Part shown: positions 1 through 64,000 of the stretch, one piece after another
Position numbering within the stretch: position 1 is the first letter of the stretch
Layout: each line of letters starts with the position of its first letter
Origin: Bacteroidaceae bacterium
GTDB taxonomy: Bacteria; Bacteroidota; Bacteroidia; Bacteroidales; Bacteroidaceae
DNA: 64,000 bases
Reading direction: 5' to 3'
Assembly: GCA_016280445.1 (NCBI GenBank)
Contig: JAEEGS010000033.1
Span: forward strand, 1 to 64,000
Translations under genes and position numbers: made by a program
Notes under the pieces: generated by a model
The model's input: the letters and a program-made list of their open reading frames with translations, nothing else
Databases searched by the model: none
Told to the model about the DNA's origin: nothing

Positions 1-61
1 TCTGTCATGACTAAAACTGCATGATATAGGTATCACATATAGGTACAAGAAAAATACAATA

Positions 62-91
62 GCAGCTACAGTCGTTGGTGATTGTAGCTGC
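62..91 (-). terminator. Terminator of the nucleobase uptake operon
   Basis: A perfect 9-bp inverted repeat (GCAGCTACA / TGTAGCTGC, 12-nt loop) lies downstream of the last minus-strand gene. Read on the minus strand it is followed by a T-rich run (1-61 is A-rich on the plus strand). A 14-bp perfect palindrome, AGGTGTTAACACCT, sits at 108-121 between the gene and the hairpin. Apart from these, bases 1-202 show no gene. Confidence 0.6.
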
Positions 92-202
92 CATTGTTAT
101 AGTATATAGGTGTTAACACCTGTAGTTTATCGAATGCTTACCGATGTCCCTTCCTTTCCGCTTCGGCTTCGGCTTCATTCTTGGCCTCCCGAAAAGCTAC
201 TA

Positions 203-928
203 TCAAAACGTCCATTTCAGCGCGATGGTGGGATTGATGAATGTGTCGCGGTTGTTGTAGGTGTTGTAGATGAAGTTGTGGCAGATTTCCACCTCGGTGC
301 CGATGCTTAGGTTGGTGTTCTCCAGTCCCTTGATGCTGTTGAAGTTATACCAGAATTGCGGCTCGGAAAGGATGACGAGTTGGCCGTGGCGGTTTGTCGT
401 TTCGCCACGCCACAGGTCGATGAAGCCAGAGAAGGTGCAGGCCTTGTGGGCGAAGGTGATGCCCCACACACCTGTGAGTTGCACGCTGGCATAAGAGTTT
501 GTGTTCTCATAACTCTTGAAGAAGTGCTTGTACATCAACTGCACGGAGTAGGTCTTGGAGAAGTCAGCATTGTGTCCGTTCCATGCAGGGCCGATGAGGG
601 CTGCCTGTTGGAAACTGCCGAAGCGGTTGAGACCGCCGTCGTACTCGATGTGGGCGGCGAAGGGTGACTTCTTGCCCAGATTGAACTCGCGGGAAACTTC
701 GGTGTAGGCTCCTTCGGTGAACTTGCGACTGAAGTCCACATCGACGAAGTAGAACCATGACCCCCACTGGTCGGCTTTGAACTGCTCGATGGTCATGGTC
801 ACTTTCTGGCGACCAGTCTCCTCGTCGGGATAGATGTTGCGACCGAAGTCGTAGTGCAACTGGATGTTCTGTGCGTTGGCGCTGATGGCAGCAAAGAGTG
901 CCATCACCATAAGAATCACTTTTTTCAT
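203..928 (-). CDS. Tsx-like outer membrane channel protein (DUF5020 family)
   Basis: This 241-residue protein begins with a clear Sec signal peptide (hydrophobic core, cut near NAQ about residue 20). The rest is rich in alternating aromatic and polar residues and ends in a C-terminal Phe (KWTF), as in outer membrane beta-barrels. The body resembles the DUF5020 family, related to nucleoside-specific Tsx channels. It is the last gene of a minus-strand operon behind two nucleobase permeases, so it probably carries nucleosides or bases across the outer membrane. A short hairpin (GCCCA-gcgcg-TGGGC, 950-964) in the gap before it could tune its expression relative to the permeases. Family assignment rests on sequence feel and context; substrate is inferred. 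Confidence 0.75.
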   Translation of the reverse strand: MKKVILMVMALFAAISANAQNIQLHYDFGRNIYPDEETGRQKVTMTIEQFKADQWGSWFYFVDVDFSRKFTEGAYTEVSREFNLGKKSPFAAHIEYDGGLNRFGSFQQAALIGPAWNGHNADFSKTYSVQLMYKHFFKSYENTNSYASVQLTGVWGITFAHKACTFSGFIDLWRGETTNRHGQLVILSEPQFWYNFNSIKGLENTNLSIGTEVEICHNFIYNTYNNRDTFINPTIALKWTF

Positions 929-979
929 TGTTGGATTATTTTTAGAATCGCCCAGCGCGTGGGCTGATTAGTTGGTGAA

Positions 980-2290
980 TTATTCGATGTCGATGTCGAT
1001 GCGGTGGGGCAGGATGGCGTTGAGGATAATGCCGACGATAGCTGCCAATGCCAAGCCTGAGAAGTGGATGGAGCCGATGGCCACAGAGTCGTTGGCGCCA
1101 TACTTCACTCCGATGGCGATGACGAGGATGAGGGCGGCGATGATGATATTGCGCATCTGTACAAAGTCAATGCTTGCCTCGACCATGTTGCGGACACCCA
1201 CAGCGGATATCATGCCGTAGAGGATGAGCGATACACCGCCAATGGTGGCAGCAGGCATCAGTCCGATGAGGGCGCCAAACTTGGGACAGAAACTCAACAG
1301 GATGGCCAAGATGGCAGCCAGACGAATGACGCGCGGGTCGTACACCTTCGTGATGTTTAGTACTCCGGTATTCTCACCATAGGTGGTGTTGGCTGGCGCA
1401 CCGAAAAGGGAGGCAAGAGTAGTGGCAATACCATCGCCTGTCAGGGTACGATGCAAGCCTGGATCGACAAGGAAGAATTGGCCCACGGTGCCAGAGATGG
1501 CACACATGTCGCCAATGTGTTCCATGATGGTGGCGAAGGCGATGGGCATGATGGCGATGATGCTGGAGGTGATGAGTGTGTAGTCGGGATTGTCGAACAC
1601 TGCCAGCACGGTGTTCTGACGGACCACGGGCAGTCCTATCCATGCAGCCTCATGCAGGGCGGTGAAGTCAATCTTCCCCATACAGGCAGCCACGGTAAAG
1701 GAGGAGAACACGCCGAGCAGAATGGGCACGATGCGGATGATGCCACGCCCCCACATGTTGCTCACTATCACCACAATGATGGCCACCAGCGAGATAAGCC
1801 AGTCCTCGCTGGCGCTGCTGATGGCGGAGCCGGAGAGGCACAGACCGATGGAGATGACCATGGGGCCCGTGACAACGGGGGGAAAGTATTTGAGTACACG
1901 TTCGGAACCGAACCACTTGATAAGTCCTGCCATGAGGAAGTAGCAAAGTCCTGCACAGGCCACGCCGATGCAGGCATAGGAGAGCGAGATATTTTCGGGC
2001 AGCCCCTTCTCCATGCCGAGTTGCTTGATGGACATGTAACCACCAATAAATGCGAAAGAACTACCGAGGAAGGCTGGAACTTTCCACTTGGTAATGAAGT
2101 GGAAGATCAGGGTGCCGATGCCTGCAAAGATCAGAGTGGTAGATACGTTCAGGCCTGTGATGACTGGTACAAGAATGGTGGCACCAAACATGGCGAAGAG
2201 ATGCTGAATGCCCAGGATACCGAACTTGACGGGACCTAAAGTGCGGGCATCATAAATGCCCTGTTGAAGTTGTGGTTCCATATTTTCCAA
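980..2290 (-). CDS. uraA: Uracil/xanthine permease, NCS2 family
   Basis: This 436-residue polytopic membrane protein has the NCS2 nucleobase:cation symporter pattern: an early segment FGATILVPVITGLN, the GSSFAFIGGY segment, and the family signature region around EHIGDMCAISGTVG with the conserved Glu of UraA-like transporters, followed by GDGIATTLASLFGAPANTTYGENTGVL. About 14 membrane segments are expected. It imports uracil or a related base with protons across the inner membrane. It directly abuts the upstream permease gene (stop at 2291) and precedes the Tsx-like channel, so the three are very likely one transcript. Uracil specificity is the best guess; xanthine or uric acid transport cannot be excluded. 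Confidence 0.85.
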   Translation of the reverse strand: MENMEPQLQQGIYDARTLGPVKFGILGIQHLFAMFGATILVPVITGLNVSTTLIFAGIGTLIFHFITKWKVPAFLGSSFAFIGGYMSIKQLGMEKGLPENISLSYACIGVACAGLCYFLMAGLIKWFGSERVLKYFPPVVTGPMVISIGLCLSGSAISSASEDWLISLVAIIVVIVSNMWGRGIIRIVPILLGVFSSFTVAACMGKIDFTALHEAAWIGLPVVRQNTVLAVFDNPDYTLITSSIIAIMPIAFATIMEHIGDMCAISGTVGQFFLVDPGLHRTLTGDGIATTLASLFGAPANTTYGENTGVLNITKVYDPRVIRLAAILAILLSFCPKFGALIGLMPAATIGGVSLILYGMISAVGVRNMVEASIDFVQMRNIIIAALILVIAIGVKYGANDSVAIGSIHFSGLALAAIVGIILNAILPHRIDIDIE

Positions 2291-3592
2291 TTACATAAAG
2301 ATGTATCTCATCAAGAAAATAACTGCGAGCACTACCAGCGTGACGTTCAGATTCGCCCACTTACGGGCAATGGCATTCAGTATCACATACGAAATAATGC
2401 CCAACAGGATTCCGTCGCTGATGCTGCTCGACATGGCCATAGCAAACAATGTGATGAAGCAAGGAAGTCCCTCTTCATAAGTGTTGAAGTCAATTTGCAC
2501 CACACGCATGAACATCATCAGCCCGACAATAATCAATGCAGGAGAAGTGGCTGCTGGCGGGATGGAAAGGAAGAGTGGTGAGAAGAACAATGAAATCAGG
2601 AAACATATGGCGATGGAGAATGCTGTCAGACCCGTTCGACCGCCTTCCGTCACACCTGATGCCGATTCAACATATGTGGTTGTGGTGGATGTACCTACAC
2701 AGGCACCTGCTGTCGTTGCAATGGCATCAGCCAGCAAAGCCTTGTTGAGGCCAGTGATCTTGCCATTCTTCTGAATCAGATTCGCACTGCCCATTACGCC
2801 AATCAGAGTGCCGATGGTGCCGAACAAGTCGATGAAGAGAAACGTGATGACCATCAGTAGCATGTCGAGGGTGAAGATGTTGTGCCACTCAAATTGCATG
2901 CACAGCGATGACACATCGGGCGGCATGCCGACGATACTTTCTATGTGAGTCAGTCCCATTGGAAGACCGATGAGAGTGGTGCTCAGAATGCCAATTAGCA
3001 AGGCGCCTTTCACCTTGTAAATCAGCAGGGCTGCAGTCAGAATGATGCCGATGATGCATAGCAAGGCACTTCCTTCTTTTACCTGTCCTAGCGCAATCAG
3101 AGTCGCTTCGTTCTCTACGATGATGCCCGAGTTCTTCAGTCCCAATGAAGCGATGAACAGACCGATGCCCACCGAGATGGATGCCTTCAGTGAGATTGGT
3201 ATGGCGTTCACAATCCACGTGCGCACATGGGTCAAGCTCAAAATGATGAAGATGATGCCCTCTATGAGAACTGCTGTCAGCGCAAACTGCCACGAGTAGC
3301 CCATCGTAAGGCAAACAGTGTACACAAAGAAAGCGTTCAAGCCCATGCCTGGAGCAAGTCCGAAAGGCTGTTTGGCATAGAACGCCATGATGAGGGTTCC
3401 GAGGACTGAGGCGATAATTGTGGCGGTGAACACGGCTTTCGTGTCCATGCCTTGACTAGCTAAAGCAGAAAAGATGTTTGGATTGACGGCCAAGATGTAG
3501 GCCATCGTCAGGAATGATGTGATTCCCGCCATCACCTCCGTTTTCACTTGATGCTTCGTGGAATCGAAACCGAAAAGTTTTTGTAGCATCAT
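2291..3592 (-). CDS. Adenine/guanine/hypoxanthine permease, AzgA-type NCS2
   Basis: The 433-residue membrane protein starts MMLQKLFGFDS (either of two adjacent ATGs could be used) and carries AzgA-branch hallmarks: GITSFLTMAYILAVNPNI near the N-terminus, KQPFGLAPGMGLNAFF, and GACVGTSTTTTYVESASG, followed by GGRTGLTA. These define purine permeases of the NCS2 superfamily that bring in adenine, guanine or hypoxanthine with protons. It is the first gene of the minus-strand operon, with a TACCTTTG -7 box upstream. The pairing with a UraA-type permease suggests purine and pyrimidine salvage are induced together. Confidence 0.85.
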   Translation of the reverse strand: MMLQKLFGFDSTKHQVKTEVMAGITSFLTMAYILAVNPNIFSALASQGMDTKAVFTATIIASVLGTLIMAFYAKQPFGLAPGMGLNAFFVYTVCLTMGYSWQFALTAVLIEGIIFIILSLTHVRTWIVNAIPISLKASISVGIGLFIASLGLKNSGIIVENEATLIALGQVKEGSALLCIIGIILTAALLIYKVKGALLIGILSTTLIGLPMGLTHIESIVGMPPDVSSLCMQFEWHNIFTLDMLLMVITFLFIDLFGTIGTLIGVMGSANLIQKNGKITGLNKALLADAIATTAGACVGTSTTTTYVESASGVTEGGRTGLTAFSIAICFLISLFFSPLFLSIPPAATSPALIIVGLMMFMRVVQIDFNTYEEGLPCFITLFAMAMSSSISDGILLGIISYVILNAIARKWANLNVTLVVLAVIFLMRYIFM

Positions 3593-3633
3593 TTTGGTAA
3601 AAGTTTAGAAAAAGAATTAATCGTTTTCGACGG

Positions 3634-3641
3634 CAAAGGTA
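3634..3641 (-). promoter_or_regulatory. Bacteroidota -7 promoter box for the permease operon
   Basis: On the minus strand this reads TACCTTTG, matching TAnnTTTG, about 40 nt upstream of the AzgA-type start. No convincing -33 TTTG is visible at the expected distance. Confidence 0.55.
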
Positions 3642-3708
3642 CAACATTTTTTTTGTGTAAGAAAAGAATGAGGGAGAAATGTGGAAAAGAAAAAGGTACT
3701 GCCTCCAT

Positions 3709-3839
3709 CGTGACATTTGCAGCTCCTCCATTGTGACAATTGCAGCTCCTTCATTGTTACATTTGTAACACAGCCACTGTTACAAATGTAACACCGTAAC
3801 TGTTACAAATGTAACACAGACGCTGTTACAAATGTAACA
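3709..3839. repeat. Array of six 23-bp-period small palindromes
   Basis: Six units begin at 3709, 3732, 3755, 3778, 3801 and 3824, exactly 23 bp apart. The last four are perfect palindromes TGTTAC-(AAAT or ATTT)-GTAACA separated by 7-nt variable spacers. The first two (CGTGAC..., TGTGAC...) are decayed copies. The array lies between the divergent permease and macroglobulin-like genes. The same core with the same 23-bp period recurs at 28786-28870. Function is unknown; candidates are a multi-site operator, an RNA hairpin string, or a mobile intergenic repeat. The rest of the gap from 3593 to 4086 holds only the two promoters. Confidence 0.85.
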
Positions 3840-4003
3840 CTTTCTCTCTCGCTTTTGTGTAACATTCGCTTTCCTCTCTGCGGAAACCGGTTTGGGTCGC
3901 TGAGGGCTTGCCTTTTCCTTCCCACGTTGTTACAATTTCGTCTTTTTTTCTTTTTTTTCTCCTGGAAAACAGTCTGTTGCGCCTCTTTTGCTGTAACACA
4001 GCC

Positions 4004-4034
4004 TTGTTTTATTGCAAAATCTTTTGTACCTTTG
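4004..4034 (+). promoter_or_regulatory. Promoter for the macroglobulin-like gene pair
   Basis: TTG at 4004-4006 and TACCTTTG at 4027-4034 are separated by 20 nt, a good Bacteroidota promoter. Transcription should begin near 4040, giving a leader of about 45 nt. Confidence 0.65.
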
Positions 4035-4086
4035 CATTCGTGTTTAATCAATCCTACCTTTTACCCGGCATGAAAAAACTATGCTT

Positions 4087-6957
4087 ATGAAACGTTTGAC
4101 CATCTTGTTGCTCTTCTTGCTGAGCGTCAGCGGAATGATGAAGGCCCAGCACTTGAATCTGTCTGATTCCATCGTGACAGGGACGGAAGAGTATGTGAAC
4201 CTTGTGCGCCTGATGCAGAAGGTGTGGACTTTCAACCATGAGATTCCACAAGAGAAAGTGTATCTGCACTTTGACAACACGGGTTACTTCAAGGGGGAAA
4301 AGATGTGGTTCAAGGGGTATGTCATCCGAACGGATACGGGTAAACCCACGGATATGAGTTCTGTTTTGTATGTGGAGTTGGTCAATCCAAGTGGAGAGGT
4401 GGTTCAGAGCAGGAAGGTATTTATTGAGAAAGGTGAGGCGGTAGGTGACTTCTCACTCGACACACTCTACACGACGGGATTCTACGAAGTACGTGCCTAT
4501 ACGCGCTACATGCTGAACTGGGGCGGAACAGGCATTTACTCCCGTGTGTTCCCCATCTTCAAGCAACCTAAGCATGAGGGTGACTATTCTCGGATGGAGA
4601 TAGATAAGTTCTCTTATCGTAAGCGGCAGCCAAACTATCGCGAGGTCCCCTACGAGGTGTTAACAGAGGATAATCAGAAGAAGAATAAGAACCAGCTGAC
4701 AATGAAGAGATTGCCGCATGGAAAGGTGCATGTAAACTTCTATCCAGAGGGCGGTAATTTGGTGGAGGATTTGACATCGCGTGTTGCTTTTGCGGTGAAT
4801 GATGACGAGGGACGTATGTTCGATGTGCAGGGTGTGATTTTGGACGAGAACAAGGAATTGGTGCAGGGAACAGTGACCTACAAGGATGGACGTGGCTATT
4901 TCAGCCTTACGCCTGATGATGAACCGAAGTATCTGCAACTGACCACGGCTGACGGGAAGAAGCAAGAGTTTGAGTTGCCGGAGGCTCTGACGGAAGGGGT
5001 GGTGATGACTGTGAACGCGCTGAATGACCCTGATGTGACGGCAACGCTTTCGGCTTCGATGGCAATGCAAGACAGGCTGTTGGGTTATACGCTGATGCAC
5101 GATGGTCGCATTGTGGATTGTGACACGTTGACATGCCGTCCCGTGACGGTGCTGAAATGGGCACGAGAGGTGCTGCCTGCCGGGGTGAACCAACTGACAC
5201 TGTTTGATGCGGAGGGGCATGTGCTGGCTGAACGTTTGTTCTTCATCTGTCCGAAAGTGAATGTCGCGAATAGGGTGGAAGTGACGACACTTACGGATCA
5301 CATGGTGCCATGTGGAAAGGTGCAGCTGGATTTGCAGGCAGAGCCGAATGCCAGTTTGTCGCTGTCTGCTATGGACATGGCCACCATGACGAATGGCAAG
5401 GAGGGAAATATGCTGACATGGATGTTGCTGTCGAGCGAGGTGAAGGGCTACATTGCTCATCCTGACTATTACTTTGAGAGCGATGATAGGGAACACCGTG
5501 TTGCGGCAGATGTGCTGATGATGGTGCAGGGGTGGCGACGCTATAGGTGGCAGTTGATGGCTGGAAATGAGCGATTTAAGCGCATTCATCGTATAGAGGA
5601 TAAACTCTACATTCACGGTAAATTGATGCAGGCTAAAAGAGATGTGCCCGTGACGAATGAGAAGTTGCGTGCCTATCTGATTTGGATGAACAGAGAGGAC
5701 AAAACAGCCTCGTGGGTGTATGGCGACTGCGTGACGGACAGTGTGGGCGGTTTTGCCTTTGCCATGCCCAATGCGTGGTTTGAGTGGAACCTTCAAATTG
5801 TCGTGAGAGATGCGTATGATTTTGGTATGGACAACTCAGGCAAATATAAGGGAGCGAAGCTGGGAGTGAACGACCGCCGTCTGGAATACAGGGTGATGCT
5901 GGACAGGAATTTCTCGCCTCAGCCTCGATGGTTGTCGCCTGAAGAGACGGACACGTTAACTGGTGTCAGCCCGAATCTCTATGCCGATGTGCCAGACTCA
6001 GTGTTTGAGGCTTTGCAGGATATACAGATACGGAAACGTGCACATGTGTTGCCAGAGGTGAAAGTGAAGGCTTATCGTCGCATCTTCGAGGATGCCCGTG
6101 CGGCATGGGAGAGTGAGAGCGAGGGACAACATTGGGCAAGTATCTATTATGATGTGGACAAGGAAGTTGACCGCATCTACGACAATGGTGGTGCCATTCC
6201 TGGTTTGTATGAATGGCTGTATGAGCGCAATCCGCTTTTCCGAGCAGCGGGCAGCGACAGATTCCTGCCTACGCAGCTGAACAGCAATATCGAATCGGTA
6301 AAGATGGAAGGTGAGCAGACGTTGACGGTGAATGAGTTTGGCAATCCCTTCGAGAATCTGAATGCATATAAGGATGGCACCATCTATCAGGTGCATGCAG
6401 AGGGAACGAAGGTGAAACGCTCGAAACAAGGGGCACAAATCTATGATGATGGACTGAGTTATAAGGGAAGACCCATTATCTGGATATTGAACAATGGTTT
6501 TGCAGGCATCACCAGCACAACGAATCTGAGGATACGGGATTTGATAGTGCATCAGGCCACAATGGAAGACTTCCCTTATTTCCTGGATGAGGTGAAGTCC
6601 ATCTATCTGACGGAGAATGTCAATGCCGCTGACCGCTATATCTATAGTTCTGATTTGAAAGGAAGAAGTCCGGTGACTCTCTTTGTCTATACGCATCATC
6701 AATTCAATTGGAAGAAGAATGGATCGCGTCGAACCCATTTTCAGGCATTTGACAAGCCTGACACCTTCGAGATGGACGACTACAGCAAGTTGCCACCCAT
6801 GGAGGATTTCCGTCGTACAATATTCTGGTCACCAAACATCAAGACGGATGCCACAGGACATGCTACGGTGGAGTTTTGGAACAATTCGTCAGCCCGTCGG
6901 CTCTATATATCGGCAGAAGGGATGACGACAGAAGGAACATTTTTGACGAATGAATAG
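4087..6957 (+). CDS. Large secreted macroglobulin-like (MG2-type) protein
   Basis: I prefer the ATG at 4087, giving 956 residues with a standard signal peptide (MKRLTILLLFLLSVSG...KAQ); an in-frame ATG at 4081 adds two residues. Residues about 45-160 look like an alpha-2-macroglobulin MG2 domain: EKVYLHFDNTGYFKGEKMWF, then YVELVNPSGEVV and TTGFYEVRAYTRYM. A second Ig-like stretch starts near KVHVNFYPEGGNLVEDL. The C-terminal third has a TonB-plug-like segment (GRPIIWILNNG) and ends with TDATGHATVEFWNNSSARRL, common in secreted Bacteroidota proteins of this type. No thioester CxEQ motif was noticed. It overlaps the next gene by 8 bp and that gene is a shorter paralogue. It probably acts in the periplasm or at the outer membrane; exact role unknown. 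Confidence 0.7.
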   Translation: MKRLTILLLFLLSVSGMMKAQHLNLSDSIVTGTEEYVNLVRLMQKVWTFNHEIPQEKVYLHFDNTGYFKGEKMWFKGYVIRTDTGKPTDMSSVLYVELVNPSGEVVQSRKVFIEKGEAVGDFSLDTLYTTGFYEVRAYTRYMLNWGGTGIYSRVFPIFKQPKHEGDYSRMEIDKFSYRKRQPNYREVPYEVLTEDNQKKNKNQLTMKRLPHGKVHVNFYPEGGNLVEDLTSRVAFAVNDDEGRMFDVQGVILDENKELVQGTVTYKDGRGYFSLTPDDEPKYLQLTTADGKKQEFELPEALTEGVVMTVNALNDPDVTATLSASMAMQDRLLGYTLMHDGRIVDCDTLTCRPVTVLKWAREVLPAGVNQLTLFDAEGHVLAERLFFICPKVNVANRVEVTTLTDHMVPCGKVQLDLQAEPNASLSLSAMDMATMTNGKEGNMLTWMLLSSEVKGYIAHPDYYFESDDREHRVAADVLMMVQGWRRYRWQLMAGNERFKRIHRIEDKLYIHGKLMQAKRDVPVTNEKLRAYLIWMNREDKTASWVYGDCVTDSVGGFAFAMPNAWFEWNLQIVVRDAYDFGMDNSGKYKGAKLGVNDRRLEYRVMLDRNFSPQPRWLSPEETDTLTGVSPNLYADVPDSVFEALQDIQIRKRAHVLPEVKVKAYRRIFEDARAAWESESEGQHWASIYYDVDKEVDRIYDNGGAIPGLYEWLYERNPLFRAAGSDRFLPTQLNSNIESVKMEGEQTLTVNEFGNPFENLNAYKDGTIYQVHAEGTKVKRSKQGAQIYDDGLSYKGRPIIWILNNGFAGITSTTNLRIRDLIVHQATMEDFPYFLDEVKSIYLTENVNAADRYIYSSDLKGRSPVTLFVYTHHQFNWKKNGSRRTHFQAFDKPDTFEMDDYSKLPPMEDFRRTIFWSPNIKTDATGHATVEFWNNSSARRLYISAEGMTTEGTFLTNE

Positions 6958-8404
6958 GCGTATGCGACAAGTGTTTCTCCTCTTGATGATGTGTGTGGGT
7001 GGTTTCCTGAATATGGAAGCACAGGACTCGCTCGAACTGCAGCCATTGCTAAGGGAAATGGTAACGTTGAAATATGACAAGCCTCAAGGGTATGATTTGG
7101 GCGACACTATTCACTTTGAGGCTCTGGTGATGCGGGAAGGCAAGGAAGGAGGAACGGATTACAGCCGTGTGTTGTATGTGGAGTTGCTGAATCCACGGGC
7201 CAGTGTGACGGCAAGGAAAATACTTCGATTGGAGGATGGACGTGCCAAGGGTGCAATATGGGTGGATTCGTTGTATGGCTCAGGTTTCTATGAACTGAGG
7301 GCATACACCCGTTACATGACGAATTGGAAGGATGTGAAGTATTTCACTCGGGTGATTCCTGTCTTTGCGGTGGAAAAGACGGAACGAAAAGGGGAGGTGA
7401 AGGAGGAGAGAATCATCTGGACGCAGACAACAAGGACTGTGGATGATCGTAGTCCTGCCGCACAGAGGTTGTTGACATACTCTGATACGGTGTATTCGCT
7501 CGTTCAGCCTGTAGAGAAGAACCTGATGGTCTTCGGACACATAGAACCGAAGTGGAAACAACAAACGGAAGATGACAAACGTTTGGAAGGACGTGGGATG
7601 AAAGTGTCCATCCAACAGGGAAAGACGGTTTATGTGGGTGATGCTGAGACTGATTCGTTGGGTCGATATGCTTTGCTCTTTCCTGATGTGCAGGGGGATT
7701 GGACGTTGAGAATCCGTGAACAGAAAGGACAGCGGGTTCTGAATCGTCATTATGTAATGGTGGATTGTATATTTGCTCCAGCACCTCGGCCTTTGAGGGC
7801 GTCGGAGTTGGCTCCTGTCCTGTATGGCGTGAAGAAGTGGAAGAATGACTCGTCAAGAGAAAAGTGGATGTCACGCTTCTTGAATAGTGATGAGGCCAGC
7901 ACGAGGATGAAGAATTGGGGAGCTGTTTCTTTAGGGTTTTATGCTTATCTGGGAAAGGTGGATCGCCGCTTTGAACGTACAGTAGGTGTGGCTTCGCCCA
8001 CAATCTTGAATGTGGCGCGTGATAGTGCGTATAATAAGTATATGGATATCAACTTGATGGGATATGATTCGAACGATCCGAGAACGGTGTGTGTGGATGG
8101 TCCGAGTTTTCAAGGACGTCCTATCGTGTGGATTGTCAATGGGGCATATCGTCTGGTGACAGGACTGAAGAAGGGAATCACAGACTTTCAGGTCTTGCGT
8201 CCTACGCGACGTTCGATGCCTATCTATGTGGATGAGGTAAAAAGTGTATATATCACAGATTGCCCAGATGCATTTCATCCTTATGTGCGCTGTTCGGTGT
8301 TGGAAAAGAAGCGTCCAGTGACTGTGTTTGTGACGTTGCACGAGAACTATGTGTGGGATGATTCGGGGCTGTTCAGTCAGAGTTTTGTAGGTTTTTCAGA
8401 GTGA
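6950..8404 (+). CDS. Shorter paralogue of the macroglobulin-like protein
   Basis: This 484-residue protein has a signal peptide (RQVFLLLMMCVGGF...EAQ) and shares with its upstream neighbour both the MG2-like start (YVELLNPRASVTARKI, GSGFYELRAYTRYMTNW) and the plug-like block near the C-terminus (GRPIVWIVNGAY, YVDEVKSVYITD, RPVTVFVTLHENYVWDD). The middle of the larger protein, about 400 residues, is absent. The start overlaps the preceding stop by 8 bp, so the two are probably translated together and may form one assembly. An ATG four codons downstream (6962) is an equally good start. Function unknown. Confidence 0.65.
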   Translation: MNRRMRQVFLLLMMCVGGFLNMEAQDSLELQPLLREMVTLKYDKPQGYDLGDTIHFEALVMREGKEGGTDYSRVLYVELLNPRASVTARKILRLEDGRAKGAIWVDSLYGSGFYELRAYTRYMTNWKDVKYFTRVIPVFAVEKTERKGEVKEERIIWTQTTRTVDDRSPAAQRLLTYSDTVYSLVQPVEKNLMVFGHIEPKWKQQTEDDKRLEGRGMKVSIQQGKTVYVGDAETDSLGRYALLFPDVQGDWTLRIREQKGQRVLNRHYVMVDCIFAPAPRPLRASELAPVLYGVKKWKNDSSREKWMSRFLNSDEASTRMKNWGAVSLGFYAYLGKVDRRFERTVGVASPTILNVARDSAYNKYMDINLMGYDSNDPRTVCVDGPSFQGRPIVWIVNGAYRLVTGLKKGITDFQVLRPTRRSMPIYVDEVKSVYITDCPDAFHPYVRCSVLEKKRPVTVFVTLHENYVWDDSGLFSQSFVGFSE

Positions 8405-8451
8405 AAACGTACTTTTTTACTTACTTTTCGGTTGGTGATGCATTTTTTTCA

Positions 8452-8459
8452 TATCTTTG
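8452..8459 (+). promoter_or_regulatory. -7 promoter box for the GH105 gene
   Basis: TATCTTTG fits TAnnTTTG, with a TTGG at 8432 as a poorly spaced -33 candidate. Its position inside the longest reading frame argues that translation begins downstream at 8516. Confidence 0.55.
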
Positions 8460-8515
8460 TTCCCAGAAATGATGTGAAACTAAAAACTAAAATAACAATA
8501 GACTATTGTTTCGGT

Positions 8516-9865
8516 ATGAAGAGATTCTTTTTTCTGTTTTTTTTGATGATGGTCTGTCTCCTGTCGTGGGCACAGCCTAATTGGCGAGAGGTGATGGAGG
8601 TGATGGAGCGGGCTAATGCACACTTCATGGCAAAATACCCTGACCCGGGAAAGCCGACTTTCGTGAAGAAGGAGCGCCCGTCAAATCTATGGACACGGGG
8701 TGTATATTTTGAGGGACTGATGGCCTTGACGGAACTGGAATATCTGACGAAAGGGAAAATGTATGAACCTTACAGGAAATATATTCGAGATTGGGGAGAG
8801 GCGCACAAGTGGACACCGCGTAATGGCGTGACAACAAGGGATGCTGATGATTATTGTTGTTGTCAGACCTATCTGGACATGTATATGCACGAACTGGGTG
8901 TGAACTTGGAAGGGGGGGATGAAAAATCTGATGTTTCAGGGGAAAAGTTCGCTAAGGCTCATGCGGATTTTCTTGTGGATCATGCCGACATGGTGGTGCC
9001 AACGGTGGAGTGTATGGACAATGTCATAGCGGCACATGGAACACCGTGGGTGGCTGGAGGACAGACAAAGTCGGAGGGCAGCAATGGCGATTGGACATGG
9101 ATTGATGCCATCCAGATGGGGCTTCCGGTGTTGTCGAAATTGACCCGACTGTATCATTTTGAAGGTGATACAAATGCGTCGCGCTATGCAATACAGGGGT
9201 GGGCTATGTATGAAACTTCCCGTAATGAGATTGGAGGAGGACTTCTGAATGTGGAGGATAGCTTGTGGTGGAGAGACAAGGATTTTGTGCCTCCTTATAC
9301 GGAACCGAATGGAGAGGACTGCTATTGGAGTCGCGGTAATGGATGGGTGTATGCTGCGTTGGTGAGGGCGATGGATGCGATGCTTGTGGCGAAGGGGACG
9401 AAAGAACCACAATGTTGGGAGCCATTGGGTACTAAAAAGTGGAGAAATATAGGGGAAGATGCACACTTTTATGACTATAAAAATGATTATCTGGCCATGA
9501 CAGAGGCTTTGGTGAAGTGCCAGCGAAAGGATGGGTTCTGGAATGTTTCGCTTCATGATGAAAGCAACTATGGCGGTGTGGAACTGTCAGGCACGGCTTT
9601 ATTCATTTATGGCATGGCATGGGGAGTACGTCACGGCTATCTTCCGAAAAAGAAATATACTCCTATCATCTATCGTACTTGGGAGGCAATGATAAAGACT
9701 TGTCTTCATGAAGATGGTTTCCTGGGATATGTGCAAGGAACGGGTAAGGAACCGAAAGACTCGCAACCTGTGACTTATGAAAAAGAACCTGATTTTGACG
9801 ACTATGGTTTGGGTTGTTTTTTGTTGTGTGGCACAGAGGTGGCGCGATTAGTAATTGTCAATTAA
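8516..9865 (+). CDS. Unsaturated rhamnogalacturonyl hydrolase-like glycosidase (GH105)
   Basis: The start at 8516 gives 449 residues with a textbook signal peptide (MKRFFFLFFLMMVCLLSWAQ); the reading frame is open back to 8432 but a promoter lies in that extension. The protein has the (alpha/alpha)6 barrel features of GH88/GH105: an early NLWTRGVYFEGLMAL, WTWIDAIQMGLPVL, and DCYWSRGNGWVYAALVRAMD, then DGFWNVSLHD and ELSGTALFIYGMAWG. GH105 enzymes hydrolyse the unsaturated uronic acid left by pectin or rhamnogalacturonan lyases by hydrating its double bond. The signal peptide suggests a periplasmic site. GH2 and CE12 genes nearby support a pectin or rhamnogalacturonan role. Exact substrate is inferred. 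Confidence 0.8.
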   Translation: MKRFFFLFFLMMVCLLSWAQPNWREVMEVMERANAHFMAKYPDPGKPTFVKKERPSNLWTRGVYFEGLMALTELEYLTKGKMYEPYRKYIRDWGEAHKWTPRNGVTTRDADDYCCCQTYLDMYMHELGVNLEGGDEKSDVSGEKFAKAHADFLVDHADMVVPTVECMDNVIAAHGTPWVAGGQTKSEGSNGDWTWIDAIQMGLPVLSKLTRLYHFEGDTNASRYAIQGWAMYETSRNEIGGGLLNVEDSLWWRDKDFVPPYTEPNGEDCYWSRGNGWVYAALVRAMDAMLVAKGTKEPQCWEPLGTKKWRNIGEDAHFYDYKNDYLAMTEALVKCQRKDGFWNVSLHDESNYGGVELSGTALFIYGMAWGVRHGYLPKKKYTPIIYRTWEAMIKTCLHEDGFLGYVQGTGKEPKDSQPVTYEKEPDFDDYGLGCFLLCGTEVARLVIVN

Positions 9866-9877
9866 CGTAGTGGACAT

Positions 9878-10867
9878 ATGAAACCGTATGTGTTATATAT
9901 AATAATGTGTGTGTGTCTTGTGGCCTCGTGCTCTCAGGAAAAGAGGGCCAAGGGTAAGGTGACGGCGAAAGTACAGAGTGCGCCCTATGAGTTGCTTGTG
10001 GTGGCAGACAAGGAATGGTTGAAGACGGGGGCGGGGCAGACCTTGGTGGATGTGGTGGAAGCGCCGATTGATGGACTTCCGCAGGCGGAACCGAATTTTC
10101 GGGTGACGTACATCTATCCTGATGCTTTCGACGGAACATTTAAGACTTACGCTAATATTGTGAAGGTCCGGATTGGCAGGAAATACGTGGAAAAGGCAGG
10201 GATGGCGATGCAGTGTGATGTGTATGCTCAACCACAGGTGCTGCTCTATTTGGAGGCACCTGATGACAGGGCTTTTGTAGAATATGTGGAGAAGAATCGT
10301 GCTTTGATTCTCGAAAAATTAAACATGAACGAGTTTCAGCGTGAACGTGCTTTGTTGAGTAAGCATCATAATAAGATGGTGACGAACCAGGTGAAGAAAC
10401 TCTTTGGTGTCACACTTCATGCGCCTAAAAATATTGATGATTTCAAGAAAGGGGAGAACTTCCTTTGGGCTTCGGACAGCAAGCAGGAGTTTCGCCAGAA
10501 TGTGTGTGTATACACACTGCCGATGCAGGACATGACGATGGAACGTTTGGTGGAGGTGCGTGACTCAGTGATGCAGGTAAATATCCCTGGTGGCAGAGAA
10601 GACCAATGGATGGAAACTGACCCGCGAACGGTGTCGGCCAGTATGGTTCGGTTTGACGGCAAGGAGATTTTCTCTGTTCGTGGATTGTGGGACATGAAGA
10701 ATGCAGCTATGGGAGGTCCTTTTGTCTGCTATGTTTATCCCGATTATGCGCATAACAGCCTGCTAGTGGCAGAGGGTTTTGCTTTTGCTCCAGAAGAGAA
10801 GAAACGACTTATTGTCCGCCAGTTGGAGGCTGCGTTGCAAACCGTGAAATGGGAGGACTGGAAATAG
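9878..10867 (+). CDS. DUF4837 family lipoprotein
   Basis: This 329-residue protein starts with a lipoprotein signal peptide (hydrophobic run ending LVASCSQEK, lipobox Cys about residue 17). The body, beginning YELLVVADKEWLKTGAGQTL and including an FRVTYIYPDAFDGTFKTY segment, matches the Bacteroidota-specific DUF4837 family, whose function is not known. It follows the GH105 gene by 12 nt and likely shares its transcript. A weak 6-bp hairpin (TTTGGG/CCCAAA, 10881-10905) follows its stop. Confidence 0.75.
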   Translation: MKPYVLYIIMCVCLVASCSQEKRAKGKVTAKVQSAPYELLVVADKEWLKTGAGQTLVDVVEAPIDGLPQAEPNFRVTYIYPDAFDGTFKTYANIVKVRIGRKYVEKAGMAMQCDVYAQPQVLLYLEAPDDRAFVEYVEKNRALILEKLNMNEFQRERALLSKHHNKMVTNQVKKLFGVTLHAPKNIDDFKKGENFLWASDSKQEFRQNVCVYTLPMQDMTMERLVEVRDSVMQVNIPGGREDQWMETDPRTVSASMVRFDGKEIFSVRGLWDMKNAAMGGPFVCYVYPDYAHNSLLVAEGFAFAPEEKKRLIVRQLEAALQTVKWEDWK

Positions 10868-10926
10868 GTGTCTACTCACATTTGGGTACTATTTTCTAGC
10901 CCAAACATCATTTTCTCTACCTAAAA

Positions 10927-10959
10927 TTTGGTAAGTAAGGAAAAGTTTTCCTACTTTTG
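10927..10959 (+). promoter_or_regulatory. Strong promoter for the ferredoxin gene
   Basis: TTTG at 10927-10930, a 21-nt spacer and TACTTTTG at 10952-10959 form one of the best Bacteroidota promoters in the window. The leader is about 45 nt. Confidence 0.75.
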
Positions 10960-11012
10960 CACAGTCAAAAAGACAAAAGTGATTCTAATAATAAAATAAA
11001 AGAGTAAAGATT

Positions 11013-11186
11013 ATGGCTTACGTAATTAGCGACGATTGTGTAATGTGTGGAACTTGCGCAGGCGAGTGCCCATCTGGTGCTATCAGCGAAGGTGATGGCA
11101 AGTATGTAATTGATGCAGATGCTTGTGTGGACTGCGGTACTTGTGCCGATGCTTGTCCAGCAGGTGCTATTGCTCCAGGCGAGTGA
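11013..11186 (+). CDS. 2x[4Fe-4S] ferredoxin, 57 residues
   Basis: This short gene encodes a bacterial-type ferredoxin with both cluster motifs intact: CVMCGTCAGECP at about residues 9-20 and CVDCGTCADACP at about 38-49. Each gives three cysteines plus a distal CP, so two [4Fe-4S] clusters are expected. It is a soluble low-potential electron carrier, for example for pyruvate:ferredoxin oxidoreductase or hydrogenase in an anaerobe. It has its own strong promoter and a hairpin terminator, so it is a stand-alone gene dropped between the polysaccharide-degradation genes rather than part of them. Confidence 0.95.
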   Translation: MAYVISDDCVMCGTCAGECPSGAISEGDGKYVIDADACVDCGTCADACPAGAIAPGE

Positions 11187-11223
11187 TTGGCTGAAAAGTT
11201 AAAAATTACAAGTTAAAAACTAA

Positions 11224-11284
11224 AAAATTGCTACCGCAGCAGTGTGTCAAATGGTTGACATACAAGCGTGGTGGCAATTTTTTA
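11224..11284 (+). terminator. Compound hairpin terminator after ferredoxin
   Basis: An outer stem (AAAAATTGCTACC... against ...GTGGCAATTTTTT) encloses a perfect inner 6-bp hairpin (TGTCAA-ATGG-TTGACA, 11245-11260). A T-rich tract follows. It most likely terminates the ferredoxin transcript. Confidence 0.65.
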
Positions 11285-11317
11285 GTTTTTTTAGCTATAG
11301 TTTTTAGTTTTTTTTTG

Positions 11318-11325
11318 TACCTTCG
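11318..11325 (+). promoter_or_regulatory. Probable -7 box for the GH2 gene
   Basis: TACCTTCG is one base off TAnnTTTG and lies 24 nt before the GH2 start, in a T-rich region. Weak but well placed. Confidence 0.4.
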
Positions 11326-11348
11326 CCCCCGAATTCAACTAACTATTT

Positions 11349-14339
11349 ATGAAACCTACTTTTTATTGCCAAAAACTTATATGGGCATTAGCCTTTTGGG
11401 GTGTGTCATCATGCTTGTCGGCTCAGTCTATTGATTTGAGTGGTGAGTGGCAGTTCCAAATGGACAGAGAAAGCAGAGGTGTGGTCGACGGATGGTATAA
11501 GGCCGACTATCCATTGAATGATCGGATGACGCTTCCTGCGTCAATGCCTCAGCAGGGAAAGGGCGATGACATTAGTGTGAACACCCAGTGGGTGGGATCT
11601 CTCTATGATTCCAGTTATTTCTTCAATCCTTACATGAAGAAGTATAGGCAGCCAGGGAAGGATATGAAATTGCAGTTCTTCCTTACGCCAGACAAACACT
11701 ATGTGGGAAAAGCATGGTACAAGAAGGTTGTGATGCTGCCTGAGAGTGATGCTGTGCCGATGTATACACTCTATCTTGAACGTCCTCATATCACAACGGC
11801 AGTGTGGGTGAATGGTGAAAAAGTGAATGAGGGGCTGCGCTCGCTTTCTGTACCACACGAGTATTATCTCTATGGCTTGTTGAAGCCAGGAGAGAACACT
11901 ATTGCCATCTGTGTGGATAATGACCCGGAAACGGTGAAAGTGGGACAAGATTCTCACTCGGTGACAGACCAGACACAGGGTGACTGGAACGGCATTGTGG
12001 GGAAAATGGAACTGAGGCCATTTAATCTCATTGACTATGTGGCTGTTTATCCAGATGTTGACACTAAAACCGCTCGGGTACACCTGGAGATGCTTGATTG
12101 TTCCCCGAAAAGGAAGGTGACGGTCACGCTAAAAGCCACAGCATTCAACACTGATAAGCACCACACCGTAGCAAGCAAACCTGTGGAAGTGACACTCGAT
12201 AACTCGAAATCGGTGCCGCTTGACGTCACACTGTCTATGGGTGATGGCATGTTGTTGTGGGATGAATTCCTGCCGCAATTATATCGTCTTGAGGTGGAAG
12301 TGAAGACAAAGGATGGTGCTGTCAGCCGCAAGGAGACGGTCTTCGGTATGCGCAAGATGGAGATACGGGATAAGATGTTTTATGTGAATGGTCGCAAGAC
12401 CGTTCTGCGTGGTACTGTTGAAAACTGCGATTTTCCCAACACGGGCTATCCTCCCATGGATGTGGAGTCTTGGATGAAACTTTTCAAGACCTGTAAGGCT
12501 TATGGCCTTAATCACATACGTTTCCACTCCTATTGTCCGCCAGAGGCAGCATTCCTCGCTGCTGATATGACAGGTTTCTATCTTCAGCCTGAAGGTCCCT
12601 CTTGGCCAAACCACGGCGTGAAGTTGGGACGAGGCGAACCCATTGATACTTATTTGATGGAAGAAAGTGTAGCTATTACCAATGAATATGGCAATCATCC
12701 TTCCTTTACGTTCTTCGCCTTTGGCAACGAACCTGCCGGCAATTGGGTGAAGTGGTCGACAGAGCATGTGGCTAAAATGAAGGCACATGACCCCCGCCAT
12801 CTTTATTGTGGCTTTTCTGTTGGAGGCGGTTGGGCATGGCAACCAGGTAGTGAGTTCGCAGTGAAAGCAGGTGCGCGTGGCTTGAATGAATGGATGACTC
12901 GCCGCCCCGAATCAATCGTGAATTTTGAGAGGAACATCACTACATACAACGGGAAGGATATGCCGAACACCACAATCACCATGCCGTTTGTGAGTCATGA
13001 GACAGGACAATGGTGCGCTTTCCCGAATTTCGACGAAATAGACAAGTATATAGGAGTGAATAAGGCTAAAAACTTCGAGATTTTCCGTGATTTGCTGAAC
13101 GATAACGGGATGGCATCTCGGGCACATGATTTCATGATGGCATCGGGCAAGCTGCAGGCACTCTGCTATAAGGCTGAGATAGAGCGCACATTGCGTACGC
13201 CGAATTACGCGGGCTTCCAACTCCTGTCGCTCAATGATTATTCAGGGCAGGGAACAGCGCTTGTAGGTGTGACGGACGTGTTCTTCGACAACAAAGGCTA
13301 TATTTCAGACCGTGAATTCCGCGAGTTTTGTTCGCCCATCGTCCCGTTGGCAAGATTGCCAAAGTTCACTTATCAGGCCAATGAGACGTTTGAGGCTGAT
13401 GTGGAATTGAGCCAATTCTCTGATAAGGAACTGAAGAACGTGACTCCGCATTGGATGCTCAGCTATGCCAAACAGACCTTTTCGAGAGAGAACGAGATAT
13501 ATGCAGCAGGAGATTTTCCCACACAAGACCTACCGATAGGTTGCAATATAGAGCTGGGAAAGATTGCAGTTCCACTCCAGAAGGTTACGGAACCGACGAA
13601 GATGACATTGACTGTCACCATTCCTGGTACGGATGCCCAGAACCATTGGGACATTTGGGTGTATCCTGCTCCCCAAACAGGGCAGGTGAAGTATGACAAG
13701 AAACTATATCCGGAGAACGTTTATGTGACAGATTCACTTGACGAAAAGGCTATGAAGACGTTGCAAAAAGGAGGGAATGTGCTTATTTGCGCTGCGGGTA
13801 AGGTCACTTATGGCAAGGAGGTCGTGCAGCAGTTTACTCCAGTGTTTTGGAACACCTCATGGTTCAAGATGCGCCCACCGCATACCACAGGCATTTTTGT
13901 GGAGAACACCCATTCCATTTTCGAACTCTTTCCCACCGATTATCATTCCGACATGCAGTGGTGGGAACTTGTCAACCGCGCGCAGGTCATGCAGTTTACT
14001 GACTTCCCTGCCGATTTCCAACCTCTTGTGCAAAGTATAGACACATGGTTTGTCTCGCGCAAGATAGGCATGCTCTTTGAGGCAAATGTGGGTAAAGGAA
14101 AACTTGTGATGACCACTATGGACATCACACGCAACCTCGAAACTCGCATCGTGGCGCGCCAGATGCGGGAGTCCATTCTTCATTATATGCAGTCGGATAA
14201 GTTTAATCCGCAGTGGACCATCGATGCTCAACTTGTGTCCGACCTCTTTACGAAAGTGGCGGGTGAGGTGGATATGTACACTAATGACTCGCCTGATGAG
14301 CTTAATCCAGCATTGGATAATTCCATTAAGACTCAATAA
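11349..14339 (+). CDS. Secreted glycoside hydrolase family 2 enzyme (beta-galactosidase-like)
   Basis: The 996-residue protein has a signal peptide (about residues 1-25, ending SCLSAQS) followed by the GH2 N-terminal sugar-binding fold (IDLSGEWQFQMD; ITTAVWVNGEKV), an Ig-like domain, and a TIM barrel from about residue 330 (FYVNGRKTVLRGT). The acid/base Glu is visible in FAFGNEPAG (about E461) and the probable nucleophile in SHETGQW (about E551). A long C-terminal region of about 350 residues is less typical. GH2 enzymes of this size cleave beta-galactose, beta-glucuronic acid or related sugars; with GH105 and CE12 next door, a rhamnogalacturonan side chain is likely. Linkage specificity cannot be read from sequence alone. 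Confidence 0.85.
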   Translation: MKPTFYCQKLIWALAFWGVSSCLSAQSIDLSGEWQFQMDRESRGVVDGWYKADYPLNDRMTLPASMPQQGKGDDISVNTQWVGSLYDSSYFFNPYMKKYRQPGKDMKLQFFLTPDKHYVGKAWYKKVVMLPESDAVPMYTLYLERPHITTAVWVNGEKVNEGLRSLSVPHEYYLYGLLKPGENTIAICVDNDPETVKVGQDSHSVTDQTQGDWNGIVGKMELRPFNLIDYVAVYPDVDTKTARVHLEMLDCSPKRKVTVTLKATAFNTDKHHTVASKPVEVTLDNSKSVPLDVTLSMGDGMLLWDEFLPQLYRLEVEVKTKDGAVSRKETVFGMRKMEIRDKMFYVNGRKTVLRGTVENCDFPNTGYPPMDVESWMKLFKTCKAYGLNHIRFHSYCPPEAAFLAADMTGFYLQPEGPSWPNHGVKLGRGEPIDTYLMEESVAITNEYGNHPSFTFFAFGNEPAGNWVKWSTEHVAKMKAHDPRHLYCGFSVGGGWAWQPGSEFAVKAGARGLNEWMTRRPESIVNFERNITTYNGKDMPNTTITMPFVSHETGQWCAFPNFDEIDKYIGVNKAKNFEIFRDLLNDNGMASRAHDFMMASGKLQALCYKAEIERTLRTPNYAGFQLLSLNDYSGQGTALVGVTDVFFDNKGYISDREFREFCSPIVPLARLPKFTYQANETFEADVELSQFSDKELKNVTPHWMLSYAKQTFSRENEIYAAGDFPTQDLPIGCNIELGKIAVPLQKVTEPTKMTLTVTIPGTDAQNHWDIWVYPAPQTGQVKYDKKLYPENVYVTDSLDEKAMKTLQKGGNVLICAAGKVTYGKEVVQQFTPVFWNTSWFKMRPPHTTGIFVENTHSIFELFPTDYHSDMQWWELVNRAQVMQFTDFPADFQPLVQSIDTWFVSRKIGMLFEANVGKGKLVMTTMDITRNLETRIVARQMRESILHYMQSDKFNPQWTIDAQLVSDLFTKVAGEVDMYTNDSPDELNPALDNSIKTQ

Positions 14340-14345
14340 AAGATC

Positions 14346-15650
14346 ATGAAGCAAACAATCATATTTCTTCTGTGTGCAGTGATTTCATTGCAATCCCTTC
14401 AAGCACAAACCTACTCGTTTGATGGTCGTGACAAGACTGCTGTCCAAGTAAAGCCAGACGATGTCTTCACCCCTGCACGAGGGTATGGTTACGACTTTCT
14501 GGCTGTCATTGAGGAAGCGAAGAAAGCTCAGAACGATACGTTTCATCTCTCAGATGGCATTTTTTATTTCTCATGTGCTCTTCCTGATGGGAACTATCGT
14601 GTCACGGTCACTTTGGGTTCCAAGAAGGTCAAGGGTAGTACCACTATTAGGGCTGAGTCCCGTAGACTTTTTGTACAGAATGCTGTGACGAAGAAGGGGG
14701 AGTTCAAGTCTTATTCCTTTGTTGTCAATAAGCGCAACACCACAATTGTGATGCCCGACGGGAAGACGGATCGTGTGCGTATCAAGAAACGTGAGGAAAC
14801 GAAAATGAACTGGGATGATAAACTGACCATTGAGGTGAATGGTGACGCTCCCGCACTTTCTTCCGTCAAGATAGAGCCGGCCAACGACGTGCCAACGCTT
14901 TGGTTGTGTGGTAATTCCACGGTTGTGGACCAAGACTGTGAACCTTGGGCCTCGTGGGGGCAGATGATAACACGGTGGTTCACCGACCAAGTGGCTGTGG
15001 CCAATTATGCGGAAAGTGGTGAGACAGCTACATCTTTCATTGGTGCTGGACGATTGAAGAAGATTGTTTCACTAATGAAACCAGGTGATTATATTTTCAT
15101 GGAGTTTGGACATAATGACCAGAAGGAGAAGCGTCCTGGCAGTGGGGCTTTCTACAATTATGCTTATGCCCTCAAGCAGTTTGTTGACGAGGCTCGTTCA
15201 AAAGGAGTCACTCCGATCTTTATTACTCCCACGCAACGTCGCTCTTTCGACAAAGAAGGTAAGATCCAGGAAACTCATGCTAATTATCCTGAGGCGATGC
15301 GCTGGGTGGCTAAAGATCTTGGCGTGCAAGTGATAGAACTGCACGACATGACGCGCATGTTTTATGAGACTTTGGGAGTGGAAGGGAGCAAGCATGCTTT
15401 GGTGCATTATCCTGCAGGCACTTATCCAGGACAAGCCAAGGCGTTTGAGGACAATACCCACTTCAATCCTTATGGTGCTTATGAGATTTCCAAAATGGTG
15501 GTGATGGGCATGAAGCAACTAGACCTTCCCGTTCTTCAGCATCTTCGTGGCGATTTCGAACTTTTTTCTCCTTCTGAGCCCGATGACTGGAAGGTTTTCC
15601 ATTGGAATGATAGCCCTTTCATCGATATTGTAAAACCTGACGGTAACTGA
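14346..15650 (+). CDS. Rhamnogalacturonan acetylesterase-like SGNH hydrolase (CE12)
   Basis: This 434-residue protein has a signal peptide (MKQTIIFLLCAVISLQSLQAQ), an N-terminal galactose-binding-like domain (about 25-180) and a C-terminal SGNH esterase domain. Catalytic blocks are visible: block I as GNSTVVDQ (Ser about 191; Asn replaces the usual Asp of GDS), block III as FGHNDQ, and block V as DNTHFN (Asp about 369, His about 372). CE12 enzymes remove acetyl groups from rhamnogalacturonan, clearing the way for lyases and glycosidases. Only 6 nt separate it from the GH2 gene, so the two are cotranscribed. Confidence 0.85.
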   Translation: MKQTIIFLLCAVISLQSLQAQTYSFDGRDKTAVQVKPDDVFTPARGYGYDFLAVIEEAKKAQNDTFHLSDGIFYFSCALPDGNYRVTVTLGSKKVKGSTTIRAESRRLFVQNAVTKKGEFKSYSFVVNKRNTTIVMPDGKTDRVRIKKREETKMNWDDKLTIEVNGDAPALSSVKIEPANDVPTLWLCGNSTVVDQDCEPWASWGQMITRWFTDQVAVANYAESGETATSFIGAGRLKKIVSLMKPGDYIFMEFGHNDQKEKRPGSGAFYNYAYALKQFVDEARSKGVTPIFITPTQRRSFDKEGKIQETHANYPEAMRWVAKDLGVQVIELHDMTRMFYETLGVEGSKHALVHYPAGTYPGQAKAFEDNTHFNPYGAYEISKMVVMGMKQLDLPVLQHLRGDFELFSPSEPDDWKVFHWNDSPFIDIVKPDGN

Positions 15651-15759
15651 TGGAAAAGAGACGAAAATAGAACCGTCGTTTCGAATGAATAGGCACTGGG
15701 GAAATGAATAAATAGGTAACGGAAGTTTCAATTCACAGGAAACGCCGTTGCCACGAGCG

Positions 15760-15805
15760 TACTGGTAGAGAACTCGGGGAGAGTTCTATGCCAGTATTTT
15801 TTTTT
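15760..15805 (+). terminator. Strong terminator before the capsule locus
   Basis: TACTGG...AGAACTC-ggg-GAG..AGTTCT...CCAGTA forms a long stem (15760-15796), followed by nine or more T residues. It separates the CE12 transcript from the capsule promoter. Confidence 0.8.
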
Positions 15806-15816
15806 GCTAATTTTTG

Positions 15817-15847
15817 TTTGCTTTTCTAAGTTTTTTCCGTAAATTTG
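15817..15847 (+). promoter_or_regulatory. Capsule locus promoter
   Basis: TTTG (15817-15820), a 19-nt spacer and TAAATTTG (15840-15847) form a Bacteroidota promoter just after the terminator. Transcription should start near 15854, giving a leader of about 200 nt before the Wza-like gene. Confidence 0.65.
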
Positions 15848-15853
15848 ACGAAT

Positions 15854-16053
15854 ATTTGTAAAAAAGCATCCTGAAAAGATGGCTTTTAATAGTGTAATTC
15901 CAAGGGGAAGAACCTCTAACACGCTGACAAACACGCTTCTACGAAAAGAGGGGTGAAGTAAAGGTGTGTACCTTCCCTAAAATGGCCAATTGTGCGCATT
16001 CTCCTTCAAAAGGTGAGTGTGTAGCCTTTTTGAAAAGTTAAAAAATATTAAAT
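15854..16053 (+). promoter_or_regulatory. Structured 200-nt capsule leader
   Basis: No gene is present. Two hairpins are visible: AAAAGCATC/GATGGCTTTT near 15861-15888, and TTCAAAAGG ... CCTTTTTGAA near 16006-16034, the second just before the start codon and followed by A/T-rich sequence. In Bacteroides, UpxY antiterminators act on long capsule leaders of this kind; here the only UpxY gene is 35 kb away at the far end of the locus. Regulation by it is inferred. Confidence 0.45.
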
Positions 16054-16830
16054 ATGAAAAGAAAGCTTCTCCTTTTGGGGACGGTCGTTGTGACTGTGCT
16101 GACTATGTTGAGCTCTTGCTCCACACCGAAGGACATTGCCTATTTCCAAGACTTTAATATGGGCAAGTCTATTATGGTGCAGAATCCTGTTGAAATAAAG
16201 TTCAAAGCTGATGACGAGATTCGTATCTCAGTGAGTTCGGGAAAACCAGAACTCGATGCTCAGTTTAGTCTTAAATCAAGCAGTTCAGGTAGTGGAGATG
16301 AAGGTTCTCGTTATACGATTGACACAGAAGGGTATATACGTTTTCCGATGCTTGGAAAGATTCACGTGGCTGGTCTGAACCGTCAGGAACTGCAGGAAGT
16401 GATTCGTGATGAAATCATGGCAAGAGGACTGATTCGCGACCCGATTGTGACGGTGGATTACTCGAATCTGTATGTCATCATTTTGGGAGATGTGGGAACG
16501 GGACGTGTTCAGATAGATCGTGATAAATTTACTATCTTGGATGCTATTGGTTCTTCGGGTGACTTGCATATTACAGGACAGCGCACGAATGTGAAGGTGA
16601 TTCGTGAGAATTATGGAAAAAAGACGGTGTATGAAGTGAATCTATGTTCTGCTGAAGATTTGTACGCTTCTCCAGTGTATTATTTACAGCAAAATGACGT
16701 GATTTATGTGGAGATGAACAAGAAGGAGAAGAGAAACTCAACGGTGATGGGTAACTCGACTGTTCAGCCTTCCTTCTGGATGGGTTTGGCGACTTTCATC
16801 GTGTCAGCCCTGTCGTGGTTTAATAAATAA
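16054..16830 (+). CDS. Capsule export lipoprotein, Wza/EpsA-like
   Basis: The 258-residue protein has a lipoprotein signal (TVLTMLSSCSTPKDIAYFQDF) and the polysaccharide biosynthesis/export layout: a Poly_export domain (KADDEIRISVSSGKPELDAQF, then YTIDTEGYIRFPMLGKIHVAGL) and an SLBB-like domain (YVIILGDVGTGRVQIDRDKFTILDAI). The C-terminal hydrophobic stretch (WMGLATFIVSALSWFNK) may insert in the outer membrane. Such proteins form the outer membrane export channel and pair with the Wzc-like kinase, which is the next gene. It is the first gene after the leader. Confidence 0.88.
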   Translation: MKRKLLLLGTVVVTVLTMLSSCSTPKDIAYFQDFNMGKSIMVQNPVEIKFKADDEIRISVSSGKPELDAQFSLKSSSSGSGDEGSRYTIDTEGYIRFPMLGKIHVAGLNRQELQEVIRDEIMARGLIRDPIVTVDYSNLYVIILGDVGTGRVQIDRDKFTILDAIGSSGDLHITGQRTNVKVIRENYGKKTVYEVNLCSAEDLYASPVYYLQQNDVIYVEMNKKEKRNSTVMGNSTVQPSFWMGLATFIVSALSWFNK

Positions 16831-16857
16831 CCCCCTCATCTCCAACCTCTCTCCTTC

Positions 16858-16885
16858 AATTATCAATTACCAATTATCAATTATC
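16858..16885 (+). repeat. Heptamer tandem repeat before the wzc-like start
   Basis: Four copies of AATTATC (second copy AATTACC) run head to tail and are followed by AATTT; the start codon is 8 nt after the last unit. Such repeats can change copy number by slippage and so alter the spacing or translation of the kinase gene. Confidence 0.75.
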
Positions 16886-16893
16886 AATTTAAC

Positions 16894-19419
16894 ATGTTAC
16901 CTCTGGATAACACTCAATCAGCCAACGCTGGCTATCAGCAGGGAAGTAAAGCACCAGCGTCATCGGCTGCGAAGCCTGGTGGTGCTTCAGCCTATGCGAA
17001 AGTATTGGATATGTTGACCGTATTTGCGTCAAAGTGGTACTGGTTCGTTCTATGTTTGGCATTAGGATTGACTGGCTCATATATGTATTTGCAAGTGACT
17101 CCGCCTGTTTATACGAGGGAAGCTTCCATCTTGATCAAAAATGAATTTCAGTCCGCTAATGGTGGAAGTGGGGGTGGTAGTGCTGCTGCAAGTATGAACA
17201 TGTTTGGTGGCAACGTGGATGTGAATAATGAATTGTTCACATTGAAAGCACCTCACATTGCCGAGGCCACGGTTCGAGCGTTGAACCTGGAGGTGAACTG
17301 CTATGCACAGGGGCGTTTTCATGAGGAGATTATGTATGGAACCTCTTTGCCAGTTCAGATTCTCCCACGAGATTTGAACGATACGGAATCTGCGGAATTT
17401 ATGTTTGAATTGAAGCCTGACGGTACGTATATAATGACGCATTTCGTCCGAAACGGAAAGAGAATATCGGGTGCTCTTAGAGGGCGAGTGAACACAGCTG
17501 TGAAGACACCAATCGGACGAGTGGATGTGGCTGAATCACCCAATTATATACCTCAGGATTTGGTGTTGAGAGTGGAGCGTACACCAATTCAGACAGCAGT
17601 CAATAAAGTGTCATCAAATTTGAGTGTGAGTGCTGTGAGTGAGGTGTCCACAATCATCCAGATGACGTATATGGATACCAGTCCACAACGTGCCGAAAAT
17701 GTATTGTCAACAATCATCAATGTGTATAACGAACGGTGGGTGGAAGATTGTAACCGACGTGCAGTTTCCACTTCCGAATTTATCGGAAAACGTCTTGAGG
17801 TGATTGAAAAGGAGTTGGGTTCTGTGGAAGATGACATTTCAGAATTTAAGGCTGCCAATCTTATTCCGGCGGGAAGCAACGATGTGGCTGATATTTACGT
17901 GTCACAGGCAACAACGGCATCGGCGCAGACGACGGAACTGAACAACCAGTTGCAGATGGCACGTTATGTACGTGGCTATTTGACAAATCCAAACAATAAG
18001 TTTACGCTTATCCCAGCCAATCAGGGCGTGAATAGCCCGAATATCAGTAGTCAGATTACGGAATACAACACGTTGTTGCTTTCGAGGAATAATTTGTTGA
18101 GCGCCAGTTCGATGCAAAACCCTCTCATTCAGGAGAAAGATCTTCAGTTGGAAGAGTTGCGTAATGCACTCATCGCTTCGGTGGACAATCACATTGCTTC
18201 GTTGAATGTGGCATTGCAGTCAGCGCAGGCTCTTCAGGGACAGGCGAATAGTAAAATTGCATCTTCTCCCGACCAATCAAAATATCTGTTGAATGTGGAG
18301 CGTCAACAGAAAGTAAAAGAAAATCTTTATCTGTATTTGTTGCAGAAGCGTGAAGAGAATGAGCTTTCACAAGCATTCACAGCTTATAACAATCGTGTCA
18401 TCAATCCACCTACAGGTTCCAACGCTCCAACAGCACCAGTTCCAAGTATGATATGGTTGATTGGTGCAGTGGCAGGAATCGCATTGCCAGGCTTGATCAT
18501 TTTCTTGATGGAAGCTATCAATAACAAGGTGCGTGGTCGCAAGGATCTCGATGAACTCTCCATTCCGTTTATTGGTGAGATTCCGACCCATCGTCACCAC
18601 CGTACGTTTAAGGAGAAACTAATTGGTCCATGGCAGAAGTTGTGGAACAATATTCTGGTGGCGTTGAAGCTTAGTGAAGAGAAAGAGGATAAGACATTGC
18701 ATATCTTAGTGAAAGACCATTCACGAAATGTCATCAATGAAGCTTTCCGTGTCATTCGTACCAATATTGAATTCATGACAGCCAAAGGCAGTCGTGGGAA
18801 GGTCATCATGCTGACATCGTTCAACCCGAACTCAGGTAAAACCTTTGTGGTGACCAACCTGATTACTTCATTTGCCATTAAGCGTCAGCGAGTGTTGGCC
18901 ATCGACCTAGACCTTCGTAAGGCCTCACTGTCGGCCATGGTGGACAAGCCTAAAATTGGTATTGCGGATTACCTGTCGGGTGTGACGGATAGTTTCGATG
19001 ACATAGTGGTGCGTGATGCGACTCATGAGTATCTGGATGTGGTACCAGTAGGAACAATACCGCCGAACCCGACAGAATTGCTCTTTGATGACCGTTTGGC
19101 TAAGTTGTTAGAAGAGTTGCGTAATCAGTATTCATATATTGTTCTTGACTGTCCACCAGTGGAGATTGTGGCCGATGCTACAATTGTGGGACGATGTGCA
19201 GACACGACGCTCTTCATCATTCGTGCAGAAATGCTTGATAGAGGTTTGCTGCCTGACATTCAGAAATATTATGATGAGAACCGTTTGCCGAAGATGTCGA
19301 TTATTCTGAACGGAACAACGGATTCCTTCTCCTACTATGGTTATCACCGCTATGGCTCGCGTTATGGCTACTACGGTGGTTCTGGTGCTTATGGTGGATA
19401 CACAAAGGACGATGATTAA
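16894..19419 (+). CDS. Wzc-like chain-length regulator and BY-kinase tyrosine autokinase
   Basis: The 841-residue inner membrane protein has an N-terminal Wzz domain with a first TM (WYWFVLCLALGLTGSYMYL, about 48-66), a long periplasmic coiled region, a second TM (MIWLIGAVAGIALPGLIIFL, about 525) and a cytoplasmic BY-kinase. Kinase motifs: Walker A in FNPNSGKTFV, Walker A' in VLAIDLDLRKASLS and Walker B in YIVLDCPPVEIV. The C-terminal tail holds nine tyrosines within about 25 residues (SYYGYHRYGSRYGYY...), the expected autophosphorylation cluster. It controls polymer length and export with the Wza-like lipoprotein upstream. Confidence 0.92.
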   Translation: MLPLDNTQSANAGYQQGSKAPASSAAKPGGASAYAKVLDMLTVFASKWYWFVLCLALGLTGSYMYLQVTPPVYTREASILIKNEFQSANGGSGGGSAAASMNMFGGNVDVNNELFTLKAPHIAEATVRALNLEVNCYAQGRFHEEIMYGTSLPVQILPRDLNDTESAEFMFELKPDGTYIMTHFVRNGKRISGALRGRVNTAVKTPIGRVDVAESPNYIPQDLVLRVERTPIQTAVNKVSSNLSVSAVSEVSTIIQMTYMDTSPQRAENVLSTIINVYNERWVEDCNRRAVSTSEFIGKRLEVIEKELGSVEDDISEFKAANLIPAGSNDVADIYVSQATTASAQTTELNNQLQMARYVRGYLTNPNNKFTLIPANQGVNSPNISSQITEYNTLLLSRNNLLSASSMQNPLIQEKDLQLEELRNALIASVDNHIASLNVALQSAQALQGQANSKIASSPDQSKYLLNVERQQKVKENLYLYLLQKREENELSQAFTAYNNRVINPPTGSNAPTAPVPSMIWLIGAVAGIALPGLIIFLMEAINNKVRGRKDLDELSIPFIGEIPTHRHHRTFKEKLIGPWQKLWNNILVALKLSEEKEDKTLHILVKDHSRNVINEAFRVIRTNIEFMTAKGSRGKVIMLTSFNPNSGKTFVVTNLITSFAIKRQRVLAIDLDLRKASLSAMVDKPKIGIADYLSGVTDSFDDIVVRDATHEYLDVVPVGTIPPNPTELLFDDRLAKLLEELRNQYSYIVLDCPPVEIVADATIVGRCADTTLFIIRAEMLDRGLLPDIQKYYDENRLPKMSIILNGTTDSFSYYGYHRYGSRYGYYGGSGAYGGYTKDDD

Positions 19420-19473
19420 GAGAAATGATAAGACGTAGTATTGATAATAATAATGAAAAAATAGAATAAGACT

Positions 19474-20577
19474 ATGAGTAACACTAAACGTAAAGTTCTT
19501 TTCTTGGTGGAATCTCTTGAAGGAGGAGATGCTTCTAAAGCATTGGCCACTTTAGTGCAGTACATTGACAAAACCAAGTTTGATGTGACTGTTTGTTCCA
19601 TCAATGGTGGGGGACAATATGAGTCTACCATCAGAGAAAATGTCAATTACAAAGCTGTATTGGATAGTTCGAGTGGAATGAAGCGAAAGATGGTGTATAA
19701 AAACTTGCCTCTTTCGTTAGTGTACAAGATGTACATACCACAGGGAAACGATGTGGAAATTGCCTATACAGAGGGGTTTGCCACAAAGTTGTTAAGCCGC
19801 GCTTCTGGTAAGGCGAAGAGATATGCTTGGGTACATACGGATTTGTATAAGAACCATTGGACAAAGGAGGTCTTCAGCAGCGTGAAAGAAGAAACAGATG
19901 CTTACAATAATTATGATGGCATCATTGGAGTGACCAATTTGATTTGTGAGGCTTTCAAAAAAGCTCTTCCAGATGTAAAGAAGTCCATAGAAACCATCAA
20001 TGACCCGATTGATTCTTTGTCAGTGCGTCTGAAGTCGTTGAATGCTGGTAGCGAGAACGAGGATAACGTGAAGATTCGTTTGGTCGCTCAAGGCCGTCTG
20101 GAAGCACAAAATGAATATGGCCGCCTTCTGCGTGTGGTCAATCGTCTCGTCAAAGAAGGTTATGATATAGGATTATGGGTTTTTGGAGATGGATCAGAGC
20201 GTGGTATTCTCGACCACTATATCACAGAAAACAATTTGCAGGACCGGGTGAAGCTTTTCGGAGCGCATCCAAATCCCTACCGTTTCATGGTAAAGGGAAA
20301 TCTCTTTGTTTGTTCTTCTTACGGTTCCGCAGTCATTAAGGCACTCATTTTGGGATTACCTGTCATTGCCACCGAAACTCCTGAACTCTGTGAACTCCTG
20401 AAGAATGGTGAAAGCGGACTGATTGTCGCCAACAACGAAACCGCCCTATATAATGGCATCAAGAAACTTTTGGATGATTCTCAGTTGCTCAAGCAATACA
20501 GGCAAAAGGGAGAAGCCCGTGGTTGGGATTTTGACATCGAAGCCTTAATGGTGCCTTATGAGAATCTTTTGTCTTGA
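19474..20577 (+). CDS. Glycosyltransferase, GT4-like
   Basis: This 367-residue protein has the GT-B fold features of GT4: an N-terminal VLFLVESLEGGDASKALATL, a sugar-nucleotide domain starting IRLVAQGRLEAQNEYGRLLRVV, LWVFGDGSERGILDHYI, and the C-terminal segment GSAVIKALILGLPVIATETPEL. The usual EGFG is replaced by SYGSAVIKAL. It belongs to the same subgroup as the proteins at 24873 and 26974 (all have G.GSERG or similar and a PNPY element). It presumably adds one sugar of the capsule repeat on the cytoplasmic face; donor unknown. Confidence 0.8.
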   Translation: MSNTKRKVLFLVESLEGGDASKALATLVQYIDKTKFDVTVCSINGGGQYESTIRENVNYKAVLDSSSGMKRKMVYKNLPLSLVYKMYIPQGNDVEIAYTEGFATKLLSRASGKAKRYAWVHTDLYKNHWTKEVFSSVKEETDAYNNYDGIIGVTNLICEAFKKALPDVKKSIETINDPIDSLSVRLKSLNAGSENEDNVKIRLVAQGRLEAQNEYGRLLRVVNRLVKEGYDIGLWVFGDGSERGILDHYITENNLQDRVKLFGAHPNPYRFMVKGNLFVCSSYGSAVIKALILGLPVIATETPELCELLKNGESGLIVANNETALYNGIKKLLDDSQLLKQYRQKGEARGWDFDIEALMVPYENLLS

Positions 20578-20615
20578 TATGAAGATGGGAGAATCTGTAA
20601 GGAAATGAATTTGTA

Positions 20616-22103
20616 ATGGCAGACTCTTTAAAACAAAAGACTCTTTCAGGCTTAGTCTGGAATTTTCTGGAAACTTTTGCCTTACAAGGCTTTGGCTTTG
20701 TCCAGGGGATTATATTGGCTCGTTTGTTGATGCCATCAGATTATGGTTTGATAGCAATGACGGCAGTATTCTTTACCATCTCCTATGCTTTGGCCGATAC
20801 GGGTTTTACTTCGGCATTAATTCGAAAAAAAGAAAGGAAGGAAATAGATTATTCAACGGTGTTTGTCGCAAATATAGTGATCACCTTTATCTTGTGTGTT
20901 ATATTATGTTTGTGTGCTTCTTTTATTGCCAAGTTCTATAAAGAACCGTTATTAGAGAAGATTGTATGCATCAATGCTCTTTTGATGTTTTTGACGTCGT
21001 TCCTTTCCATATTGTCAAATAGGTTGACAATTCAGTTGCAGTTCAAGGATAAGAGCATCGTTAATGTGATAGCAGCGGTGGTAACAGGATGCATATCAAT
21101 GGGTATGGCCTTTTGGGGATATGGGGTATGGTCTTTGATTTTCCCCAACTTTGTGTCATTTTTGATTCGTCTTGTCATGTATTGGCGGTATTTGCGATGG
21201 TTCCCCCAATGGGCTTTTTCATGGAGTATATATAAAGAATACTTCTCATATGGTTCTAAGATGCTATTGACAACTTTGATAGGAGCCGTGTATAATAATA
21301 TATATCCGATATTTATAGGTAGATATTATTCATCTATGCGTTTGGGATATTATAATAAAGCACAATCGTATGCAGCATTACCTTCTAGTATTGTTGGGAC
21401 GGCGATCTCTAAGGTAACTTTTCCTGTTTTGGCAAAAATACAAGATGATGATGATGTTCTTAGAATGATATATCGCAAAATGATTAGGGTATCTGCATTT
21501 GTTGTGTTTCCTACTGCCACTCTGATAGCTGTGCTGGCTCGACCTTTGGTGCTGGTTCTTCTGACGGAAAAATGGGAACAGAGTATCATTTATCTGCAGA
21601 TTTTATGCTTTGCGGCCATGTGGGATCCAATCCACTCATTGAATCTCAACCTGTTAATGATAAAAGGACGCTCGGAGCTCTTCCTTCGTTTGGAGATTAT
21701 AAAGAAGATAATAGGTATTGGACTCTTATGTGTTACAATTCCAATGGGACTGGTTGTAATGTGCTATGGACAAGTGGTGGCCGCTATTTTATTCCTTGTA
21801 ATTAACACCTATTATACGGGGAAATTTATAAACGTGGGTTTTTTTAGGCAGATACGAGATTTAGTGCCTACAATTTTATCTACGTTAGCAATGGGAGGAT
21901 TTGTATGGCTTGTTCTGTGGCCGATTCCATCATTTTATGTTCAGATTGTAGTCGGAAGCATTATCGGTATATGTAGTTATTGGGGTGTGGCTAAAATTAC
22001 GAAATCAGAAGATTATGATTCTTTCTTGGATCTGGTAAAACGAGGCGTGCCTGAAAAATATTGGGAGAAGATGTTTTTTTGGAAAAAGGCGAGAATATCG
22101 TGA
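20616..22103 (+). CDS. Wzx-type polysaccharide flippase (WzxC-like)
   Basis: This 495-residue polytopic membrane protein begins MADSLKQKTLSGLVWNFLE and continues ILARLLMPSDYGLIAMTAVF, the signature opening of WzxC-like MOP/MATE superfamily exporters. About 14 membrane segments are expected. It flips the lipid-linked repeat unit to the periplasm for polymerisation by the Wzy-like protein at 29633. Codon use becomes visibly AT-rich from here to about 24.8 kb, suggesting this part of the locus was acquired separately from the flanks. Confidence 0.88.
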   Translation: MADSLKQKTLSGLVWNFLETFALQGFGFVQGIILARLLMPSDYGLIAMTAVFFTISYALADTGFTSALIRKKERKEIDYSTVFVANIVITFILCVILCLCASFIAKFYKEPLLEKIVCINALLMFLTSFLSILSNRLTIQLQFKDKSIVNVIAAVVTGCISMGMAFWGYGVWSLIFPNFVSFLIRLVMYWRYLRWFPQWAFSWSIYKEYFSYGSKMLLTTLIGAVYNNIYPIFIGRYYSSMRLGYYNKAQSYAALPSSIVGTAISKVTFPVLAKIQDDDDVLRMIYRKMIRVSAFVVFPTATLIAVLARPLVLVLLTEKWEQSIIYLQILCFAAMWDPIHSLNLNLLMIKGRSELFLRLEIIKKIIGIGLLCVTIPMGLVVMCYGQVVAAILFLVINTYYTGKFINVGFFRQIRDLVPTILSTLAMGGFVWLVLWPIPSFYVQIVVGSIIGICSYWGVAKITKSEDYDSFLDLVKRGVPEKYWEKMFFWKKARIS

Positions 22104-22113
22104 AAGGATGTTC

Positions 22114-22149
22114 TTGTAAAATAAACATAACAGAAAGGGTATTTTACAA
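22114..22149. other. Inverted repeat between flippase and glycosyltransferase
   Basis: A perfect 10-bp inverted repeat (TTGTAAAATA / TATTTTACAA, 16-nt loop) nearly fills the 55-nt gap. In RNA it would form an AU-rich hairpin 9 nt before the next start; an attenuator or processing site is possible. Confidence 0.5.
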
Positions 22150-22158
22150 AACTTAATT

Positions 22159-23067
22159 ATGAATGATTTTGTGAGCAGTTCAAACGCATATCCACGAATT
22201 TCCATTGTTACTCCCAATTATAACAAAAAGATGTTTTTGGAGAAGACTATTCGATCGGTGCTTTCTCAAGGATACCCTAATCTTGAATATATTGTGATAG
22301 ATGGAGGAAGTACGGATGGGTCTGTTGAAATCATTAAGAAATACGAGAAAAATTTGGCATATTGGGTATCAGAGCCAGACTTAGGAATGTATCACGCAAT
22401 TAAGAAGGGCTTTGAACATGCAACAGGTGAGATTATGGCTTGGATTAATTCGGATGACATGTATTATCCTAATGCATTGTTCACGGTTGCACAAATTTTT
22501 TCTGATTTACCTAATGTTTCATGGTTGTCGGGAGCGCAGACACATTACGATGAAAGTGGCAGAACAGTAAAGGTTTGCCCAAGTGTTTATTTTAACCATA
22601 ATAGTTTTCTTCTGGGTATTTATCAATGGATACAGCAGGAAACTACTTTTTGGAGAAGAAGTTTGTATGACAAGGCTGGGGGGGTAAAGACTGACTATAA
22701 GCTTGCTGGTGACTTCGATTTATGGATGCGATTCTCTAGGCACGAGAAACTTTTCATTACAGATGCTTTGATTGGAGGATTTCGTCATTCCAAGAATCAA
22801 TTATCACATCAGATGGAGAAATATTGTGGAGAGGTGGATGATATTATTTCTGAAGAAATGAAAATATGTGGGAAATCAGAAAGAGCTGCTATTAAGAAAA
22901 TCAAGTTTCTTCTTCGATGTGTTCAATTAGTGAAGAGGATTAAAATATTCAATTGGAAAGGTTTGGAGACTTCTTTGCACAACAAATGGATAAAAGAACA
23001 GCAGAGCCACCACCTTTTCTATAATTATTCAACGGATAAGTTTGAACCACTATTAGCGGCCGATTAG
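22159..23067 (+). CDS. Glycosyltransferase family 2 protein
   Basis: The 302-residue GT-A protein has ISIVTPNYNKKMFLEKTIRSV at the N-terminus, VIDGGSTDGSVEII, and the metal-binding INSDD about residue 95, with the WcaA-like element SEPDLGMYHAIKKGFEHATGE. A later LAGDFDLWMRFSRHEK carries the probable catalytic region. It adds a capsule sugar in the cytoplasm. The following gene encodes a related protein sharing the SE.D.G.Y.A..KG element. Donor and acceptor are unknown. Confidence 0.85.
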   Translation: MNDFVSSSNAYPRISIVTPNYNKKMFLEKTIRSVLSQGYPNLEYIVIDGGSTDGSVEIIKKYEKNLAYWVSEPDLGMYHAIKKGFEHATGEIMAWINSDDMYYPNALFTVAQIFSDLPNVSWLSGAQTHYDESGRTVKVCPSVYFNHNSFLLGIYQWIQQETTFWRRSLYDKAGGVKTDYKLAGDFDLWMRFSRHEKLFITDALIGGFRHSKNQLSHQMEKYCGEVDDIISEEMKICGKSERAAIKKIKFLLRCVQLVKRIKIFNWKGLETSLHNKWIKEQQSHHLFYNYSTDKFEPLLAAD

Positions 23068-23101
23068 GTGGAACGATTGGTCTGTAAAAACAAAGTGAAA
23101 G

Positions 23102-23866
23102 ATGAAACTCTCAATTATTACGATTAATTATAACAATTGCTGTGGACTTCAGGCAACGATTGATTCTGTGGTTTCCCAGACTTGTCAAGAGTTTGAGTGG
23201 ATTATTATAGATGGCGGAAGTTCGGATGGTAGTCGTGAAGTTATAGAAAGAAATGTACAACATTTTACTTACTGGTGTAGTGAATCTGACAGAGGTATAT
23301 ACAATGCGATGAATAAGGGGATTAAAAAAGCCACGGGTGAGTATTGTATGTTCTTGAATTCTGGTGATTGCTTAGATGGCGATTGTCTGAAAGAAGTTGT
23401 TCCTCAATTGATGGGAGATGTCATTGTTGGAAGAGTGAAGTCTGCAGAAGATGGAGCACTCAGTTATCCATACGATAATAGTACATTTTCTTTTACTCAG
23501 TTATATTCGTATTCATTTCCTCATCAAGCTTCTTTTATAAAGAGAGATTTGTTTATTAAACATGGTTTTTATGATGAAGATTATAAAATCTTGTCGGATT
23601 GGAAATTCTTTTTGCAGCTTCTGCTCAAAGAAAGAGTGCATATAGAATTTATTTCGGATGTGGTTTCCGTTATTGATTATAATGGAATCTCGAAAACGAA
23701 CAAGGAGTTATTTGTGGTAGAGAAAAAGCGACTACAGGATGAAATAATCCCTCCATATTTGATGAGGGATCTTGAGTATTCATCATCTTTACGTGACCTG
23801 TTTAACCATAAGATAGGGAAGAAACTCTATTCTTTTTTATATAGGTTTTTTGTTTCAAAGAAGTAG
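23102..23866 (+). CDS. Glycosyltransferase family 2 protein, WcaA-like
   Basis: This 254-residue GT-A enzyme opens LSIITINYNNCCGLQATIDSV, has WIIIDGGSSDGSREVI and SESDRGIYNAMNKGIKKATG, and a LNSGD element where a DXD normally sits. Closest in style to colanic acid transferases such as WcaA/WcaE. It lies 34 nt after the related gene at 22159 and 8 nt before another GT2, forming a three-gene GT2 block. Confidence 0.83.
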   Translation: MKLSIITINYNNCCGLQATIDSVVSQTCQEFEWIIIDGGSSDGSREVIERNVQHFTYWCSESDRGIYNAMNKGIKKATGEYCMFLNSGDCLDGDCLKEVVPQLMGDVIVGRVKSAEDGALSYPYDNSTFSFTQLYSYSFPHQASFIKRDLFIKHGFYDEDYKILSDWKFFLQLLLKERVHIEFISDVVSVIDYNGISKTNKELFVVEKKRLQDEIIPPYLMRDLEYSSSLRDLFNHKIGKKLYSFLYRFFVSKK

Positions 23867-23874
23867 CATTTAAT

Positions 23875-24849
23875 ATGGAAGTCTCGATCATCATTCCAAT
23901 ATATAATGGATCAAGATATATTCAAAAGGCTATAGAATGCTTGCAGAATCAGAGGTATAAAGATTTTGAGGCGATATTGGTTGATGATGGCTCCACTGAT
24001 GATTCCTTTGAGATGTGTCAGAGGTATACAGAAGAAGACCCGAGATTTGTTATATTAAGGAAACAAAACGGTGGTGCTTCCGAGGCTCGTAATGCTGGAA
24101 TAAGAATTGCCAAAGGATGTTACATTTGTTTTGCTGACGTAGATGATATTTTTAATGAGTATTATATTGAAGATTTGATGAAATGTGCACAACAGGGAGA
24201 TCTGGTTCTTCAAGGGCGTGTGCGACTCTCAAAGAATAAAGAAACAATTATTCCGGTTCAGCAAGAAGGAATATATGATTTGAGGAAAAATCCAGAAAGT
24301 TTCTTTAGTATGGTTGATATAGAAAAATATGGTGCTCCATATTGTAAACTGTTTTCAAATGAGATAATTCATGGTAATAAAATCTTTTTTGGAACTAATA
24401 TCTTGTTGGCAGAAGATTTTGATTTTCTTATTCGCTATCTCAGCGTTTGTGATAGGGTAGTTATAGACAATAAGGCTAATTATAGTTATCGCGACAACTA
24501 TGGGTCGTTGTCCACAAAGGCGTATTCTTTTGATATAGAGTATTCTGGATTAAAGCAAATTGATGGCTCTTTATGTCGATTAATGAAAAGATTTAGCGCA
24601 CCTTCATTGCAACCTCTATATGGTAAATCTATTGTATATCATGTTCAAAGAGCTATTTGGGGTAATTATAGAGGATTGACTACACGGCGTGTTAGAATAG
24701 AAAATTTGAAGAATTTGGAAAGAGATTATGGCTCTCTGTATCAAATCTATAGTACATCTGAGACACGTTTCTTAAAGCTTGTGAAGTTTTTGTTTTGTAA
24801 CAAGCATTTCGTCCTAATGGACTTCGTCATGAGTAGAGTTGTGAAATAA
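23875..24849 (+). CDS. Glycosyltransferase family 2 protein
   Basis: A 324-residue GT-A protein with VSIIIPIYNGSRYIQKAIECL, LVDDGSTDDSFEM, NGGASEARNAGIRIAKG and the metal-binding FADVDD about residue 97. The C-terminal half includes LLAEDFDFLIRYL, in line with the GT2 catalytic ED motif. AT-rich codon use matches the neighbouring GT2 and flippase genes. Sugar specificity is unknown. Confidence 0.85.
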   Translation: MEVSIIIPIYNGSRYIQKAIECLQNQRYKDFEAILVDDGSTDDSFEMCQRYTEEDPRFVILRKQNGGASEARNAGIRIAKGCYICFADVDDIFNEYYIEDLMKCAQQGDLVLQGRVRLSKNKETIIPVQQEGIYDLRKNPESFFSMVDIEKYGAPYCKLFSNEIIHGNKIFFGTNILLAEDFDFLIRYLSVCDRVVIDNKANYSYRDNYGSLSTKAYSFDIEYSGLKQIDGSLCRLMKRFSAPSLQPLYGKSIVYHVQRAIWGNYRGLTTRRVRIENLKNLERDYGSLYQIYSTSETRFLKLVKFLFCNKHFVLMDFVMSRVVK

Positions 24850-24872
24850 ATGCGAATCAAACGGAGGCAGGT

Positions 24873-26003
24873 ATGAGAAAAGTTTTATTTCTTATAGATT
24901 CCCTTACGTGTGGAGGAGCTGAGAAGAGTTTGATTTCATTACTTCCTCTACTTGACTACTCAAAGGTTCAGGTGGATTTGATGCTCGTCGAAAGAGGCGG
25001 TGTTTTTGAACAATATGTGCCTAAAGGGGTAAATGTGTTGGACTTCCCACAGTCGCAGACTTTGTTCTTTCGTTTAGGTCAAATATGTTTCTCTGTTTTG
25101 TTGAGGGTGTTGAAAAAACGGCATGGAGCAGAGGTGAGATGGATGGCTATGAATAGAGTGTATGAAGATTTGAAGAAGGAATACGATGTGGCAGTAGCTT
25201 ATCAGCAGGGATTCCCAACGTATTATGTTGCACAGAAAGTACGGGCAAGAAAGAAATATGCATGGGTGAATGCTGATATAAAATGTGCAGGATATGATGA
25301 GGTTTTTAATAGGCATTTTTATGATTCGTATGATTGGGTTGTCCCTGTGAGTGATGTGCTTTGCGATTTGATGAAGCAGACAACATATGTGAAACCTCAA
25401 AAGCTGTTTACCGTTTATGATATCTTGAATGTGGATTTGATTAGGCAGATGAGTTTGGAGAAGGTGGAAGGATTCCCCTGTCAAGGTATTACTATTGTGA
25501 CGACAGGAAGGCTTGCTCCCCCGAAGAATTATCCCTTGGCTGTGGAGACCGCAGCATTGTTGAAGAAGAAAGGGATTGATTTTATATGGTATTTTGTTGG
25601 TGAGGGCTCAGAGAGAGGACATATAGAGGAATTGATTCGGAGCAATGCTTTAAAAGAGCAAGTGAAATTGGTGGGGATGACTCCTAATCCTTATCCCTAT
25701 ATGGCAATGGCGGATGTTTATGTCCAGACATCTTCTTTTGAGGGTTTTGGATTGACTTTGAATGAAGCTCGTATCCTTCATCGGCCAGTAGTTAGCACTA
25801 ATTTCCCCGTTGTGTATAATCAGATCAAAGATGGCGAGAATGGGTTGATTGCAGAAATGACTCCTGAATCTGTGGCAGACAAGATTCTGATGATTGTAAA
25901 TGATGAGGCGTTACGAAATCGCTTGATTGAGGCAACGAAAAAGGAAATCAACACGACCTCTATAACTGAACCCCAGAAAGTAATGGAGTTGTTGTTGGCG
26001 TAG
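24873..26003 (+). CDS. Glycosyltransferase family 4 protein
   Basis: The 376-residue GT-B protein begins KVLFLIDSLTCGGAEKSLISL, has the donor-domain opening TIVTTGRLAPPKNYPLAVE, WYFVGEGSERGHIEELI, and the GT4 EX7E-like motif in SSFEGFGLTLNEARIL. It is a retaining sugar transferase acting in the cytoplasm on the growing repeat unit. It groups with the proteins at 19474 and 26974. Confidence 0.87.
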   Translation: MRKVLFLIDSLTCGGAEKSLISLLPLLDYSKVQVDLMLVERGGVFEQYVPKGVNVLDFPQSQTLFFRLGQICFSVLLRVLKKRHGAEVRWMAMNRVYEDLKKEYDVAVAYQQGFPTYYVAQKVRARKKYAWVNADIKCAGYDEVFNRHFYDSYDWVVPVSDVLCDLMKQTTYVKPQKLFTVYDILNVDLIRQMSLEKVEGFPCQGITIVTTGRLAPPKNYPLAVETAALLKKKGIDFIWYFVGEGSERGHIEELIRSNALKEQVKLVGMTPNPYPYMAMADVYVQTSSFEGFGLTLNEARILHRPVVSTNFPVVYNQIKDGENGLIAEMTPESVADKILMIVNDEALRNRLIEATKKEINTTSITEPQKVMELLLA

Positions 26004-26020
26004 AGGATGGTGAGAGGAGT

Positions 26021-26977
26021 ATGAAAGTTTGTACGATTACATGTCAAAACGCAGATAATCATGGTGCTCGTTTGCAATGCTATGCCTTGGTCAAGCATTT
26101 GCAGAAGCTGGGGCATACTGTGGAGGTGATAGATTATCAGCCTGATTATATGCGAGGACCTTGTTTATGGTATTGGCCAGGCTTTTCTTTGAAGCAGTGG
26201 GCGAAACTATTTTTGCAAATCCCCGCTAGAAAACGCAATGTCCGAAGGCATCAGTTCTTCGAAGCTTTCTCTAAGAAATACATCCCCTTGACCCGTGTCT
26301 ATTATAGCATAGAGGAACTCCGTCAGGATCCTCCTAAGGCTGATATGTATATAGCTGGTAGTGATCAGATATGGAATACGACATTTCCTAATGGCACAGA
26401 TCCTGGCTATTATCTTGATTTTGGTTCAGAAGAGATTCGCCGAGAAAGTTTTGCGGCTAGTTTTGCCACAAGAGAGATTGTTCCGTCTGCTTTGGCATTT
26501 GTGAAGGAGAATCTGAAGAGATTTGATAAGATTACTGTGAGGGAACAATCAGCCTTGAAGATATTAGAGGACTTGGGGTATCATGGGACATTGCAGGATG
26601 ATCCAGTTTTCTTGCTGTCTTCAGAAGAGTGGGATGAAATAGCCGATGGAACAGGGATGGGGGAACGATATGTTTTGGTGTATGATTTTTATGCTGATGA
26701 AAAGATAATGCAGGTTGTACAATCGATTGCAACAGAAAAGGAATGTAAGATATATGCTGTTTGCCCAACGAATTTGTCCTATGCGGATAAAAACTTTGTG
26801 TATTCTGGACCTGAGACTTTTGTTTCATTGATAAAGAATGCAACTTATGTGGTGAGCAACTCATTTCATGGGACGGTTTTCGCTATGATTTATCGTGTAC
26901 CTTTCAAGGTTGTGGATCGTCCAGATGGGTTAAATGTGAGAATGCACGATTTATTGGAACGCTATAGTAAGAAATGA
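26021..26977 (+). CDS. Polysaccharide pyruvyl transferase family protein
   Basis: This 318-residue protein has the typical N-terminal CTITCQNADNHGARLQCYALVKHL, DMYIAGSDQIWNTTF and ESFAASFATREI segments, and the C-terminal VVSNSFHGTVFAMIYRVPFK that marks the pyruvyl transferase (CsaB/WcaK-like) family. It should add a pyruvate ketal to a sugar from phosphoenolpyruvate, giving the polymer negative charge. It overlaps the next glycosyltransferase by 4 bp (ATGA), so the two may act on the same residue. Confidence 0.87.
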   Translation: MKVCTITCQNADNHGARLQCYALVKHLQKLGHTVEVIDYQPDYMRGPCLWYWPGFSLKQWAKLFLQIPARKRNVRRHQFFEAFSKKYIPLTRVYYSIEELRQDPPKADMYIAGSDQIWNTTFPNGTDPGYYLDFGSEEIRRESFAASFATREIVPSALAFVKENLKRFDKITVREQSALKILEDLGYHGTLQDDPVFLLSSEEWDEIADGTGMGERYVLVYDFYADEKIMQVVQSIATEKECKIYAVCPTNLSYADKNFVYSGPETFVSLIKNATYVVSNSFHGTVFAMIYRVPFKVVDRPDGLNVRMHDLLERYSKK

Positions 26978-28182
26978 ACAAACCGCGCATACTTGTCATG
27001 ATGCATTACATGGAGTTGGGTGGAGCAGAAAGTGCTTTGCTTGGACTTCTGCAAAGTGTTGATCCTTCCAGGGTTGATGTGGATGTGTTCCTTTATGATC
27101 ATCGTGGTGAGTTGATGCAATATATTCCAACGGATAGGGTTCGATTGTTGCCAGAAGTGACTGCTTATAAGATGATAGAGCGTCCTTTCATGGAATGTGT
27201 GAGGTCCAGGCAGTTCGGAACGGCTTTGGGGCGATGGTGGGCAAAGAAGACTGTTGATAAGAGTCCTGTTCCCAAAGGGAAGTCTGATATACGTATTTTC
27301 TCGCGTGTGGCAGATTGTGTGGAGTGGTGCATGCCTAAGATTCAACCCGGTGTTGAGTATGACTTGGCCATTTCTTTTCTTATGCCCCACAATTATGTGA
27401 TTAACAAAGTGAGGGCAAAGAAAAAGTTGGGATGGATTCATACGGATTATTCAACGGTGTATGTGGATGCAAAAAGGGAGCTTCCGGTATGGGGGAGATT
27501 GGATTACATCGCAAGCATTAGTGATGAGGTCGGGCGGAAGTTCGTCGACACTTTCCCTACCCTGAAAGATAAGATTATCCCTGTTGAGAATATCTTGAGC
27601 TCAACATTCATTCGACAGCGTGCAGAGGAAGAGAAGGTTTCATTGGATCCCAATCCCTCGACCATCAAATTGCTGACTATTGGCCGTTTCTCAGAACCTA
27701 AGAAGATGGAGGATATTCCATTGATATGTAAAAAACTCAGGGATAATGATTTAGATGTAAAATGGTTCATTATAGGGTATGGGAGCAAGGAGATTGAACA
27801 GACGGTGAGGAAGAATGCAGAGATGGAAGGAGTTGCCGACAAGGTGATTTTGTTAGGAAAGAAGGAAAATCCTTATCCATATATCAAGGCTTGCGATATC
27901 TATGTGCAGCCGAGTCGTTATGAGGGCAAATCCATCACGGTGAGAGAAGCGCAGATAATGTGTAAACCTGTGATTGTCACGAATTACCCAACGGCTTCCT
28001 CTCAGATACAGGATGGCGTGGATGGTGTGATTGTTCCAATGGATGTAGATGCTTGCTCGCAAGAGATGGCTGCTTTTATTCGTGATAAGGTGAAGCAGGC
28101 GAAAATTGTAGAACATCTGCAGACCCATGATTATGGGAATGAAAATGAAATTGAGAAAATCTATCGCTTGGCAGGAGCATGA
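26974..28182 (+). CDS. Glycosyltransferase family 4 protein
   Basis: The 402-residue GT-B protein has ILVMMHYMELGGAESALLGLL, LLTIGRFSEPKKMEDIPL, WFIIGYGSKEIEQTV, and PSRYEGKSITVREAQIMCKP as the EX7E-like donor-binding region. It overlaps both neighbours by 4 bp (ATGA at each end), giving a translationally coupled trio of pyruvyl transferase, this enzyme and an acetyltransferase. Confidence 0.87.
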   Translation: MNKPRILVMMHYMELGGAESALLGLLQSVDPSRVDVDVFLYDHRGELMQYIPTDRVRLLPEVTAYKMIERPFMECVRSRQFGTALGRWWAKKTVDKSPVPKGKSDIRIFSRVADCVEWCMPKIQPGVEYDLAISFLMPHNYVINKVRAKKKLGWIHTDYSTVYVDAKRELPVWGRLDYIASISDEVGRKFVDTFPTLKDKIIPVENILSSTFIRQRAEEEKVSLDPNPSTIKLLTIGRFSEPKKMEDIPLICKKLRDNDLDVKWFIIGYGSKEIEQTVRKNAEMEGVADKVILLGKKENPYPYIKACDIYVQPSRYEGKSITVREAQIMCKPVIVTNYPTASSQIQDGVDGVIVPMDVDACSQEMAAFIRDKVKQAKIVEHLQTHDYGNENEIEKIYRLAGA

Positions 28183-28730
28183 TACGGACGATATTTCTGA
28201 TAATATATAATGTGTGGCGAATCGCTGTGAACAAACTGACTCATTGGGGGCGGTTTGATGTGCATTGGCTGCAGCGAATCAGTCCAATGTGCTCACTCAA
28301 GGCATTCCAGCATGGAAAGATTAAGGTGGGGAGGAACTGTGAGTTTGCTGCCTATTGCGATTTTGAGTCACATGGTGATGGAACATTAGTTATTGGAGAA
28401 GGCACCTATTTCAACCGTTATTGTATGATAAGTGCGCACGAGCAGGTTATGGTGGGAAAGCATTGTATGTTTGGACCAGGAGTGAAGATTTTTGATAACA
28501 ATCACAAGCATTCGCCAGAAACAGGTGTGAGCAGCCAACTTGCAACAGCTCCAATCTTTATTGGTGACAACTGTTGGGTCGCCTCCGATACAATCATATT
28601 GAAGGGGGCACATGTCGGCAAGAATTGTGTAATTGGTGCTGGGTGCATCGTCAGAGGCGAAGTGCCAGATGGGAGTGTTGTTGTCAATCGCCAAAATATA
28701 GAAATGAAATGTTGCAACACAACGGGATGA
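28179..28730 (+). CDS. Hexapeptide-repeat O-acetyltransferase
   Basis: A 183-residue protein with left-handed beta-helix hexapeptide repeats over most of its length (VIGEGTYFNRYCMISAHEQV, VMVGKHCMFGPGVKI, IFIGDNCWVASDTIILKG, AHVGKNCVIGAGCIV). The NHKH-containing loop near residue 107 matches the catalytic His region of the maltose/colanic-acid acetyltransferase class. It most likely O-acetylates a capsule sugar with acetyl-CoA. The start overlaps the upstream stop (ATGA). Confidence 0.85.
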   Translation: MIRTIFLIIYNVWRIAVNKLTHWGRFDVHWLQRISPMCSLKAFQHGKIKVGRNCEFAAYCDFESHGDGTLVIGEGTYFNRYCMISAHEQVMVGKHCMFGPGVKIFDNNHKHSPETGVSSQLATAPIFIGDNCWVASDTIILKGAHVGKNCVIGAGCIVRGEVPDGSVVVNRQNIEMKCCNTTG

Positions 28731-28785
28731 TGACGATTATTCTTTTGGGGTATGATCTCTGTATGCCAGATGTCGCATGCACAAA

Positions 28786-28870
28786 TGTTACACATGTAAC
28801 ATACGAAGTGTTACAGGTGTAACAGTGGAGGTGTAACATTTGTAACACTGTAGATGTAACAAGTGTTACA
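28786..28870. repeat. Second 23-bp-period palindrome array
   Basis: Four 16-bp units start at 28786, 28809, 28832 and 28855, exactly 23 bp apart: TGTTAC-ACAT-GTAACA, TGTTAC-AGGT-GTAACA, TGTAAC-ATTT-GTAACA and TGTAAC-AAGT-GTTACA. The last unit carries paired changes in both arms that keep the palindrome. It fills the gap between the acetyltransferase and the GT32 gene, inside the capsule locus, and matches the core and period of the array at 3709-3839. Confidence 0.88.
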
Positions 28871-28908
28871 AAATGCGCAGAGTCTTGTGTGGCAAAACGA
28901 AGCGGAAC

Positions 28909-29622
28909 ATGATACCTAAATTGATCCATTATTGTTGGTTTGGAGGGAAGCCTCTTCCCAAATTGGCTGTAAAGTGTAAGAAAAGCTGGGAGAAATTCTT
29001 CCCCGATTATGAGGTAAAGGAGTGGAATGAGAGCAACTTTGATGTGAATGCAATTCCATATACAAAATTTTGCTATGAACACCAACAATGGGCCTACCTG
29101 AGCGATTATGTGAGGTTGTGGGTTGTTGAACGTGAGGGAGGGCTGTATTTTGATACGGACGTGGAGGTGGTGAAGAAACCTGAGGCGTTGTTGGATTCAT
29201 GTCGTTCCTTCTTCGGTTGGGAGACGTGCGACTACATCAATACGGGGCTTGGGTTTGCGGCAGAAGCGCACCACCCGGCAGTTGTAGCGATGCTGAAGAT
29301 GTATGATGGATTGGTGGTGGATGGGAAATATATGTTTGACCGGATGCAGGGATGCCCGCAACTGAACACGGAGGCGCTGGTTCCGTTTGGATTGGAGAGG
29401 AATGGCTCGAAGCAGGAGGTGTGTGAGGCCATGATTCTGCCTGTTGATTATATGTGCCCGTTTTGTGATGCTACAGGCAAGCTGACAAAGACGGAGAACA
29501 CTTTTTCCATTCATTGGTTCAGCAAGTCTCCTCATGGGAAATGGGCGGCTTGGAAAATGAAAATTACTCGCCCGTTGCGTAGATTTTTGGGAAATATTTG
29601 TAATGATTTCATTAATAATTAA
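28909..29622 (+). CDS. GT32-like glycosyltransferase
   Basis: I choose ATG 28909 (237 residues), because the family starts MIPKLIHYCWFGG; an in-frame ATG at 28873, right beside the palindrome array, would add 12 residues. Features: HYCWFGGKPLP, YEVKEWNESNFDV, AYLSDYVRLWVVEREGGLYFDTDVEVV, with the DXD as DTD about residue 82. The family (sugar-binding region containing DXD) includes capsule and Och1-type transferases. A second family member is at 36554. Confidence 0.82.
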   Translation: MIPKLIHYCWFGGKPLPKLAVKCKKSWEKFFPDYEVKEWNESNFDVNAIPYTKFCYEHQQWAYLSDYVRLWVVEREGGLYFDTDVEVVKKPEALLDSCRSFFGWETCDYINTGLGFAAEAHHPAVVAMLKMYDGLVVDGKYMFDRMQGCPQLNTEALVPFGLERNGSKQEVCEAMILPVDYMCPFCDATGKLTKTENTFSIHWFSKSPHGKWAAWKMKITRPLRRFLGNICNDFINN

Positions 29623-29632
29623 ACTGTAAAAG

Positions 29633-30835
29633 ATGGAGCCGCTACCTATAGACCCTCATATCATTCCACAAGTTTTCTATTGGTTGGTTTTCATAACCTG
29701 TTTGTTTCTGTTTTTCAGTTATTCAGGTTCCAATAATTGTGATAAGTTATTGGCCAGTGGTTCTATGGCGCCAGCTTTGATATTGACTATATTCTTAATT
29801 ATATTTGTAGGATTGAGACCGATTCATGGAATTTTTGGCGATACCACCACTTATGCAAGAACATATCAAGTGATTTCGCCAGAATTCGGAGTAATCGATT
29901 GGGGGGGCGAATGGCTTTTTGCGTTAATCAGAACTGCATGTAAGAAGATGGGGTTTACCGTCAGTGGCTTCTTCCTCGTTGTAGAAACGGGTTATTTGGG
30001 GTTTATGTTTTGGGCATATAAAAAGGCATTGTGGGAGAATGTATGGTTTGCCATGTTGTTTGCTTTTAGTGCATACTCGTTGTTCACCTATGGTGTTAAT
30101 GGTATGCGGAATGGTCTTGCGTGTTCAGTGATTACGTTGGCAATTATAATTGCTGCAAAAGATAGGAAGTATTTGATAGCTGGAGTTTTATGCTTTTTGG
30201 CAATGGGCATTCACAAGAGTACGGTATTGCCAACTGCAGCTATGGTGGCAGGTCTGTTCTTTCTCAAAAAACCCAAAATGGCCCTTTGGTTTTGGGTGAT
30301 AAGTATCCCTGTTTCATTGGTGGCTGGAGGTCCTATTTCTAATGTGTTAATGGGATTGGGATTCGATGACCGAGCCGATGCTTATATGTCGGGAGATAAT
30401 ATGCAATATGGAAATTTTTCTCATACGGGATTCCGATGGGATTTTTTGGCTTATAGTGCGATGCCTGTATGGTTAATATGGTATGTGGTGAAGAGAACAG
30501 AACAAAAAAGATTAGAAATGGGAGTGGAAAAGACGGCGGAAGAAGAAGAAAGTGGGGTGTATGGTGCTGGAATTATGGCAGATGCTGAAAGTATGCGAGT
30601 TTTTAATGTGATTGCGATTGTATATTTACTCACCAATGCTTTTTGGGTAATGGTAATAAAGGCGGCATTCTCAAATCGCTTTGCTTATCTGAGTTGGTTT
30701 ATTTATCCTTTGGTGTTGGCGTATGGAGTTATTCGTTTGCACATTTGGGAAGATCAAGACAAAAAGGCGGGATTAATTCTACTCGGGCATGTTGCCTTCA
30801 CGATGTTTATGTATTTTCAAGGAAAGGCATTTTGA
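29633..30835 (+). CDS. EpsG-type polysaccharide polymerase (Wzy)
   Basis: This 400-residue protein is almost wholly hydrophobic with about 10 membrane segments. Near the N-terminus it has the EpsG-family element FVGLRPIHGIFGDTTTYARTY, and later YGVNGMRNGLACSVITLA and LAMGIHKSTVLPTAAM, where the RNG and H-KS pattern is typical of EpsG polymerases. It is the only polymerase candidate in the locus, so it should join flipped repeat units in the periplasm. Its codon use is AT-rich like the flippase. Confidence 0.83.
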   Translation: MEPLPIDPHIIPQVFYWLVFITCLFLFFSYSGSNNCDKLLASGSMAPALILTIFLIIFVGLRPIHGIFGDTTTYARTYQVISPEFGVIDWGGEWLFALIRTACKKMGFTVSGFFLVVETGYLGFMFWAYKKALWENVWFAMLFAFSAYSLFTYGVNGMRNGLACSVITLAIIIAAKDRKYLIAGVLCFLAMGIHKSTVLPTAAMVAGLFFLKKPKMALWFWVISIPVSLVAGGPISNVLMGLGFDDRADAYMSGDNMQYGNFSHTGFRWDFLAYSAMPVWLIWYVVKRTEQKRLEMGVEKTAEEEESGVYGAGIMADAESMRVFNVIAIVYLLTNAFWVMVIKAAFSNRFAYLSWFIYPLVLAYGVIRLHIWEDQDKKAGLILLGHVAFTMFMYFQGKAF

Positions 30836-30841
30836 AAGAAT

Positions 30842-31810
30842 ATGCAGAAGAAAACATTAACGGTTTTTACACCGACTTATAATAGAAAGCACACTTTGCC
30901 TCGGACATACGAGTCGTTGTGTCATCAGACGAGTTCTGATTTCGAGTGGCTTGTGATAGATGATGGAAGTTCGGATGGAACACGGGAGTGGATTGAAAGC
31001 CTTGGCGAAAAGGTTGTATACGAAGGAAAACGTTTTGACTGGATGGGGCGTGAATCGGATGGTATGGATGGAGTTTGTTGGGTGATAAAAGCTCCTCAGA
31101 TGTTCATTACATACATTTATAAACCCAATGGGGGATTGTACACGGGGTATAATGTAGCTTATGCATCTATTGAAACAGAACTGTGTGTGTGCATTGATAG
31201 TGATGATTATATGCCTGATGATGCCGTGGAAAAGATTGTGGCATGTTGGAAATCAAGACCGATGGAGAAAGAATATTGTGGCATCCTTGGACTTGATTTC
31301 AATGTGGTTGATGGCAAGCCGATAGGTGGGTTCTTCCCTGATGGGCTTTTGGAATGTAACGAGATGGAATTATCCCATCCTGGCGACACAAAGGAGGTTA
31401 TGCGAACGGATTTGATGAAACAAGTCGCACCCATGGAGGGTTTTGAGGGTGAAAAGAATTTTAATCCATGGTACATGATGATGCAGGTGCTTGATAAGTA
31501 TCCGATGCTTGTCATCAATGATAATTTGTGTTGGGTCGAGTATCAAATAGGAAAAGATTCGATGAGTCAAGGAATTTGGCGGCAATATTTTAATAGTCCT
31601 AAAAGTTATGCTAAGCATCGCATCATGTCCATGACATTGCAGCATAACACTTTTTCCAACAAGTTGCGTTTATGTGCACATTATGTCAGTTCATGTATAA
31701 TTGCCAAAGATAAAGATTGGTTGAGTAACTCTCCGTTGAAATTCTTGACGATTTTGATGGCTCCAGTAGGTGTTGTACTGACCTTAATTATATATTATAA
31801 GAACAGATAG
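30842..31810 (+). CDS. Glycosyltransferase family 2 protein
   Basis: This 322-residue GT-A protein has LTVFTPTYNRKHTLPRTYESL, WLVIDDGSSDGTREWIESLG and the metal-binding VCIDSDDYMPDDAV about residue 117-130. The C-terminal end has a hydrophobic stretch (LTILMAPVGVVLTLIIYY), so it may be membrane associated. It lies 6 nt after the polymerase gene. Confidence 0.85.
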   Translation: MQKKTLTVFTPTYNRKHTLPRTYESLCHQTSSDFEWLVIDDGSSDGTREWIESLGEKVVYEGKRFDWMGRESDGMDGVCWVIKAPQMFITYIYKPNGGLYTGYNVAYASIETELCVCIDSDDYMPDDAVEKIVACWKSRPMEKEYCGILGLDFNVVDGKPIGGFFPDGLLECNEMELSHPGDTKEVMRTDLMKQVAPMEGFEGEKNFNPWYMMMQVLDKYPMLVINDNLCWVEYQIGKDSMSQGIWRQYFNSPKSYAKHRIMSMTLQHNTFSNKLRLCAHYVSSCIIAKDKDWLSNSPLKFLTILMAPVGVVLTLIIYYKNR

Positions 31811-31814
31811 GCGT

Positions 31815-32702
31815 ATGAGCATGAAAGGTCAATTGAGGAAACTGATTCTTCAGCGATGGAACATCGGTTTCACAGAAACTCCGCTTGAGGATATCTTGGC
31901 TGGTAAGCCAATCCAATATAGATGGATGAAACACAATTATGAGAATAGGTGGTTCGCAGATCCGTTTTTGTTGGATGTAACCAATGATGCATACATCGTC
32001 TTGGCAGAAGATTTTGAGGACAACCGTGGGTATGCAGTCATTTCGAAGCTGGTGGTGGACAAGCAAACGCTTGAATTGAAAGATGTGAAACAATTGCTGG
32101 ATAGGGGTACGCATCTAAGTTTTCCTGTTATTATGCGGGAAGGAGACGATGTTTTTGTCTATCCTGAGAACAGTGAATCTGGAGAACAGAATCTGTATCG
32201 ATATGACCAGCAGCATGAGCAACTGGTAAAGGTGGAAACACTCATGCAGGCTCCTTTGACAGATGCCGTGATGATCGAGTATGGTGGAGAACAATTGATG
32301 TTTGCGACAACATTACCTAATCCCAATGGAAATAAGGTGAATATGTACATTAAACGTGATGGGAAATTCGAATTGAAGGATACCATTTTGGTTCAGGGCA
32401 GGACGGCTCGTATGGGAGGAGATTTTTTCTGGGTGAATGGAGCACTTTATAGACCAGCGCAAGATAATAATGAGTGTTATGGAGGTGCTCTGATTTTACA
32501 GAAGGTGATAGTAAAAGATGGAAAGTGGTCGTTTGAAGATATGAGGCGACTGACTTCGCCTCATCCTCAATATACAACGGGACTCCACACGTTCAATATG
32601 TACAAGGGAACAGTGGTGGTGGATATTCATGGCTATAGAAGGCATGCATGCTTGTCCCATCTGCTGACAAAATCGATTAACTTGTTTAGAACTCGTCGAT
32701 GA
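31815..32702 (+). CDS. Beta-propeller-type sugar transferase-like protein
   Basis: The 295-residue protein has no GT-A or GT-B motifs. It has repeated beta strands and short motifs such as NRWFADPFLL, HLSFPVIMREGDDVFVYPE, ARMGGDFFWVNGALYRPAQD and YTTGLHTFN, which resemble the domain at the N-terminus of glucosamine inositolphosphorylceramide transferases and of formyltransferase-linked proteins, related in fold to five-bladed beta-propellers of the GH43 type. It may transfer or modify a capsule sugar. It overlaps the next GT4 gene by 4 bp. Function uncertain. Confidence 0.55.
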   Translation: MSMKGQLRKLILQRWNIGFTETPLEDILAGKPIQYRWMKHNYENRWFADPFLLDVTNDAYIVLAEDFEDNRGYAVISKLVVDKQTLELKDVKQLLDRGTHLSFPVIMREGDDVFVYPENSESGEQNLYRYDQQHEQLVKVETLMQAPLTDAVMIEYGGEQLMFATTLPNPNGNKVNMYIKRDGKFELKDTILVQGRTARMGGDFFWVNGALYRPAQDNNECYGGALILQKVIVKDGKWSFEDMRRLTSPHPQYTTGLHTFNMYKGTVVVDIHGYRRHACLSHLLTKSINLFRTRR

Positions 32703-33835
32703 GTACTATGATACGGATACTTCACGTGCTTCATTCCATGAATCGTGGTGGTGCTGAAGCGATGTTGATGAATTACTATCGAAATATTGACCATACACGT
32801 GTACAGTTTGACTTCTTATTGACCGAGCAAAATAGATGTCAATATGAGGATGAAATAGAGAGTTTGGGGGGGACAGTATATCGTGTACCATTACTGAGGT
32901 TTAGTAATCCTTTCCCGTATATCAATGAAGTCAAGTGTTTTCTGAAAAAACATCCTGAATATCGTATTGTACATTCTCATACATCCAGCAAAAGTGCAGT
33001 GCCATTATGGGTGGCAAAAAAATGTGGCGTTCCAGTGAGAGTATGTCATGCGCATAGTAGCAGTTCTGGACATGGCTTGGAAAGATTTGTGAGGTGGGCA
33101 TTGGGTATCTGGCTGAAACAAGTTGCAACAGACTTCATGTCATGTGGAGAGGGAGCTACACGTTGTTGGTATGGAGATAAATATCTGAAAATTGCGAAAT
33201 TTGTCCCCAATGCAGTAGATATGGACAATTTGAGATATGATAACTCTGTTAGGTGTGCCATGCGAGATAAATTGAATATTTTGGATGGTGATTGTATCAT
33301 GGGAATGGTGTCTCGATTCCATCCTGTGAAGAATCATCTTTTTGCCCTTGATGTGCTGGCTGCCCTGAAACAGCGTCATTGCAAGGCTAAATTGCTGTTC
33401 GTTGGGGATGGTGATTTGCGTTCTTCCATAGAAGAAAAAATTTCGGCCTTGAGTTTGCAGAACGATGTGATTTTAGCTGGATTGGTGAGTGATGTGCCCA
33501 ATTATCTTCAAGCAATGGATGTGGTATTGATGCCTTCTTCTCACGAAGGGCTGCCTGTATCATTGGTGGAGGCTCAAGCGAATGGATTATCAGTAGTGGC
33601 CAGTACGGGTGTTCCGCATGAGGTGGATGTGACAGAAAATGTCACATTCCTTCCTTTAGAGGTGGATGTGTGGGCGGATAGTTTGGCAGCCAAGATTGGG
33701 GAGGGAATGAAGCGTGATGCGAAGGCTGTCGACAAGGTACGGGCAGCGGGTTACGATATCAAGATTGCCAGCAAATGGCTGGAGGAATGGTATATGAAGC
33801 AATATCAAGATAATACCAAATACCAAGATTCATGA
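32699..33835 (+). CDS. Glycosyltransferase family 4 protein, EpsF-like
   Basis: The 378-residue GT-B protein has ILHVLHSMNRGGAEAMLMNYY, YRIVHSHTSSKSAVPLWVAK, MGMVSRFHPVKNHLFALDVL, LLFVGDGDLRSSIEEKI and SSHEGLPVSLVEAQANG, the EX7E motif of GT4. The N-terminal half matches EpsF-like enzymes of exopolysaccharide loci. It overlaps both the preceding and following genes by 4 bp. Confidence 0.87.
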   Translation: MSTMIRILHVLHSMNRGGAEAMLMNYYRNIDHTRVQFDFLLTEQNRCQYEDEIESLGGTVYRVPLLRFSNPFPYINEVKCFLKKHPEYRIVHSHTSSKSAVPLWVAKKCGVPVRVCHAHSSSSGHGLERFVRWALGIWLKQVATDFMSCGEGATRCWYGDKYLKIAKFVPNAVDMDNLRYDNSVRCAMRDKLNILDGDCIMGMVSRFHPVKNHLFALDVLAALKQRHCKAKLLFVGDGDLRSSIEEKISALSLQNDVILAGLVSDVPNYLQAMDVVLMPSSHEGLPVSLVEAQANGLSVVASTGVPHEVDVTENVTFLPLEVDVWADSLAAKIGEGMKRDAKAVDKVRAAGYDIKIASKWLEEWYMKQYQDNTKYQDS

Positions 33836-34548
33836 ACATAGCATTATTGATAGCAGGTGGCTCGGGAAACCGAATGGGACAGGATATTCCTAAACAGTTT
33901 TTGCACGTGGATGGTTGTCCCATCATCATTCATACGATGCAATGCTTCCAACGGCATCCTGATGTTGATGCCATTTCGGTCGTGTGTTTAAAAGGGTGGG
34001 AGACCGTCCTTCAGGCTTATGCCAACCAGTTTAACATTACGAAGCTGAAATGGATTTTTCCTGGGGGGGCATCAGGTATGGAGTCCATTCATAATGGTAT
34101 ATATGGCTTGAAAGAGCAGGGTTGTGATGAAGAGGATCTGGTGATGATTCATGATTCGGTTCGCCCATTGTTGAGTCAAGACATCATTAGCAGTAATATC
34201 GCGATTTGTCAGGCATACGGTTATGCAATCACTGGCATTCAGTGCCGTGAGGCGATTTTGGAAAGTGAGGATGGTTTTGTTTCTACGACGAGTATTCCCC
34301 GTGATACACTGATTCGTACCCAGACTCCGCAGACCTTCCGTTTGGGAAAGATATTGGAGGTGCATGAAGAGGCAAAGCGTAAGGGTATCATGGATAGCGT
34401 GGCTTCCTGTACGCTGATAGCAGAGGTGGGAGGTCGTGAGATGCATATTGTTCCTGGCTCGGAAAAGAATATCAAGGTGACGACGGTAGAGGACATCGAA
34501 ATTTTGAAGGCGTTGATGCATACCTCGAAGGAGGATTGGATGAAGTGA
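33832..34548 (+). CDS. IspD/TarI-like cytidylyltransferase
   Basis: The 238-residue protein is a nucleotidyltransferase of the IspD family: LIAGGSGNRMGQDIPKQFL (the glycine-rich CTP site), GGASGMESIHNGI, VMIHDSVRPLLS and RTQTPQTFRLGKI are all present. The housekeeping IspD makes CDP-methylerythritol, but this copy sits in a capsule operon, is coupled by 4 bp to a GT4, and is followed by a dehydrogenase/epimerase and a LicD-family transferase. A CDP-ribitol or similar CDP-polyol role, as for TarI, is therefore more likely. Confidence 0.8.
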   Translation: MNIALLIAGGSGNRMGQDIPKQFLHVDGCPIIIHTMQCFQRHPDVDAISVVCLKGWETVLQAYANQFNITKLKWIFPGGASGMESIHNGIYGLKEQGCDEEDLVMIHDSVRPLLSQDIISSNIAICQAYGYAITGIQCREAILESEDGFVSTTSIPRDTLIRTQTPQTFRLGKILEVHEEAKRKGIMDSVASCTLIAEVGGREMHIVPGSEKNIKVTTVEDIEILKALMHTSKEDWMK

Positions 34549-34573
34549 AGTTGTGATAATCACTGGAATTCCT

Positions 34574-35593
34574 ATGACGTATCGTGAAGACATGTTGAAG
34601 GCAGCCTCTCTTGCTTTACCATGGGAAAAGCTGCAAGATTGTAACATTCTTGTTACAGGGGCTACTGGGTTGATTGGCTCTTGTCTAGTGGAAGTGTTGA
34701 TGATGCATCCTGATGGTAATTATCATGTCTATGCAGCGGGACGCAATGAGGCGAGGGCAAGAAAACTCTTTGCTGATTATTTGAATCACCCGGCATTTCA
34801 TTTTATTGCGTATGATGTGTTGCAGCCAGTTTGTACGGACGTGGCATTTCACTATATCATCCATGCGGCCAGCAATGCTAGTCCCAACTTCTTCGTTAAA
34901 CAGCCTGTGGAAGTGATGAAAGCAAATCTGATGGGGGTGTGTCATCTGATGGATTACGGGATCCAGCATGATCTGCGTCGATTCCTCTATGTTTCTACAG
35001 GAGAGGTATATGGAGAAGGTGATGGCCGTGATTTTACGGAAGAGTATAGTGGTTATGTGAACACGATGTCATCTCGTTCTTGCTACCCGTCTTCCAAACG
35101 AGCTGCAGAGACCTTGTGTGTGGCGTATGCTGAAGAATATGGTGTGGATGCGGTAGTCGCAAGGCTTTCCCATGTGTATGGACCCCGTTTCACGGAAAGC
35201 GATAACAGGGTGTATGCTCAATTTATCCAAGATGTCTTGCATGGGGAGGATATCGTTATGAAAAGTACTGGTGAGCAGTTCCGTTCTTGGTGCTATGTTG
35301 TGGATGCCGTCAGCGGTCTTCTGCATGTGCTGTTGAAGGGGAAGTGTGGGGATGCTTACAATGTGGCAGATGCATCATCCAATATCAGTATTAGAGATTT
35401 GGCTGAAATGGTAGCTACAATCGGAGGCTGTGAGGTAATCATGGATGTGCCGGCTAACAACGAACAAAAAGGGTATAATCCAGTGACGAAGTCTGTCTTC
35501 TCTACGGAAAAACTGGAAGGGCTTGGTTGGACGGTCTATGGCACGATGCATGAAAAAATGGAGGCGACAATACAAGAATGTAAAAAGAGATGA
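34574..35593 (+). CDS. NAD-dependent epimerase/dehydratase (extended SDR)
   Basis: From ATG 34574 this gives 339 residues; GTG at 34553 would add seven. The Rossmann motif ILVTGATGLIGSCLVEVL (about 24-40) and the active-site YPSSK with upstream STGEVYGEG place it in the extended SDR family (RmlB/UDP-glucuronate decarboxylase style). It lies between the IspD-like cytidylyltransferase and the LicD protein and overlaps the latter by 4 bp, so it probably makes or modifies the sugar or polyol activated by the cytidylyltransferase. Substrate unknown. Confidence 0.8.
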   Translation: MTYREDMLKAASLALPWEKLQDCNILVTGATGLIGSCLVEVLMMHPDGNYHVYAAGRNEARARKLFADYLNHPAFHFIAYDVLQPVCTDVAFHYIIHAASNASPNFFVKQPVEVMKANLMGVCHLMDYGIQHDLRRFLYVSTGEVYGEGDGRDFTEEYSGYVNTMSSRSCYPSSKRAAETLCVAYAEEYGVDAVVARLSHVYGPRFTESDNRVYAQFIQDVLHGEDIVMKSTGEQFRSWCYVVDAVSGLLHVLLKGKCGDAYNVADASSNISIRDLAEMVATIGGCEVIMDVPANNEQKGYNPVTKSVFSTEKLEGLGWTVYGTMHEKMEATIQECKKR

Positions 35594-36501
35594 AATCATA
35601 TAAAGAATTACTGAATGAGAATGCCCGTCATAGTGGGTTGCGGCAATTGACAGAAGAGGAGTCTGTTGAGATGAAGCATGCATTGATGGAGATGTATCTG
35701 GCTGTAGCGCAGGTGTGTGAAGCACATGCTTTGACAATTATGCTGTGTGGCGGCAGTTGTCTCGGGGCGGTACGCCATCAAGGTTTTATCCCCTGGGATG
35801 ATGATTTGGATCTTTGTATGCCCCGAGGCGATTATGAGAAGTTCAAGGTCTTGCTGGAACAAAATGTGTTGGGCGATGGGTTTGAGTATTTGTATCCTTC
35901 TCCGACCCATGATTCCCTTTGTATGTTCATGAAGATATATAAGAAGGGCACGAGGTGTGTAGAGATGGGTAGTGAATATACGGATTTCCCCAAAGGACTG
36001 AGCCTGGACATTTTCCCTTTGGAAGGTGTAAGCAACAATAAGTGGAAACAAAAGTTAACAGGCATATGTGCCAATCTCTTACGTCTTTGTGCCAATATGG
36101 TTTATGAGGCTTCTTATCCGGTCAGTGAAACGACACGTCAAATGACAACCATGAGTGGCATGGGGGGCTTTATGGTGAAATCGCGTAGAGTGCTTGGGAA
36201 AGTCCTGAGTCTAATTGGACATCGGCATTGGGTAAATTGGTATGACAATCTGGTTAATAATCCAACGATAGGGGCATTGTTGTCAATTCCCACAGGACGG
36301 AAACTGTATGAGGGAGAAACTTTACCTTCAGGAATATTCTTACCCACCAGTAAAGCATTGTTTGAGGGTGTGGAAGTCAATGTGCCAGGGTGTGCGGAGG
36401 AATATTTGAGAAATCTCTATGGGGCGAATTATATGCAGTTACCTCCAGTGGAGAAACGAGAGCGACATTTCATTTTGGAATTTGATTTGCATGCATCTTG
36501 A
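35590..36501 (+). CDS. LicD/fukutin-family phosphotransferase
   Basis: The 303-residue protein carries the LicD signature: LCGGSCLGAVRHQGFIPWDD followed by DLDLCMPRGDYEKF (about residues 52-84), with the DDDLD acidic cluster that binds metal and the nucleotide-activated donor. LicD proteins transfer phosphocholine or other phospho-groups from CDP donors; fukutin and FKRP in animals transfer ribitol-phosphate from CDP-ribitol. Coupling to the IspD-like and SDR genes suggests transfer of a polyol phosphate onto the capsule. Confidence 0.82.
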   Translation: MKSYKELLNENARHSGLRQLTEEESVEMKHALMEMYLAVAQVCEAHALTIMLCGGSCLGAVRHQGFIPWDDDLDLCMPRGDYEKFKVLLEQNVLGDGFEYLYPSPTHDSLCMFMKIYKKGTRCVEMGSEYTDFPKGLSLDIFPLEGVSNNKWKQKLTGICANLLRLCANMVYEASYPVSETTRQMTTMSGMGGFMVKSRRVLGKVLSLIGHRHWVNWYDNLVNNPTIGALLSIPTGRKLYEGETLPSGIFLPTSKALFEGVEVNVPGCAEEYLRNLYGANYMQLPPVEKRERHFILEFDLHAS

Positions 36502-36553
36502 TGGAAAGAAGATGAATACCGATGAGAAGTGAAGACACATAAAAATAATAGAG

Positions 36554-37366
36554 ATGATACCTAAGATTATTCATTATAGTTGGTTTTCTGGCGACCCCAT
36601 GCCTGATAAATTTCTTCGGGTGATGGAAACTTGGAAAAAGATTATGCCTGATTATGAGTTAAGGCTGTGGGATGCCAAAGCTTTGGAGGAAGCCAATCTG
36701 ACCTTCGCCAATGAGGCTTTTGCGGTGAGGAAATGGGCATTTGCGGCAGATGCCATCAGGGCGTATGCTGTTTATCGTGATGGTGGCATTTGGTTGGATG
36801 GAGATGCTGCTGTTTATCAGTCGTTTGATCCTTTTCTGAATTGCAGGATGTTTATCGGAAAGGAACATTTGATGGAATTTCAACATGATGGGATGAACCA
36901 TAACATGAATGTGCTCACTGCTCATTGCTTTGGTGCAGAAAAAGGTCATCCATTTTTAAAGGATTGTGTGGATTATTATCGGAAGAGACATTTTATCCAG
37001 TCTGATCATGAGAATTTACCGCAGGGATTGTGTTATGACATGCGTCTGATGCCCTCCGTTATGAGTCTTCTGGCGACAAAGTATGGCTATCAAGGGCGCA
37101 TTACCAATCTGGAAGAGGTGGAGGTGCTGGATGAGGACATTCATGTCTTTCCTCCATATTACTTTGATGAGCCCAGATACCATGATGCCAAGGATTCTGT
37201 TTGTGTGCATTATAAATTCGGGTCGTGGCGAATGCCAGAAACGTGGACTCCTGACATGGAACAACAGAAACTGTCTAGGAAAAAGGGTGTTTTTTATTAC
37301 TTATTTGTCGGGGTTAACAAACTCCTTCAGAAGAAGGGATATTGGTTAAAAGTCATCAGCATATAA
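36554..37366 (+). CDS. GT32-like capsular glycosyltransferase
   Basis: This 270-residue protein starts MIPKIIHYSWFSGDPMPDKF and has WAFAADAIRAYAVYRDGGIW followed by LDGDAAV, the DXD region about residues 84-90. It is a paralogue of the protein at 28909. The C-terminal half contains a likely catalytic His/Asp region (CVHYKFGSWR). It sits 4 nt before the GNAT gene. Confidence 0.82.
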   Translation: MIPKIIHYSWFSGDPMPDKFLRVMETWKKIMPDYELRLWDAKALEEANLTFANEAFAVRKWAFAADAIRAYAVYRDGGIWLDGDAAVYQSFDPFLNCRMFIGKEHLMEFQHDGMNHNMNVLTAHCFGAEKGHPFLKDCVDYYRKRHFIQSDHENLPQGLCYDMRLMPSVMSLLATKYGYQGRITNLEEVEVLDEDIHVFPPYYFDEPRYHDAKDSVCVHYKFGSWRMPETWTPDMEQQKLSRKKGVFYYLFVGVNKLLQKKGYWLKVISI

Positions 37367-37369
37367 TCT

Positions 37370-37954
37370 ATGTTATATCAATTGGCACATATTATACAGG
37401 AAAAGTGTCCTTGGATGTGGGAGGCTGTGGAGGAGCTTAATGCAGCCGTGTGTGGATTGAAGATTGGGGATGGAAAACGTTTGCAGAAATGTATGTCGGT
37501 AGGTGTTCGTCTGGCAGATATTAATGATGCAGGTCGTTTGGAAGATTTTTTCGCTCGTCAGCCAGAAGATAGTTACAGGTGGTTTCGTCCCCATGGATTT
37601 GATGAGGCAACGCTGAGGAAATTGTTGAGGAGGAAATCCTACATCATCTATGTGATGGAGGAAGGTGACGAGATAATCGGGTATGCGTTCCTGCGATGCT
37701 TTGTAAATGGAAAGTGTTTCTTGGGTAAAATGGTGGATGTGAATCATCAGGGGAAAGGTGTGTGCACGAAATTGTGTGCAGTAGGGATGAATGTGGTGGA
37801 AACATTGGGATGGAGAATGTTTGAAAGCATTAACAAGGAGAATATAGGGTCGATGAAAGCAAGTCAGAAGGCCTGTGATGTGATTGTGGTGGAAGAACTG
37901 GATGGTGGTGACGTGCTGATTGAAGACCGTCCGAAAGGGTCGTTGAGACGTTAA
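37370..37954 (+). CDS. GNAT-family acetyltransferase
   Basis: The 194-residue protein has a GNAT core: IIYVMEEGDEIIGYAFLRC, GKMVDVNHQGKGVCTKLCAVG (the acetyl-CoA pyrophosphate loop with QGKGV) and FESINKENIGSMKASQKAC. It could N-acetylate the amino group of an aminosugar in this pathway, as PglD does in bacillosamine synthesis although by a different fold. It is the last gene before a 246-bp gap. The N-terminal 40 residues are not GNAT-like. Confidence 0.75.
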   Translation: MLYQLAHIIQEKCPWMWEAVEELNAAVCGLKIGDGKRLQKCMSVGVRLADINDAGRLEDFFARQPEDSYRWFRPHGFDEATLRKLLRRKSYIIYVMEEGDEIIGYAFLRCFVNGKCFLGKMVDVNHQGKGVCTKLCAVGMNVVETLGWRMFESINKENIGSMKASQKACDVIVVEELDGGDVLIEDRPKGSLRR

Positions 37955-38027
37955 CGATAACCTTAGCCTTAACGATAACTTAACTTTCGCAAGTGTGGTT
38001 TTGTGCACCGTTGGTGCAGACTCAGAA

Positions 38028-38136
38028 AGTAAATTAGAAGTAAATGCGGAGTAAATTTGTCTCAGTAAATAGAAGAAGTATATGACAAGACTCATTTACT
38101 CAAATGAATTTACTCCGTATTCACTCCGCATTTACT
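38028..38136. repeat. Symmetric eight-site inverted array (AGTAAAT)
   Basis: Four AGTAAAT motifs at 38028, 38039, 38050 and 38064 face four ATTTACT motifs at 38094, 38108, 38119 (one mismatch) and 38130; spacings 11, 11, 14 are mirrored as 14, 11, 11. The two 43-bp arms form a long imperfect hairpin with a 23-nt loop. Smaller hairpins flank it (TGCACC/GGTGCA near 38004-38018; GAGCC/GGCTC at 38147-38158). The 37955-38200 gap has no gene; the array lies 64 bp before the initiating transferase. Confidence 0.8.
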
Positions 38137-38200
38137 TTCATGAACAGAGCCAAAGGCTCCGACATATAGACATGTGGGATATGAATGAAAATAAAGAAAA

Positions 38201-38776
38201 ATGAAGTGGTTGTTTGATAGAGTAGTGGCTTTTGTGGGCTTGTGCTTTTTGTGGCCTGTCTTGTTGGCCGTTTGGGTGTTGATTCATATTAAGATGCCTG
38301 GCGGTCCTGCCATCTTTACACAGAAGAGAGTGGGGAAGGATGGGAAGCTGTTTACGATGTATAAGTTCAGGAGCATGACAGTGGGGCATGGAGGAAGTTC
38401 TGTGTCTGTGGCAGGCGAGAATCGTATCACACCACTGGGCGCCAAGTTGCGTAAGTATAAACTGGATGAGTTGCCTGAGTTATGGAACGTGTTGATTGGG
38501 GACATGAGTTTTGTAGGGCCTCGCCCTGATGTTCCTGGATATGCAGACCAATTGCAAGGGGAGGATAGGCTAATTTTGAAATTGAGGCCAGGCATTACGG
38601 GACCAGCGTCATTGAAATATAAGAATGAAGAAGAAATCCTGGCGAAGGTGGAAAATCCTCAGAAATATAACGATGAGGTGATTTATCCAGACAAGGTGAA
38701 AATCAATTTGGAGTATTACTATCACCACTCGCTGCTGGGTGACATCAAACTGATTATACAGACGGTCTGTGGGTAA
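38201..38776 (+). CDS. Initiating phosphoglycosyltransferase (WcfS/PglC-type)
   Basis: A 191-residue monotopic phosphoglycosyltransferase: one N-terminal membrane helix (FDRVVAFVGLCFLWPVLLAV), GGPAIFTQKRVGKDGKLFTM, KFRSM, KYKLDELPELWNVLIGDMSF, VGPRPDVP and LRPGITGPASL. The Asp-Glu pair in LDELPEL is the catalytic dyad of this family. It transfers a sugar-1-phosphate to undecaprenyl phosphate and so starts the repeat unit. Its short form, the aminotransferase at 43381 and the dehydratase at 45999 suggest a 4-amino-4,6-dideoxy sugar (AATGal or bacillosamine type) as first residue. Confidence 0.87.
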   Translation: MKWLFDRVVAFVGLCFLWPVLLAVWVLIHIKMPGGPAIFTQKRVGKDGKLFTMYKFRSMTVGHGGSSVSVAGENRITPLGAKLRKYKLDELPELWNVLIGDMSFVGPRPDVPGYADQLQGEDRLILKLRPGITGPASLKYKNEEEILAKVENPQKYNDEVIYPDKVKINLEYYYHHSLLGDIKLIIQTVCG

Positions 38777-39884
38777 GAAAATAATACGTGCTGCGACCAT
38801 TGGCATGTCGCTGAACATCTTTTGTAAAGGACTTCTGCGAGAATTGAAGGATGATGGGTATGATGTTGTGGCATTGTCCAGTCCAGATGAAGATTTGAGA
38901 GAATTGGGTGAGCGGGAAGGTGTCCAGACCATTGGGGTACAGATGGAGCGGCATGTGAGACCGCTTAAGGATTTCGTTTCATTGGTGAAATTGGTGCGTG
39001 TGTTGAAAAGGGAACGCCCAGATATGGTGCATTCGATGACTCCTAAAGCGGGGCTTTTGTGTATGATGGCAGCAAAGATGGCGGGGGTTCCTGTTCGACT
39101 GCATACGTTTACTGGATTGGTTTGGCCAACAGCAAAAGGACTTTCCCGCAAGATACTGATGATGACGGATAGAATTACTTGTGCATGTGCGACGCACATC
39201 GTGCCAGAAGGGGAGGGCGTGAAACAGGATTTGCAGAGGTGTATAACGAAGAAGCCCATGAAAGTCTTGGGGTATGGGAATGTAAGAGGGGTGGATCTGG
39301 ACTTTTGGAAAAGGAGTAGTTCTAAGTCGGATACTCAAATGCTGACTTTTGTTTTTGTGGGGCGAATTGTCCGTGACAAGGGTGTCAATGAGTTGGTGTC
39401 CGCCTTTGTAAAACTGAACCTGGCTTATCCTCACACACGCCTTTTGTTGGTGGGACCTTACGAGGAGAACTTTGATCCCGTATTGCCAGAGACCAAGCGG
39501 TTGATTGATACGTGTGATAGTATAGAGGCGGTAGGTGGACAAAAGGATGTAAGGCCTTTCTATGAGCAAAGTGATGTGCTGGTGTTTCCCAGCTATCGTG
39601 AGGGTTTCCCGAATGTGGTAATAGAGGCTGGCGCAATGGAACTGCCAAGTATTGTGACGGATATCAATGGCTCGCGTGAAATTATTGAGGACGGAAAGAA
39701 TGGTTTGATTGTTCCTCCACGTGATGAACAGGCATTGTATGAAGCCATGAAGTGGATGGTAGATCATCCTCATGAACGCGATAAGATGACCATGAATGCT
39801 CGTCCGTTGGTGGCAAGTCGTTATGAACAAGGATTCGTGAGGCAGTGCCTGAGAGATTATTATAAGGAAATTCTTTCCATGTAG
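38769..39884 (+). CDS. Glycosyltransferase family 4, PglA-like
   Basis: Translation starts at GTG 38769, overlapping the end of the initiating transferase gene. The 371-residue GT-B protein has DMVHSMTPKAGLLCMMAAKMA, LTFVFVGRIVRDKGVNELVS, LLLVGPYEENFDPVLPETK and FPSYREGFPNVVIEAGAMEL. It resembles PglA-type enzymes that add the second sugar. Direct overlap with the initiating enzyme supports this. Confidence 0.85.
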   Translation: MGKKIIRAATIGMSLNIFCKGLLRELKDDGYDVVALSSPDEDLRELGEREGVQTIGVQMERHVRPLKDFVSLVKLVRVLKRERPDMVHSMTPKAGLLCMMAAKMAGVPVRLHTFTGLVWPTAKGLSRKILMMTDRITCACATHIVPEGEGVKQDLQRCITKKPMKVLGYGNVRGVDLDFWKRSSSKSDTQMLTFVFVGRIVRDKGVNELVSAFVKLNLAYPHTRLLLVGPYEENFDPVLPETKRLIDTCDSIEAVGGQKDVRPFYEQSDVLVFPSYREGFPNVVIEAGAMELPSIVTDINGSREIIEDGKNGLIVPPRDEQALYEAMKWMVDHPHERDKMTMNARPLVASRYEQGFVRQCLRDYYKEILSM

Positions 39885-39919
39885 TGAGGATTTTCTAGAA
39901 ATAGATTGTAATAATATTC

Positions 39920-41092
39920 GTGAGAATTGTATATTGCATTAATTCCGTTTATTTGTCGGGCGGAATGGAGAGAATTACCTTGGTGAAGGCAAATGCTATG
40001 GCGCGGATTCCTGGTAATGAGGTGTGGGTTGTGGTGACTGATGCACAACAGGAACCTGTCATACCATTGCAAGGAGCTCATTTAGTGGATTTGGGCGTGA
40101 AGTATTTTGAAGTAACCAATGGGATAATGGGATTCCTAAAAAAAAAACGATTGCACAAAAAACTTTTGGAAAGATATCTGAACGATATCAAGCCGGATGT
40201 GGTAATTGCAGTGGGAGGATGTGAAAAAGGTGTGGTTCCATTGTTGAAAGTCTATCCGAAGCCTGTTCTCATTCGTGAATTGCATTTGGAGAGGCATTAT
40301 CGTTTTAGAAAACAGATAAAAAACATTAAAGAATGGTTGTATGCCTGGGGAGGGGATCAATACGATTATCATTGGGCGATGAAAAAATATGATCATATAG
40401 TCCTCCTAACCCACGAAGATAGACAGCGTTATTGGCAGGGATGGAAAAATGTGTCAGTAATACCTAACCCCATAATGTCGCAATTTGAGAGAAAATCTAA
40501 TTGTGATGTTAAAAAGGCTATTGCTGTGGGGCGTTTGACTCATCAGAAGAATTTTTCTTCACTTATTCGTATTTGGGGAAAAGTTGCTGTCCATCATCCT
40601 GATTGGCAATTGGAGATATGGGGAGAAGGTGAGTTGCAACGCGCTATACAGCAACAGATTGAAGAAGCAGGGCTGGAGGATGGAATTTTCTTGAGGGGTT
40701 ATACCTCAGAGGCTTTGCAGAAGATGAGCCAAGCGTCTATGTATTTGCTTTCTTCTTATTATGAAGGTTTACCATTGGTGATGATAGAGGCGATGTCAGT
40801 TGGCTTACCTGTGGTTTCCTTTATGTGTCCAACTGGACCGCAGGATATTCTTGACGATGGAAGGACTGGCTATCTTGTCCCTGTTGGAGATGAGAATGTG
40901 TTTGCAGAGAAAGTGTGTAGGCTTATTGAAGACGAATCTCTTCGCAAGACCATGGGACAGGCTGCACTGGAAGAATCGAGAAAATACAGGGTTGATGCGA
41001 TTATGCCGTTGTGGATGAATCTGTTTCAAGATCTTTTGGATAAGAAAAAAAATAACAACCGAGGTGGTATTCGTTATGAAGGTAGGGCGTGA
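39920..41092 (+). CDS. Glycosyltransferase family 4 (duplicate pair, copy 1)
   Basis: A GTG start at 39920 gives 390 residues: RIVYCINSVYLSGGMERITL, VVIAVGGCEKGVVPLLK, AIAVGRLTHQKNFSSLIRIW, LEIWGEGELQRAIQQQI and SSYYEGLPLVMIEAMSVGLP. It is clearly related to the protein at 42214, sharing the same opening, AVGRLTHQKNFSSLI/TAGRLAPMKNFSGLI and a LFQDLLDKK tail; a GT2 gene lies between. Both resemble WcaL/TuaC-style galactosyl- or glucosyltransferases. The start codon choice rests on the family pattern. Confidence 0.85.
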   Translation: MRIVYCINSVYLSGGMERITLVKANAMARIPGNEVWVVVTDAQQEPVIPLQGAHLVDLGVKYFEVTNGIMGFLKKKRLHKKLLERYLNDIKPDVVIAVGGCEKGVVPLLKVYPKPVLIRELHLERHYRFRKQIKNIKEWLYAWGGDQYDYHWAMKKYDHIVLLTHEDRQRYWQGWKNVSVIPNPIMSQFERKSNCDVKKAIAVGRLTHQKNFSSLIRIWGKVAVHHPDWQLEIWGEGELQRAIQQQIEEAGLEDGIFLRGYTSEALQKMSQASMYLLSSYYEGLPLVMIEAMSVGLPVVSFMCPTGPQDILDDGRTGYLVPVGDENVFAEKVCRLIEDESLRKTMGQAALEESRKYRVDAIMPLWMNLFQDLLDKKKNNNRGGIRYEGRA

Positions 41093-41158
41093 GATGGTAC
41101 CCGGAGTGATTGTTATAAGGAGTTTTTGTCTGTTTAATTTAACAAAAGTGTTGAAGAG

Positions 41159-42190
41159 TTGAAACTATCGGTCATTGTTCCCGTCTATAATGTGGAGAAG
41201 TTTCTCCCCCGTTGCCTCGACTCCCTACTTCGACAAGGTTTTGAGCCAGGAGAGTATGAGGTTATCTGTGTGAATGACGGCTCCCCTGACAATTGTGCCG
41301 CCATCTTGCTGGATTATGAGGCGGAACATCCCGATATCTTTAGGGTTATAACACAGGAAAACCAAGGACTAGGAGGAGCGCGGAACACTGGTACAGCAGC
41401 GGCTAAGGGTGAATATGTTACCTATCTTGATAGTGATGACTACATCATTGACAATGCATACAGCTATCTGTTGGAACATTTTTGTCAGGATAAGCCTGAT
41501 GTACTCTGCTACGATTATATGTGCATTTATACTGATGGTAAAGCGCTATTGGATCCCAATGCCAAGCCGGAAGGAAAGATCTCTTTCGATGGCGATGGGG
41601 TAGAAGCATACAATCGATGGGCATTACCTTTCGTGTGGTCAAAGTTCTATAAGCGTTCTTTTCTCGAAGAGAATAACATTAAGTCGCAGATTGTTGCTTG
41701 TCAAGATGAATTGTTCAATTTCGATGTCTTTCGTCAACACCCTCATACACGTATTGTAAGCAGCAATGTTTGTCGTTATGAGTTTGGTAATGAGAATTCT
41801 ATTCAGCGGACTGCAAACAAAAATAAAGTTCTGAAGACACTGGATGACATGTTCATCAATATCGATTACATATACAAAAGGATGGATGATGAAACATTGA
41901 AAATGGAAGCTGGTTCTATGCGCGCCATCAATAATATGTTGAACGTGTATCATAAGAAATTGGTGATGGTGTTCCTTACCTGGAAAGAATGGTCTGCTTT
42001 CCACAATAAAATGCGAGGTCTTCCTTCTTATGAGCCCGTACCGGCAAGTGACACGCTGAGGGCGCGTTGGTTGGGCAAGATGAAAAAATGGACGGGCAGT
42101 TCATATGTGTTTTATCTGCTGTTTTACTTTATACGTACTTTCCTGTTCTTTAAGATCATTCGTCCAATCATGTTGAGGAAGAGAACTTGA
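41159..42190 (+). CDS. Glycosyltransferase family 2 protein
   Basis: A TTG start at 41159 opens LSVIVPVYNVEKFLPRCLDS. The 343-residue GT-A protein has VNDGSPDNCAAILLDY, QENQGLGGARNTGTAAAKG and the metal site YLDSDDYI near residue 100. A C-terminal hydrophobic segment (VFYLLFYFIRTFLFFKII) suggests membrane attachment. It lies between the two duplicated GT4 genes. Confidence 0.84.
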   Translation: MKLSVIVPVYNVEKFLPRCLDSLLRQGFEPGEYEVICVNDGSPDNCAAILLDYEAEHPDIFRVITQENQGLGGARNTGTAAAKGEYVTYLDSDDYIIDNAYSYLLEHFCQDKPDVLCYDYMCIYTDGKALLDPNAKPEGKISFDGDGVEAYNRWALPFVWSKFYKRSFLEENNIKSQIVACQDELFNFDVFRQHPHTRIVSSNVCRYEFGNENSIQRTANKNKVLKTLDDMFINIDYIYKRMDDETLKMEAGSMRAINNMLNVYHKKLVMVFLTWKEWSAFHNKMRGLPSYEPVPASDTLRARWLGKMKKWTGSSYVFYLLFYFIRTFLFFKIIRPIMLRKRT

Positions 42191-42213
42191 TACCCCCCAC
42201 ACACAAACACAAG

Positions 42214-43374
42214 ATGAATATTGTATATTGTATAGACGCTGTTTATAACCTGTCAGGAACGGACATCGTTACAATAGCAAAGGCCAATGCCTTGGCATCC
42301 ATTCCAGGTAATAGGGTATGGGTGATAACAGCTGGTAACCCTCGTTCATTGATGTACCGATTGAAAAATGTGTCTGTAACTGATTTGGGCATTCGTTATT
42401 ATGAACATGATAGTGAGGGACTTCTCCGAGCTATTATTGATTTGCAGAAAACTCGTAAGCTACATAAACAAAAACTTACAGAATTTTTGGAGAACGTCAT
42501 GCCCGACATTGTCATCTCGTCGGGGGTTCTGACAAAAATTTTCTTACCAACCTTAAAAATATCTTCTAATCCCGTCTTCATAAGAGAGTTGCATGCCGAT
42601 CGACATTATAATCGTGATTCATCTAAGGGTCTGATAAGGAAATTGATATCTATCTATGGAGAATGGTATGACTTTCATTGGAAAATTCATGCCTATGATA
42701 AGGTGGTGGTGCTGACCGAGCGAGAAAGAACTGGAACTTGGAAAAAGTGGGATAAGCTTGAGGTGATGCCGAATCCTATAACGCATTGGACGGGCTTGTT
42801 GAGCGATGGAAAAGCTAAGATTGCTGTTACGGCAGGTCGATTGGCTCCTATGAAGAATTTTTCGGGACTTATCAATATCTGGTCGAAAGTGGTTCAACGG
42901 CACCCTGATTGGGTATTGCAGATATGGGGTACTGGCGATATGCAGAAAGAATTGGAGAATCAGATTGAACAAATGAACATGAATGAGTATGTTCATTTGA
43001 AGGGTTACACTACCGAGATGGGTGAGGCGATGAGTAAAGGCTCAATGATGGTACTAACCTCACTCTCCGAGAGTTTCTCACTTGTCACCCTTGAAGCCAT
43101 GTCGGTGGGTATCCCCACGGTGGTCTACAAATGTCCAGGCGGCATACGGTATTTGGTGAAAGATGGGGTGACTGGTTATTTGGTTCCATTGAATGATGAG
43201 GATGCCTTTGTTGAAAGGGTCTGTACGCTCATTGAAAATGATGAGTTACGAAAAACGATGGGACAAGCGGCTTTGTGCGAATCTGAACAGTATAAAATAG
43301 AAAAAATCACTCAACGTTGGATGGAGCTCTTTCAAGATCTTTTGGACAAGAAACGGGCTAAAAAAAAGATATAA
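42214..43374 (+). CDS. Glycosyltransferase family 4 (duplicate pair, copy 2)
   Basis: ATG 42214 (386 residues) is preferred over a TTG at 42187 because the family opens MNIVYCIDAVYNLSGTDIVT. Other motifs: IAVTAGRLAPMKNFSGLINI, LQIWGTGDMQKELENQI and TSLSESFSLVTLEAMSVGIP (EX7E region). The similarity to the protein at 39920 runs end to end, indicating a duplication with a GT2 gene in between. Confidence 0.86.
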   Translation: MNIVYCIDAVYNLSGTDIVTIAKANALASIPGNRVWVITAGNPRSLMYRLKNVSVTDLGIRYYEHDSEGLLRAIIDLQKTRKLHKQKLTEFLENVMPDIVISSGVLTKIFLPTLKISSNPVFIRELHADRHYNRDSSKGLIRKLISIYGEWYDFHWKIHAYDKVVVLTERERTGTWKKWDKLEVMPNPITHWTGLLSDGKAKIAVTAGRLAPMKNFSGLINIWSKVVQRHPDWVLQIWGTGDMQKELENQIEQMNMNEYVHLKGYTTEMGEAMSKGSMMVLTSLSESFSLVTLEAMSVGIPTVVYKCPGGIRYLVKDGVTGYLVPLNDEDAFVERVCTLIENDELRKTMGQAALCESEQYKIEKITQRWMELFQDLLDKKRAKKKI

Positions 43375-43380
43375 TAAACT

Positions 43381-44535
43381 ATGGATAGAATCTATTTGTG
43401 TCTTGCCCACATGAGTGGCAAGGAACAACAGTACATTCAGGAGGCATTTGATACCAATTGGGTTGTGCCGCTGGGACCGAATGTGAACGCTTTTGAGAGT
43501 GACTTGGCAACGTTTGTGAACCGCAGGGAAGGAACACCCTTGTCAAAGGAAGTCGTAGCTTTGAGTGCAGGAACAGCTGCTGTACATCTGGCATTGATTA
43601 TGTTGGGTGTGGGAAAAGGTGATGAGGTCATCTGCCAGTCGTTTACGTTTGCTGCCAGTGCCAATCCTATTGTTTACCTGGGGGCAACACCCGTTTTTGT
43701 GGATAGTGAGCCTGATACTTATAATATAGATCCGCAACTGCTCGAAGAAGCGATTAAGGATCGAATTGCGAAAACGGGAAAGAAGCCGAAGGCCATTATT
43801 CCAGTCTATCTGTATGGTATGCCTGCCCGGATTGATGAAATCATGGAGGTAGCTCGTCGCTACGAGATTCCAGTGTTGGAAGATGCGGCAGAAGGTTTCG
43901 GTTCTCGATATAAGGGACAGGTGTGCGGAACTTTTGGCGAGTATGGTGTGATGTCGTTTAATGGCAACAAGATGATAACAACCAGTGGAGGTGGTGCGTT
44001 AATCTGTCCAAATGAGGAGGCTAAGAAGCGTGTGATGTTCTATGCTACGCAGGCTCGAGAACCATTTCCCTATTATCAACATGAGAAGATAGGGTATAAC
44101 TATCGTATGTCCAATATCTGCGCTGGTATTGGTAGAGGACAAATGACGGTGGCTGATGAGCATGTTAAACACCATCAATGGGTTCATCAGCAATATGTGG
44201 AGAAACTGAGCAGCATCGATGGTCTGATAGTGCATAGTGCGCCAGCCAGCGAGATGGAATCTAACTATTGGCTTTCCACCATTCGATTTGAGGATGGTAA
44301 ACATACGATAGAGGGCAAGCTGTTGTCGTTCATAGATGCCTTGAGTGCCGCTAATATTGAAACTCGACCACTTTGGAAGCCGATGCATGCTCAGCCTGTC
44401 TATAAAGATGCTCCGGCATACACGAATGGGGTGAGTGAACGTATGTTCTCTTGTGGACTCTGTCTGCCCAGTGGCCCATACGTGAAGGAAGAGGAGATTG
44501 ACTATATCGTCAAAAGCATCAAGGCTCATCTGTAA
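43381..44535 (+). CDS. DegT/DnrJ/EryC1-family PLP aminotransferase
   Basis: The 384-residue sugar aminotransferase has VVPLGPNVNAFESDLATFV, ALSAGTAAVHLALIML, VICQSFTFAASANPIVYLGA, VLEDAAEGFGSRYKGQVCG (the PLP-binding Asp) and FNGNKMITTSGGG, where the Lys forms the Schiff base. With the FlaA1-type dehydratase at 45999 it should produce a UDP-4-amino-4,6-dideoxy-N-acetylhexosamine, equivalent to WcfR or PglE. It is the last enzyme of the plus-strand glycosyltransferase run before the outer membrane proteins. Confidence 0.9.
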   Translation: MDRIYLCLAHMSGKEQQYIQEAFDTNWVVPLGPNVNAFESDLATFVNRREGTPLSKEVVALSAGTAAVHLALIMLGVGKGDEVICQSFTFAASANPIVYLGATPVFVDSEPDTYNIDPQLLEEAIKDRIAKTGKKPKAIIPVYLYGMPARIDEIMEVARRYEIPVLEDAAEGFGSRYKGQVCGTFGEYGVMSFNGNKMITTSGGGALICPNEEAKKRVMFYATQAREPFPYYQHEKIGYNYRMSNICAGIGRGQMTVADEHVKHHQWVHQQYVEKLSSIDGLIVHSAPASEMESNYWLSTIRFEDGKHTIEGKLLSFIDALSAANIETRPLWKPMHAQPVYKDAPAYTNGVSERMFSCGLCLPSGPYVKEEEIDYIVKSIKAHL

Positions 44536-44562
44536 GATGGAGAAGCACAAATCTCTGGAAAT

Positions 44563-45804
44563 ATGAGACAGCTATATATATTATTGGCATTGTTGGCTTT
44601 GGCTGTGTCTGGATATGCTCAACGTCAGCAAAAATGGAAGGCTCCCAAGCGGCCAAAACCTTTGAAGTGGGCGCCTCCTAAGCAAAAGGCTCCCGAAGTG
44701 ATAGACGTGTGGAGACCTTATTATTTCTCGGATAACTGGTTTGTCGATATGCAGGGAGGAATAAATTTTTCTTTGGCAGAGAACATGGCAGGGCATGGTC
44801 TTGACATTTGTCAGCCCAAAATAGACTTGGGGATTGGAAAGCAGTTCTCGAATGCGTGGAGCACTATGTTGACTATAGGTTTGGGCAAACAGAAGGGATG
44901 GGCTAGCAAGGAGTCTCTTGCTGCAAGTTCTCTGATGGAGTCTGGCAATTATAATTTCCAAGTGATTTCCTTGTATGTAGAAGAGGAATTCAGCATTGTT
45001 CGTCAGTTTTTGCCTTACAATGAACAGTGCAGATTTGACACTCAAATGTTTTTTGGCGCAGGAATGAACTACTCTTTTGACTTTGACGATAAAGTGGAAC
45101 GATGGAGTCGCTATGGATATCCTGTGGATGGGACTGATTATGTGAACTTTGCTCTTCGGGGTGGACTCCTGTTCCTGTATAAAGCAAGTGAAACGGCTGA
45201 TTTAGTGTTGAAGGGTAGCTACCATATGGTAAGAGACAACTACAATGGGGTGAAACACTCTACATCCTTTGCCTTTGATTCTTATGCGGACGTGATAGTG
45301 GGAGTTAGATTGCATTTGGCAGATCATTATGGAGATCATCGGTACTATAAAGTGCGTCGTTGGGAAGCCACATCACTACGGACGACAGAGCCTAAAGTCG
45401 CAGATTTGTTGGATGATGAGAAAGTGAAGGAGTACCAGGCTCGGGAGGCAACAGAACATGTGGTTTTCGGTGAATTGATGCAGACACATATCTCTTTCTA
45501 TATTGACCGTACTTTTGTGAATGATTATCAAATGGATAATATTCGTATTGTGGCGGACTTTCTACGTCGTCATCCGAATGTGAATCTCATTCTGAGAGGA
45601 TATTGTGGTGCATCCAGCAAAAGTGAGTCGCCTGACATGCATTTAGCAGAACGGCGTGTGGCTGCAGTCAAAAAGGCATTGGTTAAATATTATGACGTGA
45701 GTCCATCACGTTTGGAAATATGGTTTGATGAAACGGCAACGCCTCCTTTCCCTATGAAAGGTGAATGGATTGATGGTGTAGTTTTTCAGATGGTGGAGAA
45801 GTAG
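44563..45804 (+). CDS. Outer membrane protein with OmpA-like C-terminus
   Basis: The 413-residue protein has a signal peptide (MRQLYILLALLALAVSGYAQ), a beta-barrel-like body (FVDMQGGINFSLAENM, YADVIVGVRLHL), and a C-terminal OmpA-like domain (ISFYIDRTFVNDYQMDNIRI, NLILRGYCG, HLAERRVAAVKKALVKYYDV). The OmpA Asp that contacts peptidoglycan is not obvious (GYCGASS in place of GYADxxG), while the Arg pair is kept. It is related to the proteins at 47616 and 48912. Role in capsule export or anchoring is suggested only by position. Confidence 0.75.
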   Translation: MRQLYILLALLALAVSGYAQRQQKWKAPKRPKPLKWAPPKQKAPEVIDVWRPYYFSDNWFVDMQGGINFSLAENMAGHGLDICQPKIDLGIGKQFSNAWSTMLTIGLGKQKGWASKESLAASSLMESGNYNFQVISLYVEEEFSIVRQFLPYNEQCRFDTQMFFGAGMNYSFDFDDKVERWSRYGYPVDGTDYVNFALRGGLLFLYKASETADLVLKGSYHMVRDNYNGVKHSTSFAFDSYADVIVGVRLHLADHYGDHRYYKVRRWEATSLRTTEPKVADLLDDEKVKEYQAREATEHVVFGELMQTHISFYIDRTFVNDYQMDNIRIVADFLRRHPNVNLILRGYCGASSKSESPDMHLAERRVAAVKKALVKYYDVSPSRLEIWFDETATPPFPMKGEWIDGVVFQMVEK

Positions 45805-45918
45805 AAGTGCTTGAACCTAAAAAAGATGCATCAGTCGTATAAAAAGAGTGTCTATGAGGTCAAAAAGGCGTTTTTTTACAAGAAAAAGGTGCTATAAAAT
45901 ATGAAAGAGAGATTTTTC

Positions 45919-45951
45919 TTTGTCATATATGATTCGTTTTTAGTAATTTTG
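45919..45951 (+). promoter_or_regulatory. Internal promoter before the dehydratase gene
   Basis: TTTG (45919-45922), 21-nt spacer and TAATTTTG (45944-45951) form a very good Bacteroidota promoter. It would let the dehydratase and outer membrane protein genes be transcribed apart from the long capsule transcript. Confidence 0.75.
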
Positions 45952-45998
45952 CATCGTCAATGTTCAATTGATATGGTACACTTGACTTCCGATTAGCT

Positions 45999-47597
45999 AT
46001 GGCTGCAACAAAGAAGGGCTACATTCAAAAGTTTACTAGTTGGTATTTTTCCAGAGAGGCATTGCCTTTCTGGGCAATTAGTGTTTTGGATATGTTTATC
46101 ATTTTCGTGTCCATCTCGATGATGTATACATTGGTTTATGGTCCTGCGAAACTTGTTGGGAATGGAGCGACTGTGCTTTATACATTAATACTAGACTTGG
46201 TTTTTTATGGTATAGGTATGCGTGTGTTTCACACCTATGCGGATGTTTCAAAAATATTGGAATTTAAGGACTTGTCACGTACGGCATTCTCAACATTGTT
46301 GGGCTCCGTTTTGTGTGTGGCCTTCCGTTGGGCTGTTGATTTGTGCCCGTTTACTACTCAGATACCATACCGTGTGTTTGTGTTGACTTTCTTTAGTGCC
46401 ACGGCAGTTTTGTGGTTATGGCGTATTGTGGCAAGAAATTTTTCCGATTTGATCCGTAGCAATGTGCGTGAGGAGGTGGAATTGCTACCTCGCCAAGAGA
46501 TAGAGGTCAATATGGAGAAAATTGGTGATTTGCTTCGAGGAAAATGTGTACTTATCACTGGTGCTGCAGGAAGTATCGGAAGTGAAATGGTGCGACAGAT
46601 CGCAAGTTACAGCCCCAAACGATTGATTTTGATAGATCAGGCGGAAACTCCAATGCATGATGTTATGCTTGATGTTCGTAAGACTTGGAGTTTCCTGGAT
46701 GTCCTCTTTATAGTTTCTTCCATCACCAATAAGGAACTGATGGAGAGAATATTTGCCACGCACAAACCGAACTATGTGTTCCATGCTGCAGCATATAAAC
46801 ATGTCCCGATGATGGAGGGGAACCCGGGAGTGAGCATACAGAATAATGTGGTGGGAACTCGTGTTTTGGCGGATTTGTCGGTCAAATATGGTGTAACGAA
46901 ATTTGTGATGATTTCAACGGATAAGGCCGTCAATCCAACCAATGTGATGGGATGCTCGAAGCGTCTGTGTGAGATATATGTTCAGAGTTTGAATGCGCAT
47001 CTCCTAAAAGCGTCGAATATGGCAGAAACGAAAACACAATTTGTGACGACGAGATTCGGAAATGTGTTGGGTTCTAATGGTTCTGTTATCCCATTGTTTA
47101 AGAAACAGATAGAAGAGGGCGGTCCGGTTACGGTGACGCATCCTGACATTATCCGATTTTTCATGTTGATTCCAGAGGCTTGTGCATTGGTGCTTGAGGC
47201 TGGAACGATGGGAAATGGTGGTGAGATATTTGTTTTTGACATGGGGCAACCCGTGCGAATTGCAGATTTGGCAAAGAAGATGATTCAGAATAGTGGGCGA
47301 AGAGACGTGGCGATAAAGTATACAGGTTTACGTGGAGGAGAAAAATTGTATGAAGAGGTACTCTTCAAGGGTGAAGAGGAAGTTCCCACGGTGCATCCCA
47401 AGATTCATGTGGCGAAAGTGCGGCAATATGAATATGAAGATGTTTGTTCTCAATTAGATGAGTTGGAGGAATTGGCAAAGAGGGGAGATGATATGCAAAT
47501 TGTACGTAAAATGAAGATGATAGTTCCCGAGTTTAAGAGTAATAATTCCAAATATGAAAGCCTTGATCGTGAACTGGCAAATGGTAAGAATGAATGA
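45999..47597 (+). CDS. Membrane UDP-GlcNAc 4,6-dehydratase-like protein (FlaA1/CapD family)
   Basis: This 532-residue protein has about four N-terminal membrane segments (residues about 20-145) and a cytoplasmic SDR domain: VLITGAAGSIGSEMVRQIAS, VFHAAAYKHVPMMEGNPGVS, MISTDKAVNPTNVMGCSKR and RFGNVLGSNGSVIPLFKKQI. The K in TDKAVNPTNVMG fits the PglF/WbpM branch. It should convert UDP-GlcNAc to the 4-keto-6-deoxy intermediate used by the aminotransferase at 43381. It has its own promoter, so it may supply several glycans. Confidence 0.87.
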   Translation: MAATKKGYIQKFTSWYFSREALPFWAISVLDMFIIFVSISMMYTLVYGPAKLVGNGATVLYTLILDLVFYGIGMRVFHTYADVSKILEFKDLSRTAFSTLLGSVLCVAFRWAVDLCPFTTQIPYRVFVLTFFSATAVLWLWRIVARNFSDLIRSNVREEVELLPRQEIEVNMEKIGDLLRGKCVLITGAAGSIGSEMVRQIASYSPKRLILIDQAETPMHDVMLDVRKTWSFLDVLFIVSSITNKELMERIFATHKPNYVFHAAAYKHVPMMEGNPGVSIQNNVVGTRVLADLSVKYGVTKFVMISTDKAVNPTNVMGCSKRLCEIYVQSLNAHLLKASNMAETKTQFVTTRFGNVLGSNGSVIPLFKKQIEEGGPVTVTHPDIIRFFMLIPEACALVLEAGTMGNGGEIFVFDMGQPVRIADLAKKMIQNSGRRDVAIKYTGLRGGEKLYEEVLFKGEEEVPTVHPKIHVAKVRQYEYEDVCSQLDELEELAKRGDDMQIVRKMKMIVPEFKSNNSKYESLDRELANGKNE

Positions 47598-47615
47598 TAA
47601 TAGTAAATAATAGGT

Positions 47616-48863
47616 ATGGTAAAAAAAATTGCGGGCATGTTAGTCGCGATGTTGCTGGGCACGACATCGTTTGCCCAGGATCGTAGAGACTCCACCGTTA
47701 CTTTGTTTGAGGATTTGAATGTCCCTTTGGTGGAAAAAAAGCATGTGGCTAACACGAACTTTCAGGATAACTGGTATGTCAGTTTGTATGGTGGTGTCAC
47801 CTCAAACTGGGGTAGCGATTGTTCACATTCAGGTTTCTTCCGTCTGATGGGGCCTGCTGCTATGTTGGCTGTTGGAAAGGAAATTACGCCTATCAGTGGT
47901 GTTCGTTTCCAAATTAACTATGTAAGAAATACGGGTGTGACAGACAATCAGTTTGGTTCCTATACAGACATCGACCTTAACACTGTGACAGACTTCTCAT
48001 GGATGACTCACAATCGATATAAATGGAACTCTTATGGACTTAGTATTGATTACCTCTTGAACTTTACCAACTTGATTTTGGGTTTTCGTGAGCATCGCAA
48101 GTTCCATCTTCAGGGTGTTGTTGGTATAGGTGGTTCTGTCTCAAGAAATTATACGACAGAGCAGTATGCAAGGGCACAGCATATTGATAATAGCCATGAG
48201 AAGCAGTTGGAAAATGAGGATAAATACAATAATCGCCAACATTCTTTGATCTGTCTTCGTGCAGGTGTGGCAGGTACTTACTTGTTCGCTCGAAATTGGA
48301 ATTTGCATGTGGAGGCTGTGGGCAACCTTTTGGATAACTCCTACGATAGTAACCCGACTACAAAGAATACGTGGGATGGACATACCGATTTCTTAGTGGG
48401 TATAAGTTATCGCTTCAATAACACTGGTGGTCAGGCACCTGGATTCTATTATCCACGTCATGACATGAGTGAATACCGGAAGCGTATCACTGCTATTGAG
48501 AATTTGCGTTCACAGACCAGAAGACGTAGGGAAGAACTGGCCGCCATGACGGATACAATCGATGTGAATGCTCAGGTGATGTATACGCTGATTGCTTTTG
48601 ATGAAAATGATACAGCCATTGATCGTTTGCAGCAGACAAATATCTATACGACGGCTTATGCTTGGGCGAAAACCCCACGTAGTATCATTTATATCACAAA
48701 CAGTACTGGTGTTGATGACAAATTGTTCCGTAAGCGAGCTGAGGCTATTCGTGACATCCTGCTTGAGCGCTATGAAATCCCGGCCTCAAAGGTTTGGGTT
48801 GTTGCCAGTGAAAAGGACATAAAACCTGTCGGAGATTATATAGAATTGATTGTAAATGACTGA
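47616..48863 (+). CDS. Outer membrane barrel protein with degenerate OmpA-like end
   Basis: The 415-residue protein starts with a signal peptide (KKIAGMLVAMLLGTTSFAQD). The barrel-like body (DNWYVSLYGGVTSNWGSDC, FQINYVRNTGVTDN, DFLVGISYRFNN) parallels the neighbours at 44563 and 48912. The C-terminal region (SIIYITNSTGVDDKLFRKRA, then EAIRDILLERYEIPASKVWV) keeps the order of an OmpA domain, but the usual GY.D..G Asp site has become NSTGVDD. Possibly a divergent peptidoglycan-facing domain. Cotranscribed with the dehydratase. Confidence 0.68.
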   Translation: MVKKIAGMLVAMLLGTTSFAQDRRDSTVTLFEDLNVPLVEKKHVANTNFQDNWYVSLYGGVTSNWGSDCSHSGFFRLMGPAAMLAVGKEITPISGVRFQINYVRNTGVTDNQFGSYTDIDLNTVTDFSWMTHNRYKWNSYGLSIDYLLNFTNLILGFREHRKFHLQGVVGIGGSVSRNYTTEQYARAQHIDNSHEKQLENEDKYNNRQHSLICLRAGVAGTYLFARNWNLHVEAVGNLLDNSYDSNPTTKNTWDGHTDFLVGISYRFNNTGGQAPGFYYPRHDMSEYRKRITAIENLRSQTRRRREELAAMTDTIDVNAQVMYTLIAFDENDTAIDRLQQTNIYTTAYAWAKTPRSIIYITNSTGVDDKLFRKRAEAIRDILLERYEIPASKVWVVASEKDIKPVGDYIELIVND

Positions 48864-48911
48864 TGTTGTTATAAAGAAACAGAGGTAATATATATTGTTT
48901 ATTAGGATACA

Positions 48912-50240
48912 ATGAAGAAAGTTTATATATTCATGATGGTCATGCTGATAAGCGGTTCAGCATTTGGACAAGGCTATCAAGTGGTTGATTCACTTTCTAG
49001 TCGTACAAAGTTGGATCAAGATAGTTTGTACTATGATGACTGGGCTTATCTGGATGATTATCATTTCTGGGATAATATTTTTATTTCAGGACAAATAGGT
49101 GTGAGTCACTCCATGTCAGAAAATACCCGTTTCGGTAATTTCTTTGGCAATGAGCGCTTAAGTTTCAATATTGGTGTGGGAAAGTGGTTTTATCCATCGT
49201 TCGGATTGCGCATTACAGCTGGTCTGCATCCCCAGGTGGGTCGTTCAGAGTGGGAAATCAGTGAGGCATATCCAGAAACGTTTGGTAATTATACCTACAA
49301 TATGTTCTCTGGTTATGTTGACGGTCTCGTCAACCTAACGAATGTGGTTTTGAAGTATAAGGAAGACCGAATGTTCAATCTGGTTGCCCTCTTTGGTTTT
49401 GGCTACAATCACACATTTGGTTTTGACAAGGAGAAATGTGCTATCATGAGTGCCGGTCTGGATGCAAATCATAAACCTCGATATAATAATCCTGATGCAG
49501 GTGAAAGAGTCATTCATTATGATGTAGACACTCGTCCTGGTAACTATTTTGCGGCTCATGTTGGTTTGCAAGGTCGTTGGAAAGTTAGTGCTGCATGGGA
49601 TATTGTTGGTGAAGTGACCTTTAATGGTACGGACGATAAGTATAACGGTCATGAGTACGACCGTGTGTACGATACCTATTTTGATGTTTTGGTGGGTGCA
49701 CAGTTCCACTTCAAAGATTGCCATGGACGTCGCCGTTTCCACTATGTGAAGAACTTGAACTCTGCCGTGATTGAGCGTTTGGAGAGAATGAGAAGCGATG
49801 AGAACGAACGATTGGCAGAAGCGAACATGGCAGTGCCTGAAATCTTTGAAAAACTGAAATTCAATGAGGCTTTGCAGACCACTGTGTCTTTCTATGTAGA
49901 CCGCTATTATATTACCGACGCACAAAGGAAGAACGTGAAGAGTGTGGCAACCTTCCTTGCTACTCACCCTGATATCAATTTGGTTGTTACTGGATATGCA
50001 GACATCGAAACGGCTTACCCTGCATACAACCTTCGTCTTTCTCAGAAGCGTGCACAAGCTGTATATGACATGTTGGTGAATGAATTCCATGTTCCGACCA
50101 ACCGACTTCGTATTGATTATAAGGGTGACACCGTGCAACCGTATACTTCGGTGAATGAGTGGAACCGTGCCGTTATATTCTTCCTTGATCGTGATGGCGC
50201 TAAGAGTCAAGTTCTTGAATCAGAAACACCCAATGAATAA
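48912..50240 (+). CDS. OmpA-family outer membrane protein
   Basis: The 442-residue protein has a signal peptide (KVYIFMMVMLISGSAFGQ), an N-terminal barrel-like region (DNIFISGQIGVSHSMSEN, YFDVLVGAQFHFKDCHG) and a complete OmpA C-terminal domain (VSFYVDRYYITDAQRKNVKS, NLVVTGYADIETAYPAYNLR, LSQKRAQAVYDMLV). The Asp and Arg that bind diaminopimelate in peptidoglycan are present in YAD and QKRA. Third of the tandem barrel/OmpA paralogues and the best preserved. Confidence 0.8.
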   Translation: MKKVYIFMMVMLISGSAFGQGYQVVDSLSSRTKLDQDSLYYDDWAYLDDYHFWDNIFISGQIGVSHSMSENTRFGNFFGNERLSFNIGVGKWFYPSFGLRITAGLHPQVGRSEWEISEAYPETFGNYTYNMFSGYVDGLVNLTNVVLKYKEDRMFNLVALFGFGYNHTFGFDKEKCAIMSAGLDANHKPRYNNPDAGERVIHYDVDTRPGNYFAAHVGLQGRWKVSAAWDIVGEVTFNGTDDKYNGHEYDRVYDTYFDVLVGAQFHFKDCHGRRRFHYVKNLNSAVIERLERMRSDENERLAEANMAVPEIFEKLKFNEALQTTVSFYVDRYYITDAQRKNVKSVATFLATHPDINLVVTGYADIETAYPAYNLRLSQKRAQAVYDMLVNEFHVPTNRLRIDYKGDTVQPYTSVNEWNRAVIFFLDRDGAKSQVLESETPNE

Positions 50241-50241
50241 A

Positions 50242-51003
50242 ATGAAGAAAGTTTTATTTTTTGCATTAGTTATGATGACCTCAGTGTGCATGGTTGCACA
50301 GAATGAGGGTGATGTTGTTATTCCTGATGGCCAGACTTCCATCCCGGATTCTGCCTATTACAAGAGTATGGAAATGACTTCACTGACGCTGCCTGCATCA
50401 GTGGAGAGCATTGGAAACCACGTGATAGACCATTGTTTTAGGCTGGTGTACATCAATGTGGATGCTGCCAATCCGACTTTCAAGTCGGTGGGTGGAGTTG
50501 TCTACTCAAAAGATGGTAAGACACTGGTTTTGTGTCCTCCTGGTAAGACGGGCGAGTTTGTCATTCCGTCACAAGTGACAACTATTGCCCCTTATGCTTT
50601 CCGTACATGTAAGAAGTTGATGTCCATCGTCTTGCCTGAGGGTATCACGGAGATTCCCGACGGTGCTTTCATGGGTTGTTGGGGTCTTGAGAAGGTGAAT
50701 CTGCCACAAGGTCTGAAGCGCATTGGAAAACATGCTTTCGATGGCACCATTGTACAGAAGATGAATATGCCGACCACGATGGAGTTCATTGATGATGGGG
50801 CATTTGTCAATACAAGCCTTGTTGAGGTGAATCTTCGTGTCACAGAGCCGTTTGAGTTGGGCGAGAATGTTTTTGGCGAGATTCAAGTCACTCGCTTGAA
50901 CGTGCCCACGGCAGGTCTTCAGAACTTCAAGAAGCATCCCAAGTGGGGCAAGTTTGGCCGCATCACTCCAACTCATAGTTATTGGACGGTGAAACTGCCA
51001 TAA
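50242..51003 (+). CDS. BspA-like leucine-rich repeat secreted protein
   Basis: I start at ATG 50242 (253 residues) because a signal peptide follows (MKKVLFFALVMMTSVCMVAQ); an in-frame ATG at 50233 overlaps the previous stop. About five LRR_5 repeats of the BspA type are visible: SVESIGNHVIDHCFRLVYIN, TTIAPYAFRTCKKLMSIVLP, TEIPDGAFMGCWGLEKVNLP, KRIGKHAFDGTIVQKMNMP and EFIDDGAFVNTSLVEVNLR. BspA-like proteins often bind host or microbial surfaces. It ends the locus before a bidirectional terminator. Confidence 0.82.
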   Translation: MKKVLFFALVMMTSVCMVAQNEGDVVIPDGQTSIPDSAYYKSMEMTSLTLPASVESIGNHVIDHCFRLVYINVDAANPTFKSVGGVVYSKDGKTLVLCPPGKTGEFVIPSQVTTIAPYAFRTCKKLMSIVLPEGITEIPDGAFMGCWGLEKVNLPQGLKRIGKHAFDGTIVQKMNMPTTMEFIDDGAFVNTSLVEVNLRVTEPFELGENVFGEIQVTRLNVPTAGLQNFKKHPKWGKFGRITPTHSYWTVKLP

Positions 51004-51032
51004 AAGCACTCTTAACGATAGATTGTGATAAT

Positions 51033-51076
51033 AACGAAGGAGGGCAACCCGCATGAGTGGGTTGCCCTCCTTCGTT
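51033..51076. terminator. Bidirectional terminator, capsule locus and upxY
   Basis: A perfect 18-bp stem (AACGAAGGAGGGCAACCC / its complement, 8-nt loop) is flanked by T or A tracts on both sides and lies between the convergent LRR and upxY genes; the upxY stop codon overlaps its edge. Confidence 0.9.
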
Positions 51077-51626
51077 ATTTTATGACCCTAATATATTGTG
51101 GCTCAATATGTGTGCCCAGTGCACCAAGCATCTCAAAGTTGATGAGGAACATGCGTTTGGCACGGCCTTTGGCTTTCAAGAGAGTGCCTTCGTAGCCGTC
51201 AAACAGACCACCAACGATGCGTACCCTGTCGCCCTTGTGTAGTTCTACTTCCTCAGGATGGAAATAGGTGATGTCATTCTTCATTTTTGTGGATGAATCG
51301 ATGAATCGTTCCATCTCGCGTATTGGCACCTGCAGTATTTTATACTTGCCTTCCACTTTCTTGTAAGCGTAGGTAATGAACGTGTGGGTGTTGCGGATGT
51401 CGTTCAGTATGCGAAATGGGGCAAAGGCAAACAGGGTGTTGGGAATAAGGGGACGTTCCACGATGGTCTTTTTCCCGTGGATGGTCATGTCGTTCTGTAC
51501 CATAGGGCAGAACGTTCGTATTCTTCCCTTTTCCAGCACATTTAGAGCCTGGGTCTCCTTACGGCTGGCTTTCAGTACAAACCATTGAGGTTCCTCCACT
51601 ATTCGTTGTTCGGTTTTTCCTTCCAT
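51075..51626 (-). CDS. UpxY-like NusG-family capsule antiterminator
   Basis: ATG 51626 gives 183 residues (GTG at 51629 is also in frame). The N-terminal NusG-like domain (PQWFVLKASRKETQALNVLE, then FCPMVQND) and a C-terminal KOW motif (HKGDRVRIVGGLFDGYEGTL) mark the UpxY/LoaP class, which prevents early termination in long capsule operons by acting on the leader. Unlike in Bacteroides fragilis, where upxY opens the operon, this gene lies after the locus and in the opposite direction, with no UpxZ partner visible. The leader at 15854-16053 is its likely target. Confidence 0.85.
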   Translation of the reverse strand: MEGKTEQRIVEEPQWFVLKASRKETQALNVLEKGRIRTFCPMVQNDMTIHGKKTIVERPLIPNTLFAFAPFRILNDIRNTHTFITYAYKKVEGKYKILQVPIREMERFIDSSTKMKNDITYFHPEEVELHKGDRVRIVGGLFDGYEGTLLKAKGRAKRMFLINFEMLGALGTHIEPQYIRVIK

Positions 51627-51660
51627 CACTTCATTTACAGGCTAACCTGATATAAAAACG

Positions 51661-51703
51661 GTGCAAAGTTAGTGAAAAAAACAATTTTTCGCTAACTTTG
51701 CAC
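51661..51703. promoter_or_regulatory. Palindromic divergent promoter pair, upxY and GH106
   Basis: Two 19-bp arms matching at 18 positions surround a 5-nt loop. Each arm contains a TAACTTTG -7 box: minus strand at 51664-51671 for upxY, plus strand at 51693-51700 for GH106. The -33 region of each promoter falls on the -7 box of the other, so RNA polymerase probably cannot use both at once. Confidence 0.75.
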
Positions 51704-51719
51704 CATAAACCTATCCAAA

Positions 51720-54338
51720 ATGAAGAAACTAACTGATTATTTGTGGGGGCTGAAGGCTCTTCTGCCATTTTCCATTTCTTTCCTGTTTAGCCTGAGCGTC
51801 CATGCTCAGCAGTGGCTTCCCATTCCACAGGAAGCAAAGCCTTACACTCGTTGGTGGTGGTTGGGAAGTGCCGTCGATTCGGCTGGCCTTGATTATCATC
51901 TTGCAGAGTTTGCCAAAGTGGGCATTGGTGGTGTGGAAATCACTCCTATCTATGGAGTGCAGGGCAACGATGCCAACGACATTCCTTATCTGTCTCCCCA
52001 ATGGATGCATATGTTGAAGTATGTGGAGACCCGGGGGGCGGAGTTGGGCATTGAGACCAACATGGCGACGGGTACGGGTTGGCCGTTTGGTGGGCCATTG
52101 GTGCCGAAGGAGGATGCCGCTTGTAGACTTGTTTTTGATGCTAATAATGAGGTGAGCATTGGTCGCACAGGGCAGAAAGTGAAACGTGCAGCTCCAGGTG
52201 GCGAAGGCTTTGTGATAGATCACTTCGACAAAGGAGCGGTTTCTCGTTACTTTGAGCGCTTCGACACCGCCTTTGCCAATCAGAATGTGCCATTTCCACC
52301 AGTTATGTTTAACGACTCCTATGAGGTGTATGGTGCTGATTGGACTCCTCATCTCTATGAAGAGTTCCAGCAACGGCGTGGTTACGATCTTCGTCCTTTC
52401 ACCTGTATCTTGAATAAGAAAGACTCCCTACGTACTGATGTCGACCGGCGCATTGTCAGCGATTATCGCGAAACTCTTGGTGAGTTGCTTTTAGAAAACT
52501 TCACCATCCAGTGGACAGATTGGGCTCATCGCCATGGAAGCCTCACTCGCAACCAGGCGCATGGCAGTCCAGCCAATCTGCTTGATATCTATGCTGTTGT
52601 CGATATCCCGGAATGTGAGGGCTTTGGACTGTCCGACTTCGGCATTCGTGGTCTTCGTACCGACCCTGGTTTCACTAAGAAGAACGACTCCGACATCTCG
52701 ATGCTGAAGTATGCCTCTTCTGCCGCCCATGTTGCAAGTAAGCCGTTCACTTCATCAGAGACTTTCACGTGGCTCACCGAGCATTTCCGTACTTCTCTCT
52801 CACAATGCAAGCCCGACCTCGACCTCATGTTTTTGTCGGGTGTCAACCACGTTGTTTTCCATGGTTCTTGCTATTCGCCTAAAGATGAACCGTGGCCAGG
52901 GTGGCGATTCTATGCTAGTGTGGATATGACTCCTTACAACTCGCAATGGGATGCGATGCCCGCCTTCTGTCAGTACATCGCTCGCACACAGGCCTTTCTG
53001 CAATGGGGAGAACCCGACAACGACTTCCTGGTCTATTTGCCGTTCTACGACATGATTTACGAGCAGCCGGGCACCGTCGCTCTTTTCGATATCCACAGCA
53101 TGGATAAGCGGGCTCCGAAATTTATCCAAACGATTCAGCGCATCATTCAAGGTGGTTATGATGTTGACTACATCTCCGACCGTTATCTGCTCACAGATGC
53201 TTTTCGTCGCTACGATGCCATCATTGTGCCCGATGTGAGCTTCATGCCTGTTGCCACACTCAACCGTCTTCGTGCTATTGCCGACCAAGGAACCCGTGTC
53301 ATTTTTGTAGGCAACTATCCGCAAAGTGTACCTGGCTATGGCCGTCTCGACACGGAACAGCCGCTCTTCGATGCTGCTTTGGCTGCATTGAAAGAAAAAT
53401 CGATGCTTGCCAAAGACTACAGCGAAGCCCTTGCTCAGGCTGGTGGAACGATGGAACCCATGCGTCTTGATGCAGGTCTCTCCTGTATTCGTCGCAGCAA
53501 TCCAGAGGGACACCATTACTTCATCTCCAACCTCACGTCCAACGATGTTGACCAATATGTTAAGGTGGGTGTGGAGTTTGCTGCTGCCGAATTTTATAAT
53601 CCTATGACGGGAACAGTCACTCTTCCTGATGTGCACAATGACAGCCTTCGTCTCCAACTTTCCAGCGGCGAAAGTATCATTCTGCGGACTTACCGCTCTG
53701 CCCCCATCAGTTATTCAAAGCCTTTACGGGCACATTCCGCCAAACGTTTGGACACCCTTGATCCCGCTCCTCATCCCTATCGCAATACCGTTCTCAAGGA
53801 GTTTGAACTCGTCAATTGGGAACTCACTTTCCCGAAAGACATTAAGATGAACGCTGACAACAACGATACCACATGCCCACAGAATTTCACTGCCACATGG
53901 ATTCCGATGAAACATCCCCGTTCATGGACAGAACAAGGCGGTTCCTACACAAAAAGGATGGCAACGGGTTGCTATACCACTTACTTTACCGCCAAGCATA
54001 ACAAGCAGTTTGACGGTTGCCGCAGCATTCTTGATCTCGGAGATGTGCGTGAATCAGCCCGCGTCGTTCTCAACGGGAAGGAAGTGGCTACGCTGTTTGC
54101 TGTCCCCTTCCGTTGCGACATTACTCCTTATGTCAAGAAGGGCAAGAATAAACTCCAGATTTATGTCACTAACCTGCCTGCCAACCGCATCGCACAGATG
54201 GACCGCGATGGGGTGGAGTGGCGTAAGTTCAGGGAAATCAATGTCGTTGATCTCAACTACAAGAAAACTCACTATGATGCGTGGGACCCCGTTCCTTCAG
54301 GGTTGAACAGCGAGGTCAAACTCATGCATGTCAGGTAG
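51720..54338 (+). CDS. Alpha-L-rhamnosidase-like enzyme (GH106)
   Basis: The 872-residue protein has a signal peptide (about residues 1-30, ending VHAQQ) and the GH106 opening: AKPYTRWWWLGSAVDSAGLD, GIGGVEITPIYGVQG and ETNMATGTGWPFGGP. Acidic segments in VVDIPECEGFG and TSSETFTWLTEH probably belong to the active site. A C-terminal beta-sandwich (CRSILDLGDVRESARVVLNG) completes it. GH106 enzymes remove alpha-L-rhamnose from rhamnogalacturonan or plant glycans, fitting the other pectin genes. Its promoter overlaps that of upxY. Confidence 0.85.
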   Translation: MKKLTDYLWGLKALLPFSISFLFSLSVHAQQWLPIPQEAKPYTRWWWLGSAVDSAGLDYHLAEFAKVGIGGVEITPIYGVQGNDANDIPYLSPQWMHMLKYVETRGAELGIETNMATGTGWPFGGPLVPKEDAACRLVFDANNEVSIGRTGQKVKRAAPGGEGFVIDHFDKGAVSRYFERFDTAFANQNVPFPPVMFNDSYEVYGADWTPHLYEEFQQRRGYDLRPFTCILNKKDSLRTDVDRRIVSDYRETLGELLLENFTIQWTDWAHRHGSLTRNQAHGSPANLLDIYAVVDIPECEGFGLSDFGIRGLRTDPGFTKKNDSDISMLKYASSAAHVASKPFTSSETFTWLTEHFRTSLSQCKPDLDLMFLSGVNHVVFHGSCYSPKDEPWPGWRFYASVDMTPYNSQWDAMPAFCQYIARTQAFLQWGEPDNDFLVYLPFYDMIYEQPGTVALFDIHSMDKRAPKFIQTIQRIIQGGYDVDYISDRYLLTDAFRRYDAIIVPDVSFMPVATLNRLRAIADQGTRVIFVGNYPQSVPGYGRLDTEQPLFDAALAALKEKSMLAKDYSEALAQAGGTMEPMRLDAGLSCIRRSNPEGHHYFISNLTSNDVDQYVKVGVEFAAAEFYNPMTGTVTLPDVHNDSLRLQLSSGESIILRTYRSAPISYSKPLRAHSAKRLDTLDPAPHPYRNTVLKEFELVNWELTFPKDIKMNADNNDTTCPQNFTATWIPMKHPRSWTEQGGSYTKRMATGCYTTYFTAKHNKQFDGCRSILDLGDVRESARVVLNGKEVATLFAVPFRCDITPYVKKGKNKLQIYVTNLPANRIAQMDRDGVEWRKFREINVVDLNYKKTHYDAWDPVPSGLNSEVKLMHVR

Positions 54339-54348
54339 TTGTCGCTCC
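54321..54348 (+). repeat. Imperfect 28-bp direct repeat, copy 1
   Basis: CTCATGCATGTCAGGTAGTT... at the end of the GH106 gene matches 54755-54782 at 24 of 28 positions. The two copies flank the small gene at 54392-54628. A 10-bp palindrome, CATGGCCATG, follows at 54351. Confidence 0.55.
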
Positions 54349-54391
54349 GTCATGGCCATGCCCCTTTTTTCCCATACAGGAAAACCGAAGA

Positions 54392-54628
54392 TTACTTCCC
54401 CAGAGCGTTATTGTCCCCTTTCACGATGCCCATCCTCATCAGTTCTGAGAGAATGCTGTCATCGATAAAAGATTTGCACCTTGCCCCATGTGCAATTGCA
54501 TACACGCGGTCGGGCGAACTTCCGCAAATGTCGGCAATCTCCTCATATTGCTTGCGATGAGTGGACTGCTTATACGGATGTCCGAAAGAAAGGATTCGTC
54601 TGAACCAAGTGGGATTTTTGATGGCCAT
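54392..54628 (-). CDS. Small conserved hypothetical protein with helix-turn-helix-like core
   Basis: This 78-residue basic protein (MAIKNPTWFRRILSFGHPYK...) has a TAATTTTG promoter box 46 nt upstream and a convincing isolated reading frame. The middle, QYEEIADICGSSPDRVYAIA, reads like a helix-turn-helix (small residues at the turn, A.ICG.S). It may be a DNA-binding regulator, but this is only a pattern impression. No partner gene is obvious; it is convergent with GH106 and lies between two copies of a 28-bp repeat. Confidence 0.6.
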   Translation of the reverse strand: MAIKNPTWFRRILSFGHPYKQSTHRKQYEEIADICGSSPDRVYAIAHGARCKSFIDDSILSELMRMGIVKGDNNALGK

Positions 54629-54673
54629 AAGATTTTTGTGTTTTATTTCGTGTTGTATCTATCAAAATCGCCA

Positions 54674-54681
54674 CAAAATTA
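54674..54681 (-). promoter_or_regulatory. -7 box for the small minus-strand gene
   Basis: Reads TAATTTTG on the minus strand, 46 nt before the start at 54628. Confidence 0.5.
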
Positions 54682-54754
54682 CACATAATTTCTCGAACCG
54701 GGAAATAATGACGAAAAAAAATGAAGAATGAAACAAAAAAGTAGGGTGAGAGTC

Positions 54755-54782
54755 CTCATGCAAGTCAGGCAGTTGCCGTTCC
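54755..54782 (+). repeat. Imperfect 28-bp direct repeat, copy 2
   Basis: CTCATGCAAGTCAGGCAGTT... just beyond the AEC transporter stop; partner of 54321-54348. The 54629-54783 stretch otherwise holds only a promoter box. Confidence 0.55.
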
Positions 54783-54783
54783 C

Positions 54784-55731
54784 CTACAGCAAGAAGGTGA
54801 CCAGCAGAGGTATGGAAATCATCGAGAGTAGGGTAGTGATGAATGTCACCTCGGTGATGAGGGTTGTGTCCTTGCCGTGACGCAGGCAAAGAATGGTGCC
54901 GTAAGTGGCCACGGGCATGGCGATGACCACCGTGTTGATGCCCACGACAAAAGGAGAGAACACCGCGATGCTTGGGGCGAAAGTCTCAAGCATTTTTTCT
55001 AAAGCGGTGCACAGGAAGTGGATGGCCAGGGGTAGCACCGCGAGCCGCATGAGTGTGGTGGCATAGACGGTGCCGTTGCCCAGCATGGCACGCAGGGGCA
55101 GGTTTGACATAGACGAGCCGATGATGAGCAGGGCTGCAGGCACGGTGATGTTGCCAATCATGGTGAGTGGCTGGCTAATGAACGTGGGGATTCCCTTGAT
55201 TCCCAGCGCCACGATGAGCATGGTCAGGTAGGCAGCCAGCATCGGTGTGCTCCAGAGGACTTTCTTCTGAAACTTTGGACCATTAACGGTCTTCCCTGTG
55301 ATGAGGATGGTGCCGATGGTGAAGACGGCGAAGGTGTTGACCACATTGAGCACGGCGGCGTAGAAGACAGCTTCGTGGCCAAAGATGCTGGCAACGATGG
55401 GGTAGCCCATGAAGCCGACATTGCCAAACATCAGGGCGAATCCGATGGGGCCTTCATCGTCTTTTCTCGTTGTGAGGAAACGGGGCAGCAGCAGTGCCAC
55501 ACCTGTCAATATGAGGTAGGTGATGATGCTGATGGTCAGTAAAGGCAAGATGTAGCGGCGGTCAGGCAGTTCGCCCGTCATGGCCGACGAGAGAATCAGC
55601 GCTGGACAGGTGATGTCGATGACTAACTTGGAGAGCCGTTTGTCGAATGTGCCCCCCATATACTCTTTCTTGCCAGCGATGTATCCCACGACCACAATGG
55701 CAAAGAGTGTTAGCATTACTTGTCCGATCAT
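54784..55731 (-). CDS. AEC-family transporter
   Basis: The 315-residue membrane protein begins MIGQVMLTLFAIVVVGYIAG and has about ten membrane segments with the auxin-efflux-carrier family pattern of two similar five-helix halves (DITCPALILSSAMTGELPD; GNVGFMGYPIVASIFG; AALLIIGSSMSNLPLRAMLG). Members export or exchange organic acids such as malate or malonate. It is the last gene of the operon with the two-component system, so that system may control it. Substrate unknown. Confidence 0.83.
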   Translation of the reverse strand: MIGQVMLTLFAIVVVGYIAGKKEYMGGTFDKRLSKLVIDITCPALILSSAMTGELPDRRYILPLLTISIITYLILTGVALLLPRFLTTRKDDEGPIGFALMFGNVGFMGYPIVASIFGHEAVFYAAVLNVVNTFAVFTIGTILITGKTVNGPKFQKKVLWSTPMLAAYLTMLIVALGIKGIPTFISQPLTMIGNITVPAALLIIGSSMSNLPLRAMLGNGTVYATTLMRLAVLPLAIHFLCTALEKMLETFAPSIAVFSPFVVGINTVVIAMPVATYGTILCLRHGKDTTLITEVTFITTLLSMISIPLLVTFLL

Positions 55732-55745
55732 TTAAAAAATGAAGT

Positions 55746-56264
55746 TTAAAGATGTTCCCCAATGATTTTCTCCATCCAAATCATGTCGTACCACCGCCCG
55801 AACTTTTTTCCGCACAGATGGAAGTGCGCCACACGCTGGTAACCCAGCCGTTCGTGGAAGTGGACACTGTCGAGGGTTAGGTGCTCATCTTCCGATTCTG
55901 TATAAGAGATGCAGGCATTCATGTTGAGGATGCCCTGCGTCTTCAAGGCTTCTTCCAAGGCATCGTGCAGTTTTCTGCCGATGCCTTTTCTTTTTTTCTG
56001 CCTGTCCACATAGATGGATGTCTCCACCGCCCACTGATAGGCCGCCCTCGCCTTGAAGGCACTGGCATAGGCATACCCCACGATGCGTCCCTCTTCCTCC
56101 GCTACCAGATACGGATACTTCTCGCAGATGTGCACAATGCGCTGACGGAACTCCTCTTCCGTCGGCACCTCATATTCGAACGTGATGGCGGTGTCCTCCA
56201 CGTAGGGCGCATAGATGGCAAGCAATGCTGCTGCATCATCGGGGATTGCAGGTCTGATGTTCAT
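55746..56264 (-). CDS. GNAT N-acetyltransferase, phosphinothricin-acetyltransferase-like
   Basis: A 172-residue GNAT protein: MNIRPAIPDDAAALLAIYAP, YPYLVAEEEGRIVGYAYAS, ETSIYVDRQKKRKGIGRKLH (acetyl-CoA loop with KRKGIG) and NMNACISYTESEDEHL. It resembles the Pat/YwnH group that acetylates amino-acid-like toxins. A substrate carried by the adjacent AEC transporter is a speculation. Fourteen nt separate it from that gene. Confidence 0.82.
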   Translation of the reverse strand: MNIRPAIPDDAAALLAIYAPYVEDTAITFEYEVPTEEEFRQRIVHICEKYPYLVAEEEGRIVGYAYASAFKARAAYQWAVETSIYVDRQKKRKGIGRKLHDALEEALKTQGILNMNACISYTESEDEHLTLDSVHFHERLGYQRVAHFHLCGKKFGRWYDMIWMEKIIGEHL

Positions 56265-56280
56265 GTCTTCTATTCAATGA

Positions 56281-57051
56281 TTAAGAATCCAACCACCTCT
56301 TGACAGCCGACACCTTGTCGCGGCTGACGATGATGTCGGTGTTCGGATAGCCATAGAGATGGATACGTATTTTGCCGAGAAAGAATGTGGAAAGTTTCTC
56401 AACAGCTGAGGCACTAACAATAAACTGGCGGTTGACGCGCATGAACCGGAGAGGATCGAGTTGGCTTTCCAGTTCGTCGAGGGTCAGGTTCAGTGCGTGG
56501 TTCTTTTCGTTTATGGTGTATAGATGCACCATGCCATTCTTGATGCCGATATGGCTTACCTCCCTGACGGGTATGATGGTGTAGGTGTCGCGGTAACTGA
56601 TGAGGAAACGTTCACGATAGCGGATGGTCTGGCTTTTTACTGACTTCAGCAGTTGGGTGATAGCATCAGTTGTGGACATGGAGAGTTGAGCATTAACCGA
56701 TGAAAGTTCCTGTACCTTCGTTAAAGCGGCTTGTAACTCCGTGCTTTCGATGGGTTTTAGCAGATAATCTATACTATTGAATTTAAAAGCCCTTATAGCA
56801 TATTGATCGTAAGCGGTTGTGAAGATGACAGGAATTGATTGTGGAACAGCTAAAAGTCCCTCGAAACTTAGTCCATCGCCCAACTGGATGTCCGATAGAA
56901 TCAAGTCCACATCGGTATGTGCACTATCGGAAAAGAATTTCCTTATTTCAGCATTGCTGGCCGCCACACCTGCTATCTCGTGCTCCTTTTCAAGCATTCT
57001 GCAGAGACGGTCGGCATTGCTTTGTTCGTCTTCAATAATCAGTATCTTCAT
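56281..57051 (-). CDS. LytTR-type response regulator
   Basis: The 256-residue protein has an N-terminal receiver (ILIIEDEQSNADRLCRMLEK; phospho-Asp in LILSDIQLGDGLS; FTTAYDQYAIRAFKFNSIDY then LLKPIE) and a C-terminal LytTR DNA-binding domain (RERFLISYRDTYTIIPVREV ... MRVNRQFIVSASAVEKL). It overlaps the histidine kinase gene by 4 bp. Targets may include the downstream acetyltransferase and AEC transporter. Confidence 0.9.
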   Translation of the reverse strand: MKILIIEDEQSNADRLCRMLEKEHEIAGVAASNAEIRKFFSDSAHTDVDLILSDIQLGDGLSFEGLLAVPQSIPVIFTTAYDQYAIRAFKFNSIDYLLKPIESTELQAALTKVQELSSVNAQLSMSTTDAITQLLKSVKSQTIRYRERFLISYRDTYTIIPVREVSHIGIKNGMVHLYTINEKNHALNLTLDELESQLDPLRFMRVNRQFIVSASAVEKLSTFFLGKIRIHLYGYPNTDIIVSRDKVSAVKRWLDS

Positions 57052-57845
57052 CTTTCTATTGGAATTAGCGGGATGGTGACACAGTATTTCTCTTGGGTGT
57101 TATTGATAACAACCTTCTGCGAGGTCAATAACTGGTATCGTTCCACAATGTTATGCTGACCTATGTTAGCGGAGTCTTCATTCGTGATAGGTTGCTTGCG
57201 GTTGCTCACGCTGATTCGATATCCGTCGGTGGTCACATCAATGATGAGCGGACGAGCCTGCGTATGCTCGTTATGTTTGACAGCATTCTCTATCAGCATC
57301 TGCAGGGCGGCAGGTGGCAGCTTCCCATTTTTCTTGGTTACTTCGGGTGCTATCCGTACTTGTATTCCCTCGCCGAACCGCTGTTGTAGCAAAGCCAGAT
57401 AGCGGTCGAGAAATGCCAGTTCCTCCTGTAGAGTCACCACCGTGTGATCGAGGTGAGAGAGCGTGTAGCGGTACACTTTAGAGAGATTCATCAGATACTC
57501 CGATGCCTGTTTGGGGTTAACCTCTATCAGGTCAGCCAGAATGCTAAAGTTGTTGAACACAAAGTGGGGACTCAACTGATTCTCCAGTGCTTGTAGACGG
57601 AACTTGTCGCGCTCCTTCTCGGCTTTCTCACGCGACCGCCAATAGTAGAGTGTCACCACCGTCGTAAACAGACAGCAGGCGGCATAGTCCACCAACATTC
57701 CCCACGAGTCCCAAGGCCAACCGTTTTTTAGTGCCTGTTTCATTTCCTCGTCAGTCAGTAGCCACAGCGCGTAGTAGAACAGCAGTCCCACTACCGACAG
57801 CCCCATCACAAGAAGTGCCCCGTGTATGATCCGTCTTGTCTTCAT
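57048..57845 (-). CDS. LytS/YehU-type sensor histidine kinase
   Basis: ATG 57845 gives 265 residues; the frame is open back to 57896, but the promoter lies in that extension. Two N-terminal membrane helices (GALLVMGLSVVGLLFYYALW; a second near WGMLVDYAACCLFTTVVTLY) precede the His_kinase domain with LENQLSPHFVFNNFSILADL (phospho-accepting His) and the ATP-binding LIENAVKHNE. There is no sensor domain beyond the helices, so it may sense the membrane. It pairs with the LytTR regulator. Confidence 0.87.
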   Translation of the reverse strand: MKTRRIIHGALLVMGLSVVGLLFYYALWLLTDEEMKQALKNGWPWDSWGMLVDYAACCLFTTVVTLYYWRSREKAEKERDKFRLQALENQLSPHFVFNNFSILADLIEVNPKQASEYLMNLSKVYRYTLSHLDHTVVTLQEELAFLDRYLALLQQRFGEGIQVRIAPEVTKKNGKLPPAALQMLIENAVKHNEHTQARPLIIDVTTDGYRISVSNRKQPITNEDSANIGQHNIVERYQLLTSQKVVINNTQEKYCVTIPLIPIER

Positions 57846-57853
57846 TTCGATTG

Positions 57854-57861
57854 CAAAGTTA
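57854..57861 (-). promoter_or_regulatory. -7 box immediately before the histidine kinase start
   Basis: Reads TAACTTTG on the minus strand, only 8 nt from the predicted ATG, implying a leaderless or nearly leaderless mRNA. Confidence 0.5.
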
Positions 57862-57930
57862 CGATTTTGTTCTGATATGAGAACGGAAGTGGCCAATTTT
57901 TAATTTCGAAGACGTTCCACTCTTCACTTT

Positions 57931-59364
57931 TCAAGGCTTATTTTTCTCTGTCACCATGAGTCCACCCAAATCTGACAAATTGATGTCGTCGATGTTGATG
58001 AGTTTTTCGGGATGGGCCTTCTGGGCATCCCAAGTGGATGGTATGGTGCCATTGATCTGACCCAGTACAGAATCGGCCCGTTTCTGCAAGACGGCATCCA
58101 GCGTCTCGTTTGCTTTGTGGAAACGCATGTTTGAATAGAAGGCGTTGTCTTCTGTTCCCACAAACGAGCCGATTTCACGATTAATAGTGGCAACCGTTTT
58201 CTTGAAACCGCCACCTTTTATATATTGATTACAGAGCACTTTCAAGTAGTGGTAGTAGCGAGCTTTATACACCTTGTTGGCCAACAGGTTCATGAAGAAC
58301 GTGCGCTGTGAGAGGTCGCAGGAGAAAGGAGTGTCGATGGGGAAGTTCACAATTTTGCTCACATCTTCTTTGCTCCAGTCACTCTCGGTCATCGGCACAT
58401 CAATCCACTGAGGCATTGCTGTTGGGTCAAACTCGCCCATGTTCTCGAATCCGTCGAAATCGTTCTCGTCGTCGGGATAGCCACCCCATGCAAGGTTGTA
58501 GTCCCACGGAATGAGACTGATTTTGCCATCAGCTTCGCGCAGATAATAGTTCTGTACGTTATGCCCTGTCATGCAGTCGTAATTGACAACGATGGTCTGC
58601 AACGCCATGTATTTCATCACGCTCTCTACATCCAAATGCTGGTCGACGTCCTTGCCCTCATCCACGCTTCGGAGTGCTGCCACCACACGTTGCATGGAAG
58701 CCTCGTCACCATTCATCTTGGCATAGTCCGAAATATCAGCATAATTCTTCATGTCCTCACCTCTGTAGGCAAGGTTGTGATAAGGTTTGTAGATGTTTGT
58801 TTCCTCACCGGGATAGTTGCGTTTGCAGAAATGCTTGTCAACGGCTTCCACCATCAGATAGCATCCGAAATACTTGCCGTTGAGCGTGATGCGGGCATAG
58901 TTGGTCAATGGAGCGGGCAGCCCGATGTGGTAGCACATGTCATAAACCACAGCATCCTTCATCTGTGTGGCATCCCAGATGTTGTTGTTCAGCAGTAGTT
59001 TGGTCATGCCGTGATACTTTTGTCCTTTCTTATACTTGTTCAGTTTTAGGGTGAAACTGTATCGGTCCGACTTTATGCTCTTCACATCGTCCAGACTGCT
59101 TGCCCCCTTCGTGCGGATGGCCACCTTGTCGAACTGCTCCCCATTGATGGTGAGGGAACAAACATGATACGCCTTGTCAGAGGGATTTCTGACAATGGCT
59201 TGCCACGTGCTGTCAGGCATGCTGATGTCAATGGTTGCGATGTGCCCGAGTGTGAATAGGGCTTCTTTGTAATTTTTCTCTGGTGTGATTTGAGAATTCA
59301 TTCCCAAGCAGCACATCAACAGCGCGATGGCTGCGATGAACATTTTTGTTTCTTTCTTCTTCAT
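57931..59364 (-). CDS. CotH-kinase family secreted protein
   Basis: This 477-residue protein has a signal peptide (about residues 1-25, ending MNSQ) and a CotH domain: IDISMPDSTWQAIVRNPSDK, VAIRTKGASSLDDVKSIKSD, KLLLNNNIWDATQMKDAVVY, YFGCYLMVEAVDKHFCKRNY and LIPWDYNLAWGGYPDD. CotH proteins are atypical secreted protein kinases; the DYNLAWGG segment carries the metal-binding Asp. In Bacteroidota they are common surface or periplasmic proteins of unknown target. It precedes the two-component operon on the minus strand but has its own promoter. Confidence 0.85.
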   Translation of the reverse strand: MKKKETKMFIAAIALLMCCLGMNSQITPEKNYKEALFTLGHIATIDISMPDSTWQAIVRNPSDKAYHVCSLTINGEQFDKVAIRTKGASSLDDVKSIKSDRYSFTLKLNKYKKGQKYHGMTKLLLNNNIWDATQMKDAVVYDMCYHIGLPAPLTNYARITLNGKYFGCYLMVEAVDKHFCKRNYPGEETNIYKPYHNLAYRGEDMKNYADISDYAKMNGDEASMQRVVAALRSVDEGKDVDQHLDVESVMKYMALQTIVVNYDCMTGHNVQNYYLREADGKISLIPWDYNLAWGGYPDDENDFDGFENMGEFDPTAMPQWIDVPMTESDWSKEDVSKIVNFPIDTPFSCDLSQRTFFMNLLANKVYKARYYHYLKVLCNQYIKGGGFKKTVATINREIGSFVGTEDNAFYSNMRFHKANETLDAVLQKRADSVLGQINGTIPSTWDAQKAHPEKLINIDDINLSDLGGLMVTEKNKP

Positions 59365-59400
59365 GTTTTGATGATTGAGTTTTTTTACTGAGTTTTACTG

Positions 59401-59408
59401 CAAAGGTA
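59401..59408 (-). promoter_or_regulatory. -7 box for the CotH gene
   Basis: TACCTTTG on the minus strand, 37 nt upstream of the start. The 59409-59738 stretch shows no gene that I trust and no clear hairpin. Confidence 0.55.
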
Positions 59409-59738
59409 AGGGCTCTATGAGTTCACTGGAAACCGAAAGTGAGTGAAACGGGAAAAATGTGGGGTGAACTGTCCGCATGGTCGGAACCGGCCCTCCACAA
59501 ACGGCTTGGGGGCTGCTCCGCAAGTGTTTTGTCCTCTACGCTTATGAACTATTTCGGGCTTTTCTTGCAGGGGATGGCAAAAAGACGTAAATTTGTGGCG
59601 AACAAAACAGGATTTGTATGGAGTATTCATTTAGAGAAATGGCCGTCCCTCAGCGACGCCCCCGATTTCGTGCTCCAGCGGATTCTTTGGTCGTGAGGTC
59701 TTTTTGTCCAAACTGTACTTTTTTTTATCATAAATGGA

Positions 59739-59776
59739 ACACCATTTTGGTGTGTGGTTTATTTTGTCTTCCTTTG
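59739..59776 (+). promoter_or_regulatory. Promoter and candidate operator before the ThiD-AraC gene
   Basis: TTTG (59746-59749), 19-nt spacer and TTCCTTTG (59769-59776, one base off consensus) look like a promoter. A perfect inverted repeat ACACCA-TTT-TGGTGT (59739-59753) lies across the -33 box and is a natural operator candidate for the AraC-domain protein or another repressor. Confidence 0.45.
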
Positions 59777-59805
59777 CAGCGAAAATCTTCAGACAGGTAC
59801 GAACG

Positions 59806-60708
59806 ATGAATCCAACGAGAGCGATATTGACCATCACGGGTAGCGACGGCACAGGCGGTTCGGGCGTGCAGGCGGACATCCGCTTCATTCGCGAACTGGG
59901 TGGGGTAGCGGCATCCGCCATCACGTCCATCACGGTGCAGAACACGTTGGGCATTCAGGAGTTCTACGACCTGCCCGCATCGACCGTGAGGATGCAGGTG
60001 GAGGCCATCATCAACGACTTGCAGCCACAGGTGGTGAAGGTGGGATTGTTGCGACGCATCGATGTGGTGGAAGCGGTGGCAGACGTGTTGCGTCGATACC
60101 GTCCCCGACACATCATCTATGCACCCGTGCTGGAATCGACGCGTGGCGAACGGCTGCTGTCGCCCGAGGTTTATGAGGCCATCGAACGCTTGCTCTTGCC
60201 CTTGTGCACGGTCGTTCTGGAGGCGCGTCATGAGGGTCAGCACGGTAAGGCTAACCAACTATCTTCGGCAGTGGCGGTGTTGCTCAACCGCGGAGAACAG
60301 CCCGATGAGGCGATGCGCCATGCTCGTGAGTTGTTGGATGAGTTGCCAGCAGGCTATGTGGAGCCGACGGGTCGCAGCGGAGAACTCTACAATCAGTTTC
60401 TCGACACCGTGGAGCGATTCTACCATCGCTATGCCGATGTGGCCTTCTATGCCGAGCAACTGAATGTCAGCCCTCGTTATCTGGGGCAGGTGACCCGTCG
60501 TATCGCAGGGCGTTCGCCTAAAACTATCATCGACGAGCGCATCACGGCCGAGATGGTCACGTTGCTCACTACAACCACGCGTTCGCTCAAGGAAATTGCC
60601 CATCAGTTGGGCTTCTCCTCACAAGCGCACCTGTCCCGTTTTTTCAAGAAACAGAAGGGTGTTTCGCCCATACAATATAGATATAAGGAATTAGAAGTTA
60701 AAGGATAA
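59806..60708 (+). CDS. ThiD-like domain fused to AraC DNA-binding domain
   Basis: ATG 59806 gives 300 residues; the frame extends upstream to 59734, across the promoter. Residues 5-175 follow ThiD (hydroxymethylpyrimidine or pyridoxine kinase): AILTITGSDGTGGSGVQADI, ITVQNTLGIQEFYDLP, VVKVGLL, YAPVLESTRGERLL. In normal ThiD about 70 residues follow, with VTPN and the catalytic GTGCTLSSA. Here those are gone: TVVLEARHEGQHGKANQLSSA joins the two flanks, with HGKANQLSSA where GTGCTLSSA should be, so the anion hole is lost. Residues about 200-297 are an AraC double helix-turn-helix (LNVSPRYLGQVTRRIAGRSP; LKEIAHQLGFSSQAHLSRFF). It directly precedes pdxS. A ligand-sensing pseudokinase regulator is likely. 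Confidence 0.85.
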   Translation: MNPTRAILTITGSDGTGGSGVQADIRFIRELGGVAASAITSITVQNTLGIQEFYDLPASTVRMQVEAIINDLQPQVVKVGLLRRIDVVEAVADVLRRYRPRHIIYAPVLESTRGERLLSPEVYEAIERLLLPLCTVVLEARHEGQHGKANQLSSAVAVLLNRGEQPDEAMRHARELLDELPAGYVEPTGRSGELYNQFLDTVERFYHRYADVAFYAEQLNVSPRYLGQVTRRIAGRSPKTIIDERITAEMVTLLTTTTRSLKEIAHQLGFSSQAHLSRFFKKQKGVSPIQYRYKELEVKG

Positions 60709-60722
60709 AATAAAACACGACA

Positions 60723-61598
60723 ATGGTAAACGAAAGACAAGACTTGAACCGTCAGTTGGCTCAGATGCTGAAAGGCGGTGTGATTATGGATGTGACTACT
60801 CCCGAACAGGCACGCATCGCCGAAGAGGCTGGTGCATGTGCAGTGATGGCACTCGAACGTATTCCTGCCGACATCCGCGCGGCTGGTGGCGTGAGCCGCA
60901 TGAGTGACCCGAAGATGATTCGCGGCATTCAAGAGGCGGTTAGCATCCCCGTGATGGCCAAATGCCGCATCGGACACATAGCCGAGGCACAGATTCTGCA
61001 AGCCATCGAGATTGACTACATCGACGAGAGTGAGGTGCTTAGCCCAGCCGACAACATCTACCACATTGACAAGACGAAGTTCGACGTACCCTTTGTGTGC
61101 GGTGCGAAGAACTTGGGCGAGGCGTTGCGACGCATAGCCGAGGGTGCCACGATGATTCGTACGAAAGGTGAGCCAGGCACAGGCGATGTTGTGCAGGCTG
61201 TTAGTCACATGCGACTGATGCAGAGTGAGATACGCCGTCTTGTCTCGATGAGCGATGATGAACTCTTCGAGGCCGCCAAACAGTTGCAAGCCCCCTACGA
61301 ACTGGTGCGTTTCGTGCATGAGAACGGCAAACTGCCCGTTGTGAACTTCGCTGCAGGAGGTGTTGCCACACCAGCCGATGCTGCGCTGATGATGCAGTTG
61401 GGTGCCGAGGGTGTCTTCGTGGGCAGCGGCATCTTCAAGAGTGGCAATCCCCGGAAACGTGCTGCCGCTATCGTGCAGGCGGTTACCAACTATCAGGATG
61501 CCAAACTGTTGGCAGAACTCTCTGAGGATCTCGGCGAGGCAATGGTCGGCATCAACGAACAGGAAATAGAGTTGTTAATGGCTGAAAGAGGAAAATGA
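60723..61598 (+). CDS. pdxS: Pyridoxal 5'-phosphate synthase subunit PdxS
   Basis: The 291-residue protein is a typical Pdx[55 protein letters not shown] (catalytic Lys about 80), [22 protein letters not shown] (second Lys about 148) and [20 protein letters not shown]. It makes PLP from ribose 5-phosphate, glyceraldehyde 3-phosphate and ammonia supplied by PdxT. The gene begins 14 nt after the ThiD-AraC gene and overlaps pdxT by 4 bp. Confidence 0.97.
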
Positions 61599-62164
61599 GA
61601 ATAGCAGTTCTTGCCCTGCAAGGGGCGTTTAATGAGCACGAGCAGGTGTTGCAGCGACTGGGTGTGGAGACCTTTGAGGTGCGCCAGTTGTCTGATTGGC
61701 AACAACCTAAGGATGGTTTGATACTGCCGGGTGGCGAAAGTACGGTGCAGATGCGTCTGCTCTCCCAACTCGGTCTTCTCGAACCCGTGCGTGAGGCGAT
61801 TCTGGGTGGTCTTCCTGTCTTTGGCACTTGTGCTGGCATGATTCTCCTCTCCGAAGGGCGTCTGGGCACGATGGACATCCGTGTGCGTCGCAATGCATAC
61901 GGTCGGCAACTTGGCAGTTTCCACACCGAAGGACAAGTGGAAGGGACGGGGAACCATGTACCCATGACCTTCATCCGTGCGCCTTACATCGAGGAAATCC
62001 TTTCTCCCCGCTGTCAGGTGCTGGCCGAGGTGGACGGGCACATCGTTGCTGCCCAGCAAGGCAACCAGCTTGCCACATCGTTCCATCCCGAACTGGACCA
62101 AGACCTGCGCATCCACCAGCACTTCATGCAGATGGTTTCTGCAGTTTCAAGGCTCGTTGCGTAA
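61595..62164 (+). CDS. pdxT: Pyridoxal 5'-phosphate synthase glutaminase PdxT
   Basis: The 189-residue class I glutaminase has [44 protein letters not shown] (nucleophile Cys79) and [17 protein letters not shown] (His164, Glu166). It hydrolyses glutamine and channels ammonia to PdxS. ATGA overlap with pdxS indicates translational coupling. Confidence 0.97.
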
Positions 62165-62169
62165 ATACA

Positions 62170-62243
62170 TTCATGAATTGTTCATGAATTATTGACTTCG
62201 TCGCGCCAAAGGTTGCTTGTCTCGTTTTTTTGCCTTACCTTTG
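62170..62243 (+). promoter_or_regulatory. Promoter and twin palindromes before the fucosidase gene
   Basis: TTG (62213-62215), 20-nt spacer and TACCTTTG (62236-62243) form the promoter. Two copies of the palindrome TTCATGAA (62170-62177, 62181-62188) sit 11 bp apart upstream and could be an operator, or part of the pdxT 3' end. Confidence 0.6.
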
Positions 62244-62277
62244 GTGCTGGAAAGAATCACTAATGACGAGACAATCA

Positions 62278-64000
62278 ATGAAAAAGACTTTTTTGATGAT
62301 GAGCGTTTGTGCTGTTGCTGTGATGGCGACAGCACAGACGCTGCATTATAACCGCCCTGCCGCCTACTTTGAGGAAGCCCTTGTCATCGGCAACGGCATG
62401 ATGGGCGGCACCGTGTATGGTGGTACTGTGAAGGATAAGATTTCACTCAACGACATCACCCTGTGGACGGGCGAACCCTGTAACATGAACGTCTATTCGC
62501 CCGAAGCGCATAAGACTATCCCTGCCATTCGAGAGGCACTTCGCAAGGGCGACTATCGAGAGGCCGACCGTCTGCAACGTGATGTGCAGGGACATTTCTC
62601 GCAGAATTATCAACCCCTCGGCGAACTCTCCATCGAATATTTGGACACGCTCGGTGAGGTGAGCAACTATCGCCGTTGGCTCGACATCGGCAATGCGACG
62701 GCTCACACCGTGTGGCATCGGGGTGTGTATCAGTATGCGGTGGAGTATTTTGCCACCAATCCAGATTCGGGTATGGTCGTCCGCATCACGACCGACAATC
62801 CGCAGGGCATCCATGCACGGGTGTCGCTCGGCAGTCAGTTGCGGCATGAGAAACGGGTGGGGAACGATGGTGTGATGACGGTCGATGGCTATGTGGGTTA
62901 TGCCTCGTTGCCCAGTTACTATGATGCGAAAGAGAAGTTTGCCTACGATCCCAACCGTGGCATCCATTTCCGCACGAAGATGCAGGTGACGGCTTCGAAC
63001 GTGAGGTCTGACGGCCATGAGGCGGTGCTGATTGATGGCAGCAAGGAAGTGACCCTCTATCTTGTCAATGCCACCTCTTTCAATGGCTACGACAAAGACC
63101 CGGTGAAGGAAGGGAAACCTTATCAGGCAATCGCGGATGCACGGTTGCAGCATCTCTCGGCGATGGATTACAACGACTTGCTGAATCGTCACATGAACGA
63201 TTATAAGAACATATACGATAGAGTAAAACTCTCTCTAAGCCCCCTCCCAACCTCCCCCAAAGGGGAGGAGTCCCGTCCGGATGGTTCATCCCCCCTTGGG
63301 GGGACAGGAGGGGGGCTCCCAACAGATGAAATATTGAAGGAGTACCTCGACGAAGGTGTCTTCAATCCCGACCTCGAAGCCCTTTACTTCCAGTATGGTC
63401 GTTATCTGCTCATTTCATGTTCTCGCACCCCCAATGTGCCTGCCAACCTTCAAGGTTTATGGAATGAGTCGCTGTTGCCGCCTTGGTCGTGCAACTACAC
63501 CAGCAACATCAATGTGGAGGAGAACTATTGGGCAGCGGAGACGGCTGCCTTGCCAGAGATGCACCAGTCGCTTTTCACCTTCATGAAGGAACTGCAAGGC
63601 TCAGGCGAACTGACGGCTAAGGCATATTATGGTGTGGACAAGGGTTGGTGCCTCGCCCACAACACCGACATCTGGGCGATGACCTGTCCGGTGGGACTCC
63701 ATACGGGTGACCCCATGTGGGCCAACTGGAACATGGGCGGTGCATGGCTCTCCACCCACATCTGGGAGCACTATACCTTCTCGCTCGACAAGAACTTTTT
63801 GAAAGAATACTATCCTGTTTTGAAAGGGGCTGCAGAGTTCTGTCTCGGCTGGCTCGTCTCCACCAAGGACATGGGGGTGGAAGGTCCGGAGTACCTCATC
63901 ACCGCTCCCTCCACCTCGCCTGAGAACTGCTTCATCACCGACCATGGCTATCACGGCCGCACTTGCTACGGAGGCTTTGCTGACATCGCCATGATTCGCG
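62278..64000 (+). CDS. Alpha-L-fucosidase-like enzyme, GH95 (runs off the window)
   Basis: Open from ATG 62278 to the window end (at least 574 residues; GH95 enzymes are usually 750-850). It has a signal peptide (KKTFLMMSVCAVAVMATAQ), LHYNRPAAYFEEALVIGNGM, LNDITLWTGEP and the barrel motifs YFQYGRYLLISCSRTPNVPA, NLQGLWNESLLPPWSCNYTS, NINVEENYWAAE and HNTDIWAMTCPVG. GH95 members remove alpha-L-fucose or alpha-L-galactose. A run around residues 321-347 (SPLPTSPKGEESRPDG...) is an inserted repeat in the linker before LPTDEIL. The C-terminus is not seen. Confidence 0.88.
   Translation, partial: MKKTFLMMSVCAVAVMATAQTLHYNRPAAYFEEALVIGNGMMGGTVYGGTVKDKISLNDITLWTGEPCNMNVYSPEAHKTIPAIREALRKGDYREADRLQRDVQGHFSQNYQPLGELSIEYLDTLGEVSNYRRWLDIGNATAHTVWHRGVYQYAVEYFATNPDSGMVVRITTDNPQGIHARVSLGSQLRHEKRVGNDGVMTVDGYVGYASLPSYYDAKEKFAYDPNRGIHFRTKMQVTASNVRSDGHEAVLIDGSKEVTLYLVNATSFNGYDKDPVKEGKPYQAIADARLQHLSAMDYNDLLNRHMNDYKNIYDRVKLSLSPLPTSPKGEESRPDGSSPLGGTGGGLPTDEILKEYLDEGVFNPDLEALYFQYGRYLLISCSRTPNVPANLQGLWNESLLPPWSCNYTSNINVEENYWAAETAALPEMHQSLFTFMKELQGSGELTAKAYYGVDKGWCLAHNTDIWAMTCPVGLHTGDPMWANWNMGGAWLSTHIWEHYTFSLDKNFLKEYYPVLKGAAEFCLGWLVSTKDMGVEGPEYLITAPSTSPENCFITDHGYHGRTCYGGFADIAMIR
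63238..63317 (+). repeat. GC-rich palindromic element inserted in frame in the GH95 gene
   Basis: About 80 bp with terminal inverted repeats (AGCCCCCTCC / GGAGGGGGGCT) and two inner hairpins (CTCCCC-CAAA-GGGGAG and CCCCCC-TT-GGGGGG). It keeps the reading frame and falls in a loop between SLS and LPTDE. Base composition is unlike the surrounding gene. It looks like a mobile intergenic palindrome that landed in a tolerated site. Confidence 0.8.

Follow-up and report, generated by a model that had tools for sequence, protein, structure and literature searches.

Genes and domains at the locus

The window, by which is meant the whole 64,000-nucleotide stretch of DNA analysed, carries on its forward strand at positions 59806..60708 an open reading frame of 300 amino acids with Pfam profile matches to a ThiD-type kinase and to an AraC-type DNA-binding domain. 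It is followed on the same strand by pdxS (60723..61598), encoding the lyase subunit of PLP synthase (TIGR00343, 495.1 bits against a cut-off of 438.45), and pdxT (61595..62164), encoding the glutaminase subunit (TIGR03800, 202.4 bits against 105.55). The fusion gene stops at 60708 and pdxS starts at 60723, leaving a gap of 14 nt, and pdxS and pdxT overlap by 4 nt. These coordinates and NCBIfam cut-offs agree with the initial annotation, which was made from the sequence alone and had placed pdxS-pdxT 14 nt downstream of the fusion. A longer 324-amino-acid frame with an in-frame start at 59734 was rejected and 59806 is the likelier start, because 59734 precedes the predicted -7 box (59769-59776). 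On the opposite strand at 56281-57896, outside this unit, a LytTR-like response regulator and a histidine kinase-like gene form a pair, as judged by eye from the open reading frame list.

The N-terminal domain (residues 1-177; 59806..60336, forward strand) was delimited from Pfam, from the alignment with the solved structure 7r8y and from the family alignment. The best stretch of the Pfam profile Phos_pyr_kin covers residues 14-137, corresponding to profile positions 1-123 of 246, with a whole-protein E-value of 5.6e-39. The best solved match is 7r8y; residues 7-139 of the fusion align with its residues 26-158 and residues 143-177 with its residues 225-259, the second block being weak when scored alone (i-Evalue 73). 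Between the two blocks 66 residues of 7r8y have no counterpart, which places an internal deletion point at residues 139-143 (60220..60234, forward strand) and bears out the earlier observation of two ThiD-aligned blocks with about 70 residues missing between them. Downstream of it lies a remodelled anion hole, HGKAN, where ThiD has HGTGC (60241..60255, forward strand), with HGKANQLSSA standing opposite HGTGCTLSAA of 7r8y. The GTGCT anion hole had been described as lost, and this holds in part: the Thr-Gly-Cys-Thr is replaced, while the preceding His-Gly is kept. The whole fusion protein misses the cut-off of the ThiD family model TIGR00097 (126.4 against 204.95 bits). Because of the strong kinase match, such proteins are likely to be misnamed hydroxymethylpyrimidine kinase in databases.

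The C-terminal domain is a complete AraC double helix-turn-helix (PF12833) at residues 215-292 (60448..60681, forward strand), as first proposed; the HTH_18 profile is matched over positions 1-78 of 80 with an E-value of 2.3e-20 and 73.1 bits against a cut-off of 33.6, as expected of a member of the AraC/XylS group. No Pfam match to a GntR winged helix-turn-helix with an aminotransferase domain, the MocR/PdxR design, was found in the fusion protein.

Catalytic motifs are lost and ring-binding residues are kept

To compare the kinase part, 98 distinct fusion strings from many assemblies were aligned with 18 ThiD-family kinases. Some species are represented by two fusion strings, taken from different sources, and L137 and L150 denote a single gene; by form the 98 rows divide into 85 short, 4 middle and 9 full-length. 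The 18 comparator kinases were strong matches to the query or profile together with two from the same genome as the window, and are thus no random draw. The catalytic Cys of the GTG(C/D) motif is present in none of the 98 fusion rows, which have Asn (88) or Gly (10) at this position, compared with Cys in 17 and Asp in 1 of the 18 comparators. By form, Asn occurs in 84/85 short and 4/4 middle rows, and Gly in one short and in 9/9 full-length rows. The Asn of the TPN motif is likewise found in 0/98 fusion rows versus 18/18 comparator kinases, and the ATP-side KGG segment is a gap in 89/98 fusion rows, these being the short and middle forms. All 98 fusion rows retain the Gly of GSD, the Gln of VQN (the Gln44 equivalent) and both the Lys and the Gly of KxG. 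The equivalents of Gly11 and Gln44 in Salmonella numbering are thereby invariant across the fusions; in Salmonella ThiD these two residues contact the substrate ring.

In four comparisons with the window gene, dN of the kinase part was 0.07-0.15 and dS 0.87-1.6, and in the same comparisons the kinase and helix-turn-helix parts were about equally conserved; dS was saturated or infinite in some whole-gene or HTH-part comparisons. The kinase part is under purifying selection, and a pseudogene was rejected on the dN/dS of this part. A decaying kinase kept only by its proximity to pdxST, as the lost motifs and 66 residues might suggest, is hardly credible given a dN far below dS in all four comparisons, pocket residues invariant over 98 rows and fusions that split from ordinary kinases with full support in the tree described below.

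Judged by its motifs, the kinase is dead. The initial annotation had claimed that the catalytic motifs were gone and had named intact sites as the finding that would speak against it; such sites were not seen. It could still be argued that the protein is a working or bifunctional kinase-regulator in the manner of RbkR or BirA, phosphorylating HMP or pyridoxal, since the ring-binding residues of ThiD never vary among the fusions and sister proteins of full length occur. With the catalytic Cys and the TPN Asn absent from every row and the KGG segment missing from the 89 short and middle ones, a catalytic kinase was rejected, and this reading strikes us as far-fetched. The thi operon of the same genome encodes an intact ThiD, and another family member is also present, both of which argue further against it. 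The latter, a ThiD-family paralogue (L002; G000:C70:15234-15992, minus strand), has Glu at the Gln44 place and Asp for the catalytic Cys, falls just below the TIGR00097 cut-off (203.5 against 204.95 bits) and lies near leuB- and metA-like genes as judged by eye.

The fusion family is tied to pdxST

When the fusion protein was searched against 151 genomes belonging to the bacterial family of the window, 22 genomes carried the fusion and the other 125 that lack pdxS had none, both among the matches listed. A PdxS query found pdxS in 26 of the same 151 genomes. These 26 include every genome with a fusion, and the coordinates place each of the 22 fusions next to pdxS. A genome search for fusions neighbouring pdxST had been proposed as a check on the annotation, and with 22 of the 26 pdxS genomes of the family carrying the pair, random placement was not seen. 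In the four pdxS genomes of the family without a fusion (G013, G140, G025 and G051), no regulator-like open reading frame was found beside pdxST when the listing was inspected by eye. In an order-level sample of 295 genomes, 13 had pdxS, 6 of these with the fusion and 7 without among the matches listed, and no full-span fusion match was found among those listed for the other 282. Among 395 genomes of the phylum, the genome of the window was the sole match at E <= 1e-66, and no spread beyond Bacteroidales was seen at this threshold, in both cases among the matches listed, with at most five candidates scored per genome. The carriers are rumen and gut Prevotella-type bacteria; Prevotella ruminicola strain KHT3, for one, has the unit (L078).

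A contig search with the fusion alone as query yielded 80 loci, of which 71 have pdxS on the same strand at most 207 nt downstream, the two genes overlapping by up to 25 nt in some of them. In the other nine, two loci stop at the contig end (L065, L086), pdxS lies at 743 nt in one (L088) and at 3.3 kb in three (L082, L089, L101), pdxST is on the other strand within about 4 kb in two (L073, L099), and in Xylanibacter brevis (L064) pdxS is on a different contig from the fusion. At L073 and L099 (positions 5974-7724), a LysR-like regulator gene, identified by eye, and a short gene stand between the fusion and the flipped pdxST, with the probable operator described below kept. The fusion family is tied to pdxST. 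As fusion-less pdxST genomes exist, four in the family and seven in the order sample with one shared, pdxST does not need the fusion.

A probable operator follows pdxST

The promoters of operon-type loci share one long motif, a probable operator. It was described by a position weight matrix (PWM) of 44 columns built from 12 non-redundant operon-type promoters, and a site was called at 10 bits or more. The operon set comprises 62 promoters, with those shorter than 150 nt left out, and includes the 12 training promoters, so that operon-type scores are partly circular; the pdxS-only loci, L131 and L162 are outside the training set. Over 92 distinct loci, after loci sharing the same final 120 nt upstream of the fusion had been collapsed to one, the motif was found at the fusion promoter only in 59, at the pdxS promoter only in 23, at both in 2 and at neither in 8, while the maximum in 543 control upstream stretches of open reading frames was 2.2 bits. 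The eight without a match are L064 and L065 (pdxST elsewhere or cut off), L018 and L019 (3.7 bits) and L114-L117 (full-length fusions).

Where the gap between fusion and pdxS is about 100 nt or more, the operator is mostly found at pdxS and is missing at the fusion. The exceptions, with the operator before the fusion despite a gap of 73-207 nt, are seven loci (L015, L016, L034, L035, L066, L068 and L102) that resemble an operon with an extended spacer. At the two loci with flipped pdxST, the operator stands at pdxS (36.9 bits in L073 and 36.2 in L099), the fusion promoters scoring -13.6 and -11.8, and in X. brevis, with the two unlinked, pdxS scores 43.1 bits (L131) and the fusion promoter -19.4. 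A short-type fusion of another family (L162, G261) has a score of 43.8 bits at its own promoter. No operator was found at ten fusion-less pdxST loci, four from the family and an additional six from the order sample, which scored -8.1 to -19.3 bits. The operator thus follows pdxST, linked or not, and both linkage and a common upstream site, as expected of a pdxST regulator, were found.

At the genome level, a 38-nt pattern allowing up to 3 mismatches gave 14 matches in the 151 family genomes. Thirteen were in fusion genomes, once each and always at a fusion or pdxS promoter; the fourteenth, with 3 mismatches, was in one of the 129 genomes without a fusion, and the reversed control gave 0 matches. 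The strict pattern was absent from 9 of the 22 fusion genomes, including the four with full-length fusions. Where the pattern is found, the predicted regulon is one operon.

The position of the motif relative to the promoter is nearly constant. The distance from its GGAA to the -7 box is 33 nt in 63 and 34 nt in 5 of 68 sites, counted on 68 of 86 scoring sites after 18 without an exact GGAA in range were left out. A second count, taking the first box from 15 nt on, gave 33 nt in 39/49 fusion promoters and 11/15 pdxS promoters, the remainder being at 22-26 or 34 nt. The full motif was not found with the PWM at any of the eight full-length loci (L114-L117, L161 and L163-L165). GGAAC/T stands at the same distance from a -7 box in six of these, before the fusion in L114, L115, L161 and L163 and before pdxS in L116 and L117, and L164 and L165 have no match to this pattern. 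This is suggestive of a full-length clade that keeps at most half of the operator.

The predicted operator at the window promoter

In the window the top PWM match lies at 59703-59746 with 59.8 bits, a value that is partly circular as this promoter belongs to the operon-type set of the matrix; the next matches score 6.6 bits (other strand, 59712) and 3.5 bits. Two predicted half-sites on the forward strand lie within this match. The upstream half-site TTTGTCCAAACTGTAC (59703..59718) is part of the best PWM match and of a 21 bp direct repeat, and the downstream half-site TTTATCATAAATGGAAC (59724..59740) begins 21 bp after the start of the first and matches the core pattern. The Bacteroidetes promoter consensus is TTTG / TAnnTTTG. 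A probable -33 element, TTTG (59746..59749, forward strand), was assigned from the sequence and this consensus, and a probable -7 element, TTCCTTTG (59769..59776, forward strand), lies 33 nt after the GGAA of the site.

Across loci the half-sites read roughly TTTnnCnAAAnTG and TTTATCAnAAnnGGAAC. The repeat was analysed in a set defined by GGAAC/T and a -7 box at 32-34 nt, its spacing being given by construction, which contained 39 sites less than 80% alike; the self-match test was run on 36 sites, with L114-L117 also left out. The strongest self-similarity of the matrix was that of a direct repeat offset by 21 bp (r 0.66), a value reached in 0/1000 column permutations. An inverted repeat of the form CCAAA...TTTGG was considered and dropped, as the best self-match is the 21-bp direct repeat. 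AraC sites typically comprise a pair of direct half-sites, offset by about 21 bp, next to the promoter, and this architecture was seen here for the short type of fusion and not for the full-length clade.

Within the genome of the window, the 22-nt core pattern has one match without mismatch, at the downstream half-site, and the 38-nt pattern has one match, at the fusion operon. As to other targets in this genome, two further core matches with 2 mismatches are at the level of the reversed control (3 matches versus 5). For control at the RNA level, no Rfam family was found at gathering score in the window, L131 or L004.

These observations bear on whether the site belongs to another regulator, with the fusion a co-transcribed passenger or a modulator that does not itself bind DNA. 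The existence of pdxST without the fusion in some genomes, and of a full-length clade without the full site, would be compatible with this. Against it, the site occurs in 13 of 22 fusion genomes and as one stray with 3 mismatches in 129 others, is missing from the ten fusion-less pdxST promoters, and is kept at unlinked or flipped pdxST; it is moreover an AraC-like 21-bp direct repeat, and the AraC domain of the fusion is complete. We regard a passenger role as very unlikely.

Origin of the fusion

Kinase parts from 116 rows were placed in a maximum-likelihood tree, in which the fusions split from ordinary kinases with support of 100/100 and the 9 full-length rows (8 genes) form one side of a 100/99 branch beside all shorter fusions; the tree program cautions, however, that the branches between kinases and full-length forms are long enough for long-branch attraction. 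These two support values suggest a single fusion followed by deletion; the fusion event probably took place once, in a Bacteroidales ancestor. Most simply, the tree would mean that one fusion occurred, that the catalytic residues were lost in each of the two lines, and that the ATP side was removed in the line to which the window gene belongs. Among the eight full-length loci, four are divergent from pdxST (G060, G441, G169 and G301) and four lie upstream on the same strand (G106, G049, G023 and G206). One of these genomes, G169, which carries a full-length divergent fusion, has in addition a second, short and long-branched fusion copy away from pdxST (L160:3773-4687), between antiporter-like and ATPase-like genes as judged by eye. 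This copy has no operator at its own promoter (-0.9 bits) and possibly has a second target or ligand.

Proposed mechanism and ligand

Taken together, it is very likely that the fusion is a transcription factor dedicated to pdxST, in which the AraC domain would bind the tandem half-sites, probably as an activator, and a ligand in the ThiD pocket would act as the switch. In the proposed course of events, an AraC double helix-turn-helix was joined to a ThiD-type kinase in a Bacteroidales ancestor, probably in a single event; phosphotransfer would then have been lost, in most members together with the ATP-side part of the fold, and the ring-binding half retained. At the window promoter, two copies of the AraC domain would occupy the two half-sites (59703-59718 and 59724-59740), which adjoin the -33 box on its upstream side. 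From there they would bring RNA polymerase to the fusion-pdxS-pdxT operon, own gene included, and most likely activate it. A small ring compound in the ThiD pocket would switch this control on or off. We infer that the protein binds the site and activates, that pdxST is its sole target and that the pocket binds a ligand.

Repression, or dual regulation in which the ligand-bound protein shuts the operon, would fit the autogenous placement of the operon-type site, and is the less favoured direction of control, which we judge unlikely. A half-site directly upstream of the -33 is the usual place of AraC-type activation, and the one here borders the -33 box on that side, with 33 nt to the -7 box in most cases. 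In addition, TTTG at -33 is poorly kept in the pdxS-only promoters inspected, as would be expected if these promoters depended on an activator.

For the ligand, PLP or pyridoxal would be the first choice, because the target makes PLP and MocR-type PdxR uses PLP as an anti-activator; other B6 vitamers would come next, followed by HMP or HMP-P. No match to the PdxH C-terminal domain was found in the genome of the window, and pyridoxal may therefore be the easiest salvage form. HMP is still a candidate, as the retained residues are of the HMP-kinase type. Because the Gly11 and Gln44 equivalents are kept throughout, the pocket might even have been preserved for HMP or HMP-P, with the switch coupling B6 synthesis to thiamin-precursor status as a cross-vitamin sensor, a tentative reading that is possible but on the doubtful side. 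The thi operon in the genome of the window includes thiC and an intact thiD, and in the stretches scanned at this operon (L118 / L169, G000:C58:1-14000) no Rfam match, such as a TPP riboswitch, was found at gathering score.

Should the favoured reading of a dedicated pdxST regulator be true, it would fill a gap in the control of pdxST in Bacteroidales where no MocR-type PdxR is found; in the genome of the window there is no MocR-sized GntR protein, the sole GntR match above cut-off being in a 180-aa frame that is too short. It would also show clearly how an enzyme can become a sensor, with the steps visible: fusion, catalytic loss in both clades and, in one of them, removal of the ATP side. 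Rumen and gut commonly harbour Prevotella-type bacteria, and such sensing would bear on who makes and who takes B6 there. An exact predicted operator comes with the system and is open to testing.

Comparison with known systems

The nearest enzyme is the ThiD/HMP-P kinase (TIGR00097; PDB 7r8y, 1jxh, 1ub0), which the fusion resembles in the sequence of residues 1-177 and in the ring-side residues; unlike it, the fusion is without the catalytic Cys, TPN and the ATP-side segment and has a fused DNA-binding domain. With AraC/XylS regulators (AraC, 2k9s, is among the PDB matches) it shares the complete double helix-turn-helix and the direct half-sites, offset by 21 bp, beside the -33. The usual sensor of AraC is a small-ligand domain, whereas that of the fusion is a kinase-type domain.

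Enzyme-derived vitamin regulators also include BirA, and RbkR and BirA keep their catalysis. ThiR, RbkR and BirA are like the fusion in that a vitamin enzyme has been turned into the sensor of the pathway's transcription factor, but they are built from other enzymes and other DNA-binding domains. ThiR and RbkR of archaea appear by title in the reference list of PMC6593275.

For pdxST itself, the main text of PMC5320631 describes control by MocR-type PdxR, mostly in Proteobacteria, Firmicutes and Actinobacteria, with apo-PdxR activating pdxST and PLP acting as anti-activator. PdxR is similar to the fusion in being a regulator built on the fold of an enzyme from the chemistry of the same vitamin, and in adjoining pdxST, which it controls; it combines a GntR winged helix with an aminotransferase fold, in contrast to the N-terminal ThiD kinase fold and AraC double helix-turn-helix of the fusion. 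AraC is not mentioned in the main text of PMC5320631, nor the terms AraC or fusion in the main texts of PMC9997740 and PMC6593275, and no published description of a ThiD-AraC regulator was found in titles and the starts of abstracts in the open-licence literature. As regulators made from vitamin enzymes are already known, the system is a variant of a known principle; what is new here is the proposed pseudokinase-AraC regulator together with its probable pdxST operator.
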